Source: Gammaproteobacteria bacterium
GTDB lineage: Bacteria; Pseudomonadota; Gammaproteobacteria; Arenicellales; UBA868
Direction of reading: 5' to 3'
Assembly (NCBI GenBank): GCA_014239255.1
Contig: JAAZZE010000008.1
Span: forward strand, 1-59,877
Length of the DNA: 59,877 nucleotides
Shown here: piece after piece, positions 1 to 59,877 of the stretch
How the letters are laid out: each line of letters opens with the position of its first letter
How positions within the stretch are numbered: the first letter of the stretch is position 1
Notes under the pieces: generated by a model
What the model saw: the letters and a program-made list of their open reading frames with translations, nothing else
Told to the model about the DNA's origin: nothing
The model's database searches: none
Translations under genes and position numbers: made by a program

Positions 1-62
1 GACTGAGAGGTCTAAATTTACTGGCTATTGACCGCAGTCAGCGCCCAGTGAACCAATGACGC

Positions 63-659
63 CTACAATACCAACATCAGCACGGCGATTCCGCCGTCGA
101 CGATCCGCCAGGTGCCAGGCCGGCTGAAGAGCGGTGCCAAACGCGTCGCACCAAAACCCAAGCCATAAAACCAGGCAGCCGATGCTAATACCGCGCCAAC
201 AGCAAACAGGGCTCGGTCGCCACTTGCGTAACGCGCAGCGACGCTACCCAGAACCACCACCGTATCGAGATACACATGGGGGTTTAGAAAAGTCAGGGCC
301 AGCGCACTCGAGATGACCCTGGCCAAACTACCCATCCTGGCTTCCCCCACCGTGGCAACCAGCGCTTGAGGCTTTGCCGCCCGCCTGAAAGATTGAATCG
401 CAAACACGATCAGATAAACGGCACCAGCCCAAGCCGTGAACCGTAGGATTAGTGCATCGGCCCGCAATATAGTGCCCAAACCTCCAGCGCCCAGAGTAAT
501 CAGCAGGGCATCGCCGGCAAGGCACACGGTGCAAACCACGAATACATGTTGACGAACGAGGCCCTGGCGCAGCACAAATGCGTTTTGGGCGCCGATAGCT
601 ACTATCAACGCACCGCCCAGGGTCAGCCCTTCCAGGATCGCCACCAGATTCACGAACAT
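63..659 (-). CDS. LysE/ArgO-family amino-acid exporter
   Basis: Probable inner-membrane exporter of basic amino acids (LysE/ArgO/RhtB superfamily). The 198-residue protein is nearly all hydrophobic with about six membrane segments, the usual size and shape of the family. The N-terminal GALIVAIGAQNAFVLRQGL stretch is the family signature, and an LTFLNPHVYLDTV motif typical of LysE/ArgO lies near residue 125. The ATG at 659 has an AGGAG only 1 nt upstream; a GTG at 653 would have the same AGGAG at 7 nt and may be the true start. It is divergent from the VWA gene with about 30-70 bp between starts. Export of Arg or Lys is inferred from family; no regulator gene is adjacent. Confidence 0.9.
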   Translation of the reverse strand: MFVNLVAILEGLTLGGALIVAIGAQNAFVLRQGLVRQHVFVVCTVCLAGDALLITLGAGGLGTILRADALILRFTAWAGAVYLIVFAIQSFRRAAKPQALVATVGEARMGSLARVISSALALTFLNPHVYLDTVVVLGSVAARYASGDRALFAVGAVLASAAWFYGLGFGATRLAPLFSRPGTWRIVDGGIAVLMLVL

Positions 660-690
660 ACTCCTTACGATAACTCCAGGCTACGATGAT

Positions 691-1446
691 ATGATTGTTT
701 CCTCATTCCGTTGCCGTTTTGTTTACGCCGTGGCTTCATCTCGAAAAAATTCTCTGCGCCAGTCCAACCGTCAAGCTGTGGACAGTTTCCTGCAGCAGGT
801 TCGTGCCCGCGCGCCTCTGGCGCCCCAGGGTGACCGAGGGCGACTGATTTTCGCGCTGGATGCCACTGCCAGCCGCGAACCGCTGTGGGATCGTGCCTGT
901 CATATACAGGCACAGATGTTCGAACAGACGGCAGCGCTGGGTGGGCTGGACATACAACTTGCCTACTACCGCGGCTACGGTGAATTCAAAACTGCCCCCT
1001 GGACATCTCGTGCTAACGAGTTGCTGTCAGTGATGACTGCCATTCGCTGTGGGGCTGGACAAACGCAAATCGCCCGAGTGTTGCAACACACCATAAAGCA
1101 GGCAACCCATGGCCAAGTCAATGCGCTGGTGTTCGTTGGCGATTGCGTGGAGGAGGACCCGGATAATCTGGCCCGCCTCGCTGGCCAACTGGGCATCCTC
1201 GCGGTACCGGTATTTCTGTTTCAGGACGGCAGTGATCCAGCAGCTACAAAAACCTTCACCCATATCGCCCAGTTGACTCGTGGGGCGCATTGTCGCTTTG
1301 ATGCCGCCAGTGCCGCTCAGTTACGCGACCTCTTGTGCGCCGTGGCTGTTTATGCTGCGGGTGGGCCTAAAGCGCTTCGGGAACTTGGCCGTAACCACGG
1401 TGGCGAAGCCTTGCGCCTGACCCGGCAACTTTACGGCGGACGCTGA
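691..1446 (+). CDS. VWA-domain protein of unknown function
   Basis: A von Willebrand factor type A-like protein. The MIDAS-type metal-site motif DxTxS is visible at about residues 57-61 (FALDATAS), followed by alternating strands and helices and a second acidic loop (FVGDCVEEDPDN) near residue 148. No signal peptide or membrane segment is obvious. The ATG at 691 lacks a convincing ribosome-binding site; a GTG at 730 (then ASSRKN) is a plausible alternative and would leave room for a promoter divergent from the LysE gene. It ends 2 bp before the J-domain gene, and pairing of this type of VWA protein with a J-domain protein suggests a joint role, perhaps chaperone-linked assembly. The function itself is not known. 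Confidence 0.75.
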   Translation: MIVSSFRCRFVYAVASSRKNSLRQSNRQAVDSFLQQVRARAPLAPQGDRGRLIFALDATASREPLWDRACHIQAQMFEQTAALGGLDIQLAYYRGYGEFKTAPWTSRANELLSVMTAIRCGAGQTQIARVLQHTIKQATHGQVNALVFVGDCVEEDPDNLARLAGQLGILAVPVFLFQDGSDPAATKTFTHIAQLTRGAHCRFDAASAAQLRDLLCAVAVYAAGGPKALRELGRNHGGEALRLTRQLYGGR

Positions 1447-1448
1447 TC

Positions 1449-2168
1449 TTGGCACGGGTATTCCTGGCGCTGGTCGCGCTGGTTGGCTTGATGTGGCTGG
1501 CATCCTGGCTGGGAAAGGCCAGCCCAGCCCAGCGTAGCCGTGCTCTGAAACTAATCGTACTGTACGGCGTGGCTGGAGCTTTGCTGCTTTTGGTGGTTAC
1601 CGGGCGAATTCCCTGGATGTTCGCAATCATCAGCGCAGCGGCCCCCTGGCTGCAGCGGCTACTGGTCGCACGGCAGGCGTGGCACCTGTTCAAAACCACC
1701 CGGGGCCCAAGCTCCGGCCAGGCGTCCCGGGTTGAGACCGAGATGCTGCGAATGACGCTAGACCATGATAGCGGTGAACTAAACGGGGAAGTCATCAGCG
1801 GCCCGTTTGCGGGCCGCGGGCTAGGTGATCTATCCAAAATACAGCTCCTGGACCTGTTGCAAGAATGTCGGGCCCGTGATGCTCAGTCTGCGGCACTGCT
1901 GGAAGCCTACCTTGACCGCACCCAGGGTGATTCCTGGCGCAACGAGGATGAAGTTGCTGGCCACACAACGCCGCCACAGGGGTCGATGTCAGAATCACAG
2001 GCAAGTGAGATTCTCGGTGTCACAACTGATGCCTCACGCAAGGAGGTCATCGAAGCACACCGACGGCTGATTCAACGCCTGCATACCGACCGTGGCGGCA
2101 CGGATTATCTTGCGGCTCTGGTCAATGAGGCACGTGATACCCTGACAAAAAGCCAGTCATCTTCATGA
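1449..2168 (+). CDS. membrane-anchored J-domain protein (Pam18/DjlA-like) with HTD instead of HPD
   Basis: Starts at TTG just after the VWA gene. Residues 1-70 hold two hydrophobic segments (about 4-20 and 35-50), so the protein is membrane-anchored. The C-terminal 55 residues form a degenerate J domain of the Pam18/Tim14 kind (ASEILGV... then RLIQRLHTDRGGTDYLAALVNEARDTL-like helices). J domains use a His-Pro-Asp loop to stimulate DnaK ATPase; here residues 212-214 read His-Thr-Asp (codon ACC at 2085-2087, one base from CCC). It may therefore be a poor or regulatory J protein. The last 4 bp overlap the start of the penicillin-binding protein gene, so translation is coupled. The hydrophilic centre (residues 85-175) is not recognised. 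Confidence 0.8.
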   Translation: MARVFLALVALVGLMWLASWLGKASPAQRSRALKLIVLYGVAGALLLLVVTGRIPWMFAIISAAAPWLQRLLVARQAWHLFKTTRGPSSGQASRVETEMLRMTLDHDSGELNGEVISGPFAGRGLGDLSKIQLLDLLQECRARDAQSAALLEAYLDRTQGDSWRNEDEVAGHTTPPQGSMSESQASEILGVTTDASRKEVIEAHRRLIQRLHTDRGGTDYLAALVNEARDTLTKSQSSS

Positions 2169-3421
2169 ACGAGCCTGTGCAGATCAAACTCCTGTCAAGC
2201 CGACGGCTGACTTTTGCCTGGCTGGTGCCCATGTGGCTTATGCTGCTTGTAGCAGGCCTTGTGGTCGCACCTCAAAACCTGGGCACCAAGTCCTGGCAAC
2301 GACAGGAGATCTGGGGCGTTGACCGGCCATTGGTACGTCATACCCTCGCACGCGCGATCAGCGCCAACCGCTACCCACAAAAAATTACGATCCGCCACGG
2401 CAATAAAAACTACCCCGCTACAATCCACTACACGCTCGATCCCGAACTGCAAAACACGGTTGCCCAAGTATTCAACCACTTCGACCCCGACTATGGTGTT
2501 TTTGTTGCACTGGACCCGAATAACGGTGAGATTCTGGCCCTGGTTGATCATCGGCGTGATGGGAACGACAGCGAAAACCTTGCACTGAAGGCCAGTTATC
2601 CTGCAGCCTCAGTATTCAAGATCATTACCGCAGCCGCAGCGATTGACATTGGAAAGGCTAACGCAAATACCGTGATTCCTTTTAATGGCAAAACCACGAG
2701 CCTTTACCGGAAAAACGTCCTGGAACACAAGGATAACCAGTGGACCCGGCGACTCCCCCTTTCCAGTGCCTTTGCCAAATCGGTCAACACTGTCTTCGCC
2801 CGACTCGGCGTGCGTTTCGTTGGTGGAAAAACACTCTTGGCCTATGCCGAGGCTTTCGGTTTTCGCCAGGGCCTGGGTGCTGACTTTACTCTCGAGACCA
2901 GTGCCATAGACCTGGATCCTACCGACGATTGGTCAATAGCCGAAACTGCAGCCGGCTATACACGGACCACCACCTTGTCACCAGTACACGGTGCTGTGAT
3001 AGCAGCCGCTGCCGTCAATGGTGGCCGTCGGGTTCAACCCACCCTCGTTCGAACCATTGTGGGTGAAGACGGCCTGATTCTCTATGAAGCTAAAACCACG
3101 ACCGGAAAGAGGATAGTCAAGGCAGACACGGCCAAGGAGTTGCAAAGCCTGATGCAACAGACCGTGATTAATGGCTCAGCACGCACCTCGTTCAAGAACT
3201 TCGCGCGCGGTACCATGGAGGCCGTTAACGTGGGCGGCAAAACTGGCAGCCTCACTGGAGAAACTCCAGCAGGGCGCTATGACTGGTTTGTCGGTTATGC
3301 TGAAAAAAACGGCCGCAAGCTGGCTTTCGCTGCCATGTGTATTAACCGAAAAGTCTGGTATGTAAAATCGGCCACTGTGGCACGCAAGGCAGTAGAGCAC
3401 TTTTTCCGGGAAACCGGCTAA
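2165..3421 (+). CDS. penicillin-binding protein, transpeptidase domain only
   Basis: A D,D-transpeptidase-type enzyme acting on periplasmic peptidoglycan. One N-terminal membrane anchor (about residues 15-37) is followed by a short linker and a transpeptidase domain with the three serine-enzyme motifs: SxxK at S149-K152 (SVFK), SxN at S206-N208 (SVN) and KTG at 359-361. At 418 residues it is shorter than PBP2 or PBP3 (about 570-630) because the N-terminal dimerisation region is missing, so it is a stand-alone transpeptidase of the PbpA/MrdA-like type. It overlaps the J-domain gene by 4 bp (ATGA), suggesting one operon with the VWA and J-domain genes. Whether it crosslinks glycan or acts in another role cannot be told from the sequence. 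Confidence 0.88.
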   Translation: MNEPVQIKLLSSRRLTFAWLVPMWLMLLVAGLVVAPQNLGTKSWQRQEIWGVDRPLVRHTLARAISANRYPQKITIRHGNKNYPATIHYTLDPELQNTVAQVFNHFDPDYGVFVALDPNNGEILALVDHRRDGNDSENLALKASYPAASVFKIITAAAAIDIGKANANTVIPFNGKTTSLYRKNVLEHKDNQWTRRLPLSSAFAKSVNTVFARLGVRFVGGKTLLAYAEAFGFRQGLGADFTLETSAIDLDPTDDWSIAETAAGYTRTTTLSPVHGAVIAAAAVNGGRRVQPTLVRTIVGEDGLILYEAKTTTGKRIVKADTAKELQSLMQQTVINGSARTSFKNFARGTMEAVNVGGKTGSLTGETPAGRYDWFVGYAEKNGRKLAFAAMCINRKVWYVKSATVARKAVEHFFRETG

Positions 3422-3466
3422 AACGGACAAAGAACACACGGCATTACCATTACCCGGGAGAATTGT

Positions 3467-4345
3467 TTGCAGCAATACCTTGAAGTCGTTCGCCGCGTTC
3501 TGGACTCGGGCCAGCGCAAAGCCAATCGCACAGGCGTCGATACTCTGTCAACATTCAATGTCAACTATCAGATTGATCTGCGTCAGGGATTTCCCCTTCT
3601 GACCACCAAGGAGATCTCCTGGAAAAACATTGTTGTCGAAAACCTCTGGTTTCTTTCCGGCGATACCCGTATCGACCTGCTGCGCCAACATGGGTGTCGT
3701 TTCTGGAATCCGTGGGCTGATGAAGACGGTAAAGTACCAAGCGCCTATGGTAATTTCTGGCGACATTTTCCGGTACACAACGATAATCAGACGAGCTTCA
3801 ACGATCAGATCAGCTGGGTAGTTGGCGAGCTGCGCAACAATCCCGACAGTCGTCGCCTGGTCGTATCAGCCTGGGCCCCGGGGAACGCCCAATCCAGCGC
3901 CCTGCCACCGTGCCACGCATTCTGGGTGCTCAATGTGCAGCGTGATGAAAGCGGTGCTCCGCTGCTGTGCCTGCATCTCACCCAACGCAGTTGCGATGTA
4001 GCGCTGGGACTGCCATATAACATCGCTGGATATGCCTTTTTACTGGAACTGATTTCCCGCTTCAGTGGAATCCCCGCCGGCTTTTTTGGACACACCCTGA
4101 TCGACGCACATATATACACGGCCAAAGCCGATGGCTCTATGGCCGAGTACGATCACGTTCCAGGACTCGAAGAACAACTTACGCGTGAGCCCCGGGCCCT
4201 GCCGCGCCTTGAAATCAGTCCCGATGTCCAGAATCTGGATGATGTCACGGCGGTGCTGGAAGCCGATACCGAATCCCTGCTGCAGACTTTCCGTCTGCAC
4301 GATTACCATCCGCATCCTGCGCTCACCTTTAAAGTCGCTGTCTAA
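3467..4345 (+). CDS. thyA: thymidylate synthase
   Basis: Converts dUMP and methylene-tetrahydrofolate to dTMP and dihydrofolate in the cytoplasm. The catalytic Cys is C149 in LPPCHAFW. The phosphate-binding RRLVVSAW motif (about 129-136), the QRSCDVALGLPYNIAGYA substrate loop and the C-terminal LTFKVAV tail are all present. At 292 residues it is slightly longer than E. coli ThyA (264). It starts at TTG with GGGAG 6-7 nt upstream; no closer ATG is in frame. folA follows after 5 bp, which pairs the enzyme that makes dihydrofolate with the one that recycles it. Confidence 0.97.
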   Translation: MQQYLEVVRRVLDSGQRKANRTGVDTLSTFNVNYQIDLRQGFPLLTTKEISWKNIVVENLWFLSGDTRIDLLRQHGCRFWNPWADEDGKVPSAYGNFWRHFPVHNDNQTSFNDQISWVVGELRNNPDSRRLVVSAWAPGNAQSSALPPCHAFWVLNVQRDESGAPLLCLHLTQRSCDVALGLPYNIAGYAFLLELISRFSGIPAGFFGHTLIDAHIYTAKADGSMAEYDHVPGLEEQLTREPRALPRLEISPDVQNLDDVTAVLEADTESLLQTFRLHDYHPHPALTFKVAV

Positions 4346-4350
4346 CGCGC

Positions 4351-4839
4351 ATGTCGCCAGCTGAGGGGAAACCCACGCGAGCGGCTATTGTCGCCATGAA
4401 CGCAGCGCGAGTCATTGGGCATGACGGCACGCTGCCATGGCATTACTCTGAAGACCTCAAACGCTTCAAACGCCTGACCACCGGCAGCACCATCGTGATG
4501 GGCCGAAACACTTTTGAGTCCATCGGCAGCAAACCCCTACCCAAACGTGACAACCGGGTAGTGACGCGATCGCATTTTGATAACGTCGACTGCTTTACGT
4601 CACTCGAATCCGCTATCACGGATTGTCCGGGAGACATCTGGTTCATCGGTGGCGCCAAACTCTACGAAGCTGCGCTTGGTTACTGCGACTTCATTGATGT
4701 GATGTGGGTGCCGGATGAGGTCACGGGTGATGATCTCGTCTATTTTCCAGAGCTACCTCCATCGGACTGGCGGGCTGGTTCCAAAACCCCGCTCGCGGAA
4801 GATAACCGATTGATTAGCCAGCGGTTCTACCGTCGGTAG
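4351..4839 (+). CDS. folA: dihydrofolate reductase
   Basis: NADPH-dependent reduction of dihydrofolate to tetrahydrofolate. The N-terminal AIVAMNAARVIGHDGTLPWH segment contains the substrate and Met20-loop region, DLKRFKRLTTGSTIVMGRNTFESIG is the cofactor-binding hallmark, and WFIGGAKLYEAAL is the conserved GG-containing NADPH loop. The 162-residue length is normal. It sits 5 bp after thyA and 2 bp before uvrD, so the three are probably cotranscribed. Cotranscription with thyA is common and balances folate oxidation and reduction. Confidence 0.97.
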   Translation: MSPAEGKPTRAAIVAMNAARVIGHDGTLPWHYSEDLKRFKRLTTGSTIVMGRNTFESIGSKPLPKRDNRVVTRSHFDNVDCFTSLESAITDCPGDIWFIGGAKLYEAALGYCDFIDVMWVPDEVTGDDLVYFPELPPSDWRAGSKTPLAEDNRLISQRFYRR

Positions 4840-4841
4840 CG

Positions 4842-7025
4842 ATGGACGTCTCTAAAATTTTCGACGCCCTGAACGACCCGCAGCGCGAGGCCGTGGGTGC
4901 CCCACCCGGACCCATGCTGGTGTTGGCTGGTGCTGGCAGCGGAAAAACGCGGGTATTAACCTACCGGATCGCGTATCTCGTACAGGCACTTGAGGTCTCC
5001 CCCTACTCGATCCTGGCAGTGACCTTTACCAACAAGGCCGCCAACGAAATGCGAAAACGCATCGAGGGTTTTTTAGGCTTTTCGGTGCGGGGGATGTGGA
5101 TCGGGACTTTTCACGGCCTGTCACACCGCATCCTGCGAGACCATCATGAACTCGCAGGGCTGCCGAAGGGATTTGAGATCCTGGATTCAGACGATCAGTA
5201 CCGCGTCATCCGGCGTGCCCTAAAAGAGCTCAATCTAGACGAGGGCTACTGGCCACCACGCCAAATCCAGTGGTTTATCAACAGCCAAAAAGAAGAAGGT
5301 CGGCGGGCGACTCAGGTTCAGGACAATGGAGACAGTCACCAACAGACCCTCATCCGGGTGTATACCCATTACGAGGAAACCTGCCAACGTCTTGGGCTAG
5401 TCGATTTTGCGGAACTGCTGCTGCGCACCCTCGAACTTCTGGAACAAACACCGTCGCTGCTGGACAACTACCAGCAGCGCTTTCAGCACATCCTGGTAGA
5501 TGAATTCCAGGACAGCAACGCCATTCAATACCGCTGGCTCAAACTGCTGGCCGAGGCCCATGCGCAGATCACCGCCGTCGGAGATGACGATCAGTCGATC
5601 TACGGCTGGCGGGGTGCGCGGGTCGAGAACATGAACCAACTACAGCAGGATTTCTCCGGCACCCAGGTAATCCGGCTCGAACAGAACTATCGCTCTAGTG
5701 GCAATATCCTGAATGCGGCAAACGCGGTCATCGACCAGAACACCGGACGCCTCGGTAAAAACCTCTGGACCGAGGGCGAGGACGGGGAACCCATCAGGGT
5801 TTACGGGGCGATGGACGAACTGGATGAAGGACGCTTTGTCATCGATCGAATTCAGGCGTGGCAGGGCCAAGGCCGGCGCCGTGACAGCATCGGCATTTTG
5901 TATCGCTCCAATGCGCAGTCGCGCGTTTTTGAAGAACTCCTGCTGTCCCAGGGGATTCCGTACCGGGTGTACGGCGGACTGCGCTTTTTTGAGCGCGCCG
6001 AGATCAAGGACGCCTTGGCTTACCTGCGGCTCGTGACCAACCGTGACTCCGACCCTGCTTTCGAGCGGGTGGTTAACGTACCGCCACGCGGCATTGGCGC
6101 GCGCACTGTCGAGATCGTACGTCAGCAGGCCCGCACTGACCGCACCTCACTGTGGACCGGCGCACAATCCTTATGCGCATCCGATGCCCTGCCGGGCCGA
6201 GCCAAAAGCGCGTTGAGCGCCTTCATTTCCCTGATTGAACAACTGGCACGGGACGCCGCCGATCATGACCTGCCGGAAAAAATCGATCTCGCCATCAGCC
6301 GCAGCGGTCTTATAGACCATTACCGCAAAGAACGCGGCGAAAAAGCCATCACGCGCGTTGAAAACCTTGAAGAGCTCGTCAGCGCCGGGCGCAACTTTGA
6401 AACCGAGGCAGAAGAAGACGACACCCTCGATGAGCTCTCGAATTTTCTCGCTCACGCAGCGCTTGAAGCCGGTGAGGGCCAAGCGGCCGAGTGGGAGGAC
6501 TGCGTGCAGCTGATGAGCCTGCACTCCGCAAAAGGCCTCGAGTTCCCGCTGGTGTTTTTGTGCGGCATGGAAGAAGGGCTCTTCCCCCATCAGCGCTCCA
6601 TCGATGAGCCCGGCGGTCTCGAAGAAGAGCGCCGGCTCTGTTATGTGGGCATGACCCGCGCCATGGAGCAGCTGTATCTCACCTGCGCCGAAGTACGCCG
6701 CCTTTATGGCCGCGATAACGCGACAAGTCCCTCGCGTTTTCTATCAGAGATTCCGGAAGGTCTGATGGAGGATGTCCGTGCCGGCGCCGGGCTTCGCACC
6801 CGCGCCGTCAAAAAAACCAATCCCAATATTGCTCACATCAACAAGGCCAACGGTAGCTCACCTACGGCATTACGCCTTGGCGCCACCGTCCAGCACAAGA
6901 AATTCGGACTTGGCACCGTGGTGATGATCGAGGGTCAGGGCGAGCACGCAAGAGTGCAGGTCCAGTTTGAGCAAGCCGGCAGTAAATGGCTGGTCTTAGC
7001 CTACGCCAATCTCGAGCCGGCCTGA
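4842..7025 (+). CDS. uvrD: DNA helicase II (UvrD)
   Basis: ATP-dependent 3'-5' superfamily 1A helicase for nucleotide excision and mismatch repair. Visible motifs in order: Walker A AGAGSGKT (about residue 30), motif Ia TFTNKAANEMRKR, Walker B DEFQDSN, motif III GDDDQSIYGWRGA, motif IV region QNYRSS, motif V LMSLHSAKGLEF and motif VI RRLCYVGMTRA. The C-terminal 50 residues form a small Tudor-like fold (GATVQHKKFGLGTVV...), as in E. coli UvrD. The 727-residue length matches UvrD (720) better than Rep (673). It starts 2 bp after folA. It converges with the molybdoenzyme gene at the left edge of the catabolic island. Confidence 0.97.
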   Translation: MDVSKIFDALNDPQREAVGAPPGPMLVLAGAGSGKTRVLTYRIAYLVQALEVSPYSILAVTFTNKAANEMRKRIEGFLGFSVRGMWIGTFHGLSHRILRDHHELAGLPKGFEILDSDDQYRVIRRALKELNLDEGYWPPRQIQWFINSQKEEGRRATQVQDNGDSHQQTLIRVYTHYEETCQRLGLVDFAELLLRTLELLEQTPSLLDNYQQRFQHILVDEFQDSNAIQYRWLKLLAEAHAQITAVGDDDQSIYGWRGARVENMNQLQQDFSGTQVIRLEQNYRSSGNILNAANAVIDQNTGRLGKNLWTEGEDGEPIRVYGAMDELDEGRFVIDRIQAWQGQGRRRDSIGILYRSNAQSRVFEELLLSQGIPYRVYGGLRFFERAEIKDALAYLRLVTNRDSDPAFERVVNVPPRGIGARTVEIVRQQARTDRTSLWTGAQSLCASDALPGRAKSALSAFISLIEQLARDAADHDLPEKIDLAISRSGLIDHYRKERGEKAITRVENLEELVSAGRNFETEAEEDDTLDELSNFLAHAALEAGEGQAAEWEDCVQLMSLHSAKGLEFPLVFLCGMEEGLFPHQRSIDEPGGLEEERRLCYVGMTRAMEQLYLTCAEVRRLYGRDNATSPSRFLSEIPEGLMEDVRAGAGLRTRAVKKTNPNIAHINKANGSSPTALRLGATVQHKKFGLGTVVMIEGQGEHARVQVQFEQAGSKWLVLAYANLEPA

Positions 7026-7070
7026 TCGCAACGCTAATTCTGGCGAACGCCTAACTCCAAGAAAGACGCG

Positions 7071-9338
7071 CTATTGAGGGGCATATTCTGTTCCCTCGGG
7101 CTCAATATCGACGAGGCAAGAATGTGCGATGGGGCCTTGGCCGAGCTTGGATGTGCCTTTGTCGAGGCAGAGTACGTTGGGATTGCCTTGTCGGCACAAT
7201 CCCGTGTCGCCCTTTATATCCACCCAAGCGCCGGTGCTGATCTGGATCACACCTTGACGGATGTCTTCTGAAAGAACTGCCGCGCAGAGGCAGGCCCCGC
7301 GGCGGTTGAACACTCTGATGATATCGTGCTGTCTGATCCCTCGCGTAGCGGCATCTGCAGGGTGCAACAGGGCGGGTTCATATCCGGCGATGCGATCTGC
7401 CTGAGAAATCCGCCCACAATCAAGTTGGCTATGCAGTTTGTTTTTCGGCTGGTTGGAGATCAGGTGCAGCTGTCCTTTCCTGGCATGTCCCAGCCATTCC
7501 GCCGGGTCCATCCAGATTGGGTGGCCGGAACAATCGCCATAACCAAAACCCGCGATCCGTTCCGAAAATATCTCAATCTTGCCACTTGGCGTACGAAGCT
7601 TGTGCGCCTCCGGATCAGCTCTGAAATCTTCAAGCATGACGTGCGGTGCTTCCGGCACAGGCAGCTTGTGCCAGCCTTTGGCACGTAATTGATCAAACGG
7701 CGGCAGTTCAACCTTGGCCTGCGCGGCGGATTGGCGTGAGGCATCGTAAAGCCACCTGATCCACTCCCCGGCATCGCGCCCCTCGGTATACGTTTCTTCG
7801 ATGCCCAGATGTTGGGCGATACCCCGGAAAATATCGTAGTCGTCTCGCGCCTGTCCTGCGGGCGCCACCGCCTGATCCATCATCACCAGATAGGGATCGC
7901 GTGGCGACAGGTTAATGTCATTACGTTCCAGCGGTGTGGTGCAGGGCAGGACAATATCAGCGTGTTGCGCGAGGGCGTTCCAACACCAATCGTTGACGAT
8001 CACCGTTTCGGGCCTGGCCCAGGCACGGCGCAGACGGTTCAGGTCCTGGTGGTGATGGAACGGGTTGCCACCGGCCCACCAGACTAACCGCGTGTCGGGA
8101 TAGGTGTGGGTTTTACCGTTGTAATCAAATGAGCCGCCGGGACTTTCCAAAAGGTCCGTAATGCGCGCCACGGGGATGAAAGTTTTGACCTTGTTGTGTC
8201 CCTGTGGCAGCGCCTGAAACCGGGGTGACGCACGCTCCAGCCCGACGGTATTTGTTGCACCATAGCCAAATCCGATACCACCACCAGGCAGACCAATCTG
8301 CCCCAGCATGGCGGCCAGGACCGTGCCCAGCCAGAACGGTTGTTCGCCGTGATCTTGCCGGGTCAGCGCCCAGGCAACCGAGATCATCGTACGCCCCCCG
8401 GCCATTCGGCGCGCCAGATTGCAGATTGTTTCAGCGGATAGTTCGCAGATGTCAGCGGCCCAATCTGCGGTTTTGGCAACGCCATCGGTCTCGCCGGTCA
8501 GATATGCTGCAAATTCGTCAAAACCAACCGTACAACGGTCGAGAAATGTGCGGTCTGCCAAATCTTCGCTCAATAAAACATACGCCAGGCCGATCATCAG
8601 CGCGGCATCGGTTGATGGTCGGGGCGCCAGCCAATCTGCCTCAAGTGCCTCTGGAATATCTGATCTGAGTGGCGAGATGTTGATGAAATCAACGCCAGCA
8701 GCTTTTGCTTCCAGTAAGGCGGGGCCGGTACGGTGCGCGCCCACCCCGCCTTGTCCAACGACTGCGTTTTTGAGCGGCAGCCCGCCAAAAGCCACCATCA
8801 GATCGCAATCATTGATAATTGATTGCCAGCTGGTCGCGCCGTAGATGAACTCCGCACCGCCCAGCACATGCGGCAGGATCACTTCGCCAGCGGCCAAGCT
8901 GTAGGTGTTTACCGATTTGGTAAAACCACCCATGAGGTTCAAAAACCGCTTAAGGTGGCCTTGCGCATGGTGGAACCTCCCCGCGCTGGCCCAGCCATAG
9001 GACCCGGCAAAGATGCTTTCGTTGCCATGGGTGTCGATCACGCGGCGCAATTCTGTGGCAACCAGGCGCTCGGCCTCGTCCCAGCCGAGCTCGACAAAAT
9101 CATCCTTGCCGCGCAACGCGCCTGCCGTGCCCGGACCACCCTCCAGCCAGCTTTTGCGCACCATCGGGGCGGTGATCCGGTCAGGGCCGTTCAGCACACC
9201 AACATAGCCTTGCCCAATGGGGGATGGATCAGGATCTTCCTCGAACGGATGCAGGGCCACAACCTCATCATCCCGTGTCTCAACCCGATAGGTACCCCAG
9301 TGGAAGCTGGTCAGCGGGTATACATCACGATTTGTCAA
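7071..9338 (-). CDS. cytoplasmic DMSO-reductase-family molybdoenzyme (BisC/DMSO reductase-like)
   Basis: Bis-MGD molybdoenzyme of the DMSO/TMAO/biotin sulfoxide reductase group, 755 residues. Residues Y114 and W116 in GSYGWASAGR and S147 in NTYSLAAGEV fall at the same numbers as the active-site Tyr, Trp and Mo-ligating Ser of periplasmic DMSO reductase. TMAO reductases are known to lack that Tyr, so a sulfoxide substrate is favoured (inference). There is no twin-arginine signal and no iron-sulfur CxxC motif at the N terminus, so it should be cytoplasmic and fed by a soluble donor, like BisC. It starts at TTG (9338) with an AAGGATCAGG-like site upstream. It lies directly after a broken thiolase gene and ends the minus-strand catabolic operon. 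Confidence 0.88.
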   Translation of the reverse strand: MTNRDVYPLTSFHWGTYRVETRDDEVVALHPFEEDPDPSPIGQGYVGVLNGPDRITAPMVRKSWLEGGPGTAGALRGKDDFVELGWDEAERLVATELRRVIDTHGNESIFAGSYGWASAGRFHHAQGHLKRFLNLMGGFTKSVNTYSLAAGEVILPHVLGGAEFIYGATSWQSIINDCDLMVAFGGLPLKNAVVGQGGVGAHRTGPALLEAKAAGVDFINISPLRSDIPEALEADWLAPRPSTDAALMIGLAYVLLSEDLADRTFLDRCTVGFDEFAAYLTGETDGVAKTADWAADICELSAETICNLARRMAGGRTMISVAWALTRQDHGEQPFWLGTVLAAMLGQIGLPGGGIGFGYGATNTVGLERASPRFQALPQGHNKVKTFIPVARITDLLESPGGSFDYNGKTHTYPDTRLVWWAGGNPFHHHQDLNRLRRAWARPETVIVNDWCWNALAQHADIVLPCTTPLERNDINLSPRDPYLVMMDQAVAPAGQARDDYDIFRGIAQHLGIEETYTEGRDAGEWIRWLYDASRQSAAQAKVELPPFDQLRAKGWHKLPVPEAPHVMLEDFRADPEAHKLRTPSGKIEIFSERIAGFGYGDCSGHPIWMDPAEWLGHARKGQLHLISNQPKNKLHSQLDCGRISQADRIAGYEPALLHPADAATRGIRQHDIIRVFNRRGACLCAAVLSEDIRQGVIQISTGAWVDIKGDTGLCRQGNPNVLCLDKGTSKLGQGPIAHSCLVDIEPEGTEYAPQ

Positions 9339-9351
9339 AACCTGATCCTTT

Positions 9352-9511
9352 TCAACAAACTTCGATCCACCCGGGGTCTACCCCTGCACGCTCAACCGCG
9401 TGCTGAATGGCGTGACCCATCATGGTAGGGGATTTGATCTTGTTCAATGCACCCTTTAAGGCAACCTCAATAGGGGTTCCCTGCGGTCGAGACGATAACG
9501 GATTCTCTCAT
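9352..9511 (-). pseudogene. thiolase N-terminal remnant (frameshifted, about 85 percent deleted)
   Basis: The ATG at 9511 overlaps the stop of the CoA ligase gene by 4 bp (ATGA), as expected for a coupled operon gene. It encodes MRESVIVSTAG, then a +1 or -1 slip within the GGGAACCCC stretch. In the other frame, down to the stop at 9352, it reads GTPIEVALKGALN, SPTMMGHAIQHAVERAGVDPG and so on. This matches the N terminus of acetyl-CoA acyltransferases (MREAVIVSTARTPIG... then AVERAGVDPxEI). Only about 53 of about 390 codons remain, and the sequence then runs straight into the molybdoenzyme leader. The active-site Cys region is gone, so the gene is dead. It shows that the operon once contained a thiolase and that a deletion joined it to the molybdoenzyme gene. 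Confidence 0.85.
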
Positions 9512-11610
9512 GATCTCATCCTTACTAAGGCATCAACTGCAGTGCAGTTCCCAGCCGCATCCAGGATGATGGGATTCACATCCAACTCCACCAGCCTGTC
9601 ACGATATTGAGTGGTGAATTCGACAATTTGACTGACCGCTTTGACCACTGCGGGTATGTCGCGTTGGTCCAGCCGCAGCTTGCGGGCCAGGCTAAGCCCG
9701 CGTACCGCTTCGTCGATTTGCGCCACACTTGCAGGTAGCAGCAGTGTAGTGAAATCCTTCAGCTCTTCGACGTCGATTCCACCGCGCCCAATCACCAGTG
9801 CATGACCGATCCCCGGTTTGTAGCTGACCCCAGCAATGAATTCACTGCGCGGGGCGACCACCATGCGTTCGATCAGGAAATGACCGGTGTCGAGGCTGGC
9901 GTCATACCGGCTGACAGAGGCTTGAATGGCGCTGATTGCTTGCTCTACACCTGCTGCGTCTTTGATATCCAGATGTACAGCCCCGGCGTGGTTCTTATGC
10001 GCCAGATCAGCATTGAGCAGTTTGACCGCCAGCGGATACCCAAGACTGTCTGCGGCGGCAATGACCTCCTCGGCTGTGCCTGTCGCGTGGTTCGTGGCCA
10101 GTACGCCATGTTGCGCAAGTAGGGCTTTGCCTTCGGCCTCGTTCAGCGTGATCACTGGTTGAGCTGTACTGGTCAGAACAGGCAACAAACGGCTCTCAGG
10201 ATCGGCCAGAATCTGCGCACGCAAAACGGGATAGCGCACCGCTACGCTGAGCGCGCTGAGCGTGTCGTCCAACCCTTGCAGTGTGACCACCCCTGCATCG
10301 GCCAGCCGGAGACGCAGATCAGCCGGCAAACCATCGGGCAAGACACTGGCGATCACCACGGGGCAATCCATGCGGTCGTTCAACTGGATCAGCCCCGCAA
10401 GCGTCCACCACCAGACATCGGCCACATCCGGATCACGTGGCCAGTCAACAAAGTAGACGAGAAGATCACAGCGATCATCCATCATAATGCCCAGACCATT
10501 GTCCGAGGTTTCCGGTGTCGACATCGCCGCCCACGGCAGGTTCCAGTCTAGCGGGTTCATCAGAGAAACCAGCTCTGGGACGGTCTGACGCAGCTTATCC
10601 CGCTGGGTTTCAGTCGGCGCAGGAAATTCCAGCCCGGCATCGCGCCCTTTTTCCCCGATCATTGCGGCGTAACCGCCGGAATTGGCTGCGGCCACAATGC
10701 GGTTGCCTTTGGGGGGCTTGGGGCTGCCCAACAATTTGAGCGCCTCAATCAGCGCCTTGGGGGAGCCTGCTTCGACAATTGCGAACCGACGGAAAAGTGC
10801 TGACCAGATTTCGTTGTCCACAGCCAAGGTGCCGGAATGGCTTTGCGCCAGTTCAGCACTTTCCTGCGTGCCACCCGCCTTCAGCGCCACAAGCGGCACA
10901 CCCTGTTTCACTGCACGCAGGGCGGCCATGCTGAACGCGGCTATATCCACGATCCCTTCAAGGTAGAGTCCGATGGCGCGCACGCGGGGATCATCCAGCA
11001 TAACGTCAATGTAATCGGCAACATTCAGCACGGCCTGATTGCCCATCGAAATTGCATAGCCCAGCGGCAGGGCCTGCTCAACATTGGTCACCGAATAGGC
11101 GACATAACCCGACTGGCTAATCAGGGCGACACCATCACCCATAACAGGCGAAAACACGTTGTCACCGCCCCAGACCGCCACGCCATCAAACATGTTCATC
11201 ACGCCCAGGCAGTTCGGGCCAACAACCGCCAGTTCATCTGCCGCCGCAACCAGCCGGGCCTGTAGAGCTGCGCCAGCCTCACCAGTTTCCGCGAATTCGC
11301 CGACTATGGACACCGCCCCGCCAGCCCCCATAGCATTAAGTTCGGCCACCACGTCTACCGTACGCTCGCGCGATACGGCGATCAGGGCGGCATCGGGCGG
11401 CTCGGATAAATCCGCAAGGCTGGGTACGCAAGCGACGCCGGCGAGTTCCGTGTATTCCGGATGCACCGCCCAGATTTGCCCGGTAAAGCCAGATTTACGG
11501 GTAGCATTGATACAACCTTCTATCGCTCGCCCACCCACAAAAGCGATGTGGCGTGGGGTGAGAAGCCGTTTCAGATTGGTCCGGCGCCTGGCCTCTGCAC
11601 AGTCTTTCAT
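9508..11610 (-). CDS. NDP-forming acyl-CoA ligase (acetate-CoA ligase ADP-forming family)
   Basis: Single-chain fusion of succinyl-CoA-synthetase-like alpha and beta parts, 700 residues. The N-terminal CoA-binding Rossmann domain (IAFVGGRAIEG...) is followed by ligase-CoA domains with the phospho-His loop QSHSGTLA near residue 260. A C-terminal ATP-grasp domain holds GYPLAVKLLNADLAHKNHAGAVHL and ELDVNPIILD. Such enzymes make or use acyl-CoA with ATP/ADP and serve for acetate, propionate or other short acids. It overlaps the upstream methyltransferase gene by 4 bp and the downstream thiolase remnant by 4 bp. In the island it is the likely CoA-activation step. The substrate is unknown. Confidence 0.88.
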   Translation of the reverse strand: MKDCAEARRRTNLKRLLTPRHIAFVGGRAIEGCINATRKSGFTGQIWAVHPEYTELAGVACVPSLADLSEPPDAALIAVSRERTVDVVAELNAMGAGGAVSIVGEFAETGEAGAALQARLVAAADELAVVGPNCLGVMNMFDGVAVWGGDNVFSPVMGDGVALISQSGYVAYSVTNVEQALPLGYAISMGNQAVLNVADYIDVMLDDPRVRAIGLYLEGIVDIAAFSMAALRAVKQGVPLVALKAGGTQESAELAQSHSGTLAVDNEIWSALFRRFAIVEAGSPKALIEALKLLGSPKPPKGNRIVAAANSGGYAAMIGEKGRDAGLEFPAPTETQRDKLRQTVPELVSLMNPLDWNLPWAAMSTPETSDNGLGIMMDDRCDLLVYFVDWPRDPDVADVWWWTLAGLIQLNDRMDCPVVIASVLPDGLPADLRLRLADAGVVTLQGLDDTLSALSVAVRYPVLRAQILADPESRLLPVLTSTAQPVITLNEAEGKALLAQHGVLATNHATGTAEEVIAAADSLGYPLAVKLLNADLAHKNHAGAVHLDIKDAAGVEQAISAIQASVSRYDASLDTGHFLIERMVVAPRSEFIAGVSYKPGIGHALVIGRGGIDVEELKDFTTLLLPASVAQIDEAVRGLSLARKLRLDQRDIPAVVKAVSQIVEFTTQYRDRLVELDVNPIILDAAGNCTAVDALVRMRS

Positions 11611-12749
11611 CCTTTGTACGCCATCGCCTCGATGCCACGGGGGATTTTCTTGTCGGGATCAAAGAAAGGTAATTGGTGCAGGGTCAGATTATGCTGGGCG
11701 CCCATCCTGTCCTTCACGGTGAAAGCGTCAGCCACCATGGCATCGGCACTGTCAAACAGAACATATCCAATGCCTGTGCCCAGCGTTGGTGAAGGCTCGA
11801 ACGCTTTGACGCGACCCACGGGGTGTTCGCCGACAAAGACCGGCGCGTTCCATTTCACGTCTGCCGCGCCGGTCACAAAACCGGAGAAGCGAGGGGCCTG
11901 TGGTGCGACCTGCAAAGAATCGCGCCCGACGAAGTCATGCTCAAAATCTACAAACATACCCAAGCCCAGATCAAACGGCGTGGTGTCCCAGCCCATGTCG
12001 GTGCCGTAGTTCAGAATGCCCGCCTCGATCCGGCGTGGGTTCATGGCGTAGGTCGACAAGATCTCCATCCCAAGCGGTGCGCCCGCCGCCATAAGGTGGG
12101 ACCACAGCGCCACACCATCTACGTTCGGGTCCATGTTGTAAACTTCAAAACCCTTCTCAGCAGTCCAGCCCGTCCGGCTGATCAGAACCTTTTGTCCGCC
12201 AACCGTGACTTGCCGCGCGTGGTAATACTTGAACCCTTCTGGCGCGCCACCATCAACACAGGCGTCAAGGATATCCAAGCTGGTTGGCCCTTGAATCTGG
12301 ATCGCCCAGGCCTGCGGGTCGCGAATCTTTACGTCGTGGCCGAACTTCAAAGCGTTCAGCCATGTGAACACATCGCGATCCGCGTGTACGTACCAGAACC
12401 AGTCTTCGGCCAAACGGAACACCACACCATCACAGGCGATGCCTCCATCATCGTGGCACATCAGCCCATAGCGACCCCGATCAACGGCCATGGTGCTGAC
12501 CTTTCGGGTGAAGACGTAATCCAGAAATGCCCCCGCGTCCGGGCCACGAATTTCCAACGGGCGTTCGGGCACATCAAAGATACCCGCGCGAGTGCGCAAA
12601 ACGCGATATTCATCGGCAATAGGGCGTTCAAAGATCACAGGTGTCAGCCGCCCTTCGTGATCTCCGTAAGCCGTTGTCAAATCGCGCGTCGCCTTAAACC
12701 AGGGCGATCGCGCGCAGCTTGAGATTATGGGAAGTACCAATCCGGCCAT
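11607..12749 (-). CDS. DmdA/GcvT-family tetrahydrofolate-dependent methyltransferase
   Basis: Protein of the glycine-cleavage T / DMSP demethylase (DmdA) / LigM superfamily, 380 residues. The folate-binding domain is seen in AGIFDVPERPLEIRGPDAG (about 56-73), IQIQGPTSLDILDA and ISRTGWTAEKGFEVY. The C-terminal barrel contains LGLGMFVDFEHDFVGRDSL and HPVGRVKA. In true T-protein the motif GGVIDD carries the catalytic Asp; here it reads GGIACD (C106, D107), and DmdA has Asn at that place, so glycine cleavage is unlikely. A role in moving a methyl group from a sulfonium, amine or ether substrate to tetrahydrofolate is inferred. It starts at the ATG at 12749 with AAGGAG upstream and overlaps the CoA ligase gene by 4 bp. 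Confidence 0.85.
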   Translation of the reverse strand: MAGLVLPIISSCARSPWFKATRDLTTAYGDHEGRLTPVIFERPIADEYRVLRTRAGIFDVPERPLEIRGPDAGAFLDYVFTRKVSTMAVDRGRYGLMCHDDGGIACDGVVFRLAEDWFWYVHADRDVFTWLNALKFGHDVKIRDPQAWAIQIQGPTSLDILDACVDGGAPEGFKYYHARQVTVGGQKVLISRTGWTAEKGFEVYNMDPNVDGVALWSHLMAAGAPLGMEILSTYAMNPRRIEAGILNYGTDMGWDTTPFDLGLGMFVDFEHDFVGRDSLQVAPQAPRFSGFVTGAADVKWNAPVFVGEHPVGRVKAFEPSPTLGTGIGYVLFDSADAMVADAFTVKDRMGAQHNLTLHQLPFFDPDKKIPRGIEAMAYKG

Positions 12750-12780
12750 ACCATGGCTCCTTTGGCTTGATTGCTAACTT

Positions 12781-14430
12781 CTAACCGGGCAGGGCGCGGG
12801 TGATGATTGCGTCCAGATCACACCCTGAGGGAAGCGTGCCAAATGCTCCGCGATAACGCGCAGCCAAACGCGAGGCGCAGAAGGCTTCGGCTACCTCTGG
12901 TGCGCCGTGGCTGGTCAAAAGAGCGCCTTGCAGGGTCAGCGCCATCATCTCGGTGATCATGCGCATGCGGCCTTCAATCCCGTCAGTATTGGCCAGTTCA
13001 TCGCGCAGGTCATCAATGGCACGATCAAGGTTGGAGTGGTTTCCACGCGCCTTCTCTAGTTCCGCCATCAGGGCGGGGATCGCCTCGACTTCGCGCCCCA
13101 TGGCGCGCATGACATCCAGCCCCATGACATTGCCAGACCCTTCCCAGATCGAGTTTAGCGGCGCCTCCCGGTAGAGCCGGGGCATGATGCTTTCCTCAAC
13201 ATAGCCCGGACCGCCATGGCATTCGAGCGCTTCAACCACAAGCGAAGGACAGCGTTTGGTGTTCCAGTATTTCGCCACCGCCGTGGCGATACGTGCCAAT
13301 GCCGCTTCGGCCGGATCATCGAAATTGTCCATGGCACGCGCCACGCGCAGGCCAAAGGCTAGCGCGGCCTCAGCCTCGACCGCCATATCAGCCAGAACAT
13401 TTTGCATCAATGGTTGCTGGATCAGCCGTTTTTGAAAGGCCGACCGATGCGATGTATGATGCAACGCCTGCACCAGCGCCTGCCGCATGATCCCGGCCGA
13501 GGACATGGCGCAGTAAAGCCGGTTGCCGATAACCATCTCGATGATCGTGCGGATGCCACGCCCTTCCTCGCCCACCATCACGCCGTAGGTGTCCTGAAAC
13601 TCCATCTCGGTCGAGGCGTTGGATTTATTACCCAGCTTGTCCTTCATCCGCTGGATAAACAGATTGTTGCGTGTGCCATCGAGCCGCCAACGCGGAACGA
13701 GGAAACAGGAAATCCCCATGCCGTCAGTATTGGCCAACACCAGAAACGCATCAGACATCGGGGCCGAGCAAAAGAATTTGTGTCCGGTCAGAAGATAGCC
13801 ATCACCATCCGGCACAGCCACGGTCGAATTGGCTCGCACATCCGATCCGCCCTGTTTTTCGGTCATGAACATACCGATCATCGCGCCGGTTTTTTCCTCC
13901 ACCGGAATGTCGCGCCTGTCATATTGCGTGGACAGGATGCGCGGCATCCATTCCTGTGCCACGAACGGCGCCATACGCAGCGACGGTACAACGGAATAGG
14001 TCATAGCCATCGGGCACATCACGCCGCCTTCGGGCTGGCTGAACATATAGGTCAGAACAGACTGGCCCACATGCCCTGCATTGCCCTCATAATGCCAGGC
14101 AAAATTATGCACTTTGTTGGAAATCGCGAGGTCCATCAAATCATGATAGGCAGGATGAAACTCAACCGCATTGATCCGCATGCCGTGGCGGTCAAACGCA
14201 CGCAATTCCGGCCCATGACGATTGGCCTGACCCGCCTTCTCAAAGGTCTCATCCAACCCCGTCAGTCGTCCAACATGCGCCAGATGGTCAATATGGCCTG
14301 CGCCGCCCTCGACTTTGGTCCAATGGCGCAGAGCCCGGTCATCCTGCCAGAGGTCCTGATCCCCCATATGCGGCGGCATGTTGATAACCTCGTGGGTTGG
14401 CAACTGTGCAATTGGATCGCGTGGTGTCAT
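12781..14430 (-). CDS. AidB-like acyl-CoA dehydrogenase
   Basis: FAD-dependent acyl-CoA dehydrogenase superfamily member closest to E. coli AidB. It shares the long blocks VHNFAWHYE, MTEKQGGSDVRANST, KDKLGNKSNASTEMEFQD, IQQPLMQNVLADMA and LYREAPLNSIWEGSGN. The start used is the ATG at 14430, which has GGGAGA 8 nt upstream; it gives 549 residues, against 541 in AidB. An upstream in-frame start at 14508 has no ribosome site. AidB itself is tied to alkylation response, but relatives such as DmdC oxidise acyl-CoA in DMSP catabolism. Beside a DmdA-like methyltransferase and CoA ligase, a catabolic role is preferred (inference). It is divergent from the LysR gene, which probably controls it. Confidence 0.87.
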   Translation of the reverse strand: MTPRDPIAQLPTHEVINMPPHMGDQDLWQDDRALRHWTKVEGGAGHIDHLAHVGRLTGLDETFEKAGQANRHGPELRAFDRHGMRINAVEFHPAYHDLMDLAISNKVHNFAWHYEGNAGHVGQSVLTYMFSQPEGGVMCPMAMTYSVVPSLRMAPFVAQEWMPRILSTQYDRRDIPVEEKTGAMIGMFMTEKQGGSDVRANSTVAVPDGDGYLLTGHKFFCSAPMSDAFLVLANTDGMGISCFLVPRWRLDGTRNNLFIQRMKDKLGNKSNASTEMEFQDTYGVMVGEEGRGIRTIIEMVIGNRLYCAMSSAGIMRQALVQALHHTSHRSAFQKRLIQQPLMQNVLADMAVEAEAALAFGLRVARAMDNFDDPAEAALARIATAVAKYWNTKRCPSLVVEALECHGGPGYVEESIMPRLYREAPLNSIWEGSGNVMGLDVMRAMGREVEAIPALMAELEKARGNHSNLDRAIDDLRDELANTDGIEGRMRMITEMMALTLQGALLTSHGAPEVAEAFCASRLAARYRGAFGTLPSGCDLDAIITRALPG

Positions 14431-14476
14431 GATGATGTCTCCCTGCCCGCAGGTTAGGCTCGGACCACGGATTTGA

Positions 14477-14496
14477 ACAAGCCCAATTTCTTGATC
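14477..14496. promoter_or_regulatory. possible LysR-type operator in divergent promoter
   Basis: The 94-bp gap between the AidB-like start (14430) and the LysR start (14525) holds an imperfect dyad with CAAG (14478-14481) and CTTG (14490-14493) arms around an 8-bp centre, flanked by further pairing bases. LysR regulators usually bind T-N11-A dyads in such divergent gaps. Position and symmetry are seen; binding is inferred. Confidence 0.3.
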
Positions 14497-14524
14497 TCTG
14501 TGTTCCACTCAATTAAACAGGGCC

Positions 14525-15394
14525 ATGCGCTTTCGATCTTTTGACAGCTTGAAATTATTCTGCACTGTGGCCGAGAAGATGAGCTTCACCGCGGCAGGCG
14601 ATACGTTGCACATGTCGAAAGGGGCGGTGAGTTACCAGATCGCCAAATTGGAAGGCGAACTTGGCTTCCAGCTGTTCGAGCGCCGCCATACCCATATCAG
14701 GCTGACCCCTAAGGGAGAGTCACTCTGGAGCGAGGCAAAGCGCCACTTTGGACAGCTTGAGGCGGTGATTTCCGAGTTGCGCGACGGGTCGGATGAGACG
14801 CTTTGCGTTGGGGCGCATAGCTGGTTTATCTCACGCTGGCTGGGGCCTCGACTGTCGGATTTCACGCATAACCACCCGGATATCGCGCTCAGGGTGGAAC
14901 CGATCAACACGGTGGCCGATCTACAAAACCCGGTGTTGGACATGACCGTGTTCTGGTGTGACACCGAGACGGGCAATCGCCAGGGGACACTCCTCTACCC
15001 GTCTCGCACAGTTCCGCTGGCCAATCCTGAAATCATTGAAAGAGTGGTGAAGGTCGGGCTGGCCCACATCGTCACCGAGGCGCCCCTTTTGCCAGACGCA
15101 TCAGGCATGGAAGGCTGGAAACTCTGGCACGCGCTGGCTGGGTTCGACTATGCACCACGACATAAGCCTGTGCACTTGCCGGATGCCAATAACCGGCTTC
15201 AGGCAGTGATATCCGGTAATGGCATCGCGTTGCTTGATGAACTGGCAAAGCCCGAGATTGATGCAGGCTTATTGGCTCCCCTTTCCGAGATATCACTGGA
15301 AGGCTATGGCTATTATGTGATCCCAGCAAAAAACCAACGCCTGTCTGCGGCAGCAACACGGTTCGAGGCGTGGCTTAGAGATCAGCCTTTTTGA
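14525..15394 (+). CDS. LysR-family transcriptional regulator of the catabolic island
   Basis: Residues 5-65 form a winged helix-turn-helix of the LysR type (SLKLFCTVAEKMSFTAAGD, then MSKGAVSYQIAKLEGELGFQLFERR), followed by a two-lobed periplasmic-binding-like effector domain. The 289-residue length and the GcvA-like pattern of the N terminus are normal. It is divergent from the AidB-like gene, the classic position for an activator that controls both its own gene and the neighbouring operon. The inducer is unknown, probably the substrate of the pathway or its CoA ester. It is the last gene of the island; ubiA converges on it. Confidence 0.92.
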   Translation: MRFRSFDSLKLFCTVAEKMSFTAAGDTLHMSKGAVSYQIAKLEGELGFQLFERRHTHIRLTPKGESLWSEAKRHFGQLEAVISELRDGSDETLCVGAHSWFISRWLGPRLSDFTHNHPDIALRVEPINTVADLQNPVLDMTVFWCDTETGNRQGTLLYPSRTVPLANPEIIERVVKVGLAHIVTEAPLLPDASGMEGWKLWHALAGFDYAPRHKPVHLPDANNRLQAVISGNGIALLDELAKPEIDAGLLAPLSEISLEGYGYYVIPAKNQRLSAAATRFEAWLRDQPF

Positions 15395-15508
15395 TCTGAT
15401 CCAGCGAATCTGCTGGCATCGCTGTACTCGCCAGATAGTATGAAATGCACGAGCTAGAAACAGGCACTATGCTTGGGGACACTCATGCCGGAATGATTGT
15501 TTTTGGTT

Positions 15509-16378
15509 CTATATGGAGGCGGTCTTGAATACATAGGTAAAAAAGAGTCCCGCAAATACAAATCCGCCGAACCAAATATTATTCAGAAAAGCCTTAAAAG
15601 ACCGCTGCCGATCACGGTCTTTACAGAGATAAAGTTGATAGACGGCTGTGAGGGCCGCGGCGCCAAGGCCGAGATAAAAAATAACACCAAAGCCCAGATA
15701 CAACCCCATTAACGCGAGACTCAAAAGCGTTATCGCCTGCAGCGACGCATTAATGGCGAGCTCAAAACGCCCAAACAGTATCGCGCTCGACTTGATGCCG
15801 GCCTTCAGATCATCAGGACGATCTGCCATGGCATACATCGTGTCATAAGCGACCGTCCAAATTAGGTTGGTGCCCAGCAGCCACCAGGCCAGCGGCATCA
15901 GCGGGCTGTCCTGTGCGGTGAATGCCATCGGAATACCCCACGAAAATGCCACGCCGAGATATACCTGCGGCAGATTTGTGTATCGCTTGGCCAAGGGATA
16001 GCTTGCGGCTATCGCAGCACCAACCACCGCCAGCCATACCGTCTGGCGATTGAGGAGCAACACGAGGCCAAAGGCTATGGTCAGCAGCAAGAAAAAAATC
16101 ATCAACGCTTCGCGCACGGTGACGGCGCCGCTCGCGAGCGGACGGTTACGTGTACGCTCGACCAGTGGATCAAGATCACGATCGAAGATATCGTTGATCA
16201 CGCAACCCGCCGCACGCATCGTGATCACCCCGAGCACGAAGATGGCCACGATGGCGGGGTGCGGGTGCCCCTCCCCTGCGATCCACAACGCCCACAGTGT
16301 TGGCCAGAGCAGCAGTAACCAGCCGACCGGCCGATCAAGACGCGCCAGTCGCCAGTAATGAATACAACGCTCACGCAT
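15509..16378 (-). CDS. ubiA: 4-hydroxybenzoate polyprenyltransferase
   Basis: Inner-membrane prenyltransferase that joins 4-hydroxybenzoate to an octaprenyl chain in ubiquinone synthesis. The two Asp-rich motifs are visible as NDIFDRDLDPLVERTRNRPLA near residue 65-85 and DTMYAMADRPDD near residue 180-190. About eight membrane segments fill the rest. The ATG at 16378 (MRERCIHYW...) is preferred; it overlaps the recG stop by 8 bp. An upstream start at 16414 would lie well inside recG. It lies downstream of recG and converges on the LysR gene of the island. Confidence 0.95.
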   Translation of the reverse strand: MRERCIHYWRLARLDRPVGWLLLLWPTLWALWIAGEGHPHPAIVAIFVLGVITMRAAGCVINDIFDRDLDPLVERTRNRPLASGAVTVREALMIFFLLLTIAFGLVLLLNRQTVWLAVVGAAIAASYPLAKRYTNLPQVYLGVAFSWGIPMAFTAQDSPLMPLAWWLLGTNLIWTVAYDTMYAMADRPDDLKAGIKSSAILFGRFELAINASLQAITLLSLALMGLYLGFGVIFYLGLGAAALTAVYQLYLCKDRDRQRSFKAFLNNIWFGGFVFAGLFFTYVFKTASI

Positions 16379-18446
16379 CCGAAAAATCCAGCCCGTGCCC
16401 CAGCCATCGTGCAATCAACCCCAACACCTGATCCGGGTTGTCCCGCAGCAACCGGGTCGCTGTAGTCTCTACTGCCGGTAATAAGGCCCTGTCACGCGCG
16501 AGATCTGCGACCCGGAACTGCGGCACGCCGCTCTGGCGCGTACCCAACAGTTCACCAGGGCCACGCAGTTCAAGATCTTTCTGGGCAATCGCAAAACCAT
16601 CGGTGGTCTGGCGCAAAGCGGCCAAACGCTCGCGCGCCAGCGCGCCCAGCGGCGGCTGGTACATCAGCACGCACGTCGACTGGCGATCCCCGCGACCCAC
16701 CCGACCGCGCAACTGATGCAGTTGTGACAGGCCCAGGCGCTCCGCGTTCTCAATGACCATTACAGAAGCCTCGGGCACGTCGACACCCACTTCGATGACG
16801 GTGGTCGCTACCAACACATCTGTACGGCCGCAACGAAAATCATTCATCGTGGCTTCTTTTTCTGCTGAGGGGGTACGGCCATGCAACAAGGCAATCACCA
16901 AGTCCGGCAGTTCGGCGCGCAACGTTTCGGCACGACTGGTCGCCGCCTGTACCGCCAGTACTTCAGAATCCTCCACCAGCGGGCAGACCCAGTATGCCCG
17001 GTGGCCACGAGCGCAGGCTTCGCGGATGCGGTCCTGCACCTCTAAGCGTCGACTGTTCGGTAATGCCACCGTTTCCACTGGCTGTCGACCGGGCGGCATT
17101 TCATCGATCACCGAGATATCCATATCGGCATACATCACCATGGTCAGCGATCGTGGAATTGGCGTCGCGCTCATAATCAGTTGGTGCGGTGCGTGATCAT
17201 CTATGCGCCCTTTGTCACGCAAAGCGAGCCGCTGGGCAACGCCAAAGCGGTGCTGTTCATCAACGACAACCAGTCCGAGCTGGTCGTACGACACGTCATC
17301 TTGAAACAAAGCATGAGTGCCAATCGCAACCCGGGCCTGACCGTTTGCGAGCGAAGTGCAAACTTGCCGACGTTCACGCTTGCTTAAGCGCCCACTCAAC
17401 CACACCGGCTCAAGGGAAAGCCGGGATAGCCAGGATCCAAAAACAGCCAGATGCTGTTCGGCAAGTAGTTCTGTAGGCGCCATTACAACGGCCTGTTGAC
17501 CCGCCTCAACAGCTGCAACAACGGCAGCGGCTGCCACAATCGTTTTGCCTGAGCCCACATCACCTTGTACCAGCCGCAATGCCGGATGTGCCTTAGCTAT
17601 ATCTGCGAGTATTTCGCCGATCGCCCGCTGCTGCGCACCGGTGAGATCAAAATCCAGTTGCCCACGCAGGGTCGGCCAGAGCCTGGCTGAAGGCGGAATT
17701 GGCACGGCTGTCAGCGAATCGCGTTGGGTCCGGCGCCCGCGCAGTGCCAGATGGTGGGCAAGCAACTCTTCAAAAGCCAGTCGACGCTGGGCTGGGTGCG
17801 TGCCTGCTCGCAATGCAACCAGATCTGAGCCAGGCGGTGGGCGGTGCAACAGCGCCAGAGCCTCTCCAAGTGATAGATGTGCCGAAACAGTTTCGGGAAA
17901 TTCGGACAGAAGCTCAGGGATATCGTGACCACATCTGGTCAGTGCCTGTCCAGCGAGATCACGCCACTTGCGCTGGCTAATACCTTCGGTACCAGGATAT
18001 ACCGGGGTCAGTGTCGCCTCTGTGATGCTGTTATCCAAAGAATCCAGCAAGCGATATTCGGGATGCACCATTTCCAAACCCGATGGGCCGGCACGGACTT
18101 CACCATAACACTGGATGCACCCTCCGCGGCGCAGGCCACGCTGCTGCGCTCCACTGAAATGAAACTGGCGCATGGTCAAACGGCCCGTATCATCTGAAAT
18201 CACGGTGACCAAACTGCGGCGGCGCCCAAAGCGCGCGCCGCTGATTTCTATGCGTCCGTGAATCAACGCCTCACTGCCCGGACGCAAACTGCCGATGGAG
18301 GCCAGGGTGGTGCGATCCTGGTAACGCAACGGAAGATGGAACAGCAGATCGACAACCGTGCTGATACCCAGCCGACCGAGCTTTCCTCCCAGTTGCGGTC
18401 CAACCCCTTTTAAAGCGGTAATGGCTACCGGTTTAGTGTCACCCAT
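16371..18446 (-). CDS. recG: ATP-dependent DNA helicase RecG
   Basis: Branch-migration helicase that reverses stalled forks. An N-terminal wedge/OB domain (about 50-160) precedes the helicase core with Walker A VQGDVGSGKT near residue 300, the DEQH box VVDEQHRFGV, MSATPIPRS, and RGRVGRGDRQS (motif VI). A C-terminal LELRGPGELLGTRQSG element is the TRG-like hook. The length of 691 is close to the E. coli enzyme (693). It is followed by ubiA with an 8-bp overlap and preceded by ridA at 95 bp. Confidence 0.97.
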   Translation of the reverse strand: MGDTKPVAITALKGVGPQLGGKLGRLGISTVVDLLFHLPLRYQDRTTLASIGSLRPGSEALIHGRIEISGARFGRRRSLVTVISDDTGRLTMRQFHFSGAQQRGLRRGGCIQCYGEVRAGPSGLEMVHPEYRLLDSLDNSITEATLTPVYPGTEGISQRKWRDLAGQALTRCGHDIPELLSEFPETVSAHLSLGEALALLHRPPPGSDLVALRAGTHPAQRRLAFEELLAHHLALRGRRTQRDSLTAVPIPPSARLWPTLRGQLDFDLTGAQQRAIGEILADIAKAHPALRLVQGDVGSGKTIVAAAAVVAAVEAGQQAVVMAPTELLAEQHLAVFGSWLSRLSLEPVWLSGRLSKRERRQVCTSLANGQARVAIGTHALFQDDVSYDQLGLVVVDEQHRFGVAQRLALRDKGRIDDHAPHQLIMSATPIPRSLTMVMYADMDISVIDEMPPGRQPVETVALPNSRRLEVQDRIREACARGHRAYWVCPLVEDSEVLAVQAATSRAETLRAELPDLVIALLHGRTPSAEKEATMNDFRCGRTDVLVATTVIEVGVDVPEASVMVIENAERLGLSQLHQLRGRVGRGDRQSTCVLMYQPPLGALARERLAALRQTTDGFAIAQKDLELRGPGELLGTRQSGVPQFRVADLARDRALLPAVETTATRLLRDNPDQVLGLIARWLGHGLDFSDA

Positions 18447-18541
18447 AAGAAACCCAGCTTCAACAAACCCTGAAACACTGCTTGATACTGCTCTGGTTGC
18501 GCAAGCCCCAGCACTTTTTGCTCGGCAACCGCAACGGCCAA

Positions 18542-18931
18542 CTAATCGGGTAGATGGAGAATCGCCTCAACCTCGACCGGAACGCCTTTGGGTAAGCCTG
18601 CGACGGCTACCGTTGCGCGTGCCGGGTAGGGCGGCTCGAAATACTCAGTCATTACCTTGTTTACTTGAGCAAACTGTTCCAGATCGACCAGGTAAATGGT
18701 CAGCTTGACGATATCGGCAAGGCTGCCGCCTGACGCACTCGCCACGGCAGCAAGACTGTCGAAAACCCGCCGGGCCTGCACTTCAATATCTCCCTCAACA
18801 ATTTCCATGGTCGCAGGATTCAGTGGAATCTGCCCGGACAGGTAGACCACCTGGCCAGCGCGGACCGCCTGTGAGTACGGGCCAATGGCATCGGGTGCGC
18901 CGTCGGTACTGATGGGTTCTCTAGTAGTCAT
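18542..18931 (-). CDS. ridA: RidA/YjgF-family enamine/imine deaminase
   Basis: Small cytoplasmic protein that hydrolyses reactive 2-aminoacrylate and related imines. The family pattern is complete in 129 residues: [17 protein letters not shown] at the N terminus, LSGQIPLNP, the catalytic Arg near residue 103 in the [23 protein letters not shown] block, and the terminal Glu. It lies between spoT and recG in many gammaproteobacteria; here spoT has been separated from it by the 19-27 kb region, which suggests that region was inserted or rearranged (inference). Confidence 0.95.
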
Positions 18932-19330
18932 AAGGATTTCCTGTGATGAGTTGTAGCCAGAACACGATTACTCACGGACGCTAATTGGAACAGATTACCG
19001 GCTCGACCGCATATACCAACTCTACACTCGTACCAACCAGGTTTGCGCCGTTCCTATTTATGGCGCATAGCGGCACGCCATCAGACGCGCGTACCCGTTA
19101 GTCGCCGGAGAATCACCTGGTTTTCTGTTCCAGCGATCACCCCGACGGCTGATGAAGGGTTGAATAGGATCATCGGGGACTTCCATCTTTTAGGTCTTAA
19201 GTGACCCCCATCACACTTACCCCCGTACTCCTACCTCGCAAGGTGATGAAGCACACATCTTTGGTCCGGGTATTGCATAACAATGGCTTCACAGATACTG
19301 ATGAGTCAATCACAACACAGGGGAACCAAG
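18932..19330. other. intergenic region, no gene seen
   Basis: About 400 bp with no credible gene on either strand. It holds short inverted repeats: AACCAGGT near 19035 with ACCTGGTT near 19114, and CCCCGA near 19140 with TCGGGG near 19173. They could form structure upstream of the secreted peptide gene. The segment also serves as the ridA promoter region on the minus strand. No convincing terminator with a T tract was found. Confidence 0.5.
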
Positions 19331-19771
19331 ATGAATCAAAACACCAAAATGGCCAGAGAAAAGAACATAGCCGATAAAGTTAAACCCATAGTGCAATCCG
19401 CTATTTTGGTAAGCATGTTAACAATGGTTGTCAGCGGAATTCCACGAGTACTAGCCGATGAGGGTCTGCAAATCACACCGGCGGCGGGACAAGAAGAAAC
19501 TGAATACTGTGAATATCTGGGCGATGACGCGATGCTTAAGATCAAAGGTTTTTCGGTCGCAGCTGATAACAGCCAGATCAGCAGTTGTAGGCAAATGAAG
19601 CGTTGTACAGTTGTAATAAAGGGCGTACGTCAAAACGCTTCTGGCTGCATCACGGTCTGGAATAGGGCCAGTCCCCCTCAGATAATCAAATGTCTCTCTC
19701 GGTGTAAGAAAAGTTGCAAACCAGTGAGACGAGGTTCGGGTAGGGGTGGAATTACCATTATCCGTGGCTAG
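19331..19771 (+). CDS. secreted cysteine-rich small protein, unknown
   Basis: The ATG at 19331 has AGGGGAACCAAG directly upstream and gives 146 residues; an earlier in-frame start at 19283 is less likely. Residues 17-42 form a signal peptide with a basic n-region (KVKP), a hydrophobic core (SAILVSMLTMVVSG) and a likely cut after VLA. The mature part of about 100 residues has seven Cys, clustered toward the end, and a strongly basic Gly/Arg tail (VRRGSGRGG). It could be a disulfide-stabilised exported peptide or a surface-binding protein. It is not recognised from any family. It stands alone, with about 400 bp of empty DNA on each side, so it probably has its own promoter. Confidence 0.6.
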   Translation: MNQNTKMAREKNIADKVKPIVQSAILVSMLTMVVSGIPRVLADEGLQITPAAGQEETEYCEYLGDDAMLKIKGFSVAADNSQISSCRQMKRCTVVIKGVRQNASGCITVWNRASPPQIIKCLSRCKKSCKPVRRGSGRGGITIIRG

Positions 19772-20164
19772 AAACGTCACCGTTGTTTGATAACGTATCA
19801 TGGGGTTGATGGAGGGGATCGCGACAGTGACTCCCAACCTCCTCCAAGATCCACTGGCTCACCGAGTCCGATGGCTTTCCGGATAGAGGCTTAGCAAAAT
19901 AATCCGTTAGGCCGTACCAGAACGATTCGGCCAGAAACTGAGGTGGAACTAATTCGCATAGAGATAGCGCGCAGCAGTGCCTCGCGGAATATGTTGTGTG
20001 AAGTTGATGAACTGTCATACTAGGCACTTCTGGTTGGCGAAGCAAAAAGAAAACGATTTTCATAGCCCCCTGCGATTCGATAGCCAGGAAGCCCTGTAAT
20101 AGCAGCAGATTCACTTTGCTGATCTGAGTTTCACAAAACAGTGACTAAATCTAAGGAATAATTA
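19772..20164. other. intergenic region with an uncertain minus-strand reading frame
   Basis: About 390 bp between the secreted peptide and the CurA-like gene. A minus-strand frame (19758-20114, GTG start, 118 codons) is open but has no ribosome site, overlaps the end of the peptide gene and resembles no known family. An AAGGAATAATTA site for the next gene lies at its right end. No clear repeat or terminator was seen. Confidence 0.4.
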
Positions 20165-21184
20165 ATGTCTGAAATTATGAGCCGCCAGATTCAAATGGCG
20201 TCACGTCCAGTGGGAAATCCGACCCCAAAAGATTTCTGTCTTGTTGAAGGCAAGATTCCAGATGTGGCTGAAGGCCATCTGCTCGTCCAAAACCATTTTC
20301 TCTCTTTGGATCCCTATATGCGTGGAAGAATGAGCCCCGCCAAATCCTACGCCAAACCTGTAGAAGTGGGTGAGGTGATAACGGGCGGCACGGTAGGGCA
20401 AGTGACCAAATCCCGTCACCCCGAGTTTGTAGAAGGTGACCTCGTGGTGGCCAATGGAGGCTGGCAGGAGTATTCCGTGGTAAAGGGGGCTGAATGCAAA
20501 AAGGTTAATCCTTCGTGGCCTTCACCTTCACTGGCCCTTGGGGTACTCGGTATGCCTGGGATGACCGCGTACACCGGTATGAAGAACATTGGGAAACCAG
20601 TAGCAGGAGAAACCGTTGTGGTGGCGGCCGCTTCTGGTGCTGTGGGTTCAGTAGTCGGGCAGATTGCCAAAATCCACGGTGCCCGGGCAGTCGGGATTGC
20701 TGGAACCATAGAGAAGTGCCGCTTTGTTATAGACGAACTGGGTTTTGACGACTGCCTGGTACACAAAGAGCCTGACTTTCCCGAAAAACTCAAAGAAGCC
20801 TGCCCAGACAAAATCGATGTTTACTTTGAAAATGTCGGGGGCAAGGTATTTGAATCAGTGGCCCCGTTGCTGAATAATTTCGCACGTATTCCGGTTTGTG
20901 GATTGATAGCCCACTACAATGATACCCAGTTGCCTGAGGGACCGAATACCGCGCCATTGATCTTGCGTGATATTCTGGTTAAGCGTCTTACCTACCGTGG
21001 GTTCATCGTCTGGGATTTTGCCGCACAGGAACAAGAAGCCCTTGAATCTCTGGCAGGGTGGATCGACGAAGGCAAGCTAAAGTATCGTGAAGATGTTGTC
21101 GATGGTCTTGAAAATGCGCCCGAAGCCTTCATGGGCCTTCTGCAGGGTAAAAACTTCGGCAAGTTGATTGTCCGTCTTGGATAA
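20165..21184 (+). CDS. NADP-dependent medium-chain reductase (CurA/leukotriene-B4-dehydrogenase-like)
   Basis: Zinc-free medium-chain dehydrogenase/reductase that reduces enone double bonds. The N-terminal FLSLDPYMRGRMSPAKSY block and the C-terminal LTYRGFIVWDF block are hallmarks of the CurA/PTGR group. The cofactor site is seen as VVAAASGAVGSVVGQIAKIHGARAVGIAG near residues 155-180, followed by a Lys in GTIEKCRFV that fits NADPH. At 339 residues it is complete. The start ATG at 20165 follows AAGGAATAATTA. Likely a detoxifying reductase of alpha,beta-unsaturated carbonyls; the true substrate is unknown. It is transcribed alone, 180 bp before the cupin gene. Confidence 0.9.
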   Translation: MSEIMSRQIQMASRPVGNPTPKDFCLVEGKIPDVAEGHLLVQNHFLSLDPYMRGRMSPAKSYAKPVEVGEVITGGTVGQVTKSRHPEFVEGDLVVANGGWQEYSVVKGAECKKVNPSWPSPSLALGVLGMPGMTAYTGMKNIGKPVAGETVVVAAASGAVGSVVGQIAKIHGARAVGIAGTIEKCRFVIDELGFDDCLVHKEPDFPEKLKEACPDKIDVYFENVGGKVFESVAPLLNNFARIPVCGLIAHYNDTQLPEGPNTAPLILRDILVKRLTYRGFIVWDFAAQEQEALESLAGWIDEGKLKYREDVVDGLENAPEAFMGLLQGKNFGKLIVRLG

Positions 21185-21364
21185 TCGGGTTTTCACCAGA
21201 TGTTCGGTTGCAAACAGTACGCCAGAAATTTAGGTAGGGGCTAGCGTGCTCGCTCGACACGCGGAACAAATATTTGCTATCGTTAGGTGAGCAGAGGATA
21301 GTCTGCGTCTGTTAGTAACCATCAATTTTTTACGACACAGTTCTTGAACTAAGGAGTGAGATCA

Positions 21365-21733
21365 ATGACAACACTAATGAAGAAATCTTTCAATGACCCA
21401 GATGAAGTGAAAACACCTGAAAAAACTCACGCTGCCACGGTGAATTTCGGTACGGTTGCAGCAACAAAGATTGTGGCTCAGCCCGGTTGGAAATGGTCAG
21501 AGTGCATAAAACCCCATGTTGGCGGTGATAGCTGCCAGGCGGGGCATGTAGGTATGGTTTTACAAGGAACTATTCATGTGGTTTCCGATGATGGGTCGGA
21601 AATAACAGTTACAGCAGGAGATGCCTATACTTTTGCGCCCGGTCACGATGCTTGGGTTGTAGGTGACGAAGAATTCATTGCTTATGAGTTTAATAATGCG
21701 GGTAAAGATTACGCAGTCTGGCAGTCAACCTAA
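21365..21733 (+). CDS. small cupin-domain protein
   Basis: A single-domain cupin of 122 residues from the ATG at 21365, which has AAGGAGTGAG upstream. The fold is shown by PGWKWSECIKPH, then CQAGHVGMVLQGTIHVVSDDGSEITVTAGDAYTFAPGHDAWVVGDEEF, which are cupin motifs 1 and 2. The metal-binding His/Glu set is incomplete compared with dioxygenases, so it may be a binding or regulatory protein. A strong terminator follows at 21757. Function unknown. Confidence 0.85.
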   Translation: MTTLMKKSFNDPDEVKTPEKTHAATVNFGTVAATKIVAQPGWKWSECIKPHVGGDSCQAGHVGMVLQGTIHVVSDDGSEITVTAGDAYTFAPGHDAWVVGDEEFIAYEFNNAGKDYAVWQST

Positions 21734-21756
21734 AGAAACGATCATTTGCATCTAGG

Positions 21757-21784
21757 GGCCTCTTTAATCAAGAGGCCTTTTTTT
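21757..21784 (+). terminator. rho-independent terminator of the cupin gene
   Basis: Perfect 8-bp stem GGCCTCTT (21757-21764) and AAGAGGCC (21770-21777), 5-nt loop TAATC, then seven T. It lies 24 bp after the cupin stop. Confidence 0.93.
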
Positions 21785-22054
21785 CCTGTTAAGACAGATT
21801 AGAGAAGTCGTTTTCTACTAGCGGCGGCATAGCCGAACAAGCATCGTACTAATCGATCGTGCTTCTAGGCATCCATCCCTAGATTATCAGGCAGTGGTAG
21901 TTAACTTATCAGCGCCTAAGTAATAATTGCGGTGCCGTGTTCAAGTTCAACGATAAACCGGTATGCGAGCCGATAGATCGAGATCAACCTCGGTGGTACA
22001 TTGCGTACGCCCACAGGGCTGGTGCTTTTTGGTAAATAAACGAGACACAGGGAT
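21785..22054. other. leader region of the glycosyltransferase operon
   Basis: About 270 bp with no credible gene. Its base composition is lower in GC than the flanking core genes. It must contain the promoter of the 22055-26750 operon, but no consensus -35/-10 pair is convincing. ACACAGGGAT just upstream of 22055 is a weak ribosome site. Confidence 0.5.
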
Positions 22055-23248
22055 ATGAAAGCACTGGTTATAGCCCCACAACCGTTCTTTTCGCCACGCG
22101 GCACACCTTTAAGCGTTTATTACCGAACACTCGTCAGCGCGGAAAAGAACGTCAATATTGATCTCCTGACCTATGGCGAAGGACTGGATGTCGATATACC
22201 CAACGTGCGCATTATTCGTATACCGCGTTTTAGTTTTCTTGGTAATGTAAAGGTCGGTCCGTCCTACCTAAAACTGTTTCTAGACGGGTTCATTATTCTC
22301 TGGACAATCTATCTGCTGATCAGAAATAGATACCATTTTGTGCACGCACATGAAGAGGCAATTTTTTTCCTAGTTTTCCTAAAACCTATTTTCCGCTTCA
22401 AGCTGATCTACGACATGCATTCGTCCCTGCCCCAACAACTGACGAACTTTCAGTTTTACGAATCGGAGTTTTTCATACGAATATTTAAAAAGTTGGAAGA
22501 TAAAGGTCTTCACGATGCGGACGCAATCATAACAATCTGTCCAGACCTCGCGGACTATGTAAACAGCATTGTCCGGGATACAGAAAAACATCTGTTGATA
22601 GAAAATTCAATATTCGATCCTGTCAAACTGAAGCGAGACAACAAGAAAGCCGGTAGAAAAGATCAAGATAACCAACCATGCATACAACCGGTGAGCATAC
22701 CGGAGGGGAAACGTCTGATCGTTTATGCAGGCACACTTGAGCCATATCAAGGTATCGATATACTGATCAAATCTTTTAAGTTAGTGATTAAAACAACCCC
22801 CTCCGCCTACCTGCTGATCGTGGGCGGAAGCAATGATCAGGTTGAGCTCTTTTCAAAGCTTACCGAAGAGCAGGGCGTTGATCGATGCACAATGTTTACC
22901 GGACGAGTAACCCAGTCACTCGCAAAGCATTATTGCAGTCTGGCCTCGGTACAGATGTCACCCCGCTCTAACGGGACAAATACGCCGCTGAAAATATATG
23001 AACAGTTAGCAAGCGGTGTGCCCGTGGTCGCAACAAATATTTATTCCCATACTCAAGTACTAAACAACGATGTTGCTTTTCTTGTCGAGCCGGAACCTGT
23101 AGATATGGCAAAGGGTATTTCAGCGGCATTGCAGGACGGGGAGCGAGTAAAAAGAATGGTAACCAATGCCGAGAAATTGTACTCGGACAACTACTCACGT
23201 CCTATATATGAAAATAAGCTGCAGCGACTTCTCAAGCTGGTTGAGTGA
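22055..23248 (+). CDS. family 4 glycosyltransferase
   Basis: Cytoplasmic or membrane-associated GT-B glycosyltransferase of 397 residues. The N-terminal acceptor domain starts with ALVIAPQPFFSPRGTPLSVYYR and contains a hydrophobic stretch near residues 70-90. The C-terminal donor domain has the YAGTLEPYQGIDILIKSF block and the E-x7-E-like element NGTNTPLKIYEQLASGVPVVAT. Known members move sugars from nucleotide donors to lipids or polysaccharides. It is the first gene of a same-strand set with the HxH protein, a GlpD-like flavoprotein and an SDR, so it likely helps make a glycoconjugate or modified lipid (inference). Confidence 0.9.
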   Translation: MKALVIAPQPFFSPRGTPLSVYYRTLVSAEKNVNIDLLTYGEGLDVDIPNVRIIRIPRFSFLGNVKVGPSYLKLFLDGFIILWTIYLLIRNRYHFVHAHEEAIFFLVFLKPIFRFKLIYDMHSSLPQQLTNFQFYESEFFIRIFKKLEDKGLHDADAIITICPDLADYVNSIVRDTEKHLLIENSIFDPVKLKRDNKKAGRKDQDNQPCIQPVSIPEGKRLIVYAGTLEPYQGIDILIKSFKLVIKTTPSAYLLIVGGSNDQVELFSKLTEEQGVDRCTMFTGRVTQSLAKHYCSLASVQMSPRSNGTNTPLKIYEQLASGVPVVATNIYSHTQVLNNDVAFLVEPEPVDMAKGISAALQDGERVKRMVTNAEKLYSDNYSRPIYENKLQRLLKLVE

Positions 23249-23279
23249 GTTGGTATACCTGCACGCGATATACTGACAC

Positions 23280-24140
23280 TTGGAAGCGGAGTTCGGCGAC
23301 TTGATACTGATTGACACACACGTTCACATCTACAGCTGTTTCGAGCTAAAAACTTTCTTCGATGCAGCTGTTGCAAATTTTAAAAAAGCGGCTTTAGAGA
23401 TCAGTGTGGATAAGGATTTTTCGGCAGTGCTTGTGCTGACCGACTGGGCGGGGAAGAATTGGTTCCAAAAGCTCGCAGCGGGTGCAGGGGACAACGGTGC
23501 TGACGGAGTAACAGTCGAGGGTTGGAATTGCCGAGCGACCGCCGATAGTAGTGCAGTATATTTTTCAAATAAGCACGGCGACGGGTTCTACTTGGTAGCC
23601 GGGAGAAAAATAATTACGGCAGAGAACTTGGAAGCGCTTGCACTAGCAACGGATGATCCAGATTTTCCTGACGGACTAAGTCTGATAGAGACAGTGAAAT
23701 ACATTCAATTACATGACGCTGTTGCATGTATTCCCTGGGCAGTAGGGAAATGGATGGGAAAAAGAGGCCGTGTGCTTGAAGAGTTGATCACAACCATGGA
23801 TCCGCGAGATTACTTTCTTTGTGATAACAGCAATCGGCCTTTTTTCTGGCCACAGGCCCGGCAGTTTGATGCCGTAGAGGCCAGAGGTGGGCGCATCCTG
23901 TCCGGCAGTGATCCATTGCATTTTGCTTCTGAAGCCATCAGGGCGGGCAGCTTTGGGTGCTGGGTAGATGCTGTCATCGATAACGAACATCCGGCACAGC
24001 AGCTTAAATCTTTAATGGGTGACCAGTCGCAGTCCATCCACCTATATGGGCATCTGGAGAATCCCTGGCGATTTTTCAGAAACCAGATCTCGATGCAGTT
24101 GTTGAAAAGGAAATGGAAACAAGAGTATTACAGTTCCTGA
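23280..24140 (+). CDS. putative metal-dependent hydrolase with N-terminal HxH, unknown
   Basis: 286 residues from a TTG start. The N-terminal LILIDTHVHIYSCFELKTFFDAA has the Asp-x-His-x-His beginning of amidohydrolase and PHP-type TIM barrels, and LSGSDPLHFASEAIRAG near residue 205-220 gives a late Asp that could complete a metal site. The middle is not recognised. It starts 31 bp after the glycosyltransferase and 85 bp before the flavoprotein start, on the same strand. An amidohydrolase-2-like role is a guess from the ends of the protein only. Confidence 0.6.
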   Translation: MEAEFGDLILIDTHVHIYSCFELKTFFDAAVANFKKAALEISVDKDFSAVLVLTDWAGKNWFQKLAAGAGDNGADGVTVEGWNCRATADSSAVYFSNKHGDGFYLVAGRKIITAENLEALALATDDPDFPDGLSLIETVKYIQLHDAVACIPWAVGKWMGKRGRVLEELITTMDPRDYFLCDNSNRPFFWPQARQFDAVEARGGRILSGSDPLHFASEAIRAGSFGCWVDAVIDNEHPAQQLKSLMGDQSQSIHLYGHLENPWRFFRNQISMQLLKRKWKQEYYSS

Positions 24141-24225
24141 GGGATAGCCAGATACGTCATTTCAGAATGATTTGTATTTTAATTTATTCGACAGAACACT
24201 GAACTTTAGCGGTTCATTATTTCCC

Positions 24226-25740
24226 ATGACATCACAATTGATTCGCGATCCCAGGCAAGCGTGCAAGCGTGAGTACGACCTCATTGTTGTCGGTGGTGGA
24301 GTTCATGGCGCCATGCTTGCGCTGGAGGCCACGCGTGTCGGGCTTACACCACTGTTACTTGAAAAAGAAGATTTCGGCGGGGCCACAAGTTTTAACAGTC
24401 TCAGGTTAATACATGGCGGGTTTCGTTATCTCCAGACTCTTGACTATGCCCGACTGAAGCGTTCCGCCGCTGAGCGACACTGGTTCCTTGAAAACTTCTC
24501 GCACTTGGTAAAACCCTTGCCGTGCATGGCGCCGCTTTACGGAAAAGGCTTACGCCGTAAATCGACATTGAACTTAGCCATGCGAGTTTATGATTTCCTA
24601 ACTAAGGACCGAAACCTTGGCCTGCGTCCGGAAGGGGGCATACCCTCAGGAAAATTGCTATCTATCGATGAGACCATACGAAATTTTCCCCTGGTAGACC
24701 AAAGCGGACTCCAGGGCAGCGCCGTCTGGTACGACGGCTACGTTGAAAACTCGCAGCGTATGATCATCGATGCGCTGCGGATAGCCTGCAAGAAGGGTGC
24801 AACAGTCTTAAATTATACTGAGGCAAAACAACTGGTTAGTGATTCTGGCCGGGTCAGGGGTGTTGTCGCGCATGATCACGTGACAAACATCAACTACACG
24901 TTTAGCGCAGATATCATCATCAATGTGGCCGGACCTTGGTGTAGGAATATTGCCAGACATTTTGATTGCGATGAAAAAAACCTATTTCGCAGCATGCTTG
25001 CCTGGAATATCCTATTCGACCGTGCCCCGGTGTCAGATAACGGAGTTGCTGTAACATCGGGTAAAGCCGGATCATCCCATACTTATTTTCTCGTCCCCTG
25101 GAAAAACAGACTGCTTGCAGGAACAGGTCAGGCCCCTTGGCCGCATGAGTCAAGAAGGGCATGTCCAACACAAGATCAGATTCTGAATTTTATCGAGGAC
25201 CTGAATAGCGCGATACCGGGATTGAATCTGAATTTTGCTGAAATTATTTATACTTTTTCCGGTTTACAGTCTGCAACAACAGAAGGTGGTAAAGACTTTG
25301 TCACAAGTGACGTTATTTTTGATCATTCGTCGAAAGGGGGCGTGCGGGGACTATTCAGTGTCTCTGGCGTGAAACTGACAACCTCAAGGTATACGGCAGA
25401 AAAAGCATTAAGGGTGATTTTCCCCAGCAAAAGCCGAACAGACAGTGTGCATGACGGGGTTTTGGAGTCCTTAAGCGACAACTCGCGGGTCTGGGATTTC
25501 TCCAGAAACTGGCAGCCAAAACATGACGGGTGGAAAGATGATTTGAGACAACTCATCAGTGAGGAATCTGTGATTCACCTGGATGATCTAGTTTTTCGCC
25601 GCACCACGCTTTGGGAAAACCCAAGTCGGGTGATTGATATGGCGCCACAACTATGTTCGCTGTTTGACTGGGATCGCGACCAGTCTGAGTATGAAATGAA
25701 AAGAGTCGCCGCTCTCGTCAACGATAAACGAACCAATTGA
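24226..25740 (+). CDS. GlpD-like FAD-dependent glycerol-3-phosphate dehydrogenase family protein
   Basis: Flavoprotein of the glycerol-3-phosphate dehydrogenase family. The dinucleotide site is YDLIVVGGGVHGAMLALEATRVGLTPLLLEK near residues 17-47. The signature FGGATSFNSLRLIHGGFRYLQTLDYARLKRS follows, where GlpD has ASSxSSxxxHGGxRYL. The start at the ATG 24226 (MTSQLIRDP) is preferred over an upstream ATG at 24172. The length of 504 fits GlpD without its C-terminal extra domain. It lies in a glycosyltransferase operon with no glycerol kinase or glpF nearby, so it may oxidise a different polyol phosphate or an intermediate of that pathway (inference). Confidence 0.85.
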   Translation: MTSQLIRDPRQACKREYDLIVVGGGVHGAMLALEATRVGLTPLLLEKEDFGGATSFNSLRLIHGGFRYLQTLDYARLKRSAAERHWFLENFSHLVKPLPCMAPLYGKGLRRKSTLNLAMRVYDFLTKDRNLGLRPEGGIPSGKLLSIDETIRNFPLVDQSGLQGSAVWYDGYVENSQRMIIDALRIACKKGATVLNYTEAKQLVSDSGRVRGVVAHDHVTNINYTFSADIIINVAGPWCRNIARHFDCDEKNLFRSMLAWNILFDRAPVSDNGVAVTSGKAGSSHTYFLVPWKNRLLAGTGQAPWPHESRRACPTQDQILNFIEDLNSAIPGLNLNFAEIIYTFSGLQSATTEGGKDFVTSDVIFDHSSKGGVRGLFSVSGVKLTTSRYTAEKALRVIFPSKSRTDSVHDGVLESLSDNSRVWDFSRNWQPKHDGWKDDLRQLISEESVIHLDDLVFRRTTLWENPSRVIDMAPQLCSLFDWDRDQSEYEMKRVAALVNDKRTN

Positions 25741-25766
25741 AATCATTCACTATTCAGGACTCACCA

Positions 25767-26750
25767 ATGAAAATACTAGTAACTGGCGGGACAGGTTTTA
25801 CGGGTGCGCTTCTTGTATCAAGGCTGCTCGATATGGGGCATATAGTCAGATCACTCGACAACCAACCCGGGATATTCTATGACGAGCTGAAGGAGAAAGG
25901 GGCTGAGCTCATAACGGGCAGCGTCACTGACAGACAGGTAGTTATGGATGCCACACAAGGGATGGAATTTGTATTTCATCTAGCAGCGGCGTTCCGAAAA
26001 CTGAATGCCCCCAATAGTTATTATTACGATGTCAACGTCAGCGGTACACGCTACGTGCTGGAAGCGGCCGACGCATGCAACGTACAGAAGGTCGTTTATT
26101 GCAGTACGCAGGGCGTACATGGGCATGTTAAGAACCCTCCAGGTAATGAGGATTCGCCAATAGCGCCGGCTGATTACTATCAACAAACAAAATACGAGGG
26201 TGAAGAGGTTACCCAGGAATTCATAAGAAAAGGTATGAACTGCACTATTCTCAGACCAACGGCCATGTATGGTCCAGGAGACCCCGAACGCTTCTTCATG
26301 ATCTTCAGAAGAGTCAAGAAAGGCATGTTTCCAATGTTCGGTTCTGGAAAAACTTTTTATCATCCACTGTACATCGATAACCTGGTGGACGCTTTTATCC
26401 TCACCCTAGATCTAGAGAAAGGCAAGGGTGGAACCTACCTGATCGCAGACGAGGAATATGTACCGATTGGAACATTGGTCGAGAAGGTATCTCTTGCCAT
26501 GGATACAAAAGTCAGGATACCGCACTTCCCTATAACCCCCCTGATTATTGCTGGTCATATCATGGAGAAACTTTGCAAACCATTCGGTATTGCACCACCG
26601 ATATTCCCTAGGCGTGTTGACTGGTATAGGCAGGTACGTGCATTTGTAATAACCAAGGCAAAAAGTGAACTTGGTTATGTTCCAAGGGTAGCGCTTGACG
26701 AAGGCCTAAGAAAAACAGCCGAGTGGTATAAGAGTAAAGGATACCTGTAG
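25767..26750 (+). CDS. extended SDR, NAD-dependent epimerase/dehydratase family
   Basis: Rossmann-fold sugar or steroid-type dehydrogenase. MKILVTGGTGFTGALLVSRL carries the TGGTGFTG nucleotide loop (TGxxGxxG). The catalytic pair is YYQQTKYEGEE near residue 143-147 (YxxxK), with CSTQGVHG as the Ser-bearing strand. The ATG at 25767 is chosen because it begins the beta strand; a TTG at 25737 overlapping the previous stop is possible. Length from the ATG is 327. Last gene of the four-gene operon. The substrate is unknown. Confidence 0.88.
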   Translation: MKILVTGGTGFTGALLVSRLLDMGHIVRSLDNQPGIFYDELKEKGAELITGSVTDRQVVMDATQGMEFVFHLAAAFRKLNAPNSYYYDVNVSGTRYVLEAADACNVQKVVYCSTQGVHGHVKNPPGNEDSPIAPADYYQQTKYEGEEVTQEFIRKGMNCTILRPTAMYGPGDPERFFMIFRRVKKGMFPMFGSGKTFYHPLYIDNLVDAFILTLDLEKGKGGTYLIADEEYVPIGTLVEKVSLAMDTKVRIPHFPITPLIIAGHIMEKLCKPFGIAPPIFPRRVDWYRQVRAFVITKAKSELGYVPRVALDEGLRKTAEWYKSKGYL

Positions 26751-26891
26751 GATGTCACTAGTCGGTTGGTGAAAGGCTGTTATGGCTTGCGGTGACACCA
26801 GAGTTGGCTTGCATTACTGATGTGTCTATAGCATTAGATAACCACAGGATGGGGGTCACAGGAATGAGGATTGCCTGTTGAACTATAGTCA

Positions 26892-29069
26892 TCAACCACG
26901 TGAGCGCGACACCCGGATTACCGAACGTCGCGCCCGCAACCGACGGATGATTCTCGCCAGATGCTTACGGTCACTTACCTCAATGGTAAACCGAATTGCA
27001 GAATTGCGATCATCGCGCGCTGTCACCAGAACATGATTAATATTCGAATCTTCCTCGGCGATCACCGACGCGAGGGTCGCAAAAACACCCCTTCGATTGA
27101 TCACCTCGAGACGGATATCGGCCTCGAAAGTTGTCTTGAGTTCAGTCGACCACTCGACGCCGACCCAAGTATCTGGGCGTTTACTCTGCTCCCGGGCATT
27201 AGGACAAATTGGGCGATGGATAACAATACCGCGCCCGCGTGAGAACAAGCCGACAATCGAATCACCGGGGATTGGCCTGCAACAGCGAGCGTAGGATACG
27301 CTCATGCCTTCAACCCCGCGTATTGGCAAGGGTTCTTCATTGCTTATAGGGCCACTGGAATCTGGCAACAATTGCCGGGCAACCACCATTGGCAACCGCC
27401 CACCCATACCGATATCGGCCAGCAGTTCGTTCCAATCCTCAAGGCCGATATGCTTGAGTAACTGTATTTTCTGATCAGTTCGCAAACGGGTCTTCAGGCC
27501 TAGTGCCTTCAGTGCCCGCTCTAACAGCTGGCCCCCGAGTTTACTGGCATCGCCTTCTTGCTGGTGCTTAAGGAAATCGCGGATTGCGGCACGCGCTTTG
27601 GCGGTGACTACATAGTTTAGCCACAACGGCGTGGGTATCGCCGAGCGAGCAGTCAACGCCTCAACATGGTCACCGTTGCTCACGGTGTGATGCAGCGGCA
27701 CCGGCTCGTTATTAACCCGGGCGCCGATGCAGCGATTACCAACATCCGAGTGCACCGCGTAAGCAAAGTCCAAGGCACTGGAGCCCTTAGGCAGTTTCTT
27801 GATATCACCATGTGGGGTAAACACGTAAACCTCATCTGGATACAGATCAACCTTCAGGTGCTCGAGGAATTCCGAGGGGTTGCCGGCCTGCTTCTGGGTA
27901 TCCAGCAGATCCATAAGCCAGTGATGTGCGGGCATCGGTGCACCGCTCTTGTCTTTGCCCGTCTTGTAACGCCAGTGCGAGGCAACACCGGTTTCCGCCG
28001 TACGGTGCATATCGGTGCTACGAATCTGGACCTCAATACTCTGGCCAAAAGTGCCGAACAACAGCGTGTGCAGCGACTGGTAGCCGTTGGCCTTCGGTAT
28101 AGCGATGTAGTCTTTGAACTTACCCGGCACCGGCTTATAGGTATTGTGAATCACACCCAATGCCCGGTAACAATCATCCACCGTGCGTACGATGACACGA
28201 ATCGCAAAAATATCGCGCATCTCGGACATGGGCACCCGGCGCGAGCGCATCTTGCGATAAACACTGTAGATATTTTTCTCTCGGCCTTCCACCGCCCCCT
28301 CGAGACCCACTTCCGCCAATTCGGACTCGATCTTGGCTGTAGTCTTTTGGATAATAGCGCGGTGGTTGCCACGACGCTTATCGAGCTCCTTGCGGATGGT
28401 GCTGTAACGCTTGGGGTAAAGATTGCAGAAACTCAGATCTTCGAGTTCCTGGGTCCAGGTACGCATCCCCAATCGATTAGCGATTGGCGCAAAAATATCC
28501 AGTGTCTGGGTAGCGATCCGCTTGCGTTTATCTGCTTTGAGTACTCCCAACGTACGCATGTTGTGGATGCGGTCGGCGAGCTTGATCAGAATAACCCGAA
28601 TATCCTGGGCCATCGCCAGCAGCATTTTGCGGAAATTTTCTGCTTCGGCATGTTCGCGCGATTCAAACTCGATCTGGTCGATCTTGCTGACACCGTCAAC
28701 CAGTTGCGCCACATCCCTGCCAAAGCGAGTTGAGAGTTCGCCCTTCGCGGTAGGCGTATCTTCGATGACATCATGCAACAACGCCGCCATGATGCTCCGA
28801 CTATCCAGTCGTATGTCGGCAAGAATCCGGGCAACAGACAGGGGATGGAATATGTAGGCCTCGCCGCTGTGGCGTACCTGGCCTTCATGGGCTTCGGCGC
28901 CAAAAAGATAGGCCTCGTATATGGCCTTGACCTCCTGCGTATCGAGATACTGCTCGACAATCCCCAGCAGGTCGCTGATCAGCAGGCGTCCCTCGCTGGC
29001 GGCGGGAGCATCCTGCGTGATTTCAGTTTGAGGGCTTGCTCTCCGCGTCGGTGCCGGCGTCGTCGGCAT
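26892..29069 (-). CDS. spoT: bifunctional (p)ppGpp synthetase/hydrolase
   Basis: Stringent-response enzyme. Domains in order: HD hydrolase (HPLSVARIL ... [10 protein letters not shown]), RelA/SpoT synthetase ([18 protein letters not shown]), TGS ([27 protein letters not shown]), a Cys/His region ([11 protein letters not shown]) and a C-terminal ACT domain. Both catalytic halves look intact, so it is Rel/SpoT-type rather than RelA. The start at ATG 29069 is preferred; the frame is open to an upstream in-frame start at 29126, but either lies inside the 3' end of rpoZ. It has an N-terminal Ser/Thr/Pro/basic extension of about 25 residues relative to E. coli SpoT. It follows rpoZ as in E. coli. 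Confidence 0.96.
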
Positions 29070-29511
29070 CTTGCGCTTCCTCGTCGCTGTCGTTTGCGGC
29101 TGACTCACCGATAGGTGCCGCTTCAATCAGATCGGCTACAGCGGCAACAAATTCGGTTGCAGTGGAGTCGGCATCCGAAAACGCCTCGGTGCTGACTTCA
29201 GATCCAGCAGCGGATGCATCGGCAGCCCCTTTGCTGGCCTCGTCCTGTGGTGCATCATCAGTCTCCTCGGCCGCTGCGAATGCCTCCTCCAGCTCCTTCA
29301 TCGGGTCGATTACCTGTTCTTTTAGAATTTCGTTGGTCACCATGCCCTCAGCGATTTCGCGCAGTGCGATCACGGTATGCTTGTCGCGGTCTTCAGGGAC
29401 CAGCGGATCAGCACCGAGCTGTAATTGACGGGTACGGCGGGCGGCAACCAAAACCAGTTCAAATCGGTTTTCAACGTTCTCAAGACAATCCTCGACTGTA
29501 ATTCTTGCCAT
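29023..29511 (-). CDS. rpoZ: RNA polymerase omega subunit with long acidic C-terminal tail
   Basis: The ATG at 29511 has GGAG about 9 nt upstream and begins [30 protein letters not shown], the diagnostic omega N terminus. Normal omega is about 70-100 residues; this one is 162. After the conserved core (to about residue 75) comes a tail of some 85 residues made mainly of Asp, Glu, Ala, Ser and Thr, which should be disordered. The tail coding sequence overlaps the spoT start by about 47 bp (more if spoT starts at 29126). Omega helps assemble RNA polymerase and, in E. coli, forms part of a ppGpp site, so its coupling with spoT is sensible. Confidence 0.93.
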
Positions 29512-29615
29512 CAATATTTCTCCAGAAACCATGTCGCCCAGAACGGGCCTGGCACAGACCGAGGGTGACGGAATGACTACAAACAACCAGCCCCGGACTT
29601 TTCTTGAAACGACCG

Positions 29616-30278
29616 CTAAAGGCTTGCTGCGTCAGATGTTTTTAGTCTAACGTTTTTTGCGCAATGCACAAGGGCCTCGATGTTGAAACCGCGGGCTGAG
29701 TCGGGCACGACCCCGTTCAGAACCAGGGCACGCAGCTCCACCAGCGCAGCGGCAAAATCCGCGTTGACTATGACGTGATCGTACTCAACATGGTGGCTCA
29801 TCTCGCTGGCTGCCTCGGCCATCCGCTCCCGAATCTCCTCGGTATTGTCCCGCCCACGGGACACCAAACGCCTAGCGAGGGTCTCAGCAGATGGTGGCAA
29901 TATGTAAACACTGACTACGTCCGCAACGTTACGGCGAACTTCCTGCGCACCCTGCCAGTCAATATCCAGAACCACACTTTTGCCTCTGGCAAGAAACTGG
30001 TCTACCGCAGTACGTGAGGTTCCATAGCAATGACCAAACACTCGTGCGTATTCAAGAAAATCTCCTGCCTCAATCATTTTCTCGAATGCGAGCTCATCGA
30101 CAAAGAAGTAATCAACCCCATCCGTTTCCCCTTCGCGGCGAGGACGCGTGGTATGGGACACTGAGGCCACGACAGTGTCGCAACTTTCGACCAAGGCGCG
30201 GGCCAGGCTACTCTTACCCCCGCCCGAAGGGGCGGACAGGATAACTACCCGAGCTGAGGTGACTGTAGTTTGCGGCAT
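29616..30278 (-). CDS. gmk: guanylate kinase
   Basis: Phosphorylates GMP to GDP with ATP. The P-loop is [19 protein letters not shown]; the GMP-binding [18 protein letters not shown], the [15 protein letters not shown] block and [13 protein letters not shown] follow in the normal order. The ATG at 30278 (MPQTTVTSA) is preferred; an upstream start at 30323 would lie in yicC. It sits 7 bp after the yicC stop and upstream of rpoZ, the usual gammaproteobacterial order. Confidence 0.96.
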
Positions 30279-30285
30279 AATCCGG

Positions 30286-31152
30286 TTACTCGATGTTCTG
30301 CACCTGCTCACGCATCTGTTCAATCAAGACCTTCAAATCGACCGATGCGCTGGTTTGTTCGAGTTGTGCCGACTTAGATCCGAGTGTGTTGGCTTCTCGG
30401 TTCAATTCCTGCATCATAAAATCCAGCCTGCGGCCAACTGGCGCCGTCCGGCTTAGCGCCTGCTCCACCTCATCCAGGTGTAAGCCCAATCTATCCATCT
30501 CTTCGGTAACCTCGCTGCGCGCAAGCAATATCACTACCTCCTGCTCCAAACGTTCCGGATCCACCTGCTCAACCATCTCCATCAGGCGCTGTTCCAATCG
30601 TTGACGCTGCGCCTTGGCAATATCCGGTAGTTGAGCGGTCAACGAACTGAGTATCCCCCGCGCTGTCGCGATCTTGTCTTTCAGGATACTGGCCAAAGCG
30701 GCGCCTTCACCTTCCCGGCTATCTGTGAGCTCGCTGAGCGCCTCACGCAACAGGTCGGCGGCGGCGTCAGCGAGGACTTCATCGTCTACCGCCAGCGCCG
30801 ACATCACACCTGGCCATTTCAGTATTTCACTGATCTGTAGCGGCTTGGCATCGGGCACAATAGCGCGAACACGATCCGACCACTTCGCGAGGTGCCCGAC
30901 CACTTCGACATCGATGTCGCGTTCAGCTACATCCGCTGATGGCGGTGTGTAGCGCAGTAGGGCATCAACTCGACCGCGGTTAACCACGGCACTGATGGCA
31001 TCACGAAAAACGCCCTCGGCGAAACGCAGTTCCTCGGGCAGACGCATCGCAACTTCACGATAACGGTGATTAACACTACGCACCTCCCATGTCATCTGAC
31101 CCAAGGGCGTTTCCGCCGCGCAGCGGGCGAAAGCAGTCATGCTCTTTGCCAA
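30286..31152 (-). CDS. yicC: YicC-family endoribonuclease
   Basis: Begins MAKSMTAFARCAAETPLGQMTWEVRSVNHRYRE, the conserved YicC/YloC N terminus, and ends with the DUF1732 part (GRRLDFMMQELNREANTLGSKS, then DLKVLIEQMREQVQNIE). Members are RNA endonucleases that affect stationary-phase growth. The length is 288, as in E. coli. First gene of the yicC-gmk-rpoZ-spoT run on the minus strand, divergent from the kinase gene across about 140 bp, which must hold promoters for both. Confidence 0.95.
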   Translation of the reverse strand: MAKSMTAFARCAAETPLGQMTWEVRSVNHRYREVAMRLPEELRFAEGVFRDAISAVVNRGRVDALLRYTPPSADVAERDIDVEVVGHLAKWSDRVRAIVPDAKPLQISEILKWPGVMSALAVDDEVLADAAADLLREALSELTDSREGEGAALASILKDKIATARGILSSLTAQLPDIAKAQRQRLEQRLMEMVEQVDPERLEQEVVILLARSEVTEEMDRLGLHLDEVEQALSRTAPVGRRLDFMMQELNREANTLGSKSAQLEQTSASVDLKVLIEQMREQVQNIE

Positions 31153-31293
31153 AGGAATTCTCCAAAATATTACAGGTTAGGCCGAAATAACTGATGGCAG
31201 CGCTCACTCCAGCCACTAACATCGGGTAAGCAACTATACTGTATTCTGTGTTTTTTTCGCCTGGCGCTGGTTGCCAACCACCCAGCTCACCCT

Positions 31294-32172
31294 ATGTCCA
31301 GCAGACTGCCTCTGCAGCACGGCTACATCCTCAAGGGCTTCACCATTAGCGAAGTCCTCGGTGGTGGTGGCTTCAGTTTGGTCTACCTTGCGAGCAACGA
31401 GCTGCAACGCAGCAAGATGGTTATCAAGGAGTACTGTCCGCAGGATCTGGTAGCCCGCCAGGCCAACGGCGCGATCGAACCCAGCTCGCCTCTGGCTCAA
31501 GCCCCGTTTCGCCAGGGCCTGGAGCGCTTCCGATTAGAGGCCCAAAGAATGAGTGAAGTGAAACACCCCAATATCATAAGCGTCAGTGAATACTTTGAAG
31601 CGAACAACACCCTATATATGGTGATGGCGCATGAAGAGGGGCGTGACTTGCGTTGGTTTATCAAGAAGCTTGCGGGGCAATTGGACTGGGATTTTTTGAA
31701 ACAGGTTTTCCCAGCCATCGGCGAAGGACTCTGGCGCATGCACCAGCATGGTGTGGTGCACCTGGATGTCAAACCCGCCAATGTTCTACTGCGTACCAGT
31801 GGCCAGCCATTGTTGCTGGATTTTGGTGCGGCGCAAACCCTCAGCGATGACGATCGCTTTGGCTCCTTTCAGACCCTGACTCATGGTTTCGCACCACCAG
31901 AGCAGTATCTGGACGGTAACCTTGGTACCTGGACCGACATTTACGGCTTGGCTGCAACTATCTACAGCTGTATTACTGGTTCATCTCCGCCACCGGCATT
32001 AAAACGCCAAGAGGGTGCAACACTGGAAAAACTGACCGTATCCCGGGCCGGGCAGTATCCCTACGCATTACTCAAGACCCTCGAGGCTGCGCTATCACTG
32101 GATTACAGCGAACGCCCAGCTGATATGGGCGCTTTCCTTTCGCTGGCCTTCGGCGCCCCCCAGGGTGGATAA
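31294..32172 (+). CDS. Hanks-type Ser/Thr protein kinase, non-RD
   Basis: Soluble eukaryotic-type kinase of 292 residues. The Gly-rich loop is VLGGGGFSLVYLA, the ATP-binding Lys is in KMVIKEYCP, the catalytic loop is VVHLDVKPANVLL (Asp present, Arg of HRD replaced by Leu, so non-RD), and the metal site is LLLDFGAAQ. An APPEQY segment replaces APE. No membrane anchor or sensor domain follows the kinase domain, so any signal must come through a partner. The targets are unknown. It is divergent from yicC and has about 400 bp of empty DNA after it. Confidence 0.9.
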   Translation: MSSRLPLQHGYILKGFTISEVLGGGGFSLVYLASNELQRSKMVIKEYCPQDLVARQANGAIEPSSPLAQAPFRQGLERFRLEAQRMSEVKHPNIISVSEYFEANNTLYMVMAHEEGRDLRWFIKKLAGQLDWDFLKQVFPAIGEGLWRMHQHGVVHLDVKPANVLLRTSGQPLLLDFGAAQTLSDDDRFGSFQTLTHGFAPPEQYLDGNLGTWTDIYGLAATIYSCITGSSPPPALKRQEGATLEKLTVSRAGQYPYALLKTLEAALSLDYSERPADMGAFLSLAFGAPQGG

Positions 32173-32573
32173 CATCTTTATTTTGATGTTCATCTCCTAA
32201 AATATGATTTCCTCTAGGCGGTTGGTTCAGTCGGTGTACTCCCCTTGCGGTCTTTGAGTTAAGGGTTTCGGCTTTAGGTAAGGGCTGAGTCCAAGCAAAT
32301 ACGCCTGATAAACAACCTGTTTTGTTGTTATTTACATTGAACCCAAAACTTAAGACCACTTTGTCAGTGGATGATCTTGCGCCACGCGTGGTCAAGCCAT
32401 CTAATTAAAGGGGGGATCACATTTTCGCCAATAGCCCGGCGGTTCTAATAGGTGACTTCGCGGAACATTCAAAAATAATGCCAGCAAATGCAGAGTTTTA
32501 TCTGCAGTTTTAAAATAAGTGGCTCAGTGGTACAGTGGCGCCTTTATTGGTCTTACCAGTTTACCATTTCAAT
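32173..32573. other. intergenic region, no gene seen
   Basis: About 400 bp between the kinase and the GntR regulator. AACATC and GATGTT around a T-rich loop just after 32170 could form a weak hairpin, but no long T tract follows. The right half should contain the regulator promoter. A stretch at about 32518-32545 resembles a tRNA D-arm, but no acceptor or T-arm partner exists. Confidence 0.4.
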
Positions 32574-33326
32574 ATGAATCGAGAACGCGTTTCGGAAGTT
32601 GTGGTTCGGAAAATTGAGCAGTTGATCCTTGAGGGAGCACTGAAACCTGGTGACCGCCTGCCAGCAGAGCGTAAGTTTGCCGTACAGCTTGGGGTCTCAC
32701 GACCCTCACTACGGGAGGGCCTACAGATTCTCTCCGCGCGTGGACTGCTAACAACGCAGGGCCGCGGCGCCACCGAAGTGGCTGAGAGTCTTAATCCCGC
32801 TCTGGAAAATCCGCTGCTGGAACTGATCAGCACCTCGCCCGATGCGCAGCAGGACGTGTTGGAACTGCGCCACGCGATCGAGTCCATGGCGGCATATCAT
32901 GCCGCCGCCCGGCGCACTGAAACCGATATGGAGATGCTGCGCGCAGCCTACAAGCGAATGATTATCTCTCATGGCCAAGATGACGCCGTGATCGAAGCCA
33001 AAGCCGATGCAGACTTTCACCTCGCGGTCGGTGAAGCCTCGCACAACGTGGTGCTGGTCCACGTGATGCGCAGCCTGTTCTCGCTGCTGCGCCGCAGTAT
33101 CCATTACAACCTGGAGAACCTGTACCAGCGGCCTGATAACTTCAAGCATCTTCGCGACCAGCACTATCATCTGATGAATGCGATACTGGATGGCGATCCA
33201 CAGGCCGCTAAGACCGCCTCGGATAATCACATCAGTTATGTCGAGAAAACACTTCAGGATATGAATATTCATAGGCAACGTGAAGCCCGCGCTCATCGTC
33301 GTGTAGCCGGTCTAGCCTTATCTTGA
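32574..33326 (+). CDS. GntR/FadR-family transcriptional regulator
   Basis: Winged helix-turn-helix with the GntR signature near residues 25-60 (GALKPGDRLPAERKFAVQLGVSRPSLREGLQIL), then an all-helical FCD effector domain with ELRHAIESMAAYHAA, DADFHLAVGEASHN and DQHYHLMNAILDGD, which hold the His and Asp metal ligands of PdhR/LldR-type regulators. The ATG at 32574 (MNRERVSEVV) begins the DNA-binding domain and is preferred over 32535. Regulators of this kind sense small organic acids. It stands 158 bp before the Mrp operon, which it may or may not control. Confidence 0.92.
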   Translation: MNRERVSEVVVRKIEQLILEGALKPGDRLPAERKFAVQLGVSRPSLREGLQILSARGLLTTQGRGATEVAESLNPALENPLLELISTSPDAQQDVLELRHAIESMAAYHAAARRTETDMEMLRAAYKRMIISHGQDDAVIEAKADADFHLAVGEASHNVVLVHVMRSLFSLLRRSIHYNLENLYQRPDNFKHLRDQHYHLMNAILDGDPQAAKTASDNHISYVEKTLQDMNIHRQREARAHRRVAGLALS

Positions 33327-33484
33327 TTGCCCCAGATGGTTAACCGTCCGGCACGACTGCTGCATCGCCCCTTCTCTAGTAGGAGCGATTCGGTCGCCCT
33401 AAAATCATTGAGCAAGCCACAAAGGCTGGCGCACTTGTCTGAAGTGTTAATGGTGTACGACATACCACTGAAATCAACGTTGCT

Positions 33485-33961
33485 ATGTTGCGATACGCGC
33501 TGATCCTTTTTTTCGTGCTCTTTGGAGCATGGTTGTTGTTATCCGGGCAATGGACAGCCCTGCTTCTGAGTCTTGGCATCGCATCAGTATTGCTGGTGGT
33601 TCTCTGCGCGAAGCGTTTAGGCATACTGGATGCTGAGGGTTTGCCGCTGAGACTACTTCCAGGGCTGGCACGCTACGCGCCCTGGCTGGTTGGGCAGATC
33701 GTCAGTGCCAGCGTGGATGTGGCACGTCGTATCGTCGATCCACACTTGCCAATAAGCCCATCAATCATCCACGTCGACGCCAGCCAACACAGCGCCGTGG
33801 GCCGGGTCAGTTACGCCAATTCGATCACTCTGACACCCGGGACAATCTCGCTAGATGTCACTGACAACCAGATAGAAGTGCATGCCCTGACGGATGACGC
33901 GGCTGAGGAATTGACGCAAGGAGAAATGGCGCGGCGCGTATACGCCATGGAGGACAAGTAA
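33485..33961 (+). CDS. mrpE: Mrp antiporter subunit E
   Basis: Membrane protein of 158 residues with two or three N-terminal membrane segments (MLRYALILFFVLFGAWLLLSGQW) and the MrpE core YANSITLTPGTISLDVTDNQIEVHALTDDAAEE. Subunit of the multi-protein Na+(K+)/H+ antiporter. First gene of the ten-gene cluster; its stop overlaps the mrpF start (TAATG). In canonical Mrp operons E follows A-D, while here E, F and G come first. Confidence 0.92.
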   Translation: MLRYALILFFVLFGAWLLLSGQWTALLLSLGIASVLLVVLCAKRLGILDAEGLPLRLLPGLARYAPWLVGQIVSASVDVARRIVDPHLPISPSIIHVDASQHSAVGRVSYANSITLTPGTISLDVTDNQIEVHALTDDAAEELTQGEMARRVYAMEDK

Positions 33962-34251
33962 TGCTCACGCTTACCGGCATCGCGCTACTGGTCACTATGG
34001 TGCTAGCCCTGATTCGGGCAATCAAAGGGCCCACCGTCTATGACCGGATTCTGGCCTCGAATGCCTTGGGCACCAAGACCGTGTTAATGATTGCGGTGCT
34101 TGGCTTTATCGTCGGTGAGCCAGACTTGTATATTGACATCGCTCTGATGTACGCCCTGATCGGCTTCATCGGTACCGTCGCCGTCCTCAAGGTATCCGAG
34201 TTCGGCGACCTTGGTCAGGCCCAATCACCGCGCGATGGAGACCAATCATGA
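33961..34251 (+). CDS. mrpF: Mrp antiporter subunit F
   Basis: Ninety-six residues with three membrane segments. The family motif IKGPTVYDRILASNALGTKTVLMIAVLGF is present, followed by YIDIALMYALIGFIGTVAVLK. It overlaps mrpE by 1 bp and mrpG by 4 bp. The C-terminal tail is short and charged. Confidence 0.93.
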   Translation: MLTLTGIALLVTMVLALIRAIKGPTVYDRILASNALGTKTVLMIAVLGFIVGEPDLYIDIALMYALIGFIGTVAVLKVSEFGDLGQAQSPRDGDQS

Positions 34252-34562
34252 GCCTCGTGCTAGACCTTGCAAGCGCTGCCCTGTTGGTTATCGGCGCACT
34301 GTTCACCCTGGTAGGTGGCATTGGGCTACTGCGCCTGCCGGATGTCTTCACTCGCCTGCATGGCGCCGGCATTACCGATACCCTGGGGGCCGGCGCCATA
34401 CTGCTGGGACTTGCGCTGGCAGCCGGCTGGACTTTGCTGCTGGGCAAACTGCTATTACTTCTGGCGATACTGGCGTTACTGAACCCCTCTGCCTCACATG
34501 CCCTGGCGCGAGCGGCCAGACATGGTATCCGCAGACCCTGGCTTGATGATCCGAAAATCTAA
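34248..34562 (+). CDS. mrpG: Mrp antiporter subunit G
   Basis: 104 residues, three membrane segments, with the MrpG hallmark GGIGLLRLPDVFTRLHGAGITDTLGAGAILLG. It overlaps mrpF by 4 bp and is followed with no gap by the MbhD/MbhE-like gene. Small membrane subunit needed for antiporter complex assembly. Confidence 0.93.
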   Translation: MSLVLDLASAALLVIGALFTLVGGIGLLRLPDVFTRLHGAGITDTLGAGAILLGLALAAGWTLLLGKLLLLLAILALLNPSASHALARAARHGIRRPWLDDPKI

Positions 34563-35120
34563 GTGCTGATCGAAACCATCAATATCGTACTGCTGGGTAT
34601 GCTGGCACTAACCGCGCTTGCCGCGGTTCGGCTGCATGACCTTTTTGCCGTGACCATGATGTTTGGTATCTACAGCCTGCTCGCTGCGGTAGTGTTCGTA
34701 GTTCTGGATGCGGTAGATGTGGCATTTACCGAGGCGGCTGTAGGTGTCGGCATTTCGACAGTATTGATGCTGGCGACCATTGGCCTGGTGGGCAGGCACG
34801 AGCAGCGCCCGGCACACCGACCCCTGCTGCCGCTGCTGGTGGTTGCGGTCACTGGCGCGGCGCTGGTCTATGGCACACTGGACATGCCTTTTTTCGCTGA
34901 CCCAACCGCACCCGTACATCAACACGTTGTACCGTACTACCTCGGTAAATCACCTGAGCAGACCGGCATCCCTAACGTCGTCACCAGCATTCTCGCAAGT
35001 TACCGCGGTTACGACACTCTGGGCGAGTTGGCGGTGATTTTTACCGCTGGGATCGGAGTTCTGGCTCTGCTTGGCCTGCGGCGACGTAAACGGCCTTCGA
35101 AAGAGCACCAAACGCCATGA
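34563..35120 (+). CDS. Mrp subunit with MbhD and MbhE-like domains (separate MrpA C-terminal part)
   Basis: 185 residues from a GTG start. The first part carries the MbhD/DUF4040 motif DVAFTEAAVGVGISTVLMLATIGLVG; the second part carries the MbhE-like SILASYRGYDTLGELAVIFTAGIGVLALL. In canonical Mrp systems both are the C-terminal end of the large MrpA protein; here they form a separate gene. Six or so membrane segments. It overlaps the mrpB gene by 4 bp. Confidence 0.9.
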   Translation: MLIETINIVLLGMLALTALAAVRLHDLFAVTMMFGIYSLLAAVVFVVLDAVDVAFTEAAVGVGISTVLMLATIGLVGRHEQRPAHRPLLPLLVVAVTGAALVYGTLDMPFFADPTAPVHQHVVPYYLGKSPEQTGIPNVVTSILASYRGYDTLGELAVIFTAGIGVLALLGLRRRKRPSKEHQTP

Positions 35121-35536
35121 GGGACAATCCGGTTCTACGCATTGTCGCCAAAATCATCATCCCGGTGATCCTGCTATTTGCCCTTTACGTACAGTTTCAT
35201 GGTGACTTTGGTCCAGGTGGTGGTTTTCAGGCCGGGGTCATCTTCGCTGCTGGATTTATTCTTTACGGCTTGGTGTTCGGCACCGAAGCCCTACGCAACG
35301 CCATACCGCCCGGACTGTTACGGTTTGTTATGGCACTCGGGCTGGTCTTGTATGCTGGGGTTGGCGCAACAACAATGCTGCTGGGCTCAGATTACCTTGC
35401 TTACGGTGCGCTCGCACACAATCTGATAGACGGCCAACACCTGGGAATCTTCCTGGTCGAACTTGGAGTTGGCATCACTGTAAGTGCAGTGATAGTCACC
35501 ATCTTTCTGGCCTTTGCCGGACGCAACGATCCGTGA
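35117..35536 (+). CDS. mrpB: Mrp antiporter subunit B
   Basis: 139 residues, four membrane segments, with PVILLFALYVQFHGDFGPGGGFQAGVIFAAGFILYGLVFG as the MrpB (MnhB) signature. It overlaps its neighbours by 4 bp at both ends (GTGA at the mrpC end). Confidence 0.94.
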   Translation: MRDNPVLRIVAKIIIPVILLFALYVQFHGDFGPGGGFQAGVIFAAGFILYGLVFGTEALRNAIPPGLLRFVMALGLVLYAGVGATTMLLGSDYLAYGALAHNLIDGQHLGIFLVELGVGITVSAVIVTIFLAFAGRNDP

Positions 35537-35886
35537 ACGTCGCTGGACTGTACAACTACTGGATTGTCATCCTGCTGATGATGACCGGTTTCTACGTGGT
35601 GATCTCCAGTGGCAATCTGGTCAAGAAAGTCATCGGATTGAACCTATTCCAGGCTTCGGTTTTCATTCTTTATATCAGCATGGGTAAAGTCATGGACGGC
35701 GCCGTACCCATATTGCGCGAAGGCGTCACTGCTTACTCCAACCCTCTACCCCACGTGCTTATCCTGACTGCGATCGTGGTCGGAGTAGCCACCACTGCCT
35801 TAGGTCTGGCGCTCGTCGTTCGAATTCGTGAAGCCTACGGCTCAGTCGAAGAGGACGACATTCACCGCCAAGACGAGTCCTTGTGA
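35533..35886 (+). CDS. mrpC: Mrp antiporter subunit C
   Basis: 117 residues from GTG, homologous to NuoK and MnhC. Three membrane segments, with NLVKKVIGLNLFQASVFILYISMG and PLPHVLILTAIVVGVATTALGLALVVRI carrying the conserved positions. It overlaps the first D subunit gene by 4 bp. Confidence 0.94.
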   Translation: MNVAGLYNYWIVILLMMTGFYVVISSGNLVKKVIGLNLFQASVFILYISMGKVMDGAVPILREGVTAYSNPLPHVLILTAIVVGVATTALGLALVVRIREAYGSVEEDDIHRQDESL

Positions 35887-37361
35887 TTAGCGCGCAACTG
35901 CCAGCGCTACAGGTGGTAGTGCCGCTACTGGCGGCGCCGCTGTGCCTGGTCTTGCATCGACCCTTTGCAGCGTGGCTGCTGACACTCGTCGTCAGCGCCA
36001 GCTCGCTACTCGTTTCAGTTGCTCTGCTCGGACAAATACTGGAACAGGGGGTGATCGACTACACCTTCGGCGGCTGGGCGGCACCGTTTGGTATCGCCTA
36101 CCACATCGATTTTGCCAACGCTTACGTATTGTTGATCGTCACAGCGATTAGCACAGTGGTGTCTATCTTTGCCAAGCGCAGTGTCGCCAGTGAAATCGAG
36201 ACGCATAGCCAGGGGCTTTTTTACACCGCCTGGCTGCTCTGCCTGACTGGGCTACTGGGGATCACGATAACCGGGGACGCGTTCAACCTTTTTGTCTTTC
36301 TCGAGATTTCCTCGCTGTCGAGTTACGTACTCATTGCGATGGGGAACGATCGCAAAGCGCTGACGGCGGCCTACCAGTACCTGATCATGGGAACGATCGG
36401 CGCAACTTTTATTCTCATCGGGATCGGCCTTTTGTATATGCTAACCGGCACATTGAACATGCTCGACATGGCACAGCGTTTGGTTGCCGTTTCCGACAGT
36501 CGTACAGCGCGCACGGGTTTTGCTTTTCTAACGGTGGGCCTTGGCCTGAAGATCGCACTGTTCCCACTTCATCTGTGGCTGCCCAATGCCTATGCCTACG
36601 CGCCCTCGGCAGTCAGCGCCTTCCTGGCAGCGACCGCGACCAAAGTGGCTGTCTACGTCCTGCTGCGTTTTATGTTCACCGTTTTCGGCATCGACTTCGC
36701 GCTCGGCGCCATGCCGCTATCTGCTGGGCTGGTCATTCTGGGCTCGGTCGCGGTCCTTTCTGCGTCGACCGTCGCCATATTCCAGCACAACCTGAAGAGA
36801 ATGCTGGCGTACTCCAGCATAGCCCAGATCGGCTACCTGGTACTGGGTGTTAGCCTGGCGACTTCTGCCGGGCTTACCGCCACCCTGCTACATCTTTTCA
36901 ACCATGCGCTGATGAAAGGCGCACTGTTTCTCGCGCTCGGCTGTATTGCCTGGCGGCTGGGCAGTGTGCGCCTGGGAGACCTGGGCGGGCTCGGTTACCG
37001 GATGCCCTGGACCATGGGTGTTTTCGTGATTGGCGGTCTCAGTCTGATCGGCCTGCCACTCACCGCGGGCTTTATCAGTAAGTGGTATCTGGTGCTGGCC
37101 GCTCTGGAACGAGACTGGTGGCCCGTTGTCGTTGTCATCATTGCTGGGTCACTGCTTGCCGTGATCTATGTCTGGCGCGTGATCGAGGCCGCCTACCTTG
37201 GCAAAACCAGCGACGCGGTCAGCGGCGCCGAAGCGCCGCTGTCTATGCTGGTGCCAGCCTGGCTACTGGCTATCGCCAATCTATACTTCGGCATCAATAC
37301 TGAACTCAGCGCGGGTATTGCATCACAGGCCGCCATGGTGCTATTCGGGGGGCAACCATGA
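35883..37361 (+). CDS. mrpD: Mrp antiporter subunit D, first copy
   Basis: NuoM/NuoN/MrpD-type proton-conducting membrane protein, 492 residues and about 14 membrane segments. The key Glu of TM5 is in NLFVFLEISSLSSYVLIA; KIALFPLHLWLPNAYAYAPSAVSAFLAATATKVAVYVLL and LKRMLAYSSIAQIGYLVLG carry the central Lys positions. GTG start overlapping mrpC by 4 bp. One of three such subunits in this cluster. Confidence 0.93.
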   Translation: MISAQLPALQVVVPLLAAPLCLVLHRPFAAWLLTLVVSASSLLVSVALLGQILEQGVIDYTFGGWAAPFGIAYHIDFANAYVLLIVTAISTVVSIFAKRSVASEIETHSQGLFYTAWLLCLTGLLGITITGDAFNLFVFLEISSLSSYVLIAMGNDRKALTAAYQYLIMGTIGATFILIGIGLLYMLTGTLNMLDMAQRLVAVSDSRTARTGFAFLTVGLGLKIALFPLHLWLPNAYAYAPSAVSAFLAATATKVAVYVLLRFMFTVFGIDFALGAMPLSAGLVILGSVAVLSASTVAIFQHNLKRMLAYSSIAQIGYLVLGVSLATSAGLTATLLHLFNHALMKGALFLALGCIAWRLGSVRLGDLGGLGYRMPWTMGVFVIGGLSLIGLPLTAGFISKWYLVLAALERDWWPVVVVIIAGSLLAVIYVWRVIEAAYLGKTSDAVSGAEAPLSMLVPAWLLAIANLYFGINTELSAGIASQAAMVLFGGQP

Positions 37362-38809
37362 GCAACTCGATGCTACTACTGATCGTACTGACACCGTTTA
37401 TCGGCGCCGGGCTGATTGTTGTCACCGGCAACCGACCCAATCTACGTGAAACGATTAGCGTTGCAACTGGCCTATTACTGCTGGCGGAGGTTGTTTCACT
37501 GGCGCCGGACGTACTGACTGGCGAAACCCCTGGACTGCTGCTGGCTATACCAGTACCTGGAGTGCCCCTGGCACTTGAGGTTGAGCCATTGGGACTCCTC
37601 TTTGCACTGATTGCCTCGTCACTGTGGATTGTCACGACGATCTATGCCATTGGCTACATGCGTAGCCACAATGAAGCTCACCAGACTCGCTTCTATGCGT
37701 TTTTCGCCATCGCGATCGGTGCCACTATGGGAATCGCCCTGGCGCAAAACCTGTTTACGCTATTCCTTTTTTACGAATTGCTGACAGTCTCGACCTATCC
37801 ACTTGTCACCCATGCCGGTACGCCAGAGGCACGTCGTGGTGGGCGGGTATATCTGGGTATCCTGATGGGCACCTCCATGGGTTTTTTGTTGCTGGCGGTG
37901 ATCTGGACCTGGCAATTAACCGGCACAACCGGCTTTAAGGCAGGCGGCATCCTTGCGGGACAGGCTTCACCGCTGGTCGTCGGGATTCTCTATGCACTCT
38001 TCGCCTTTGGTATCGGCAAAGCCGCACTGATGCCCTTCCATCGGTGGCTACCGGCCGCGATGGTTGCCCCCACCCCGGTAAGCGCACTGTTACACGCCGT
38101 TGCAGTGGTAAAAGCGGGTGTTTTTGCCATTCTCAAAGTCACGGTCTATATCTTTGGCATCGATCTGGTCGGGGGCAGTACAACCAGCACAGCCCTTTTA
38201 TGGGTGGCAGCGTTGACTATTATCGGCGCCTCACTTATCGCGCTGTACCAGGACAATCTTAAACGCCGTCTGGCTTATTCCACCATCAGCCAATTGTCCT
38301 ATGTGGTCCTTGGTGCAGTGCTGGCCAACGCGGCCAGTATTTCTGGCGCGGCCGTGCATATCGCTACCCACGCGGTCGGTAAGATCACCTTGTTTTTCTG
38401 CGCCGGCGCAATTCTGGTGGCTGCCCACAAGACCCGGGTCAGTGAACTCGATGGGCTCGGTCGGCAAATGCCGCTCACCATGGGAGCCTTCCTGATCGCC
38501 AGTCTCAGCATCGCTGGGTTGCCACCGATGGGTGGCTTATGGGGAAAATGGTATCTCGCACTCGGAGCGCTTGATGCGGGCTACGGCATACTGGTCGGCG
38601 TTCTGATGCTGAGCACACTGCTAAACATCGCTTACCTTCTGCCGATTCCGTTGCGAGCTTTTTTTGGCCAATCGTCTAAAACCGCGGTGCAGTTCAGCGA
38701 GGCCCCATTACCTTGCCTGGTGGCCATTGGCATAACCACGGCGGCCTGTATCACGCTCTTTTTCTTTCCCGGCCCAGTTTACCAACTGGCAAGCATGCTG
38801 ATTCCTTGA
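37358..38809 (+). CDS. Mrp-type proton-conducting subunit, second copy
   Basis: 483 residues of the same NuoM/MrpD family. The TM5 Glu is in NLFTLFLFYELLTVSTYPLVTH. KAALMPFHRWLPAAMVAPTPVSALLHAVAVVKAGVFAILK and LKRRLAYSTISQLSYVVLG are the half-channel motifs, with His in ATHAVGKITLFFCAGA. It overlaps the first D copy by 4 bp. It differs clearly from that copy, so the pair is an old divergence and not a recent duplication. Confidence 0.92.
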   Translation: MSNSMLLLIVLTPFIGAGLIVVTGNRPNLRETISVATGLLLLAEVVSLAPDVLTGETPGLLLAIPVPGVPLALEVEPLGLLFALIASSLWIVTTIYAIGYMRSHNEAHQTRFYAFFAIAIGATMGIALAQNLFTLFLFYELLTVSTYPLVTHAGTPEARRGGRVYLGILMGTSMGFLLLAVIWTWQLTGTTGFKAGGILAGQASPLVVGILYALFAFGIGKAALMPFHRWLPAAMVAPTPVSALLHAVAVVKAGVFAILKVTVYIFGIDLVGGSTTSTALLWVAALTIIGASLIALYQDNLKRRLAYSTISQLSYVVLGAVLANAASISGAAVHIATHAVGKITLFFCAGAILVAAHKTRVSELDGLGRQMPLTMGAFLIASLSIAGLPPMGGLWGKWYLALGALDAGYGILVGVLMLSTLLNIAYLLPIPLRAFFGQSSKTAVQFSEAPLPCLVAIGITTAACITLFFFPGPVYQLASMLIP

Positions 38810-38816
38810 GGCTCCG

Positions 38817-39068
38817 ATGAACGACAAGGTTCATATCTTTGACAAACCGCAAAACGTACGGCGGGTGCTGTGGGCACTGGTCGCTGTGTGTATCGTCACC
38901 ATCGGTGCCGATTTTGTTTACCACCGCCACATCGTGCACCCCTGGGAAGGGGTATGGGGCTTTTATGCCTTTTATGGTTTTGTTGCCTGCGTGGTGCTGG
39001 TGCTGGTTGCCAAGGAGATGCGCAAGTTGCTGATGCGCGCCGAGGATTACTACAATCGTGATGGTTGA
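38817..39068 (+). CDS. small two-TM protein of the Mrp cluster
   Basis: 83 residues with two membrane segments (LWALVAVCIVTIGADFVYHRH and FYAFYGFVACVVLVLVAKEM), then a basic and acidic tail ending in YYNRDG. It lies 7 bp after the second D-type gene and overlaps the third by 11 bp, so it belongs to the operon. A helper or assembly role is inferred; the family name is not known to me. Confidence 0.8.
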   Translation: MNDKVHIFDKPQNVRRVLWALVAVCIVTIGADFVYHRHIVHPWEGVWGFYAFYGFVACVVLVLVAKEMRKLLMRAEDYYNRDG

Positions 39069-40749
39069 ACTGCCGCCTTTTGTGCTTTTCTACCTGGCGG
39101 CACTGGCGGCTGCGGTGCTGCCGCGGCGTGCACGCCAAGTAGTCATGCTGGCCGTGCCACTGGTCGGCGGACTCATGCTGATGAATCTCACCCCAGATCT
39201 TCTGCTGCGTGTCGCCTTCATGGATCTGTACCTAGAGCCACTTCGCGTTGATAAGTTAAGCATCCTGTTTGGCATCCTGTTTCACATCGGCGCATTTATC
39301 GGCATTGTCTTCTCGCTACACGTTGAAGACCGTAACCAACATGTTGCAGCGCTGCTGTACGCCGGCAGTGCAATCGGGGCGGTATTCGCCGGCGACCTTT
39401 TGACCTTGTTCTTGTTCTGGGAAATGCTGGCCCTGACCTCGGCGTTTCTGATCTTCGCCAACCGCACCGATCGTGCCTGGGGTGCCGGCATGCGTTACCT
39501 TGTGATCCAGGTGCTATCGGGCGTGCTACTGCTCGCCGGAGCGCTGATGCTGTATCGGCACAGCGGCTCGCTGGCCTTTAACCATATCGGTTTGAATGGT
39601 GCGGGAAGCTTCCTGATCTTTATCGCCTTTGGCATCAAGTGCGCCTTTCCCCTGCTGCATAACTGGCTCACAGATGCCTACCCCGAAGCCACCCCGACCG
39701 GCACGGTTTTTCTCAGTGCATTTACCACTAAGGTCGCGGTCTACGCTCTGGCGCGTGGCTTTGCTGGCACCGAGGCACTGGTCTACATCGGTGCGACCAT
39801 GACCTGTTTTCCGATTTTTTACGCCGTGATTGAAAACGATCTGCGCCGCGTACTCGCCTACAGCATGATCAACCAGATCGGCTTTATGGTCGTGGGCATT
39901 GGCCTGGGTACGGCGCTGGCTATGAATGGTGCGATCGCTCACGCCTTTAACGATGTGATCTTTAAAGGCCTTCTGATGATGTCGATGGGTGCGGTACTGC
40001 ACATGACCGGACGCATCAATGGCTCTGATCTGGGCGGGCTGTACAAAAGCATGCCTGTTACCGCCGGCCTGTGCATTGTCGGCGCAGCATCGATCTCGGC
40101 CTTTCCGCTTTTCAGCGGCTTCGTCAGCAAATCCATGGTTATGGTCGCGGTGTTGGAAGAAGGCCACCCGGGGGTCTGGCTGGCACTGCTATTCGCATCG
40201 GCAGGTGTATTTCACCATGCCGGCATCAAAATTCCTTTTTTCGCTTTTTTCTCCCACGACAGTGGTATCAGGACTACCGAGCCACCGCTAAACATGCTGG
40301 CCGCAATGGGTCTGGCGGCTGTGCTATGCGTCTTTATCGGCTGTTATCCGTGGGCGCTTTATGAACTGCTGCCATTTTCGATGAGCTATGCGCCTTTCGA
40401 CGGCAGCCATATACTGGCGCAGATCCAGTTACTGGTTTTTTCAGCCGCTGCGTTTGCCTGGCTTAAGGTTTCAGGGATTTACCCGCCTGAACTGCGCTCC
40501 ACCAATATTGATGTCGAGTGGCTGTATCGCCGACTGGCGCCACGCTGGGTGCGCCACTGCACTCAAGGATTAAGCACCGTCAGCGACAGGCTGGGCCAGG
40601 CCACACAAACCGCCAGCCGTGGCGTGATGCGCTCGGTCGTGCGTCACTATGGCCCGGAGGGGACTCTGGCGCGATCCTGGCCAACCGGCTCGATGGTATT
40701 GTGGGTGGCGGTGCTGCTCGCGGCGAGCCTGATACTGTACTACTTGTAA
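39058..40749 (+). CDS. Mrp-type proton-conducting subunit, third copy
   Basis: 563 residues, NuoL/MrpA/MrpD family, about 14 membrane segments plus a C-terminal extension of about 90 residues with amphipathic sequence and a last membrane helix (SMVLWVAVLLAASLILYYL). The TM5 Glu is in LLTLFLFWEMLALTSAFLIF. FGIKCAFPLLHNWLTDAYPEATPTGTVFLSAFTTKVAVYAL and LRRVLAYSMINQIGFMVVG carry the channel Lys and neighbours. The start is GTG 39058 or the next ATG at 39061. Last gene of the operon. The C-terminal extension may tie it to the complex, as in NuoL. Confidence 0.9.
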   Translation: MMVELPPFVLFYLAALAAAVLPRRARQVVMLAVPLVGGLMLMNLTPDLLLRVAFMDLYLEPLRVDKLSILFGILFHIGAFIGIVFSLHVEDRNQHVAALLYAGSAIGAVFAGDLLTLFLFWEMLALTSAFLIFANRTDRAWGAGMRYLVIQVLSGVLLLAGALMLYRHSGSLAFNHIGLNGAGSFLIFIAFGIKCAFPLLHNWLTDAYPEATPTGTVFLSAFTTKVAVYALARGFAGTEALVYIGATMTCFPIFYAVIENDLRRVLAYSMINQIGFMVVGIGLGTALAMNGAIAHAFNDVIFKGLLMMSMGAVLHMTGRINGSDLGGLYKSMPVTAGLCIVGAASISAFPLFSGFVSKSMVMVAVLEEGHPGVWLALLFASAGVFHHAGIKIPFFAFFSHDSGIRTTEPPLNMLAAMGLAAVLCVFIGCYPWALYELLPFSMSYAPFDGSHILAQIQLLVFSAAAFAWLKVSGIYPPELRSTNIDVEWLYRRLAPRWVRHCTQGLSTVSDRLGQATQTASRGVMRSVVRHYGPEGTLARSWPTGSMVLWVAVLLAASLILYYL

Positions 40750-40790
40750 AATCAATTACCGGCAACCTTAATTTATAACGATCCGATCTG

Positions 40791-41483
40791 ATGAATACCC
40801 CTCACCACAATCCAGTCGATGAAGCGATCGCTTCAAGACGGTCGATACGGGCCTTTTTGCCCACACCGGTCGAACAGGCAACGATCCGTGCGATCCTCGC
40901 CACCGCATCGCGAGCGCCCTCAGGTACCAATACCCAACCGTGGCGGGTATATGTCCTAACCGGCAAGGCCTTGACCGGCATCAGTAAAAACATACTGTCG
41001 GTATACAACAATCCGGATGAGGCCGCGCAGCACACTTCTGAATACGCCTATTACCCTAACAAATGGATCTCTCCTTACCTCGAACGCCGGCGCAAAATCG
41101 GCTGGGACCTGTATGGCCTGCTGGGCATCACCAGGGACGACAAGACGGCCATGCACCATCAGCATGGGCGCAACTATGTTTTTTTTGATGCGCCGGTTGG
41201 ACTAATTTTCAGTATAGACAGAGTGCTGGAGAAAGGCAGTTGGCTGGACTACGGTATGTTCCTTCAGAACATCATGGTGGCTGCCCGGGCCCGCGGCCTG
41301 GATACCTGCCCACAAGCGGCCTTTACACCATTTCACCGGGTGATTCATTCGTATCTCAAAATGAATGATAACGAGACTCTGGTGTGTGGTATGTCTTTGG
41401 GCTACGCCGATAACAGCGCGATCGAAAACCGCTTAACGACTGAGCGGGAAGCGGTTGACGACTGGGTCAGTTTTATCGACTGA
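40791..41483 (+). CDS. nitroreductase-family FMN oxidoreductase
   Basis: 230 residues. The FMN-binding N terminus is DEAIASRRSIRAFLPTPVEQATIRAILATASRAPSGTNTQPWRVYVL. The central part has PVGLIFSIDRVLEKGSWLDYGMFLQNIMVAARARGLDTCPQAAF and the C-terminal GMSLGYADNS is the usual NAD(P)H-dependent nitroreductase signature. It should reduce nitro compounds or quinones; the natural substrate is unknown. It stands alone, 41 bp after the Mrp operon, and converges on tdk. Confidence 0.92.
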   Translation: MNTPHHNPVDEAIASRRSIRAFLPTPVEQATIRAILATASRAPSGTNTQPWRVYVLTGKALTGISKNILSVYNNPDEAAQHTSEYAYYPNKWISPYLERRRKIGWDLYGLLGITRDDKTAMHHQHGRNYVFFDAPVGLIFSIDRVLEKGSWLDYGMFLQNIMVAARARGLDTCPQAAFTPFHRVIHSYLKMNDNETLVCGMSLGYADNSAIENRLTTEREAVDDWVSFID

Positions 41484-41490
41484 GTACAGT

Positions 41491-41507
41491 CAGTCCGAAT
41501 GTTTCGG
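41491..41507. terminator. hairpin between convergent nitroreductase and tdk genes
   Basis: GTCCGAA and TTCGGAC form a 7-bp perfect stem with a TGT loop in the 39-bp gap. No T tract follows on either strand, so it could be a weak bidirectional terminator or only an end-protecting hairpin. Confidence 0.4.
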
Positions 41508-41522
41508 ACAGTGGGGTGGCGC

Positions 41523-42110
41523 TCAGTTCACGCTGCCCTGCAGGCTTTCCTTGAAGTGACGCCGGCACATCGAGATATAGGTCTCATTACCACCAATCTG
41601 AATCTGATCACCCGCCCGCATCGGCCTGCCTTTGCCGTCAAAACGCACCGTCATGATGGCTTTACGACCGCAGTGACACACGGTCTTGATCTCACGTAAT
41701 TCGTCTGCCAATGCCAGCAGCAACTTCGCGCCTTCGAACAGTTCTCCAAGAAAATCGGTACGCAACCCATAAGCGAGTACCGGTATATCCAGCGTGTCGA
41801 CGACTTCGGTAAGTTGTCCGACCTGCTGAGCGCTGAGAAACTGAGCTTCATCCACCAGCACACAATGCACCGCTTGCTCCCCACCTTCTCGAACCACCAA
41901 CTGGCGAAGGTCGACTTCGGGACCCACATCGATTGCATCGGCCTCAAGACCGATTCGTGAACGAACCCGGCTTTCCCCTGCCCGATTATCGATGCGCGGT
42001 TTCAGCACTAGCGTATTCATGCCGCGCTCGGCATAGTTGTAGCTCGACTGCAGTAGATTCGTCGTCTTGCCGGCATTCATTGCCGAATAGTAGAAATAGA
42101 GCTTCGCCAC
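41523..42110 (-). CDS. tdk: thymidine kinase
   Basis: Type II thymidine kinase for dTMP salvage, 195 residues. The P-loop is [37 protein letters not shown] is the Walker B region. The zinc site uses CHCGRK and MCRRHF near the C terminus, and the lasso loop is [21 protein letters not shown]. It complements the thyA route seen at 3467. It converges on the nitroreductase gene. Confidence 0.96.
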
Positions 42111-42385
42111 CGTGTTCGCCTGTTCGTTAACACATCAGCGGGGATTGTAGAGCATCACCGGTAGCCTCCCATCACGAAGGATGCCGTGCTGTTCGCCGCT
42201 CTATGTATAACGATACGAGCACGCCAAGAAAAACTGTACTGTGTCCGTGTTTTTGATCAAAGGTGAAGCGTAAATGAAAAAGTTCCCTTATTTATCCTGC
42301 CTGCTTCTTAATTTGCACTACCAACTATTACTGAAGAGGATACTAAGCCGGAGATGATTTCACCCGGGCTAATGGTGGTTTCGCT

Positions 42386-42969
42386 TTGAGCACCACGCTA
42401 CTCACCCTGACGGCCATCTTTTCTATCGCTCGCGATGCTCTTATAAAAGCCGGTGCCAACAAAGAAAATGCGGACGCTGTCGCGACTACTGGTTTTTGAC
42501 ATGGCGACAGCTGCCATAGCCATGGGTGATGTGCATATCGCAGCTCGAGACGGCAGGTCGGTGCCGCCTGGCATGGGCCTTGATGAAAACGGCGAATCAA
42601 CCACTGACCTGGCTGAGATCATCAAAGGCGTGCTTTTACCTTTTGGTGGGCGCAAGGGTTCGCATATGGCGATGATGATCGAACTGCTGGCCGGGCCCCT
42701 TGTGGGCGAAACCGCAAGCTTTGCTTCCAAAAAGCGCGACAGCGGCGATGGCGGCCCACCACAAGGCGGTCAGTTTATCCTGGCGATGAATCCCAAAATT
42801 CTCTCAGGCGGTGTCTGGCAAAAACAAAGTGAAGCATTTATCAAACACCTGGGCCAACTGGATGGGGTGCGTCTACCAGCCGTAGCGTCGCTACCGAAAC
42901 CGGTATGATAAAGGCCCGCGCGAAATAAACAACGCGCTACTGGAGAAAATCAGCGCAAGCATCCAGTAA
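42386..42969 (+). pseudogene. malate/L-lactate dehydrogenase family (Ldh2) gene with internal deletion
   Basis: Three blocks of an Ldh2-type NAD(P)-dependent 2-hydroxyacid dehydrogenase survive in different frames. From TTG 42386, TLLTLTAIFSIARDALIKAGANKENADAVA matches the N-terminal helix. The sequence then jumps to the frame beginning about 42489 with LLVFDMATAAIAMGDVHIAARDG, DENGESTTDLAEIIKGVLLPFGGRKGSHMAMMIELLAGPL, and on to 42908. After a further frame change, GPREINNALLEKISASIQ ends at 42969. About 150 residues of the middle are missing, including most of the substrate site, and two frames are broken. It cannot encode a working enzyme. The rest of the gene is well conserved, so the loss is recent. 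Confidence 0.85.
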
Positions 42970-43031
42970 AGTACATCCTCCTTAGCTTTAATCCGACATA
43001 AAGGTCGTAGCACGATCCCGTCAGTAGTGGC

Positions 43032-43616
43032 TTAGTGGACCTTCTTTGCATAGGCTGTGAAGTCAATCGGCACGTTATTATTGCCCTTGTTGTAACCTTT
43101 GCCCTTGATGTCGTTTTTTGCCGTTATATTCTTGACGGGCACTTTTTTGCCGTCGAGCCATCCAGAAACGGCTACCCTGCTGGAGTTATCGCTGTTGGCG
43201 ATACCCTCGTGCTTATTAAACCGTAAATAAAAGATCGCACTCTCAATTTTGGCACTTGGAGGGATAGAACTAAGGTCAGCACTGAAATGGCCGTTTCTGT
43301 TGCCCCCCACTTTGACGAGGAATCCTTTCCCGCTTTTGACGAATGTCCCCCTACTATGTTTTATGACAAGCTGCACTGAATCAATCAACCACCCGCAGCT
43401 GGAACACGGCATGTAGGTTTGTTTTAATTCCAACTTGAAAACCTTCGAAGAAGTAGTGTCACCGTCACCAGGAATTGGGTCGTCGTTCGAGTCTTCATCG
43501 ACCACGCCCGATGAAGATGCACTGGAAGAGCAATCAAAGGGCCAGCACAACGCATCGGAACAGCCGCTAAGCAGCAGAATCGACAGCAATACACTTGCAC
43601 GAACAAAATATTTCAC
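43032..43616 (-). CDS. lipoprotein, unknown function
   Basis: GTG start at 43616 with AGAGG about 7 nt upstream. The protein is a lipoprotein: residues 1-20 are a signal with the lipobox LLSGC, then a Ser/Asp/Gly-rich linker of about 30 residues. The mature part (about 150 residues) is predicted beta-rich and has Cys in CSSCGW, with KVPVKNITAKNDIKGKG and a YAKKVH tail. Its strand pattern resembles a surface carbohydrate or adhesion (jelly-roll) module, but I cannot name the family. Total 194 residues. It is separated from the Ldh2 remnant and the MttB-type gene by noncoding gaps. Confidence 0.65.
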   Translation of the reverse strand: MKYFVRASVLLSILLLSGCSDALCWPFDCSSSASSSGVVDEDSNDDPIPGDGDTTSSKVFKLELKQTYMPCSSCGWLIDSVQLVIKHSRGTFVKSGKGFLVKVGGNRNGHFSADLSSIPPSAKIESAIFYLRFNKHEGIANSDNSSRVAVSGWLDGKKVPVKNITAKNDIKGKGYNKGNNNVPIDFTAYAKKVH

Positions 43617-43851
43617 GTGGTTGACCTCTGATGTTCCAACAAACTGCGCTGGGCATTCATCCAGCAAGGTTGAAGACTAACGATAATCTTCCAATATGAC
43701 AAACAGCCCGGATAATACCCTAGTCTCCGCAACCAGACTGTCTTTACGCGGGTTCCCCCGTTATCAATGGAATATACTGCCCGAATCCGGATGTCCTCAG
43801 TAATCAATCTGCGCACAATGCTTATCAAAGTTTGAGCAAGTTTGATGAATC

Positions 43852-45417
43852 TTAGAAATCTGTCGGGGAGCCGCCCTCACTTTTGCGTTTTACAACAAAA
43901 GCTTCAAGTTCTTCACGCGCCCCTAAGTCCATGGGGGGTGGCTGATACTGCGCAAGGACTTCCTTGAAAATACGGTTGGCTCGCCCGGGAGTCTCGACGG
44001 CGCCTGCTTGCTCCCAGTTCTCGAAGTTACTCCAATCGGATAGAAACGGACTGTAAAAAGCGCTCTTGTAACGTGACCGCGTATGCTCTGCACCAAGAAA
44101 ATGCCCAGTGGGCCCAACGGCACGAATAGCTTCGAGGGCAAGGTCTTCATCGGTTATGCCGATAGGTTGGTGGTAATAACTCAACTGCTGCAGCAATTCA
44201 CAGTCAATAATGAACTTCTCAAAGCTTGCGCATAGGCCGCCCTCCATCCATCCCGCGGCATGATAAACAATGTTCGCGTTAGCACTGGAGCACGCCCACA
44301 GTGAAGCCGCGCTCTCCCAGGTGGCCTGGGCATCGACACAATTAGCTGCGTTGGCATTAGACGCACGCCAGGGCAGGCCATAGTACCGCGCCATCTGCCC
44401 TGACATCTGCGTGGCGCGTACATATTCAGGTGTTCCAAAAGCGGGTGCTCCTGACTTCATATCTACGTTAGAGGTAAACGATCCGTAGGCGACCGGAACA
44501 CCGGGGCGCACCAGTTGCAGCAGGGTAACCGCCGCCAGACATTCGGCGGTCTGCTGTGCGATTGCTCCTGCCAGCGTAATGGGTGCCATCGCGCCAGCCA
44601 GCGTAAAAGGCGTAATAATGACCAGCTGGTTGTGTCGCGCCAGACGCATGGCACCATCCAGCATAGGCCAATCGTGCTTCAATGGCGAAGAAGAATTGAT
44701 ATTGGTAAACATCCGAGGAGCCTGTTCAAACGTCTCCTGATCCAGGCCCGCCGCAATGCGTACCATAGCCATAGCATCCTCGACACGCTCAACGCCCAGA
44801 GAATAAGCGTGCACCAGCTTGTCTGTCAGTGTCAGCAGGTCGAACAGGCAATCGAGGTGGCGAATCGATGGGTGCAAGTCAACTGGCTCGACCGGGTAAC
44901 CGCCAGTGAAATGAATACACTCGAAACTTTGTGCCAGCTTCAATAGATTCTGGTAATCGGCGCGATTACCGACCCGTCGACCATGATCAAGATCCGAGAC
45001 ATTGGGTGGACTGGAAACCAAACCAAAAGCGGCGTAGGTTCCCCCAAATACAAGCGCGCGGTCTGGATTGCGCGGCGTCATTACGATGCGCTTCGGCGCC
45101 TTGGCCACTTGCTCCATCACCAGGGCACGATCCATGCGCACGGTTACAGAATCCTTTTTTACGTCACAGCCTGACTGGGCGAGAATTTCCCGGGCATCAT
45201 CGTGCAAAAAATCGATGCCAATCTCCTCGAGGATATGCATCGCCGCGTTATGAATTTTGTCGATACCCTCAGCATCCAAAGGCTCAATCGGGGTATCGAG
45301 GTATTGTGGTTGGCCCCAGGGTAACTGGACCAGCCCACGTGCCGGCGCGGTTGTACGACCTTTACGTCGACGAGCAGCGCGTGGCATCGCTGAAGAAGGT
45401 TCAGTGGAATCAGTCAT
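43852..45417 (-). CDS. trimethylamine methyltransferase (MttB) superfamily, non-pyrrolysine type
   Basis: 521 residues of the MttB superfamily, ending with the motif-rich barrel NAANCVDAQATWESAASLWACSSANANIVYHAAGWMEGGLCASFEKFIID near residues 350-400. No in-frame stop is read through, so it lacks pyrrolysine; relatives such as MtgB use glycine betaine or other quaternary amines and need a corrinoid protein and MtaA/MtgA partner. None of these partner genes is next to it. Basic N-terminal residues before the barrel are not conserved. The substrate is unknown. It lies next to the decayed integrative element and would originally have followed moaB (inference). Confidence 0.88.
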   Translation of the reverse strand: MTDSTEPSSAMPRAARRRKGRTTAPARGLVQLPWGQPQYLDTPIEPLDAEGIDKIHNAAMHILEEIGIDFLHDDAREILAQSGCDVKKDSVTVRMDRALVMEQVAKAPKRIVMTPRNPDRALVFGGTYAAFGLVSSPPNVSDLDHGRRVGNRADYQNLLKLAQSFECIHFTGGYPVEPVDLHPSIRHLDCLFDLLTLTDKLVHAYSLGVERVEDAMAMVRIAAGLDQETFEQAPRMFTNINSSSPLKHDWPMLDGAMRLARHNQLVIITPFTLAGAMAPITLAGAIAQQTAECLAAVTLLQLVRPGVPVAYGSFTSNVDMKSGAPAFGTPEYVRATQMSGQMARYYGLPWRASNANAANCVDAQATWESAASLWACSSANANIVYHAAGWMEGGLCASFEKFIIDCELLQQLSYYHQPIGITDEDLALEAIRAVGPTGHFLGAEHTRSRYKSAFYSPFLSDWSNFENWEQAGAVETPGRANRIFKEVLAQYQPPPMDLGAREELEAFVVKRKSEGGSPTDF

Positions 45418-45763
45418 AGATAGGCCTGGGCTCTCTAACAGGCTTCACTATCCAGTTGAACAAGCGCATGGGCAATCCACCAGAGCGTCCCGTATTGTTC
45501 TTGTCGGGACTTTCCGCGCATCAATTGTCGGAAAGCCATGGGTGTTCTGCTGATCGGCCGATGCTGACTTGGCGAAGATTCCTGGGTCTCTAGCAGTGTT
45601 CCAGCAGGCGTGGCATCAGCTCAACCAGGTTACACGGTCGGGTTCGGTAATCCAGCTGGAACTGCAACAACTTGTCCCAGGCCGTAGCACAGGCGCTATC
45701 TCAAGTTATATTTGATGTACTTCATGTTCTTGTCTCAATTGTGTACACACTTGGGAGAAGAAT
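45418..45763. other. intergenic region with the moaB 3' end duplicate
   Basis: About 345 bp upstream of the integrase. The first 175 bp hold no recognisable gene. The segment 45594-45695 is a diverged copy of the moaB 3' end (separate entry). The remaining 68 bp before the integrase start contain GGGAGAAG as its ribosome site. Confidence 0.6.
45594..45695 (-). repeat. displaced moaB 3' end (attachment-site duplication)
   Basis: On the minus strand this codes for ACATAWDKLLQFQLDYRTRP, CNLVELMPRLLEH and a stop. That is the last 34 codons of MoaB, and the intact gene at 48720-48833 is about 80 percent identical in DNA with mostly silent changes. Both copies point the same way and flank the integrase region. 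A 22-bp identical core lies at 45633-45654 and 48769-48790. The pattern fits integration into the 3' end of moaB, with the element replacing the end of the gene and leaving the old end here. Confidence 0.85.
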
Positions 45764-46654
45764 ATGGGAAGCATCCGAGTACGAGAAGGCCGTTATCAGG
45801 CCAATGTTAGACGCAAAGGTTACGCGCCAGTAACCGCCACCTTTACCAGCCGTGAAGTAGCCAAGCGGTTCATTAAATCCACAGAGATCGCAATGGAGCG
45901 CGGCGATTATGCGCCACGCAGTTCTTTGACTGTGGGCGAACTGATGCAGAAGTACGAGAACGAGTATCTACCAACCTTGAAGAATGGTGGTGATTCCCAC
46001 AAGTGGCGAGTACGGTTACTCAAGAGATACTTTAAAGACTTACCACTGGCTGACTTAACACCAGCGCATCTTGCAAAGTACCGTGATAAACGGGTACTCA
46101 AGGTTGCGCCACTGACAGTAAAGCGTGATCTGTCGGTCTTATCATCAGCAATCAACACCGCTGTCATGGAATGGGATGTTCCACTTGATCTAAATCCTGT
46201 ATCACGGATCAGATTTAAGAACGCAGATGTTCCACGGGACAGGCGATTGCAACATGGGGAAGAAGAATTACTTTTGAGTGAGGCATATCCATGTCTAAAA
46301 CGCCAAATTATCGTAGCGATAGAAACAGCAATGCGTCAGGGGGAGATTTATAGCATCAAGAAAAGTGATATTAATGCTCAGAATCAAACGCTTCAAATCC
46401 CTGAAACTAAGACCGACAGGCCCAGAACAATCCCATTGTCCAAAAGGGCATTAAAAGCCCTTACAGACCAAATAGGAGCGTCTGGCAATGTAATTCAACT
46501 GTCTGATCGACCAATATTTGATGTCAACAGGTGGACTGAGTGGAACAGGTTTACAAGACTCAAGGAACAATGCGGTATTGAGGATTTACGCTTCCATGAT
46601 TTACGCCATGAAGCCACATCGAGGTTATTTGAGCGGGAGACAGGACAGTACTGA
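45764..46654 (+). CDS. truncated tyrosine site-specific integrase
   Basis: Phage-type integrase lacking its C terminus. Residues 1-60 hold an arm-type DNA-binding start (RVREGRYQANVRRKGYAP), residues 60-150 the SAM-like core-binding domain, and then the catalytic domain with the first Arg (ETAMRQGEIYSI) and HDLRHEATSRLFER. The sequence departs after LFER and stops at 46654, so the second His/Trp and the Tyr nucleophile are missing. Normal relatives run on another 35-45 residues. It cannot catalyse recombination. The promoter side is 68 bp from the moaB fragment, the usual att-int distance. Confidence 0.85.
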   Translation: MGSIRVREGRYQANVRRKGYAPVTATFTSREVAKRFIKSTEIAMERGDYAPRSSLTVGELMQKYENEYLPTLKNGGDSHKWRVRLLKRYFKDLPLADLTPAHLAKYRDKRVLKVAPLTVKRDLSVLSSAINTAVMEWDVPLDLNPVSRIRFKNADVPRDRRLQHGEEELLLSEAYPCLKRQIIVAIETAMRQGEIYSIKKSDINAQNQTLQIPETKTDRPRTIPLSKRALKALTDQIGASGNVIQLSDRPIFDVNRWTEWNRFTRLKEQCGIEDLRFHDLRHEATSRLFERETGQY

Positions 46655-46770
46655 TACAGGGGGCAATCGCTTAATTCGCAACGCTCTACTTGCATTCGCC
46701 AAGTACCGTCATCCAGTTCATCAAAGCAACATTCTCGGCACATAGCTTCTATGGCTTTCTGTCTGGTCAT
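46640..46770 (-). pseudogene. truncated phage-type Cys-rich small gene
   Basis: From the ATG at 46770 the minus strand encodes MTRQKAIEAMCREC then CFDELDDGTWRMQVERCELSDCPLYQYCP. This resembles small phage proteins with a CxxC...CPLY zinc-type set that normally end in a VRP-like tail. After about residue 44 the frame continues only as antisense of the integrase. Both genes therefore lost their ends at one junction near 46630-46660. The stop in the antisense part lies at 46495. Confidence 0.6.
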
Positions 46771-47087
46771 TACTTTCTCTCTCCTGTAACAGGAATAGCC
46801 AGCAATCCCATAAAGGGTGATGTTCTGGGGTCAGGTGCAAGTAAGCCCCGCATAGGTTGGACATAGCGTGGTACTGACCTACGTTGCTGTGGACGTTGCA
46901 CTGGTCCACGAGGTTTACGCTGTGCCAAGTGTTGCTCCGCTACTTTGTTGAGAGCTTCTTGTGTTTTGTGTTGCTTCTGAATCTCAGCAACCTTTGCTCT
47001 GTACTCTTCTTCAGTCATACCCCGATCACTGATGGGCTTTACATCAATCTTCAGTCCAGTTTGGACCAGTTTCTTTTTTTGATTCAT
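46770..47087 (-). CDS. small basic protein of the integrative element, unknown
   Basis: 105 residues, rich in Lys, Arg, Gln and Pro, with RAKVAEIQKQHKTQEALNKVAEQHLAQRK as a likely helix. Its stop overlaps the ATG of the Cys-rich gene, so the two were cotranscribed. It resembles small hypothetical genes of phages or satellites, but no name can be given. Confidence 0.6.
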   Translation of the reverse strand: MNQKKKLVQTGLKIDVKPISDRGMTEEEYRAKVAEIQKQHKTQEALNKVAEQHLAQRKPRGPVQRPQQRRSVPRYVQPMRGLLAPDPRTSPFMGLLAIPVTGERK

Positions 47088-47721
47088 CTCAAATTTCCTT
47101 GCCGAAATGGCATAGATGACCCTTCGCGGCCTGTTGAGGGGCCGCTACGGGTCTGGTTAAAAGTGTTTAACGATTCAGATTTGAGTCTTATGAGAGGCTA
47201 TGTTGCGATAGTCTCTATAGGCTCAAGAATTCACCTGTAGAGGTTCTTACGATAACCCTCTACAAGCACTATCCCTGTACTGGCTACCCCTACCGTAAGG
47301 AAGCATTAATCACAGATCTGATGTCCTCACACTCCCGATTTATAGGAGGTTCCCTATAAGGACGATTTATTCAGATCTACCCTCTTCTATAAGGGAGCAT
47401 TAATCCTTAACTGTCGATACTCTCTATAGGCGGGTAAATTCAACTATAGACATTCTAGGTGGGAAAACGGAGTTTATGAGGATGGTGGAAATGGGGAGTA
47501 ATAGTCCTTTACACGCATAGCGCAAGACTTACAGAGCATAAGCTACTCTGCTCACAGTGCTGGTCACCAACCAGAATTACTCACCCATACGATGACTCAT
47601 ATCAGATCATCGCCCACCATCTTTTATTTTTACCCCCCCCAATTTTTCCCAACCCCAAAATTTTGGAATGCTCTTTTTAGCCCATCCGGACCTAGTTGAG
47701 TTTACGAGACGAAAAATCACG
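47088..47721. other. noncoding segment of the element with repeats and homopolymer runs
   Basis: About 630 bp without a credible gene. It holds an interrupted hairpin at 47118-47150 (CGCGGCC and GGCCGC arms), the repeat cluster at 47206-47456, a C8 run near 47633 and the 12-bp palindrome CCAAAATTTTGG at 47655-47666. It may include the element's origin or an operator set. Confidence 0.6.
47206..47456. repeat. imperfect direct-repeat cluster, iteron- or operator-like
   Basis: Two copies of a 42-bp unit beginning CGATA-TCTCTATAGGC lie at about 47206 and 47415, about 32 of 42 bases alike. Two copies of AAGGxAGCATTAATC lie near 47297 and 47391. TATAGG-like palindromic cores recur at 47341 and 47353. 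The arrangement looks like protein-binding repeats of a replicon or regulator. No initiator gene is intact nearby. Confidence 0.6.
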
Positions 47722-48285
47722 TTACCCAATGGGCAGGTTCAAAGTTTTTAACTCGGCCTCACGAAGTGGCAAATCGGAGCTGAGGAAAAACTCGTCAAGC
47801 TGCGGCGGCGCCACTGACGTTGCCGAAAGCATGTCGTGCACCTGAGCACGATGGTGAATCTGGTGCGTGAACAAATGCGCAAGCACGCTCCAGACAGCCT
47901 CCGTGTACTGTGTACCGTCTAAAAGTTTGAACGACACCGTTGAGGAAAGGGTTTCGGGCGTCACAGTCTCGCAGTATTCGATCAGCGTTCTATCGGCAGT
48001 CACCTGATCCTCCACTATTGAAGCGAGTTCGCTGTGCAATTCGTTCCCAACCTTGCCGGGCAGGTACTGCTCTCCTGTTAAGCGTTCTAAGTAGAGCCAA
48101 TCTACGAAAACGATGTGATCGAGGTGGATGTGAATTGAGCCGAAAAAGCTAGGGCGGTTAGCGTAGTACTCCGAGGCAGGCAGGTGCAAACATGCTGAAT
48201 GCAGGCGATTATTACTCCAGTGGTTGTTTCTGGCTTGGGCTATGAGGTAATCGCCAAGTTCAGGACGCAACGTGTTCCCAGTCAT
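47722..48285 (-). CDS. DinB-family protein
   Basis: Four-helix-bundle DinB/YfiT-type protein. HLDHIVFVDWLYLERL near residue 50 and HLFTHQIHHRAQVHDMLSATSVAPPQLDEFFL in the C-terminal third supply the His metal ligands typical of thiol transferase or DinB folds. The preferred ATG is at 48285 (MTGNTLRPE). No partner is visible. It is inside the integrative element or just at its edge, so it may be cargo. The physiological role is unknown. Confidence 0.85.
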   Translation of the reverse strand: MTGNTLRPELGDYLIAQARNNHWSNNRLHSACLHLPASEYYANRPSFFGSIHIHLDHIVFVDWLYLERLTGEQYLPGKVGNELHSELASIVEDQVTADRTLIEYCETVTPETLSSTVSFKLLDGTQYTEAVWSVLAHLFTHQIHHRAQVHDMLSATSVAPPQLDEFFLSSDLPLREAELKTLNLPIG

Positions 48286-48719
48286 CCTTTGATCCTCGCT
48301 GTTTTCCATTACTCTTTTAAAAGTTTAACTGAGGTCAAATATTCTTGTGGACGAATATGTATAAAACTAACAGAACTAGTACTACCGCCTTATATTTTTT
48401 CTCCTCCTTTTTTTGAAATGCTCAAAATCTTCCGATGGTGAGTGGAAGAGATATAACGTAATACGATACATCGATGATGGGGTCGGGTGGGGGTCTGTCC
48501 TGTCCTGTTGACGCTGTTCGACCATATAGCGTGTCTGAATATAGTACGCAAACACATTCAGACATTCAGACAAATTAGGTCATTAAAGGGTAGGGTAGAA
48601 ACAGATAGAACATCATCATCAAACAAAATGTAGTAACGATAATTGCAATGCAATTACGCAGTAGAAATTAAATCGAAATTACAGTACCTTATAGGCTCGC
48701 GACAACGGAATGGAAATGA
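48286..48719. other. AT-rich noncoding segment before moaB
   Basis: About 430 bp, AT-richer than the core genes, with short tandem repeats (ACATTCAG twice near 48552, CTGTC twice near 48497). No gene on either strand is supported. It is the right part of the element; moaB ends at 48720 with its imported 3' end. Confidence 0.5.
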
Positions 48720-49253
48720 TCAAGCCTGTCGGTGTTCCAGCAATCTAGGCATCAGTTCAACTAGATTGCACGGTCGGGTTCGGTAATCCAACTGGTGTAC
48801 CAATAGCTTGTCCCAGGCGGTCGCACAGGCACCGGAGGATCCTGGCAGGCAGAAAAGATAGGTGCCGTTCGCAACCCCAGCCACAGCGCGTGACTGCAAT
48901 GACGATGTGCCGATTTCCTCGTAGGATACAGCCCGAAAGATTTCACCAAAGCCATCGAGCTCTTTTTCCAGCAACGGTGTCACTGCCTCCGGGGTTCCAT
49001 CAAAGCCCGTCACGCCGGTGCCTCCGGTGGTCAGTACCACCTGAACCTCAGTATCAGCGATCCAGCGTGACACGACAGAACGAATCTGGAAGATATCGTC
49101 GGGTACGATAACTTTCTCGACAATCCGGTGGCCTACGCCCGTCAGGCGTTCGACTAACAACTTGCCCGACTTATCATCAGCTTCAGTACGCGAATCCGAT
49201 ACTGTCATCACTGCGATGGGAACCGGAACAAATTCACGGGCTTTACTGGACAT
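48720..49253 (-). CDS. moaB: molybdenum cofactor biosynthesis protein B
   Basis: MPT adenylyltransferase-type protein (MogA/MoaB/MoeA-like domain). Visible motifs: VMTVSDSRTEADDKSGKLLVERL near residue 15, VVLTTGGTGVTGFDGTPEAVTPLLEKELDGFGE near 80-115 and FCLPGSSGACATAWDKLL near 150. The ATG at 49253 (MSSKAREF) has AAGGTG upstream. The final 34 codons are the copy that appears to have been brought by the integrative element. It is divergent from moaD across about 90 bp. Confidence 0.95.
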   Translation of the reverse strand: MSSKAREFVPVPIAVMTVSDSRTEADDKSGKLLVERLTGVGHRIVEKVIVPDDIFQIRSVVSRWIADTEVQVVLTTGGTGVTGFDGTPEAVTPLLEKELDGFGEIFRAVSYEEIGTSSLQSRAVAGVANGTYLFCLPGSSGACATAWDKLLVHQLDYRTRPCNLVELMPRLLEHRQA

Positions 49254-49340
49254 GGGCAACACCTTCGCTTGTGGCTAAATAGGTCTCGCCCTATTATAGG
49301 GTTGCCATCACCTTGATTTCCTTAATACCCCGTTCCATTC

Positions 49341-49571
49341 ATGAGCATCAACGTCCGATTCTTCGCCAGCCTGAAAGAGCGCATTGGCAGCGCTGCCCTA
49401 GAGATAGATGCGCAAGGCATAACAACCGCCCGTGATGTCTGGACATCGGCCAGTGGGCAAGAAGCCGATGAAGAAATGCTGGTCGCCATTAATAAAGAGT
49501 ACGCTGCGCTGGACCGGACAGTGGCTGACGGCGACGAGGTGGCATTTTTTCCGCCTGTGACCGGCGGCTGA
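49341..49571 (+). CDS. moaD: molybdopterin synthase small subunit
   Basis: Ubiquitin-like sulfur carrier of 76 residues, ending in the required Gly-Gly tail (FFPPVTGG). The start MSINVRFFASLKERIG is typical. Thiocarboxylated at the C-terminal Gly, it passes sulfur to precursor Z together with MoaE. It is 7 bp before moaE, so the two are cotranscribed. Needed for cofactor of the molybdoenzyme at 7071. Confidence 0.95.
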   Translation: MSINVRFFASLKERIGSAALEIDAQGITTARDVWTSASGQEADEEMLVAINKEYAALDRTVADGDEVAFFPPVTGG

Positions 49572-49578
49572 GGTAGCG

Positions 49579-50013
49579 ATGACCATTGAGGTTTTCGAAC
49601 ATCCCTTCGATCCCTGGCAGGCCGTGGCCGATTATCGCTCCAGCCACCTTGCGATAGGCAAAAGTGGCGCCAGCGCTGTTTTTGTAGGCACCATGCGCGA
49701 TTTTAATGAGGGGGATGATGTACAAGCGATGGTGCTGGAGCACTATCCTGGCATGACCGAAAAACAGTTACAGGCTCTGGTGAACCAATCCATATCTGCA
49801 CACAATCTTGACGATGCACTGGTCATCCACCGCGTCGGTGAACTCAAACCCGGTGAGGATATTGTCCTGGTTGCCACTTTCTCAGCACACCGAAAGGCCG
49901 CTTTTGATGCCTGCCGTGAGATTATGGAGGCGCTGAAATCGACCGCGCCTTTTTGGAAAAAAGAAATCCTCGCCTCGGGAGAGCGCTGGGTCGAGAAAAA
50001 TACCGCCGGTTGA
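49579..50013 (+). CDS. moaE: molybdopterin synthase large subunit
   Basis: 144 residues. GASAVFVGTMRDFNEGDDVQAMVLEHYPGMTEKQL contains the MoaE N-terminal active-site region, VIHRVGELKPGEDIVLVATFSAHRKAAFDACREIMEALKSTAPFWKKEI holds the catalytic Lys pair, and GERWVEKN ends it. Works with MoaD. It converges on the methyltransferase gene; AACGCT and AGCGTT could form a hairpin in the gap. Confidence 0.96.
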   Translation: MTIEVFEHPFDPWQAVADYRSSHLAIGKSGASAVFVGTMRDFNEGDDVQAMVLEHYPGMTEKQLQALVNQSISAHNLDDALVIHRVGELKPGEDIVLVATFSAHRKAAFDACREIMEALKSTAPFWKKEILASGERWVEKNTAG

Positions 50014-50045
50014 TAAAACGCTTTGTCAGCTTGTCGTAGCGTTGA

Positions 50046-50609
50046 TCAGTGTGGACGGCGGGCCACGATCCACGATATGTTCTCTTGCGGGTCATCGCCA
50101 TCAGCCAGTTCAATCGTATCGAGCATTAAAAAGGCCGAAGCCAGTTCACCGGGTTGCAGTACATATTCCGGGCTAAAACTTGGCGCTTTGACGAGATGAT
50201 GCACATTGAAAGTCTTGAAAATCAAAATGCCGCCAGGCGCTAATACCTTTGCCATCTGCACAAACAATCTGCGGTTGAGATAACGAAAACAGCAGATCAC
50301 AGCCCAGAGCCCTTTGGGCAGAACGGCATTATCCAGATCAAGCTCACAGAGTTGGATTGCCACGCCTTCGCGCTTTGCAAGGCGCCGACCCAGAGCCAAA
50401 CCAGCGGCACTGCAGTCGAGCGCTGTAACCTGAAAACCCTGCTGCGCCAGATACACGCTGGCGTGACAAGTGCCCGCCGCGATATCCAGAGCTCGGCTTC
50501 GATCAACCCGGGTATCGATATACCTTGCAAGCAATGGATCGACACGCAACATGGGCGCCAACTCAGCACCAAGATACTTCGCTTGCCATCTTTGAACGTC
50601 ACTTTTCAT
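50046..50609 (-). CDS. class I SAM-dependent methyltransferase (TehB-like)
   Basis: Small methyltransferase of 187 residues from the ATG at 50609. Motif I is ALDIAAGTCHASVYLAQQGFQVTALDCS (D-x-A-x-G-T), motif post-I is in LDCSAAGL, and ELDLDNAVLPKGLWAVICCF is motif II. The C-terminal HHLVKAPSF fits TehB-like small thiol or tellurite methyltransferases, but the substrate is unknown. It lies between moaE and the TauD-type gene. Confidence 0.85.
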   Translation of the reverse strand: MKSDVQRWQAKYLGAELAPMLRVDPLLARYIDTRVDRSRALDIAAGTCHASVYLAQQGFQVTALDCSAAGLALGRRLAKREGVAIQLCELDLDNAVLPKGLWAVICCFRYLNRRLFVQMAKVLAPGGILIFKTFNVHHLVKAPSFSPEYVLQPGELASAFLMLDTIELADGDDPQENISWIVARRPH

Positions 50610-50701
50610 CAATGCTGCCCGGTCACCACTGCCGCCGCTCGATCTCACCGCGGAAAAGAAAACTTTAGGACAAAACGCCGTTATAGATCAGCCACAACCG
50701 G

Positions 50702-51757
50702 CTAGGTTTTAGGCACCGCATATTCTTCATACTCCAGTGCGCCTTGATAAACACTGGTTCGACCCGTCTGTTTAGCAATCCCGGCGCGCTTGCCAAACGC
50801 CGAGATGTCATCCACGATGGGGCGCGGTTTATGTGCTCTTAACCACAGTCGCAGCATATGACGTCGCTTGTCAGGATCATCATCGTCTGCAAACGCTGTT
50901 CGGTTATGCAAAACCGTGTAGTTATTGAACAGCAAAATATCTCCTGGTGCTAGCATGAACTGCTGATAACACCGGGGACCGTGCGCCACCTTGTCCAGGG
51001 TATCCAATGCGCCCTGTTCGGCTGGGGTTTTCTCTTTACCCATCTCCGCAAAAGCCATTTCAATATAACTTCTCAGGTAGCTGATGCTGAGATAGCCATC
51101 CTTCATTGAAAATACGGGTACCTTTTGTTCCGTGATCGGCGATTCACCCTCTGCCTGCTCACCAAACAGATGGTAGTGAAACCCTTCACACAGCGTAACT
51201 AAAGCGTCCGGGTAATTTTCCACGAGCTCGTTATAGATTGCAGCAGCCGCGGCATAGCCGCTCAACCCACCTTCCTTGGCGGGTGTGAGGCACATCATCC
51301 CAACGATATCGGTCGCATCCGTATGCAAAGCCAACTCGGTGCTGTTCTGGTAGGCACGGTAGCGGGCGTTCTTGCCACCAAGGTTCACGACGTGTCCCAG
51401 TCGATCCCCAGCCAGGCTTTGCGACTGGGCTTCTCCCATATGTGCACCAATCCCCCAGAAGATGAGTCCACAATCCTCCTTCGAGTAACGATCGGCAGGA
51501 AACCCGCTCAACAAAATCAAACCTTTTCTTTCCTGGATTTCATGCAGCCACTGCGTTAGAGCAGGGCTTAACACAGTCAGAGGAAAATCCCGCGCAGTAA
51601 TTTTTTCAAGATCCAGGCCACACTCCTTGACAGCGCATAAGGCCTGGTCAAGGTCGGCCAGTTCCGTCTTGCTCAGCGAATAGGCGACATCAGATTTAGA
51701 GCAAACGGAATCAGTAGTCCAAGCGTTGGGATGATCAATTTTTGTCTTGGTCAGCAT
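50702..51757 (-). CDS. TauD/TfdA-family Fe(II)/2-oxoglutarate dioxygenase
   Basis: 351 residues from the ATG at 51757. The iron triad is seen as LALHTDATDIVGM (His and Asp) and a late His in VLHNRTAFAD; the 2-oxoglutarate Arg is in RRHMLRLWLRAHK. It may hydroxylate or cleave a sulfonate, quaternary amine or acid; it is longer than TauD (283) because of an N-terminal addition. The preferred start fits MLTKTKIDHP. It lies downstream of a palindrome-rich leader (51865-52021). Confidence 0.88.
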   Translation of the reverse strand: MLTKTKIDHPNAWTTDSVCSKSDVAYSLSKTELADLDQALCAVKECGLDLEKITARDFPLTVLSPALTQWLHEIQERKGLILLSGFPADRYSKEDCGLIFWGIGAHMGEAQSQSLAGDRLGHVVNLGGKNARYRAYQNSTELALHTDATDIVGMMCLTPAKEGGLSGYAAAAAIYNELVENYPDALVTLCEGFHYHLFGEQAEGESPITEQKVPVFSMKDGYLSISYLRSYIEMAFAEMGKEKTPAEQGALDTLDKVAHGPRCYQQFMLAPGDILLFNNYTVLHNRTAFADDDDPDKRRHMLRLWLRAHKPRPIVDDISAFGKRAGIAKQTGRTSVYQGALEYEEYAVPKT

Positions 51758-51864
51758 GGTCGGCCAATTCGGTTGGGGGTCTTGCACTATAACCTGCTCT
51801 TACAAAAAACCAATCTGGGCTCAGCAATTATCGTTTGAAAATCACCGACCAGCACTCATTGGCG

Positions 51865-52021
51865 TTTTGGCCAAGGTGGCCCACCCTGTCAGGTACTGAA
51901 GCCAATACAGGCACTCTGGAACGCGCCGTCGCCTTCCAGAGTGAGAAACACGGCAAAGCTTTGCAACAACATAGGGCAAGCTCGTTACAGCCACCGAAAC
52001 CTTACGAGGCCACTTAGCCAT
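51865..52021. repeat. palindrome-rich intergenic element, possible structured RNA
   Basis: Inside 256 bp between moeA and the dioxygenase gene there are nested inverted repeats. An outer pair TTTGGCCAAGGTGGCC (51865) with GGCCACTTAGCCA (52008) encloses a perfect 10-bp stem CACTCTGGAA/TTCCAGAGTG (51912-51943, 12-nt loop) and a 12-bp palindrome GCAAAGCTTTGC (51953-51964). No gene is supported. It could be a leader RNA of the dioxygenase, a terminator of moeA or a small mobile inverted-repeat element. Confidence 0.55.
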
Positions 52022-52043
52022 AGGGCTTTTTGGCAAGTAAAAG

Positions 52044-53306
52044 TTATACCAGCCCGGCAAACGGCTCGACAATCACAGAGTCGCCCGGTTGCGCACCGGC
52101 GCTCTCGAGGGGCAGGATGACAAAACAATTGGCCTGACTCATCGAACTCAAAATACCCGAGCCCTGCTCGCCTGTCGTTGCAACTACCAGGGCGCCGCTT
52201 TCATCCTGCGACAGGAAACCGCGTTGGAATTCGGTACGACCGGGGCGTTTTTTCAGTCGATCAGTCGTTCGAGCCCTAAGCCGCAGTGGCTGCCAGGCAA
52301 TCTCGCCAGACAGATGCTTAAGCGCTGGAAGCACGAACTGATAGAAGGTCACCATGACCGAAACTGGATTACCCGGCAAACCGAAAAAAAGACTCTTACC
52401 GATTCGCCCAAATGAAAGTGGCCGACCCGGCTTCATTGCGATCTTCCAGAAATTAACTTCGCCGATCTCGTCGAGAACTTCCTTAACGTAATCCGCGTCG
52501 CCGACTGAAGCACCGGCAGAGGTGATGACCACATCGGCCATGTTGGCAGCGCGTAGGAAAGTCTCCCGTATCTGTTTCCGATCATCCGGCACTACGCCAA
52601 GGTCATTGAAAGCAACGCCGGAGCGGGTCAGCATACCGTGCAAGGTATAACGGTTGGAATCGTAGACCTCTCCCAACGCCAGCGGCTGGCCAATCGAACG
52701 TAACTCATCGCCATTGGAGAAAAAAGCCACCTGCGGTTGGCGCAATACTGGAAGTTCACTAACGCCCAGCGATGCCACCATGCCGATATCCGCTGCCAGC
52801 AGCCGGCGTCCAGCACCAAGCGCAGTACCACCGCGTGCCAGGTCTTCCCCGGCGTGTCGTACATGTTGCCCTTCACGCTGACCACCCGCCACCCGGATCA
52901 CGTCGCCATCGCGCTCGACATGCTCCTGCATGACCACTGTGTCGGCGCCGTCGGGCAACACCGCACCGGTCATGATGCGCACACTCTCGCCTGGGCCAAC
53001 CGAGCCGTTGAAGGCCCTGCCCGCCCATGCCGTGCCAATCATCTGCAGTGATGTTTTGTCTAAATCTGCAAAACGCAGCGCATAACCGTCCATAGCCGAG
53101 TTGGTATGGTTAGGTACCTCAATCGGAGAGTGCACATCGGCAGCAAGAATCCGGTCGAGCGTCTGGCGCAGCGCAACGACCTCTACATCGATAACCGGGG
53201 TAATTGTCTCAGCGATGCGCTTAAGCGCGCCGTCCACTGACAGCAAGGCCGGATTGTATTCATCGTCGCAACTGGGTTGGCGTGTCACTTGGCTCGGCGG
53301 ATTCAT
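52044..53306 (-). CDS. moeA: molybdopterin molybdenumtransferase
   Basis: Inserts molybdate into adenylylated molybdopterin. 420 residues with the MoeA N-terminal segment ([29 protein letters not shown]), [14 protein letters not shown] and GREDxxHxGxD-like [12 protein letters not shown], the MPT-binding domain III ([16 protein letters not shown], then [31 protein letters not shown]) and a C-terminal beta domain. It overlaps moaC by 4 bp. The moaC-moeA order fits one operon. Confidence 0.96.
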
Positions 53307-53884
53307 GTCTTTCGCTTCCAGTCACCGGATCGGCCACCAGATTTTTCCAGCAGCTGAACGTCAGTAATGCTCATGCCCCGATCTACCGCCTTGCACATGT
53401 CGTACACTGTAAGTAACCCAGCACTGACGCCGGTCAAGGCTTCCATCTCGACACCCGTGCGCTCACGAGTCTCGGTCGTGACCGTGCAGTGCACGCACTG
53501 GGCATTACTGTCTATCTCGAAGATCACATCCACTTTCGTTAAAAAAAGCGGGTGACAGAGCGGGATAATCTCGGAGGTGCGCTTGGTTGCCATAATCGCG
53601 GCGACGCGAGCTACTGCAAGCACGTCTCCCTTAGGATGCCCGCCCTCGGTAATCAGGCTCAGCGTAGCTCGCTCCATGCAGATGCTGCCCTGGGCGACAG
53701 CGCGACGAGCGGTTACCTTTTTCTCTCCCACATCCACCATGTGGGCTTCGCCGCGCTCGTTAACATGGGTCAGTGTTTTCTTTGGAGGCAAAACTTGCAC
53801 CGCTGGATTCAAGATCGGTCGATTATTGTAGCGATAATCGGCTAAGTCTGGGTTTGGGGCCAGCATGAGGCCCCGCCGGCACAT
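53303..53884 (-). CDS. moaC: cyclic pyranopterin monophosphate synthase
   Basis: MoaC, second step of cofactor synthesis. [30 protein letters not shown] is the family N terminus and [31 protein letters not shown] the catalytic block, with the Lys and His in place; [23 protein letters not shown] ends it. Usual MoaC is about 160 residues. Here the frame runs about 30 codons further upstream with no MoaC match; a GTG near [13 protein letters not shown] would give a normal length. The true start is therefore uncertain. Confidence 0.95.
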
Positions 53885-53926
53885 GCTAAAATTTAAATAA
53901 CTTCCACCTATTTAGAAGCCTTTTCT

Positions 53927-54520
53927 ATGGTCAGCACCGCATCCACTATGGGGCCCCTGGGCTCACCAGCCCCCACTTTTTCCCTGCCTGACACGAATCC
54001 CGCAGCTGGGGAGAAAACGGTTTCGCTGTCCGATTACGCCAGTAACTCGGCTTTGCTGATTGCCTTTATTTGCAATCACTGTCCTTATGTGATTCATATC
54101 CGCGAGGCGTTGGTGCAGTTTGCCAAAGACTATGCACCTCGTGGACTGGCGCTAGTGGCGATCAGTGCGAATGATGCCGATAACTACCCGGATGATTCCC
54201 CGGCGAAAATGTCTGAGGAAGCCGTTCGTCATGGCTTTTTCTTTCCCTATCTTTATGATGAAGACCAGTCGGTGGCTAAAGCCTACCGGGCGGTTTGCAC
54301 GCCGGATTTTTTTCTGTTTGATAAAGAGATGCGCCTGGCCTATCGTGGCCAGTTCGATGCCAGTCGACCCAAGAGCAATGAGCCGGTTACAGGAGCCGAC
54401 CTGCGTAATGCCGCTGATGCGGTTCTTGCGGGTACTGCCATCGCAGATGAGCAAATCCCCAGTGTCGGCTGCAGTATCAAGTGGAAAGACGGCGGAACAC
54501 CGGATTACCTTCCTGCCTGA
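53927..54520 (+). CDS. thioredoxin-fold peroxiredoxin-like protein
   Basis: 197 residues. GSPAPTFSLPDTNPAAGEKTVSLSDYASNSALLIAFICNHCPYV contains the CNHC active-site pair of ResA/AhpC-TSA-type proteins, with YVIHIREALVQFAKDYAPRGLALVAISAND and VCTPDFFLFDKEMRLAYRGQFD as later fold elements including the cis-Pro. No signal peptide. Redox partner or role unknown. Divergent from moaC. Confidence 0.88.
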   Translation: MVSTASTMGPLGSPAPTFSLPDTNPAAGEKTVSLSDYASNSALLIAFICNHCPYVIHIREALVQFAKDYAPRGLALVAISANDADNYPDDSPAKMSEEAVRHGFFFPYLYDEDQSVAKAYRAVCTPDFFLFDKEMRLAYRGQFDASRPKSNEPVTGADLRNAADAVLAGTAIADEQIPSVGCSIKWKDGGTPDYLPA

Positions 54521-54550
54521 ACACATGGTGATTGGCGGGTCCTGCAAACC

Positions 54551-55720
54551 GTGATTGGTGAATCAGTTCTTTTTTCGGTCTTCCTGATCTTCACAGGCGC
54601 AGCCCTGTTAGCCACCGTCGCGCTGTATGCACGCCAGTCGCTGCTGATCGCCTATATCGCGCTGGGGGTGCTGTGCGGCCCATCTGCGTTCGGCCTTGTC
54701 GATGATCCTCATCTGATCGAGGATATCGCCCATGTGGGCATAATTTTTCTGCTGTTTCTATTGGGTATAGACATGTGCCCACGCAAACTACTGGAGCTGA
54801 TGCGCGAAGCAATTGGTGTGACGCTCGCAAGCACACTGGTGTTTGCACTCCTGGGTTACGGTATTGCCGCGGCAGTCGGACTTTCCCAGTCTGACTGCCT
54901 GCTGGTCGGCATTGCCACCACCTTGTCGAGCACCATCATCAGCCTGAAACTGCTGCCCGCTACGGTGCTTCACCATCGCCACACCGGCGAAGTCATCATC
55001 AGCATTCTGCTGCTGCAGGATCTGCTGGCCATCGTTGCGTTACTGTATCTTCATGCAATAGCCGGTGGAGAAGTATCGTGGCTACAAAACGCCGTTCAAT
55101 TCGCTGGCCTGCCAGCGCTTTTCCTCGGCGGACTACTCGCAGAACGAGTGGTACTACGACCCCTGTTCCATCGTTTTGACAAGGTTGGCGAATATGTTTT
55201 TCTGCTGGCGCTGGGCTGGTGTCTGGGATTTGCCCAGCTGGCTCAAAGCCTCGGGCTTTCTTACGAGGTGGGTGCTTTTATCGGCGGTATAACCCTAGCT
55301 AACAGTCCCATTGCGCCGTTCATCGCCGATAGTTTGCGTCCGCTACGCGATTTCTTCCTGGTGATGTTCTTTTTTGCCCTCGGCGCTGGTTTTAACATGA
55401 GCAGTGCGGGCGACGTCTGGCCTGGCGCGCTGTTGTTGGCGCTGGCCGTGGTGCTGGTTAAGCCACTGACCTACCGGATACTTTTCAGAAACTTTGGCGA
55501 GAGTCGCATACTGGCCGGCGAAGCTGGTGTACGGCTGGGACAGATGAGTGAATTCTCTTTACTGCTCGTGGCTGTGGCACTACAAGTGCAGGTGATGAGT
55601 ACCAAGGCCGGGGCCTTGGTACAACTGGCCACACTGATCACTTTCGTGATCTCGTCAACCGTGGTGGTGTTTCGCTACCCCAACCCGATCGCACTGTCCG
55701 AACGCCTCCGTCGAGACTGA
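54551..55720 (+). CDS. CPA2-type cation/proton antiporter (KefB/KefC membrane part)
   Basis: 389 residues, about 12 membrane segments, GTG start. GILCGP-like and LLFLLGIDMCPRKLLELMREAI near residue 70 and EVGAFIGGITLANSPIAPFIADSLRPLRDFFLVMFFFALGAGFNM are family marks. The cytoplasmic TrkA-N/RCK and Kef accessory parts are absent, so it is a bare antiporter without the usual nucleotide-gating domain. Substrate K+ or Na+ is not determinable. Confidence 0.88.
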   Translation: MIGESVLFSVFLIFTGAALLATVALYARQSLLIAYIALGVLCGPSAFGLVDDPHLIEDIAHVGIIFLLFLLGIDMCPRKLLELMREAIGVTLASTLVFALLGYGIAAAVGLSQSDCLLVGIATTLSSTIISLKLLPATVLHHRHTGEVIISILLLQDLLAIVALLYLHAIAGGEVSWLQNAVQFAGLPALFLGGLLAERVVLRPLFHRFDKVGEYVFLLALGWCLGFAQLAQSLGLSYEVGAFIGGITLANSPIAPFIADSLRPLRDFFLVMFFFALGAGFNMSSAGDVWPGALLLALAVVLVKPLTYRILFRNFGESRILAGEAGVRLGQMSEFSLLLVAVALQVQVMSTKAGALVQLATLITFVISSTVVVFRYPNPIALSERLRRD

Positions 55721-55744
55721 GCGATCCGCGCCCATGATACCGAC

Positions 55745-56488
55745 TCAGGGTTTTGAGGAAGCCTGGCTTTTAACTTCGCTAACCGCCGCTTCGAGCGCCG
55801 CTGCATCAGCAAGGTACTCATGGCCTGCGACACTCAGGTCATCGTTAAAGTGATAGACCAGCGGAAACCCAGTAGGGATGTTGTACTGCATAATCTCATC
55901 TTCACTGAGGTCATCGAGAAACTTGGCCATAGCTCGCAAGCTGTTGCCATGGGCCACCACCAGTACTTTGCGATCTGATTCCAGGTGCGGCACCAGTTGC
56001 TCGTGCCACCACTTTGTCACCCGCACTAGCGTATCTGCCAACGACTCGGTGGCGGGCAGGCCATCGATACCGTTGTAACGCGGATCGTTGGCCGGATGTG
56101 ATGGGTCGTCGACTTCGAGTGCGGGTGGGCGCACAGCATACCCACGGCGCCACTTGAGTACCTGCTCATCACCGTGGCGAGCTGCGGTTTCCTTTTTGTC
56201 CAAGCCCTGCAAAGCCCCATAGTGGCGCTCATTTAGACGCCAGTCACGCTGCACCGGCAGGGACATCTGGCCCATTTCTTCCAGAATCAGATCCAGAGTG
56301 TGGATCGAACGTTGCAGGAAAGAGGTCATCGCGAGGTCGAAACGATAACCCTGCGCCTTCAGGGTGCGCCCCGCATCCCGCGCTTCATTGACCCCTCGTT
56401 CAGATAGGTCTACGTCGACCCAGCCGGTAAAACGGTTCTGCAGATTCCAGGTGCTCTGCCCATGTCGGACCAGTACCAGCTGTTTCAT
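55745..56488 (-). CDS. gpmA: 2,3-bisphosphoglycerate-dependent phosphoglycerate mutase
   Basis: Glycolytic enzyme interconverting 3- and 2-phosphoglycerate. The ATG at 56488 begins MKQLVLVRHGQSTWNLQNRFTGWVDVDLSERG, with the phospho-His in RHG. RLNERHYGALQGLDKKETAARHGDEQV and VVAHGNSLRAMAKFLDDLSEDEI carry the other catalytic residues. Length 247, as usual. It converges on the antiporter gene. Confidence 0.96.
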   Translation of the reverse strand: MKQLVLVRHGQSTWNLQNRFTGWVDVDLSERGVNEARDAGRTLKAQGYRFDLAMTSFLQRSIHTLDLILEEMGQMSLPVQRDWRLNERHYGALQGLDKKETAARHGDEQVLKWRRGYAVRPPALEVDDPSHPANDPRYNGIDGLPATESLADTLVRVTKWWHEQLVPHLESDRKVLVVAHGNSLRAMAKFLDDLSEDEIMQYNIPTGFPLVYHFNDDLSVAGHEYLADAAALEAAVSEVKSQASSKP

Positions 56489-56519
56489 CGCATATGTCTT
56501 CAGGTTGTGTTCATGAGGG

Positions 56520-57122
56520 TTACCAGCAAATCTGCGCCAGGTGCGCAATCATTGCTCGCAGCGCCTGTCCACGATGGCTCAATCTATTTTTCAGATCACT
56601 GTCGAGTTCAGCTGCGGTTTGGTTTTCCTGGGTTACCCAGAATACCGGGTCGTAGCCGAAACCATTATCACCGCGGCCCTGCTCTACGATACTCCCCTCC
56701 CAGGTCCCCTGACAAACCAATGGTGTGGCATCATCCGCCTGACGCAGATAGACCATCACGCACTGGAATCGAGCTCCCCGCTGCTCGCGTGGCACCCCAT
56801 CTAGTGCGCTGAGCAATTTCGCTAGGTTATGGGCATCGGTGGCGTCACTTCCAGCAAAACGGGCCGAATGTACTCCCGGCGCACCATCGAGCGCGTCTAC
56901 TTCTAATCCTGAGTCGTCAGCCAGGGCGGGTCGGCCGGTATACTGGGACGCATTGCGTGCTTTGAGGATCGCGTTCTCGATAAAAGTGTCGCCCGTCTCA
57001 TCTGCCCCAGGAACACCTAAGGACGCCTGTCCAACCACAACAAAATCGCTGGCATGCAACAGTGCGTTAATCTCCTTTAGTTTGCCGGCGTTATCCGAAG
57101 CCAGCACGATCTCCTGCTTCAC
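56520..57122 (-). CDS. rdgB: dITP/XTP pyrophosphatase
   Basis: House-cleaning nucleotide pyrophosphatase (HAM1 family), 200 residues. [18 protein letters not shown] is the N-terminal substrate loop; [26 protein letters not shown] carries the metal-binding Asp pair; [13 protein letters not shown] and [11 protein letters not shown] are the last motifs. It overlaps rph by 4 bp, the classic rph-rdgB arrangement. Confidence 0.96.
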
Positions 57123-57847
57123 GGCAGAGGAGTCTCACGGGCAACTCGCTGCAACAGCATCAGTTCATCGATGCCCTTTTTTGCCAAAGTAGTCATGGCC
57201 TGCATCTGTGCTTCACTGAAGGGCTCGTGCTCGGCCGTTCCCTGCACTTCGATAAAACACCCTGCGTCATTCATGACAAAGTTCATGTCGGTATCAGCAC
57301 TGCTATCCTCAACGTAGTCTAAATCCAGTAAGGCCACGTCATCGTGCAATCCAACCGAGACCGAAGCCACCTGCTGCAAGGACACCGGTTTTTTTAGCGC
57401 GCCGTCGCGTTCCAAGCCGTCCAAAGCGTCTGCGAGCGCCACCCAGGCACCGGTGATTGACGCTGTGCGCGTGCCGCCATCAGCCTGCAACACATCGCAA
57501 TCCAGCGTGATGGTGCGCTCACCCAGCGCACCCAGATCCAACGATGCGCGCAAGGAACGACCGATAAGGCGCTGAATTTCAAGGGTCCGCCCACCCTGCT
57601 TTCCCCGAGCCGCTTCGCGGGACATTCGTTCACCGGTCGCCCGCGGCAGCATGCCGTATTCTGCGGTCACCCAACCCTGTTCTGACCCACGCAGAAAACG
57701 TGGCACTCGCTTTTCCACACTGGCCATACACAATACGCGCGTATGGCCAAATTCAACCAGCACTGAGCCCTCGGCATGACGGCTAAAAGACCGTGTGAAC
57801 CTGACTGGCCTTAGTTCGTCGGTGCCCCTGTCATCGGCTCTTTTCAT
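57119..57847 (-). CDS. rph: ribonuclease PH
   Basis: tRNA 3'-end phosphorolytic exoribonuclease, 242 residues from the ATG at 57847. [34 protein letters not shown] is the conserved N terminus; [30 protein letters not shown] and [20 protein letters not shown] hold the phosphate and metal residues. Complete, and overlaps rdgB by 4 bp. Confidence 0.96.
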
Positions 57848-57899
57848 TAACGTCACCTTAAAATTTATTTGTTTTAACCCGCAACTGTGCGGTCTATTG

Positions 57900-58502
57900 T
57901 CAGTCAGTCGGTAAAGTATGTCCCAGCAGGGAAAACAATTGCACCAAGAACCGGTAGGTCAAGCCCCAGATCACGCGCTCATCTTCCTGGCCGACAAATA
58001 TACCGGGGAAACGCTGGCCACCAGCCCGTTCATATCGAATCTGGGTTTGCAGGCTCGGATCCAACAAACACGACAGAGGCACCGAGACTACCTGTGAAAC
58101 TTCATGATTGGGGGTCAGCGCGGGTACCTTGTCTACCGCGAAGACAAAGCAGGAAATCAGCAGGTCCTGCGACTGGCCACCATGCCGACCCCGCAGGTCT
58201 CCCAGGCGGCCCACCAACTGATGCTGTCCCAACTCCAGGCCGATCTCCTCGAGCGTCTCGCGGCGCGCCGCGTCTCCGGCATGAAGATCAATTTCCTCTC
58301 GGCGGCCACCAGGGAAAGCCATCTGACCAGACCAAGGGTCGCCAGCATAAACTGATCGCTGGATAAAAATCATCTGAGGATCCTTTGCTGAAGGTACGGC
58401 ACCCAAGATAAGCGCAACCTCTGCCTGGCAGGGTGGCGGACTATCGACAAGTTCCGGCTGGTGGCGATCAAGCCGGTCGATTATCGTCTTGACTGATATC
58501 AC
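57900..58502 (-). CDS. NUDIX hydrolase, CoA pyrophosphatase (NudL-like)
   Basis: 200 residues. The NUDIX box [27 protein letters not shown] fits G-x5-E-x7-REUxEExGU. Before it, [21 protein letters not shown] is the UPF0035 signature of CoA pyrophosphatases. It should cleave CoA or acyl-CoA to phosphopantetheine and 3',5'-ADP. It overlaps the outer-membrane protein gene by 4 bp. Confidence 0.9.
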
Positions 58503-59134
58503 CAGTGAATGCCACCGCCTAAAACCACCCCATAACTGGATTCACGCATAGAAGTGCCGGTAATGCTGCCTGTGTAATCGGTGATGTGATAACGCCAAGC
58601 CAAGCGCAGAGATACAAAAGGTAAGGGATGGAGCACAAGCCCGGTTTCAACTGATATTGAAGAAAGGTCCTCGCGTAATCCGAGATCCCCCATTTGCGGC
58701 GCCCAACCGGCCGCACCGTAGAGGGAAAGCGCTCCCAGTACGCCGATGCGACTGTCGATTACCACACGGGCAGCGGAAGTGTCGCCTTCGGCGCCAAATC
58801 GATCCTGTTCCCACCCAAGCCCGAGGGCAACATAATTGTTATCGGCTGGGCTGATAAGACGGTATTTCAGATCGACCACGGTCTGCTCGTCCGGCGCCAT
58901 GCTGACGGCATCCTCGCTGACCCGATACGACGCGGTGCGAAACCCCCAGCGCTGATCCAGCCACAGCTCAGCGTAACCGCCGATAGATGCGGTATCAATT
59001 GAAGCATCAGTGTAATTATCAGTATCGGCAACCCAAGTCAGGATGCCGACCTCACCATCGATGGGTCCGAGCGCTCTCGCAGGCAAGGTGGCCAACAGGC
59101 CAACAATCAAAACTAAGCGTGCGGCCAATCTCAA
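58499..59134 (-). CDS. outer-membrane beta-barrel protein, YfaZ-like
   Basis: A small predicted beta-barrel. The most likely start is TTG at 59134, which has GGAGTG upstream and begins a signal peptide (LRLAARLVLIVGLLATLPARALG); the frame is open to GTG 59182. After cleavage, about 190 residues alternate hydrophobic and polar residues in strand pairs and end with a terminal aromatic (GGGIHW), the usual OMP assembly signal. Resemblance to the YfaZ family is partial. Function unknown. Confidence 0.7.
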   Translation of the reverse strand: MRLAARLVLIVGLLATLPARALGPIDGEVGILTWVADTDNYTDASIDTASIGGYAELWLDQRWGFRTASYRVSEDAVSMAPDEQTVVDLKYRLISPADNNYVALGLGWEQDRFGAEGDTSAARVVIDSRIGVLGALSLYGAAGWAPQMGDLGLREDLSSISVETGLVLHPLPFVSLRLAWRYHITDYTGSITGTSMRESSYGVVLGGGIHW

Positions 59135-59232
59135 GAAATCACTCCAACTGTAAATCGCGATGATTTTAACATCCTCTGTCACAAAACCGGCTTACCGTTC
59201 CACCGTATAATGGTCCCGCGGGGGTGTCTGGC

Positions 59233-59631
59233 ATGGAACACGACAACGGCGTGCGTATTGACCGCTGGCTCTGGGCAACACGATTCTTCAAGACCCGCCG
59301 GAGCGCGGTCGTTGCGATTCGGGCAGGTCACATACTACTCAATGAACGTCGCATTCGACCAGCAAATACTATTCGCGTGGGCGATAACTTGCGTGTACGC
59401 CGCGAAGCCTTCGTCTACCATGTTGAGGTTCGTAGGCTGATTGAAAAACGGGTCTCAGCCCTCGAGGCCACAAACGCCTACCTCGAAAATACACAAAGTC
59501 GTGAGAACCGACTGACCATGGCATACCAGTTGCGCCTACAGCCCCACCCCGTGCACACAAGCAAGGGGCGCCCAGACAAACGCGCACGTCGGGCGTTGCA
59601 GCGCCTGCGCTACGGACAAGAGACGAGCTGA
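59233..59631 (+). CDS. hslR: ribosome-associated heat shock protein Hsp15
   Basis: Small S4-domain RNA-binding protein of 132 residues from the ATG at 59233; GGGGGTG lies 8-14 nt upstream. VRIDRWLWATRFFKTRRSAVVAIRAGHILLNERRIRPANTIRVGDNLRVRRE is the S4 domain. The C-terminal KGRPDKRARRALQRLRYG is the basic tail of Hsp15, which rescues free 50S subunits with stalled nascent chains. Divergent from the OMP gene. Confidence 0.94.
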   Translation: MEHDNGVRIDRWLWATRFFKTRRSAVVAIRAGHILLNERRIRPANTIRVGDNLRVRREAFVYHVEVRRLIEKRVSALEATNAYLENTQSRENRLTMAYQLRLQPHPVHTSKGRPDKRARRALQRLRYGQETS

Positions 59632-59636
59632 GTATT

Positions 59637-59849
59637 GTGTGCGACGTCATCGTCAATGAGGCTGACCTGGCTGGCGCGCTGCGAGCTAGGGAGATCAGCA
59701 GAACCCAAATCGATGCACTGACAAATAAACCGCCTGATGATGATCACCCCTTGCACGCAGATAATCTACCCAATCTCCTGGCCAATCCCCACAACGCCTG
59801 GGGCCCAGTAGAATCTCGACAACACCTGGCCAACGAGATCGCCACTTGA
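59637..59849 (+). CDS. doubtful small ORF at the window end
   Basis: 70 codons from a GTG 5 bp after hslR. The composition is ordinary but no ribosome site, family match or structural pattern supports it. It might be a hslR-linked small protein, but it may also be a random frame. The window ends at 59877. Confidence 0.25.
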   Translation: MCDVIVNEADLAGALRAREISRTQIDALTNKPPDDDHPLHADNLPNLLANPHNAWGPVESRQHLANEIAT

Positions 59850-59877
59850 TCTGCGACTATAAAAGCAGTGCACCACG

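Follow-up and report, generated by a model that had tools for sequence, protein, structure and literature searches.

The window is the whole stretch of DNA that was analyzed, 59,877 nucleotides of a gammaproteobacterial draft genome. It contains a moaB gene with an intact reading frame of 180 amino acids, which covers the TIGR02667 profile completely (1–163 of 163), and a second moaB 3′ end at 45596–45694 that has the same orientation (Table 1). The two ends are 82% identical over 99 nt (E = 3.5e-21 in a search of the window's own genome), and the translated copy is 89% identical to MoaB residues 143–177, so that most of the changes between them are silent. A tyrosine integrase open reading frame starts 67–68 bp from the duplicate end. 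An earlier reading of these letters (the sequence-only reading) had described a second moaB end of about 80% identity in the same direction, mostly silent changes and an integrase at about 68 bp, and all three observations hold.

The DNA that lies inside the moaB 3′ end, between moaB and mttB, has a GC content of 46% compared with 54% for the window. Family scans of its larger ORFs gave only the integrase and a DinB-family protein, with no relaxase or mating-pair genes, and the integrase is also its only strong PHROG match, with no phage structural or packaging genes found. The 105 aa ORF has one weak PHROG match (E = 0.006) to a family of unknown function, and scans of the element for defence genes and Rfam families were empty. 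No recognised replication or packaging-interference module was seen in the element, and its small ORFs are common to a related element. Direct repeats, imperfect and 42 and 25 nt long, occur at 47206–47456; they contain CTATAGG-like motifs and are possibly iterons or integrase arm sites.

Table 1. Features of the moaB–mttB region in the window and of related loci in other genomes of the family.
Feature	Position	Strand	Basis or remark
mttB	43852..45417	(-)	PF06253, E = 3.3e-200; host gene next after moaB at the empty site
Displaced original host moaB tail, ends in TAG, lacks a start codon	45590..45670	(-)	own-genus bases 12/14; groups with G004
Crossover core TGGGACAAG at the displaced end (attL)	45671..45679	(-)	lineage switch, core position
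Own short moaB-like arm of the element, upstream of the core (GCGCCTGTGCTACGGCC)	45680..45696	(-)	sister-genus bases 3/3 before the switch
Integrated element	45680..48806	.	3,127 bp between the two cores; missing from the matching G006 and G004 junctions
Tyrosine integrase, C-terminally truncated	45764..46654	(+)	PF00589, PHROG 1; true homology ends at ~46635
Small cysteine-rich ORF, 5′ part (MTRQKAIEAMCREC...)	46636..46770	(-)	fused by deletion to antisense integrase sequence
Small ORF, 105 aa	46770..47087	(-)	homologue beside related integrase in G028:C39, same arrangement
DinB-family cargo gene, 195 aa	47722..48309	(-)	PF05163, E = 8.9e-16
moaB	48720-49262	(-)	TIGR02667 moaB_proteo, 260.8 bits vs cutoff 222.4
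Element-derived replacement moaB tail, encodes LLVHQLDYRTRPCNLVELMPRLLEHRQA and stop	48720..48806	(-)	diagnostic bases and tail tree
Crossover core TGGGACAAG in the intact moaB (attR)	48807..48815	(-)	switch between 48816 and 48804
Native host part of moaB	48816..49262	(-)	every scorable diagnostic base own-genus; 94% to G006 over the body
dinB blocks	window 47714-48390; L050 972-1645; L118 1417-2093; L119 1458-2096
P4-type island of G013, 8 kb	L040 (G013:C256) 5700-14300		at the last moaB codons
Element-type patch, ~60 nt	L037 (G009:C63) ~8389-8480		starts at the crossover core
Integrase relatives at trmL fragment	L094 (G028:C39) 1349-2485; L102 (G032:C155) 4695-5385

The other genomes of the family, which are referred to here by G numbers, are draft assemblies in many contigs and are probably metagenome-assembled. 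The empty moaB–mttB junction that was looked for in relatives is present in two genomes of the same genus, G006 and G004, where mttB directly follows moaB; the mttB side of the window is about 93% identical to both. When the window flanks were joined in silico at the 9-bp core of Table 1, the predicted empty site aligned to G006 with 93.2% identity over 2,144 bp, unbroken through the join, and to G004 with 91.3% over 2,092 bp, also straight across the join. In G001, of the same genus, different DNA follows moaB (L033, G001:C99, 1–2780), comprising a long ORF and a short one that looks like a peptide-precursor leader, and the stretch that was read contains no mttB.

The lineage of each moaB end was followed by diagnostic bases, defined as the positions where the bases found in the moaB genes of the same genus (G006, G004, G001, and G018) do not overlap with the bases found in a sister genus of the family (G024, G028, G030, and G032). 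From the start of the intact moaB to 48816 all scorable positions are of the same-genus type, with two unassignable, and from 48804 to the end of the gene 13 of the 13 diagnostic bases are of the sister-genus type. The order is reversed in the second copy: three sister-genus positions are followed by same-genus bases at 12 of 14 sites, and the switch falls in or just before the same interval. The core in this interval is a 9-bp identity block over the Trp-Asp-Lys codons. The two exceptions (the equivalents of 48780 and 48735) are of the sister-genus type and make this tail slightly mosaic, for which shared polymorphism or conversion of one copy by the other would account. In a tree of the 84-nt tails the copy beside mttB groups with G004 (96/97) and the intact tail falls among the sister-genus rows (93/98); in a tree of the moaB bodies the window groups with G006 and G001.

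Because the diagnostic bases switch reciprocally at the core, the tail of the intact moaB derives from the element and the old tail has been displaced next to mttB, and the tail tree agrees with both parts of this claim of the sequence-only reading. That reading had also placed the crossover in a 22-bp identical block. This was wrong and the block was rejected as the core, since the lineage changes some 25 bp farther upstream, at the 9-bp core. Two of the three bases by which the 22-bp block differs from G004 are also present in G018, so that shared polymorphism or conversion can account for the identity of this block, which lies on the downstream side of the crossover.

One possible option is that the moaB 3′ end was duplicated in tandem in the host and then diverged, with the integrase standing there by chance; such an event would give two direct copies on the same strand and in the same order, as seen here. 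Yet the tails are of different genera and change type at the same point, in opposite directions, empty sites exist, and the integrase–tail arrangement recurs in other genomes. The reciprocal switch and the tail trees, which contradict an origin of both ends in one lineage, lead us to reject this option as extremely improbable, and the earlier statement that the ends are homologous and are not a tandem error stands. The pattern is the one that site-specific integration with gene-end replacement, and not tandem duplication, predicts.

A mechanism that fits the empty sites, the reciprocal switch and the trees, and that had been proposed from the sequence alone, is that site-specific recombination placed a small integrative element, which encodes a tyrosine integrase, in the moaB 3′ end and swapped its tail, and we consider it very probable. 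The bases show that the crossover took place in the 9-bp core; the element brought a moaB tail of the sister-genus lineage, leaving an intact 180-codon moaB with a foreign end, and the original tail is now found 3.1 kb away beside mttB. Since moaB remains a coding gene with its new tail, the insertion may be tolerated. On the left arm, homology to moaB extends for only 17 bp ahead of the core, as expected of a phage-type attP, and the same moaB-like arm was found in G024:C1 and G028. This short arm argues against homologous recombination that brought a moaB end together with linked sister-genus DNA and the integrase as a passenger, and so does the observation that nothing beyond the element is sister-genus chromosome and that the flank returns at once to the own-genus tail and mttB. 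The moaB of G009 (see below) does indicate that an element-type tail patch can exist without the element, but homologous recombination has hardly any probability left in the window.

The DinB protein of the window is 100% identical at the amino acid level to the copy in the sister-genus G030, which also adjoins moaB. The source genome of the window is a draft assembly in 235 contigs whose contamination is estimated at 5%, and both facts could fit with an assembly or binning chimera that joined sister-genus DNA to this genome. However, at each junction the sequence passes without a break into own-genus moaB or mttB, with the same 9-bp core as the meeting point, and G028 shows the arrangement independently on a 211-kb contig. 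Unlike in a mixed assembly, the dinB–moaB arm differs by about 20% from G030. On these grounds the chimera was rejected, and we regard it as very unlikely. The DNA of the window and of G030 is 96% identical over 894 bp around dinB and only ~75–80% identical in the moaB-adjacent arm and moaB, which points to a recent transfer of the dinB part between the genera. Relatives of dinB are also present in G004, close to tRNA-Asn, and in G024, close to a tRNA-Asn-like fragment, so that dinB appears to be a cargo of more than one element. The dinB block, of ~640–680 bp, has nearly the same limits in the elements at moaB and beside tRNA-Asn or the tRNA-Asn-like fragment.

The integrase of the window is 97% identical to a 326-aa integrase of G024 over residues 1–292 and then continues into unrelated sequence. 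The best sequence match of the full-length G024 protein among solved structures is 5c6k, named Integrase, and it has His278-xx-Arg281, His304, and Tyr313, which we take to be the catalytic set of the tyrosine recombinase family; the set is complete in the G024 sibling and incomplete in the window, where His304 and Tyr313 are absent. A related integrase (57%) in G028 (L094, G028:C39) has the same neighbours, the 105-aa ORF and the small cysteine-rich ORF (78% over 41 aa to its window counterpart), and there is about 1 kb more between the integrase and these neighbours than in the window. The absence of the two residues and the fusion of the cysteine-rich ORF to antisense integrase sequence indicate that the window copy is a deletion remnant. 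We therefore infer that the integrase acted while it was full length, as the one in G024 still is, and that after integration a deletion of ~1 kb took its last ~34 residues, including the catalytic His and Tyr. The element is probably immobile in cis because of this truncation, and the copy would now be fixed unless another integrase acts in trans. Flanking att repeats (the 9-bp core), an empty site in relatives and an intact target frame are all found in the window, and to judge by its sequence it carries a remnant of a gene-restoring integrative element and not a working member. Integration at the moaB end, as the earlier reading had it, thus stands; the inactivation of the integrase, and a second, unrelated integrase at the moaB end, were missed.

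A match to moaB was present in 26 of the 33 family genomes searched, the window included, and six of the family genomes (the window, G024, G028, G030, G032, and G013) have an element or a remnant at this gene. Other elements with a moaB tail are found in G024 and G028, and G030 and G032 add sites that are occupied or eroded. The G024 contig C1 (NTKC01000001.1) begins inside a sibling element, with the 326-aa integrase adjoining a moaB tail; in this genome element sequence follows moaB at one contig end and the integrase with the tail is at another. In a named genome collection the only strong match to the integrase was this G024 record. On its 211-kb contig G028 holds moaB, dinB (88%), an integrase in broken pieces and a moaB tail, all within ~1.4 kb, G030 has moaB and the DinB gene followed by the contig end, and G032 has an integrase fragment downstream of moaB. 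A profile built from the integrases of this analysis found no integrase in 60 moaB downstream flanks of ~3 kb that were sampled elsewhere in the class, and among the matches listed in a class-wide search for moaB tails there was no other clear orphan tail, a few short matches being possibly contig ends. No integrase relatives were found in viral contigs and no convincing match to the moaB tail in phage records, and the plasmid matches listed for the tail are moaB genes or unannotated places.

No element is present at the moaB of G009, and this moaB carries a short stretch of the element type. The moaB body is 98.6% identical between G009 and G014. Over the 59 nt that follow the core, identity to G014 falls to 78%, while the integrase-adjacent tail of G024 matches at 94.9%; beyond this patch the gene is again of the G014 type. 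Exactly such a patch would be left if, after integration, one tail recombined with the other, and we suggest that it is a probable integration scar. Another explanation is that the G009 tail was transferred without any element. It is reasonably likely that moaB-targeting elements repeatedly rewrite the moaB end across genera and leave a foreign end after their loss; such elements would act as vectors by which a conserved metabolic gene exchanges its end.

Another element is located in G013, a genome of the same genus in which moaB and mttB are 8.3 kb apart. A P4-type integrase (Arm-DNA-bind_3, PF13356) starts ~180 bp after moaB and is followed by a DUF3987 protein, a terminase small subunit and a major head protein. 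A 19-bp repeat that stems from the last codons of moaB, GCCTGCTTGAGCATCGACA, with 18 of 19 positions matching, marks both ends of the island, and the far copy runs on as the native downstream sequence seen in G011. From the position of this repeat, the crossover differs from that of the window and lies ~60 bp further downstream. The two elements are alike in their target, in the rebuilt gene end and in their place between moaB and mttB. In contrast, the G013 island has an unrelated integrase, a different crossover, and capsid and terminase small subunit genes.

It is established that attP can replace the end of a target gene, in protein genes such as icd (PMC10111431) as well as in tRNA genes, where islands of the Islander/TIGER type were summarised (PMC12884075). 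Like the icd-type elements and prophages, in which attP carries the replacement end, the identity block extends beyond the crossover and the target stays intact (PMC10111431), the window has all of these characteristics; its element differs in the target, moaB, in the length of 3.1 kb, in the lack of phage structural genes and in the disabled integrase. The tRNA islands share with it a tyrosine integrase beside one end and a gene fragment at the far end (PMC12884075), whereas the target in the window is a protein gene and the window contains no tRNA. In the open-access literature no report of moaB as an integration site was found, in line with the earlier remark that moaB 3′ ends are not a commonly cited site. 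Thus the mechanism is known and moaB appears to be unreported as a target. With moaB, a gene of the molybdenum cofactor joins the protein-coding integration sites, and within one bacterial family two integrases that are unrelated have converged on its end. The locus also offers a base-resolved case of elements exchanging a host gene end between genera, including a likely scar after loss.

The integrase relatives are not restricted to moaB; within this bacterial order they also adjoin tRNA-Pro, tRNA-Val, and a trmL 5′ fragment. With relatives beside moaB, the start of trmL and tRNA genes, this clade may be used for studying changes of integrase target. The closest full-length relative outside moaB (57%) adjoins the trmL 5′-end fragment, which belongs to another protein-coding gene. 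Other related integrases (L096, L098, L100, L101, L103–L105) have one of two tRNA genes as a neighbour: tRNA-Pro(cgg), after a polyprenyl synthase-like gene, or tRNA-Val(cac), near gltX.
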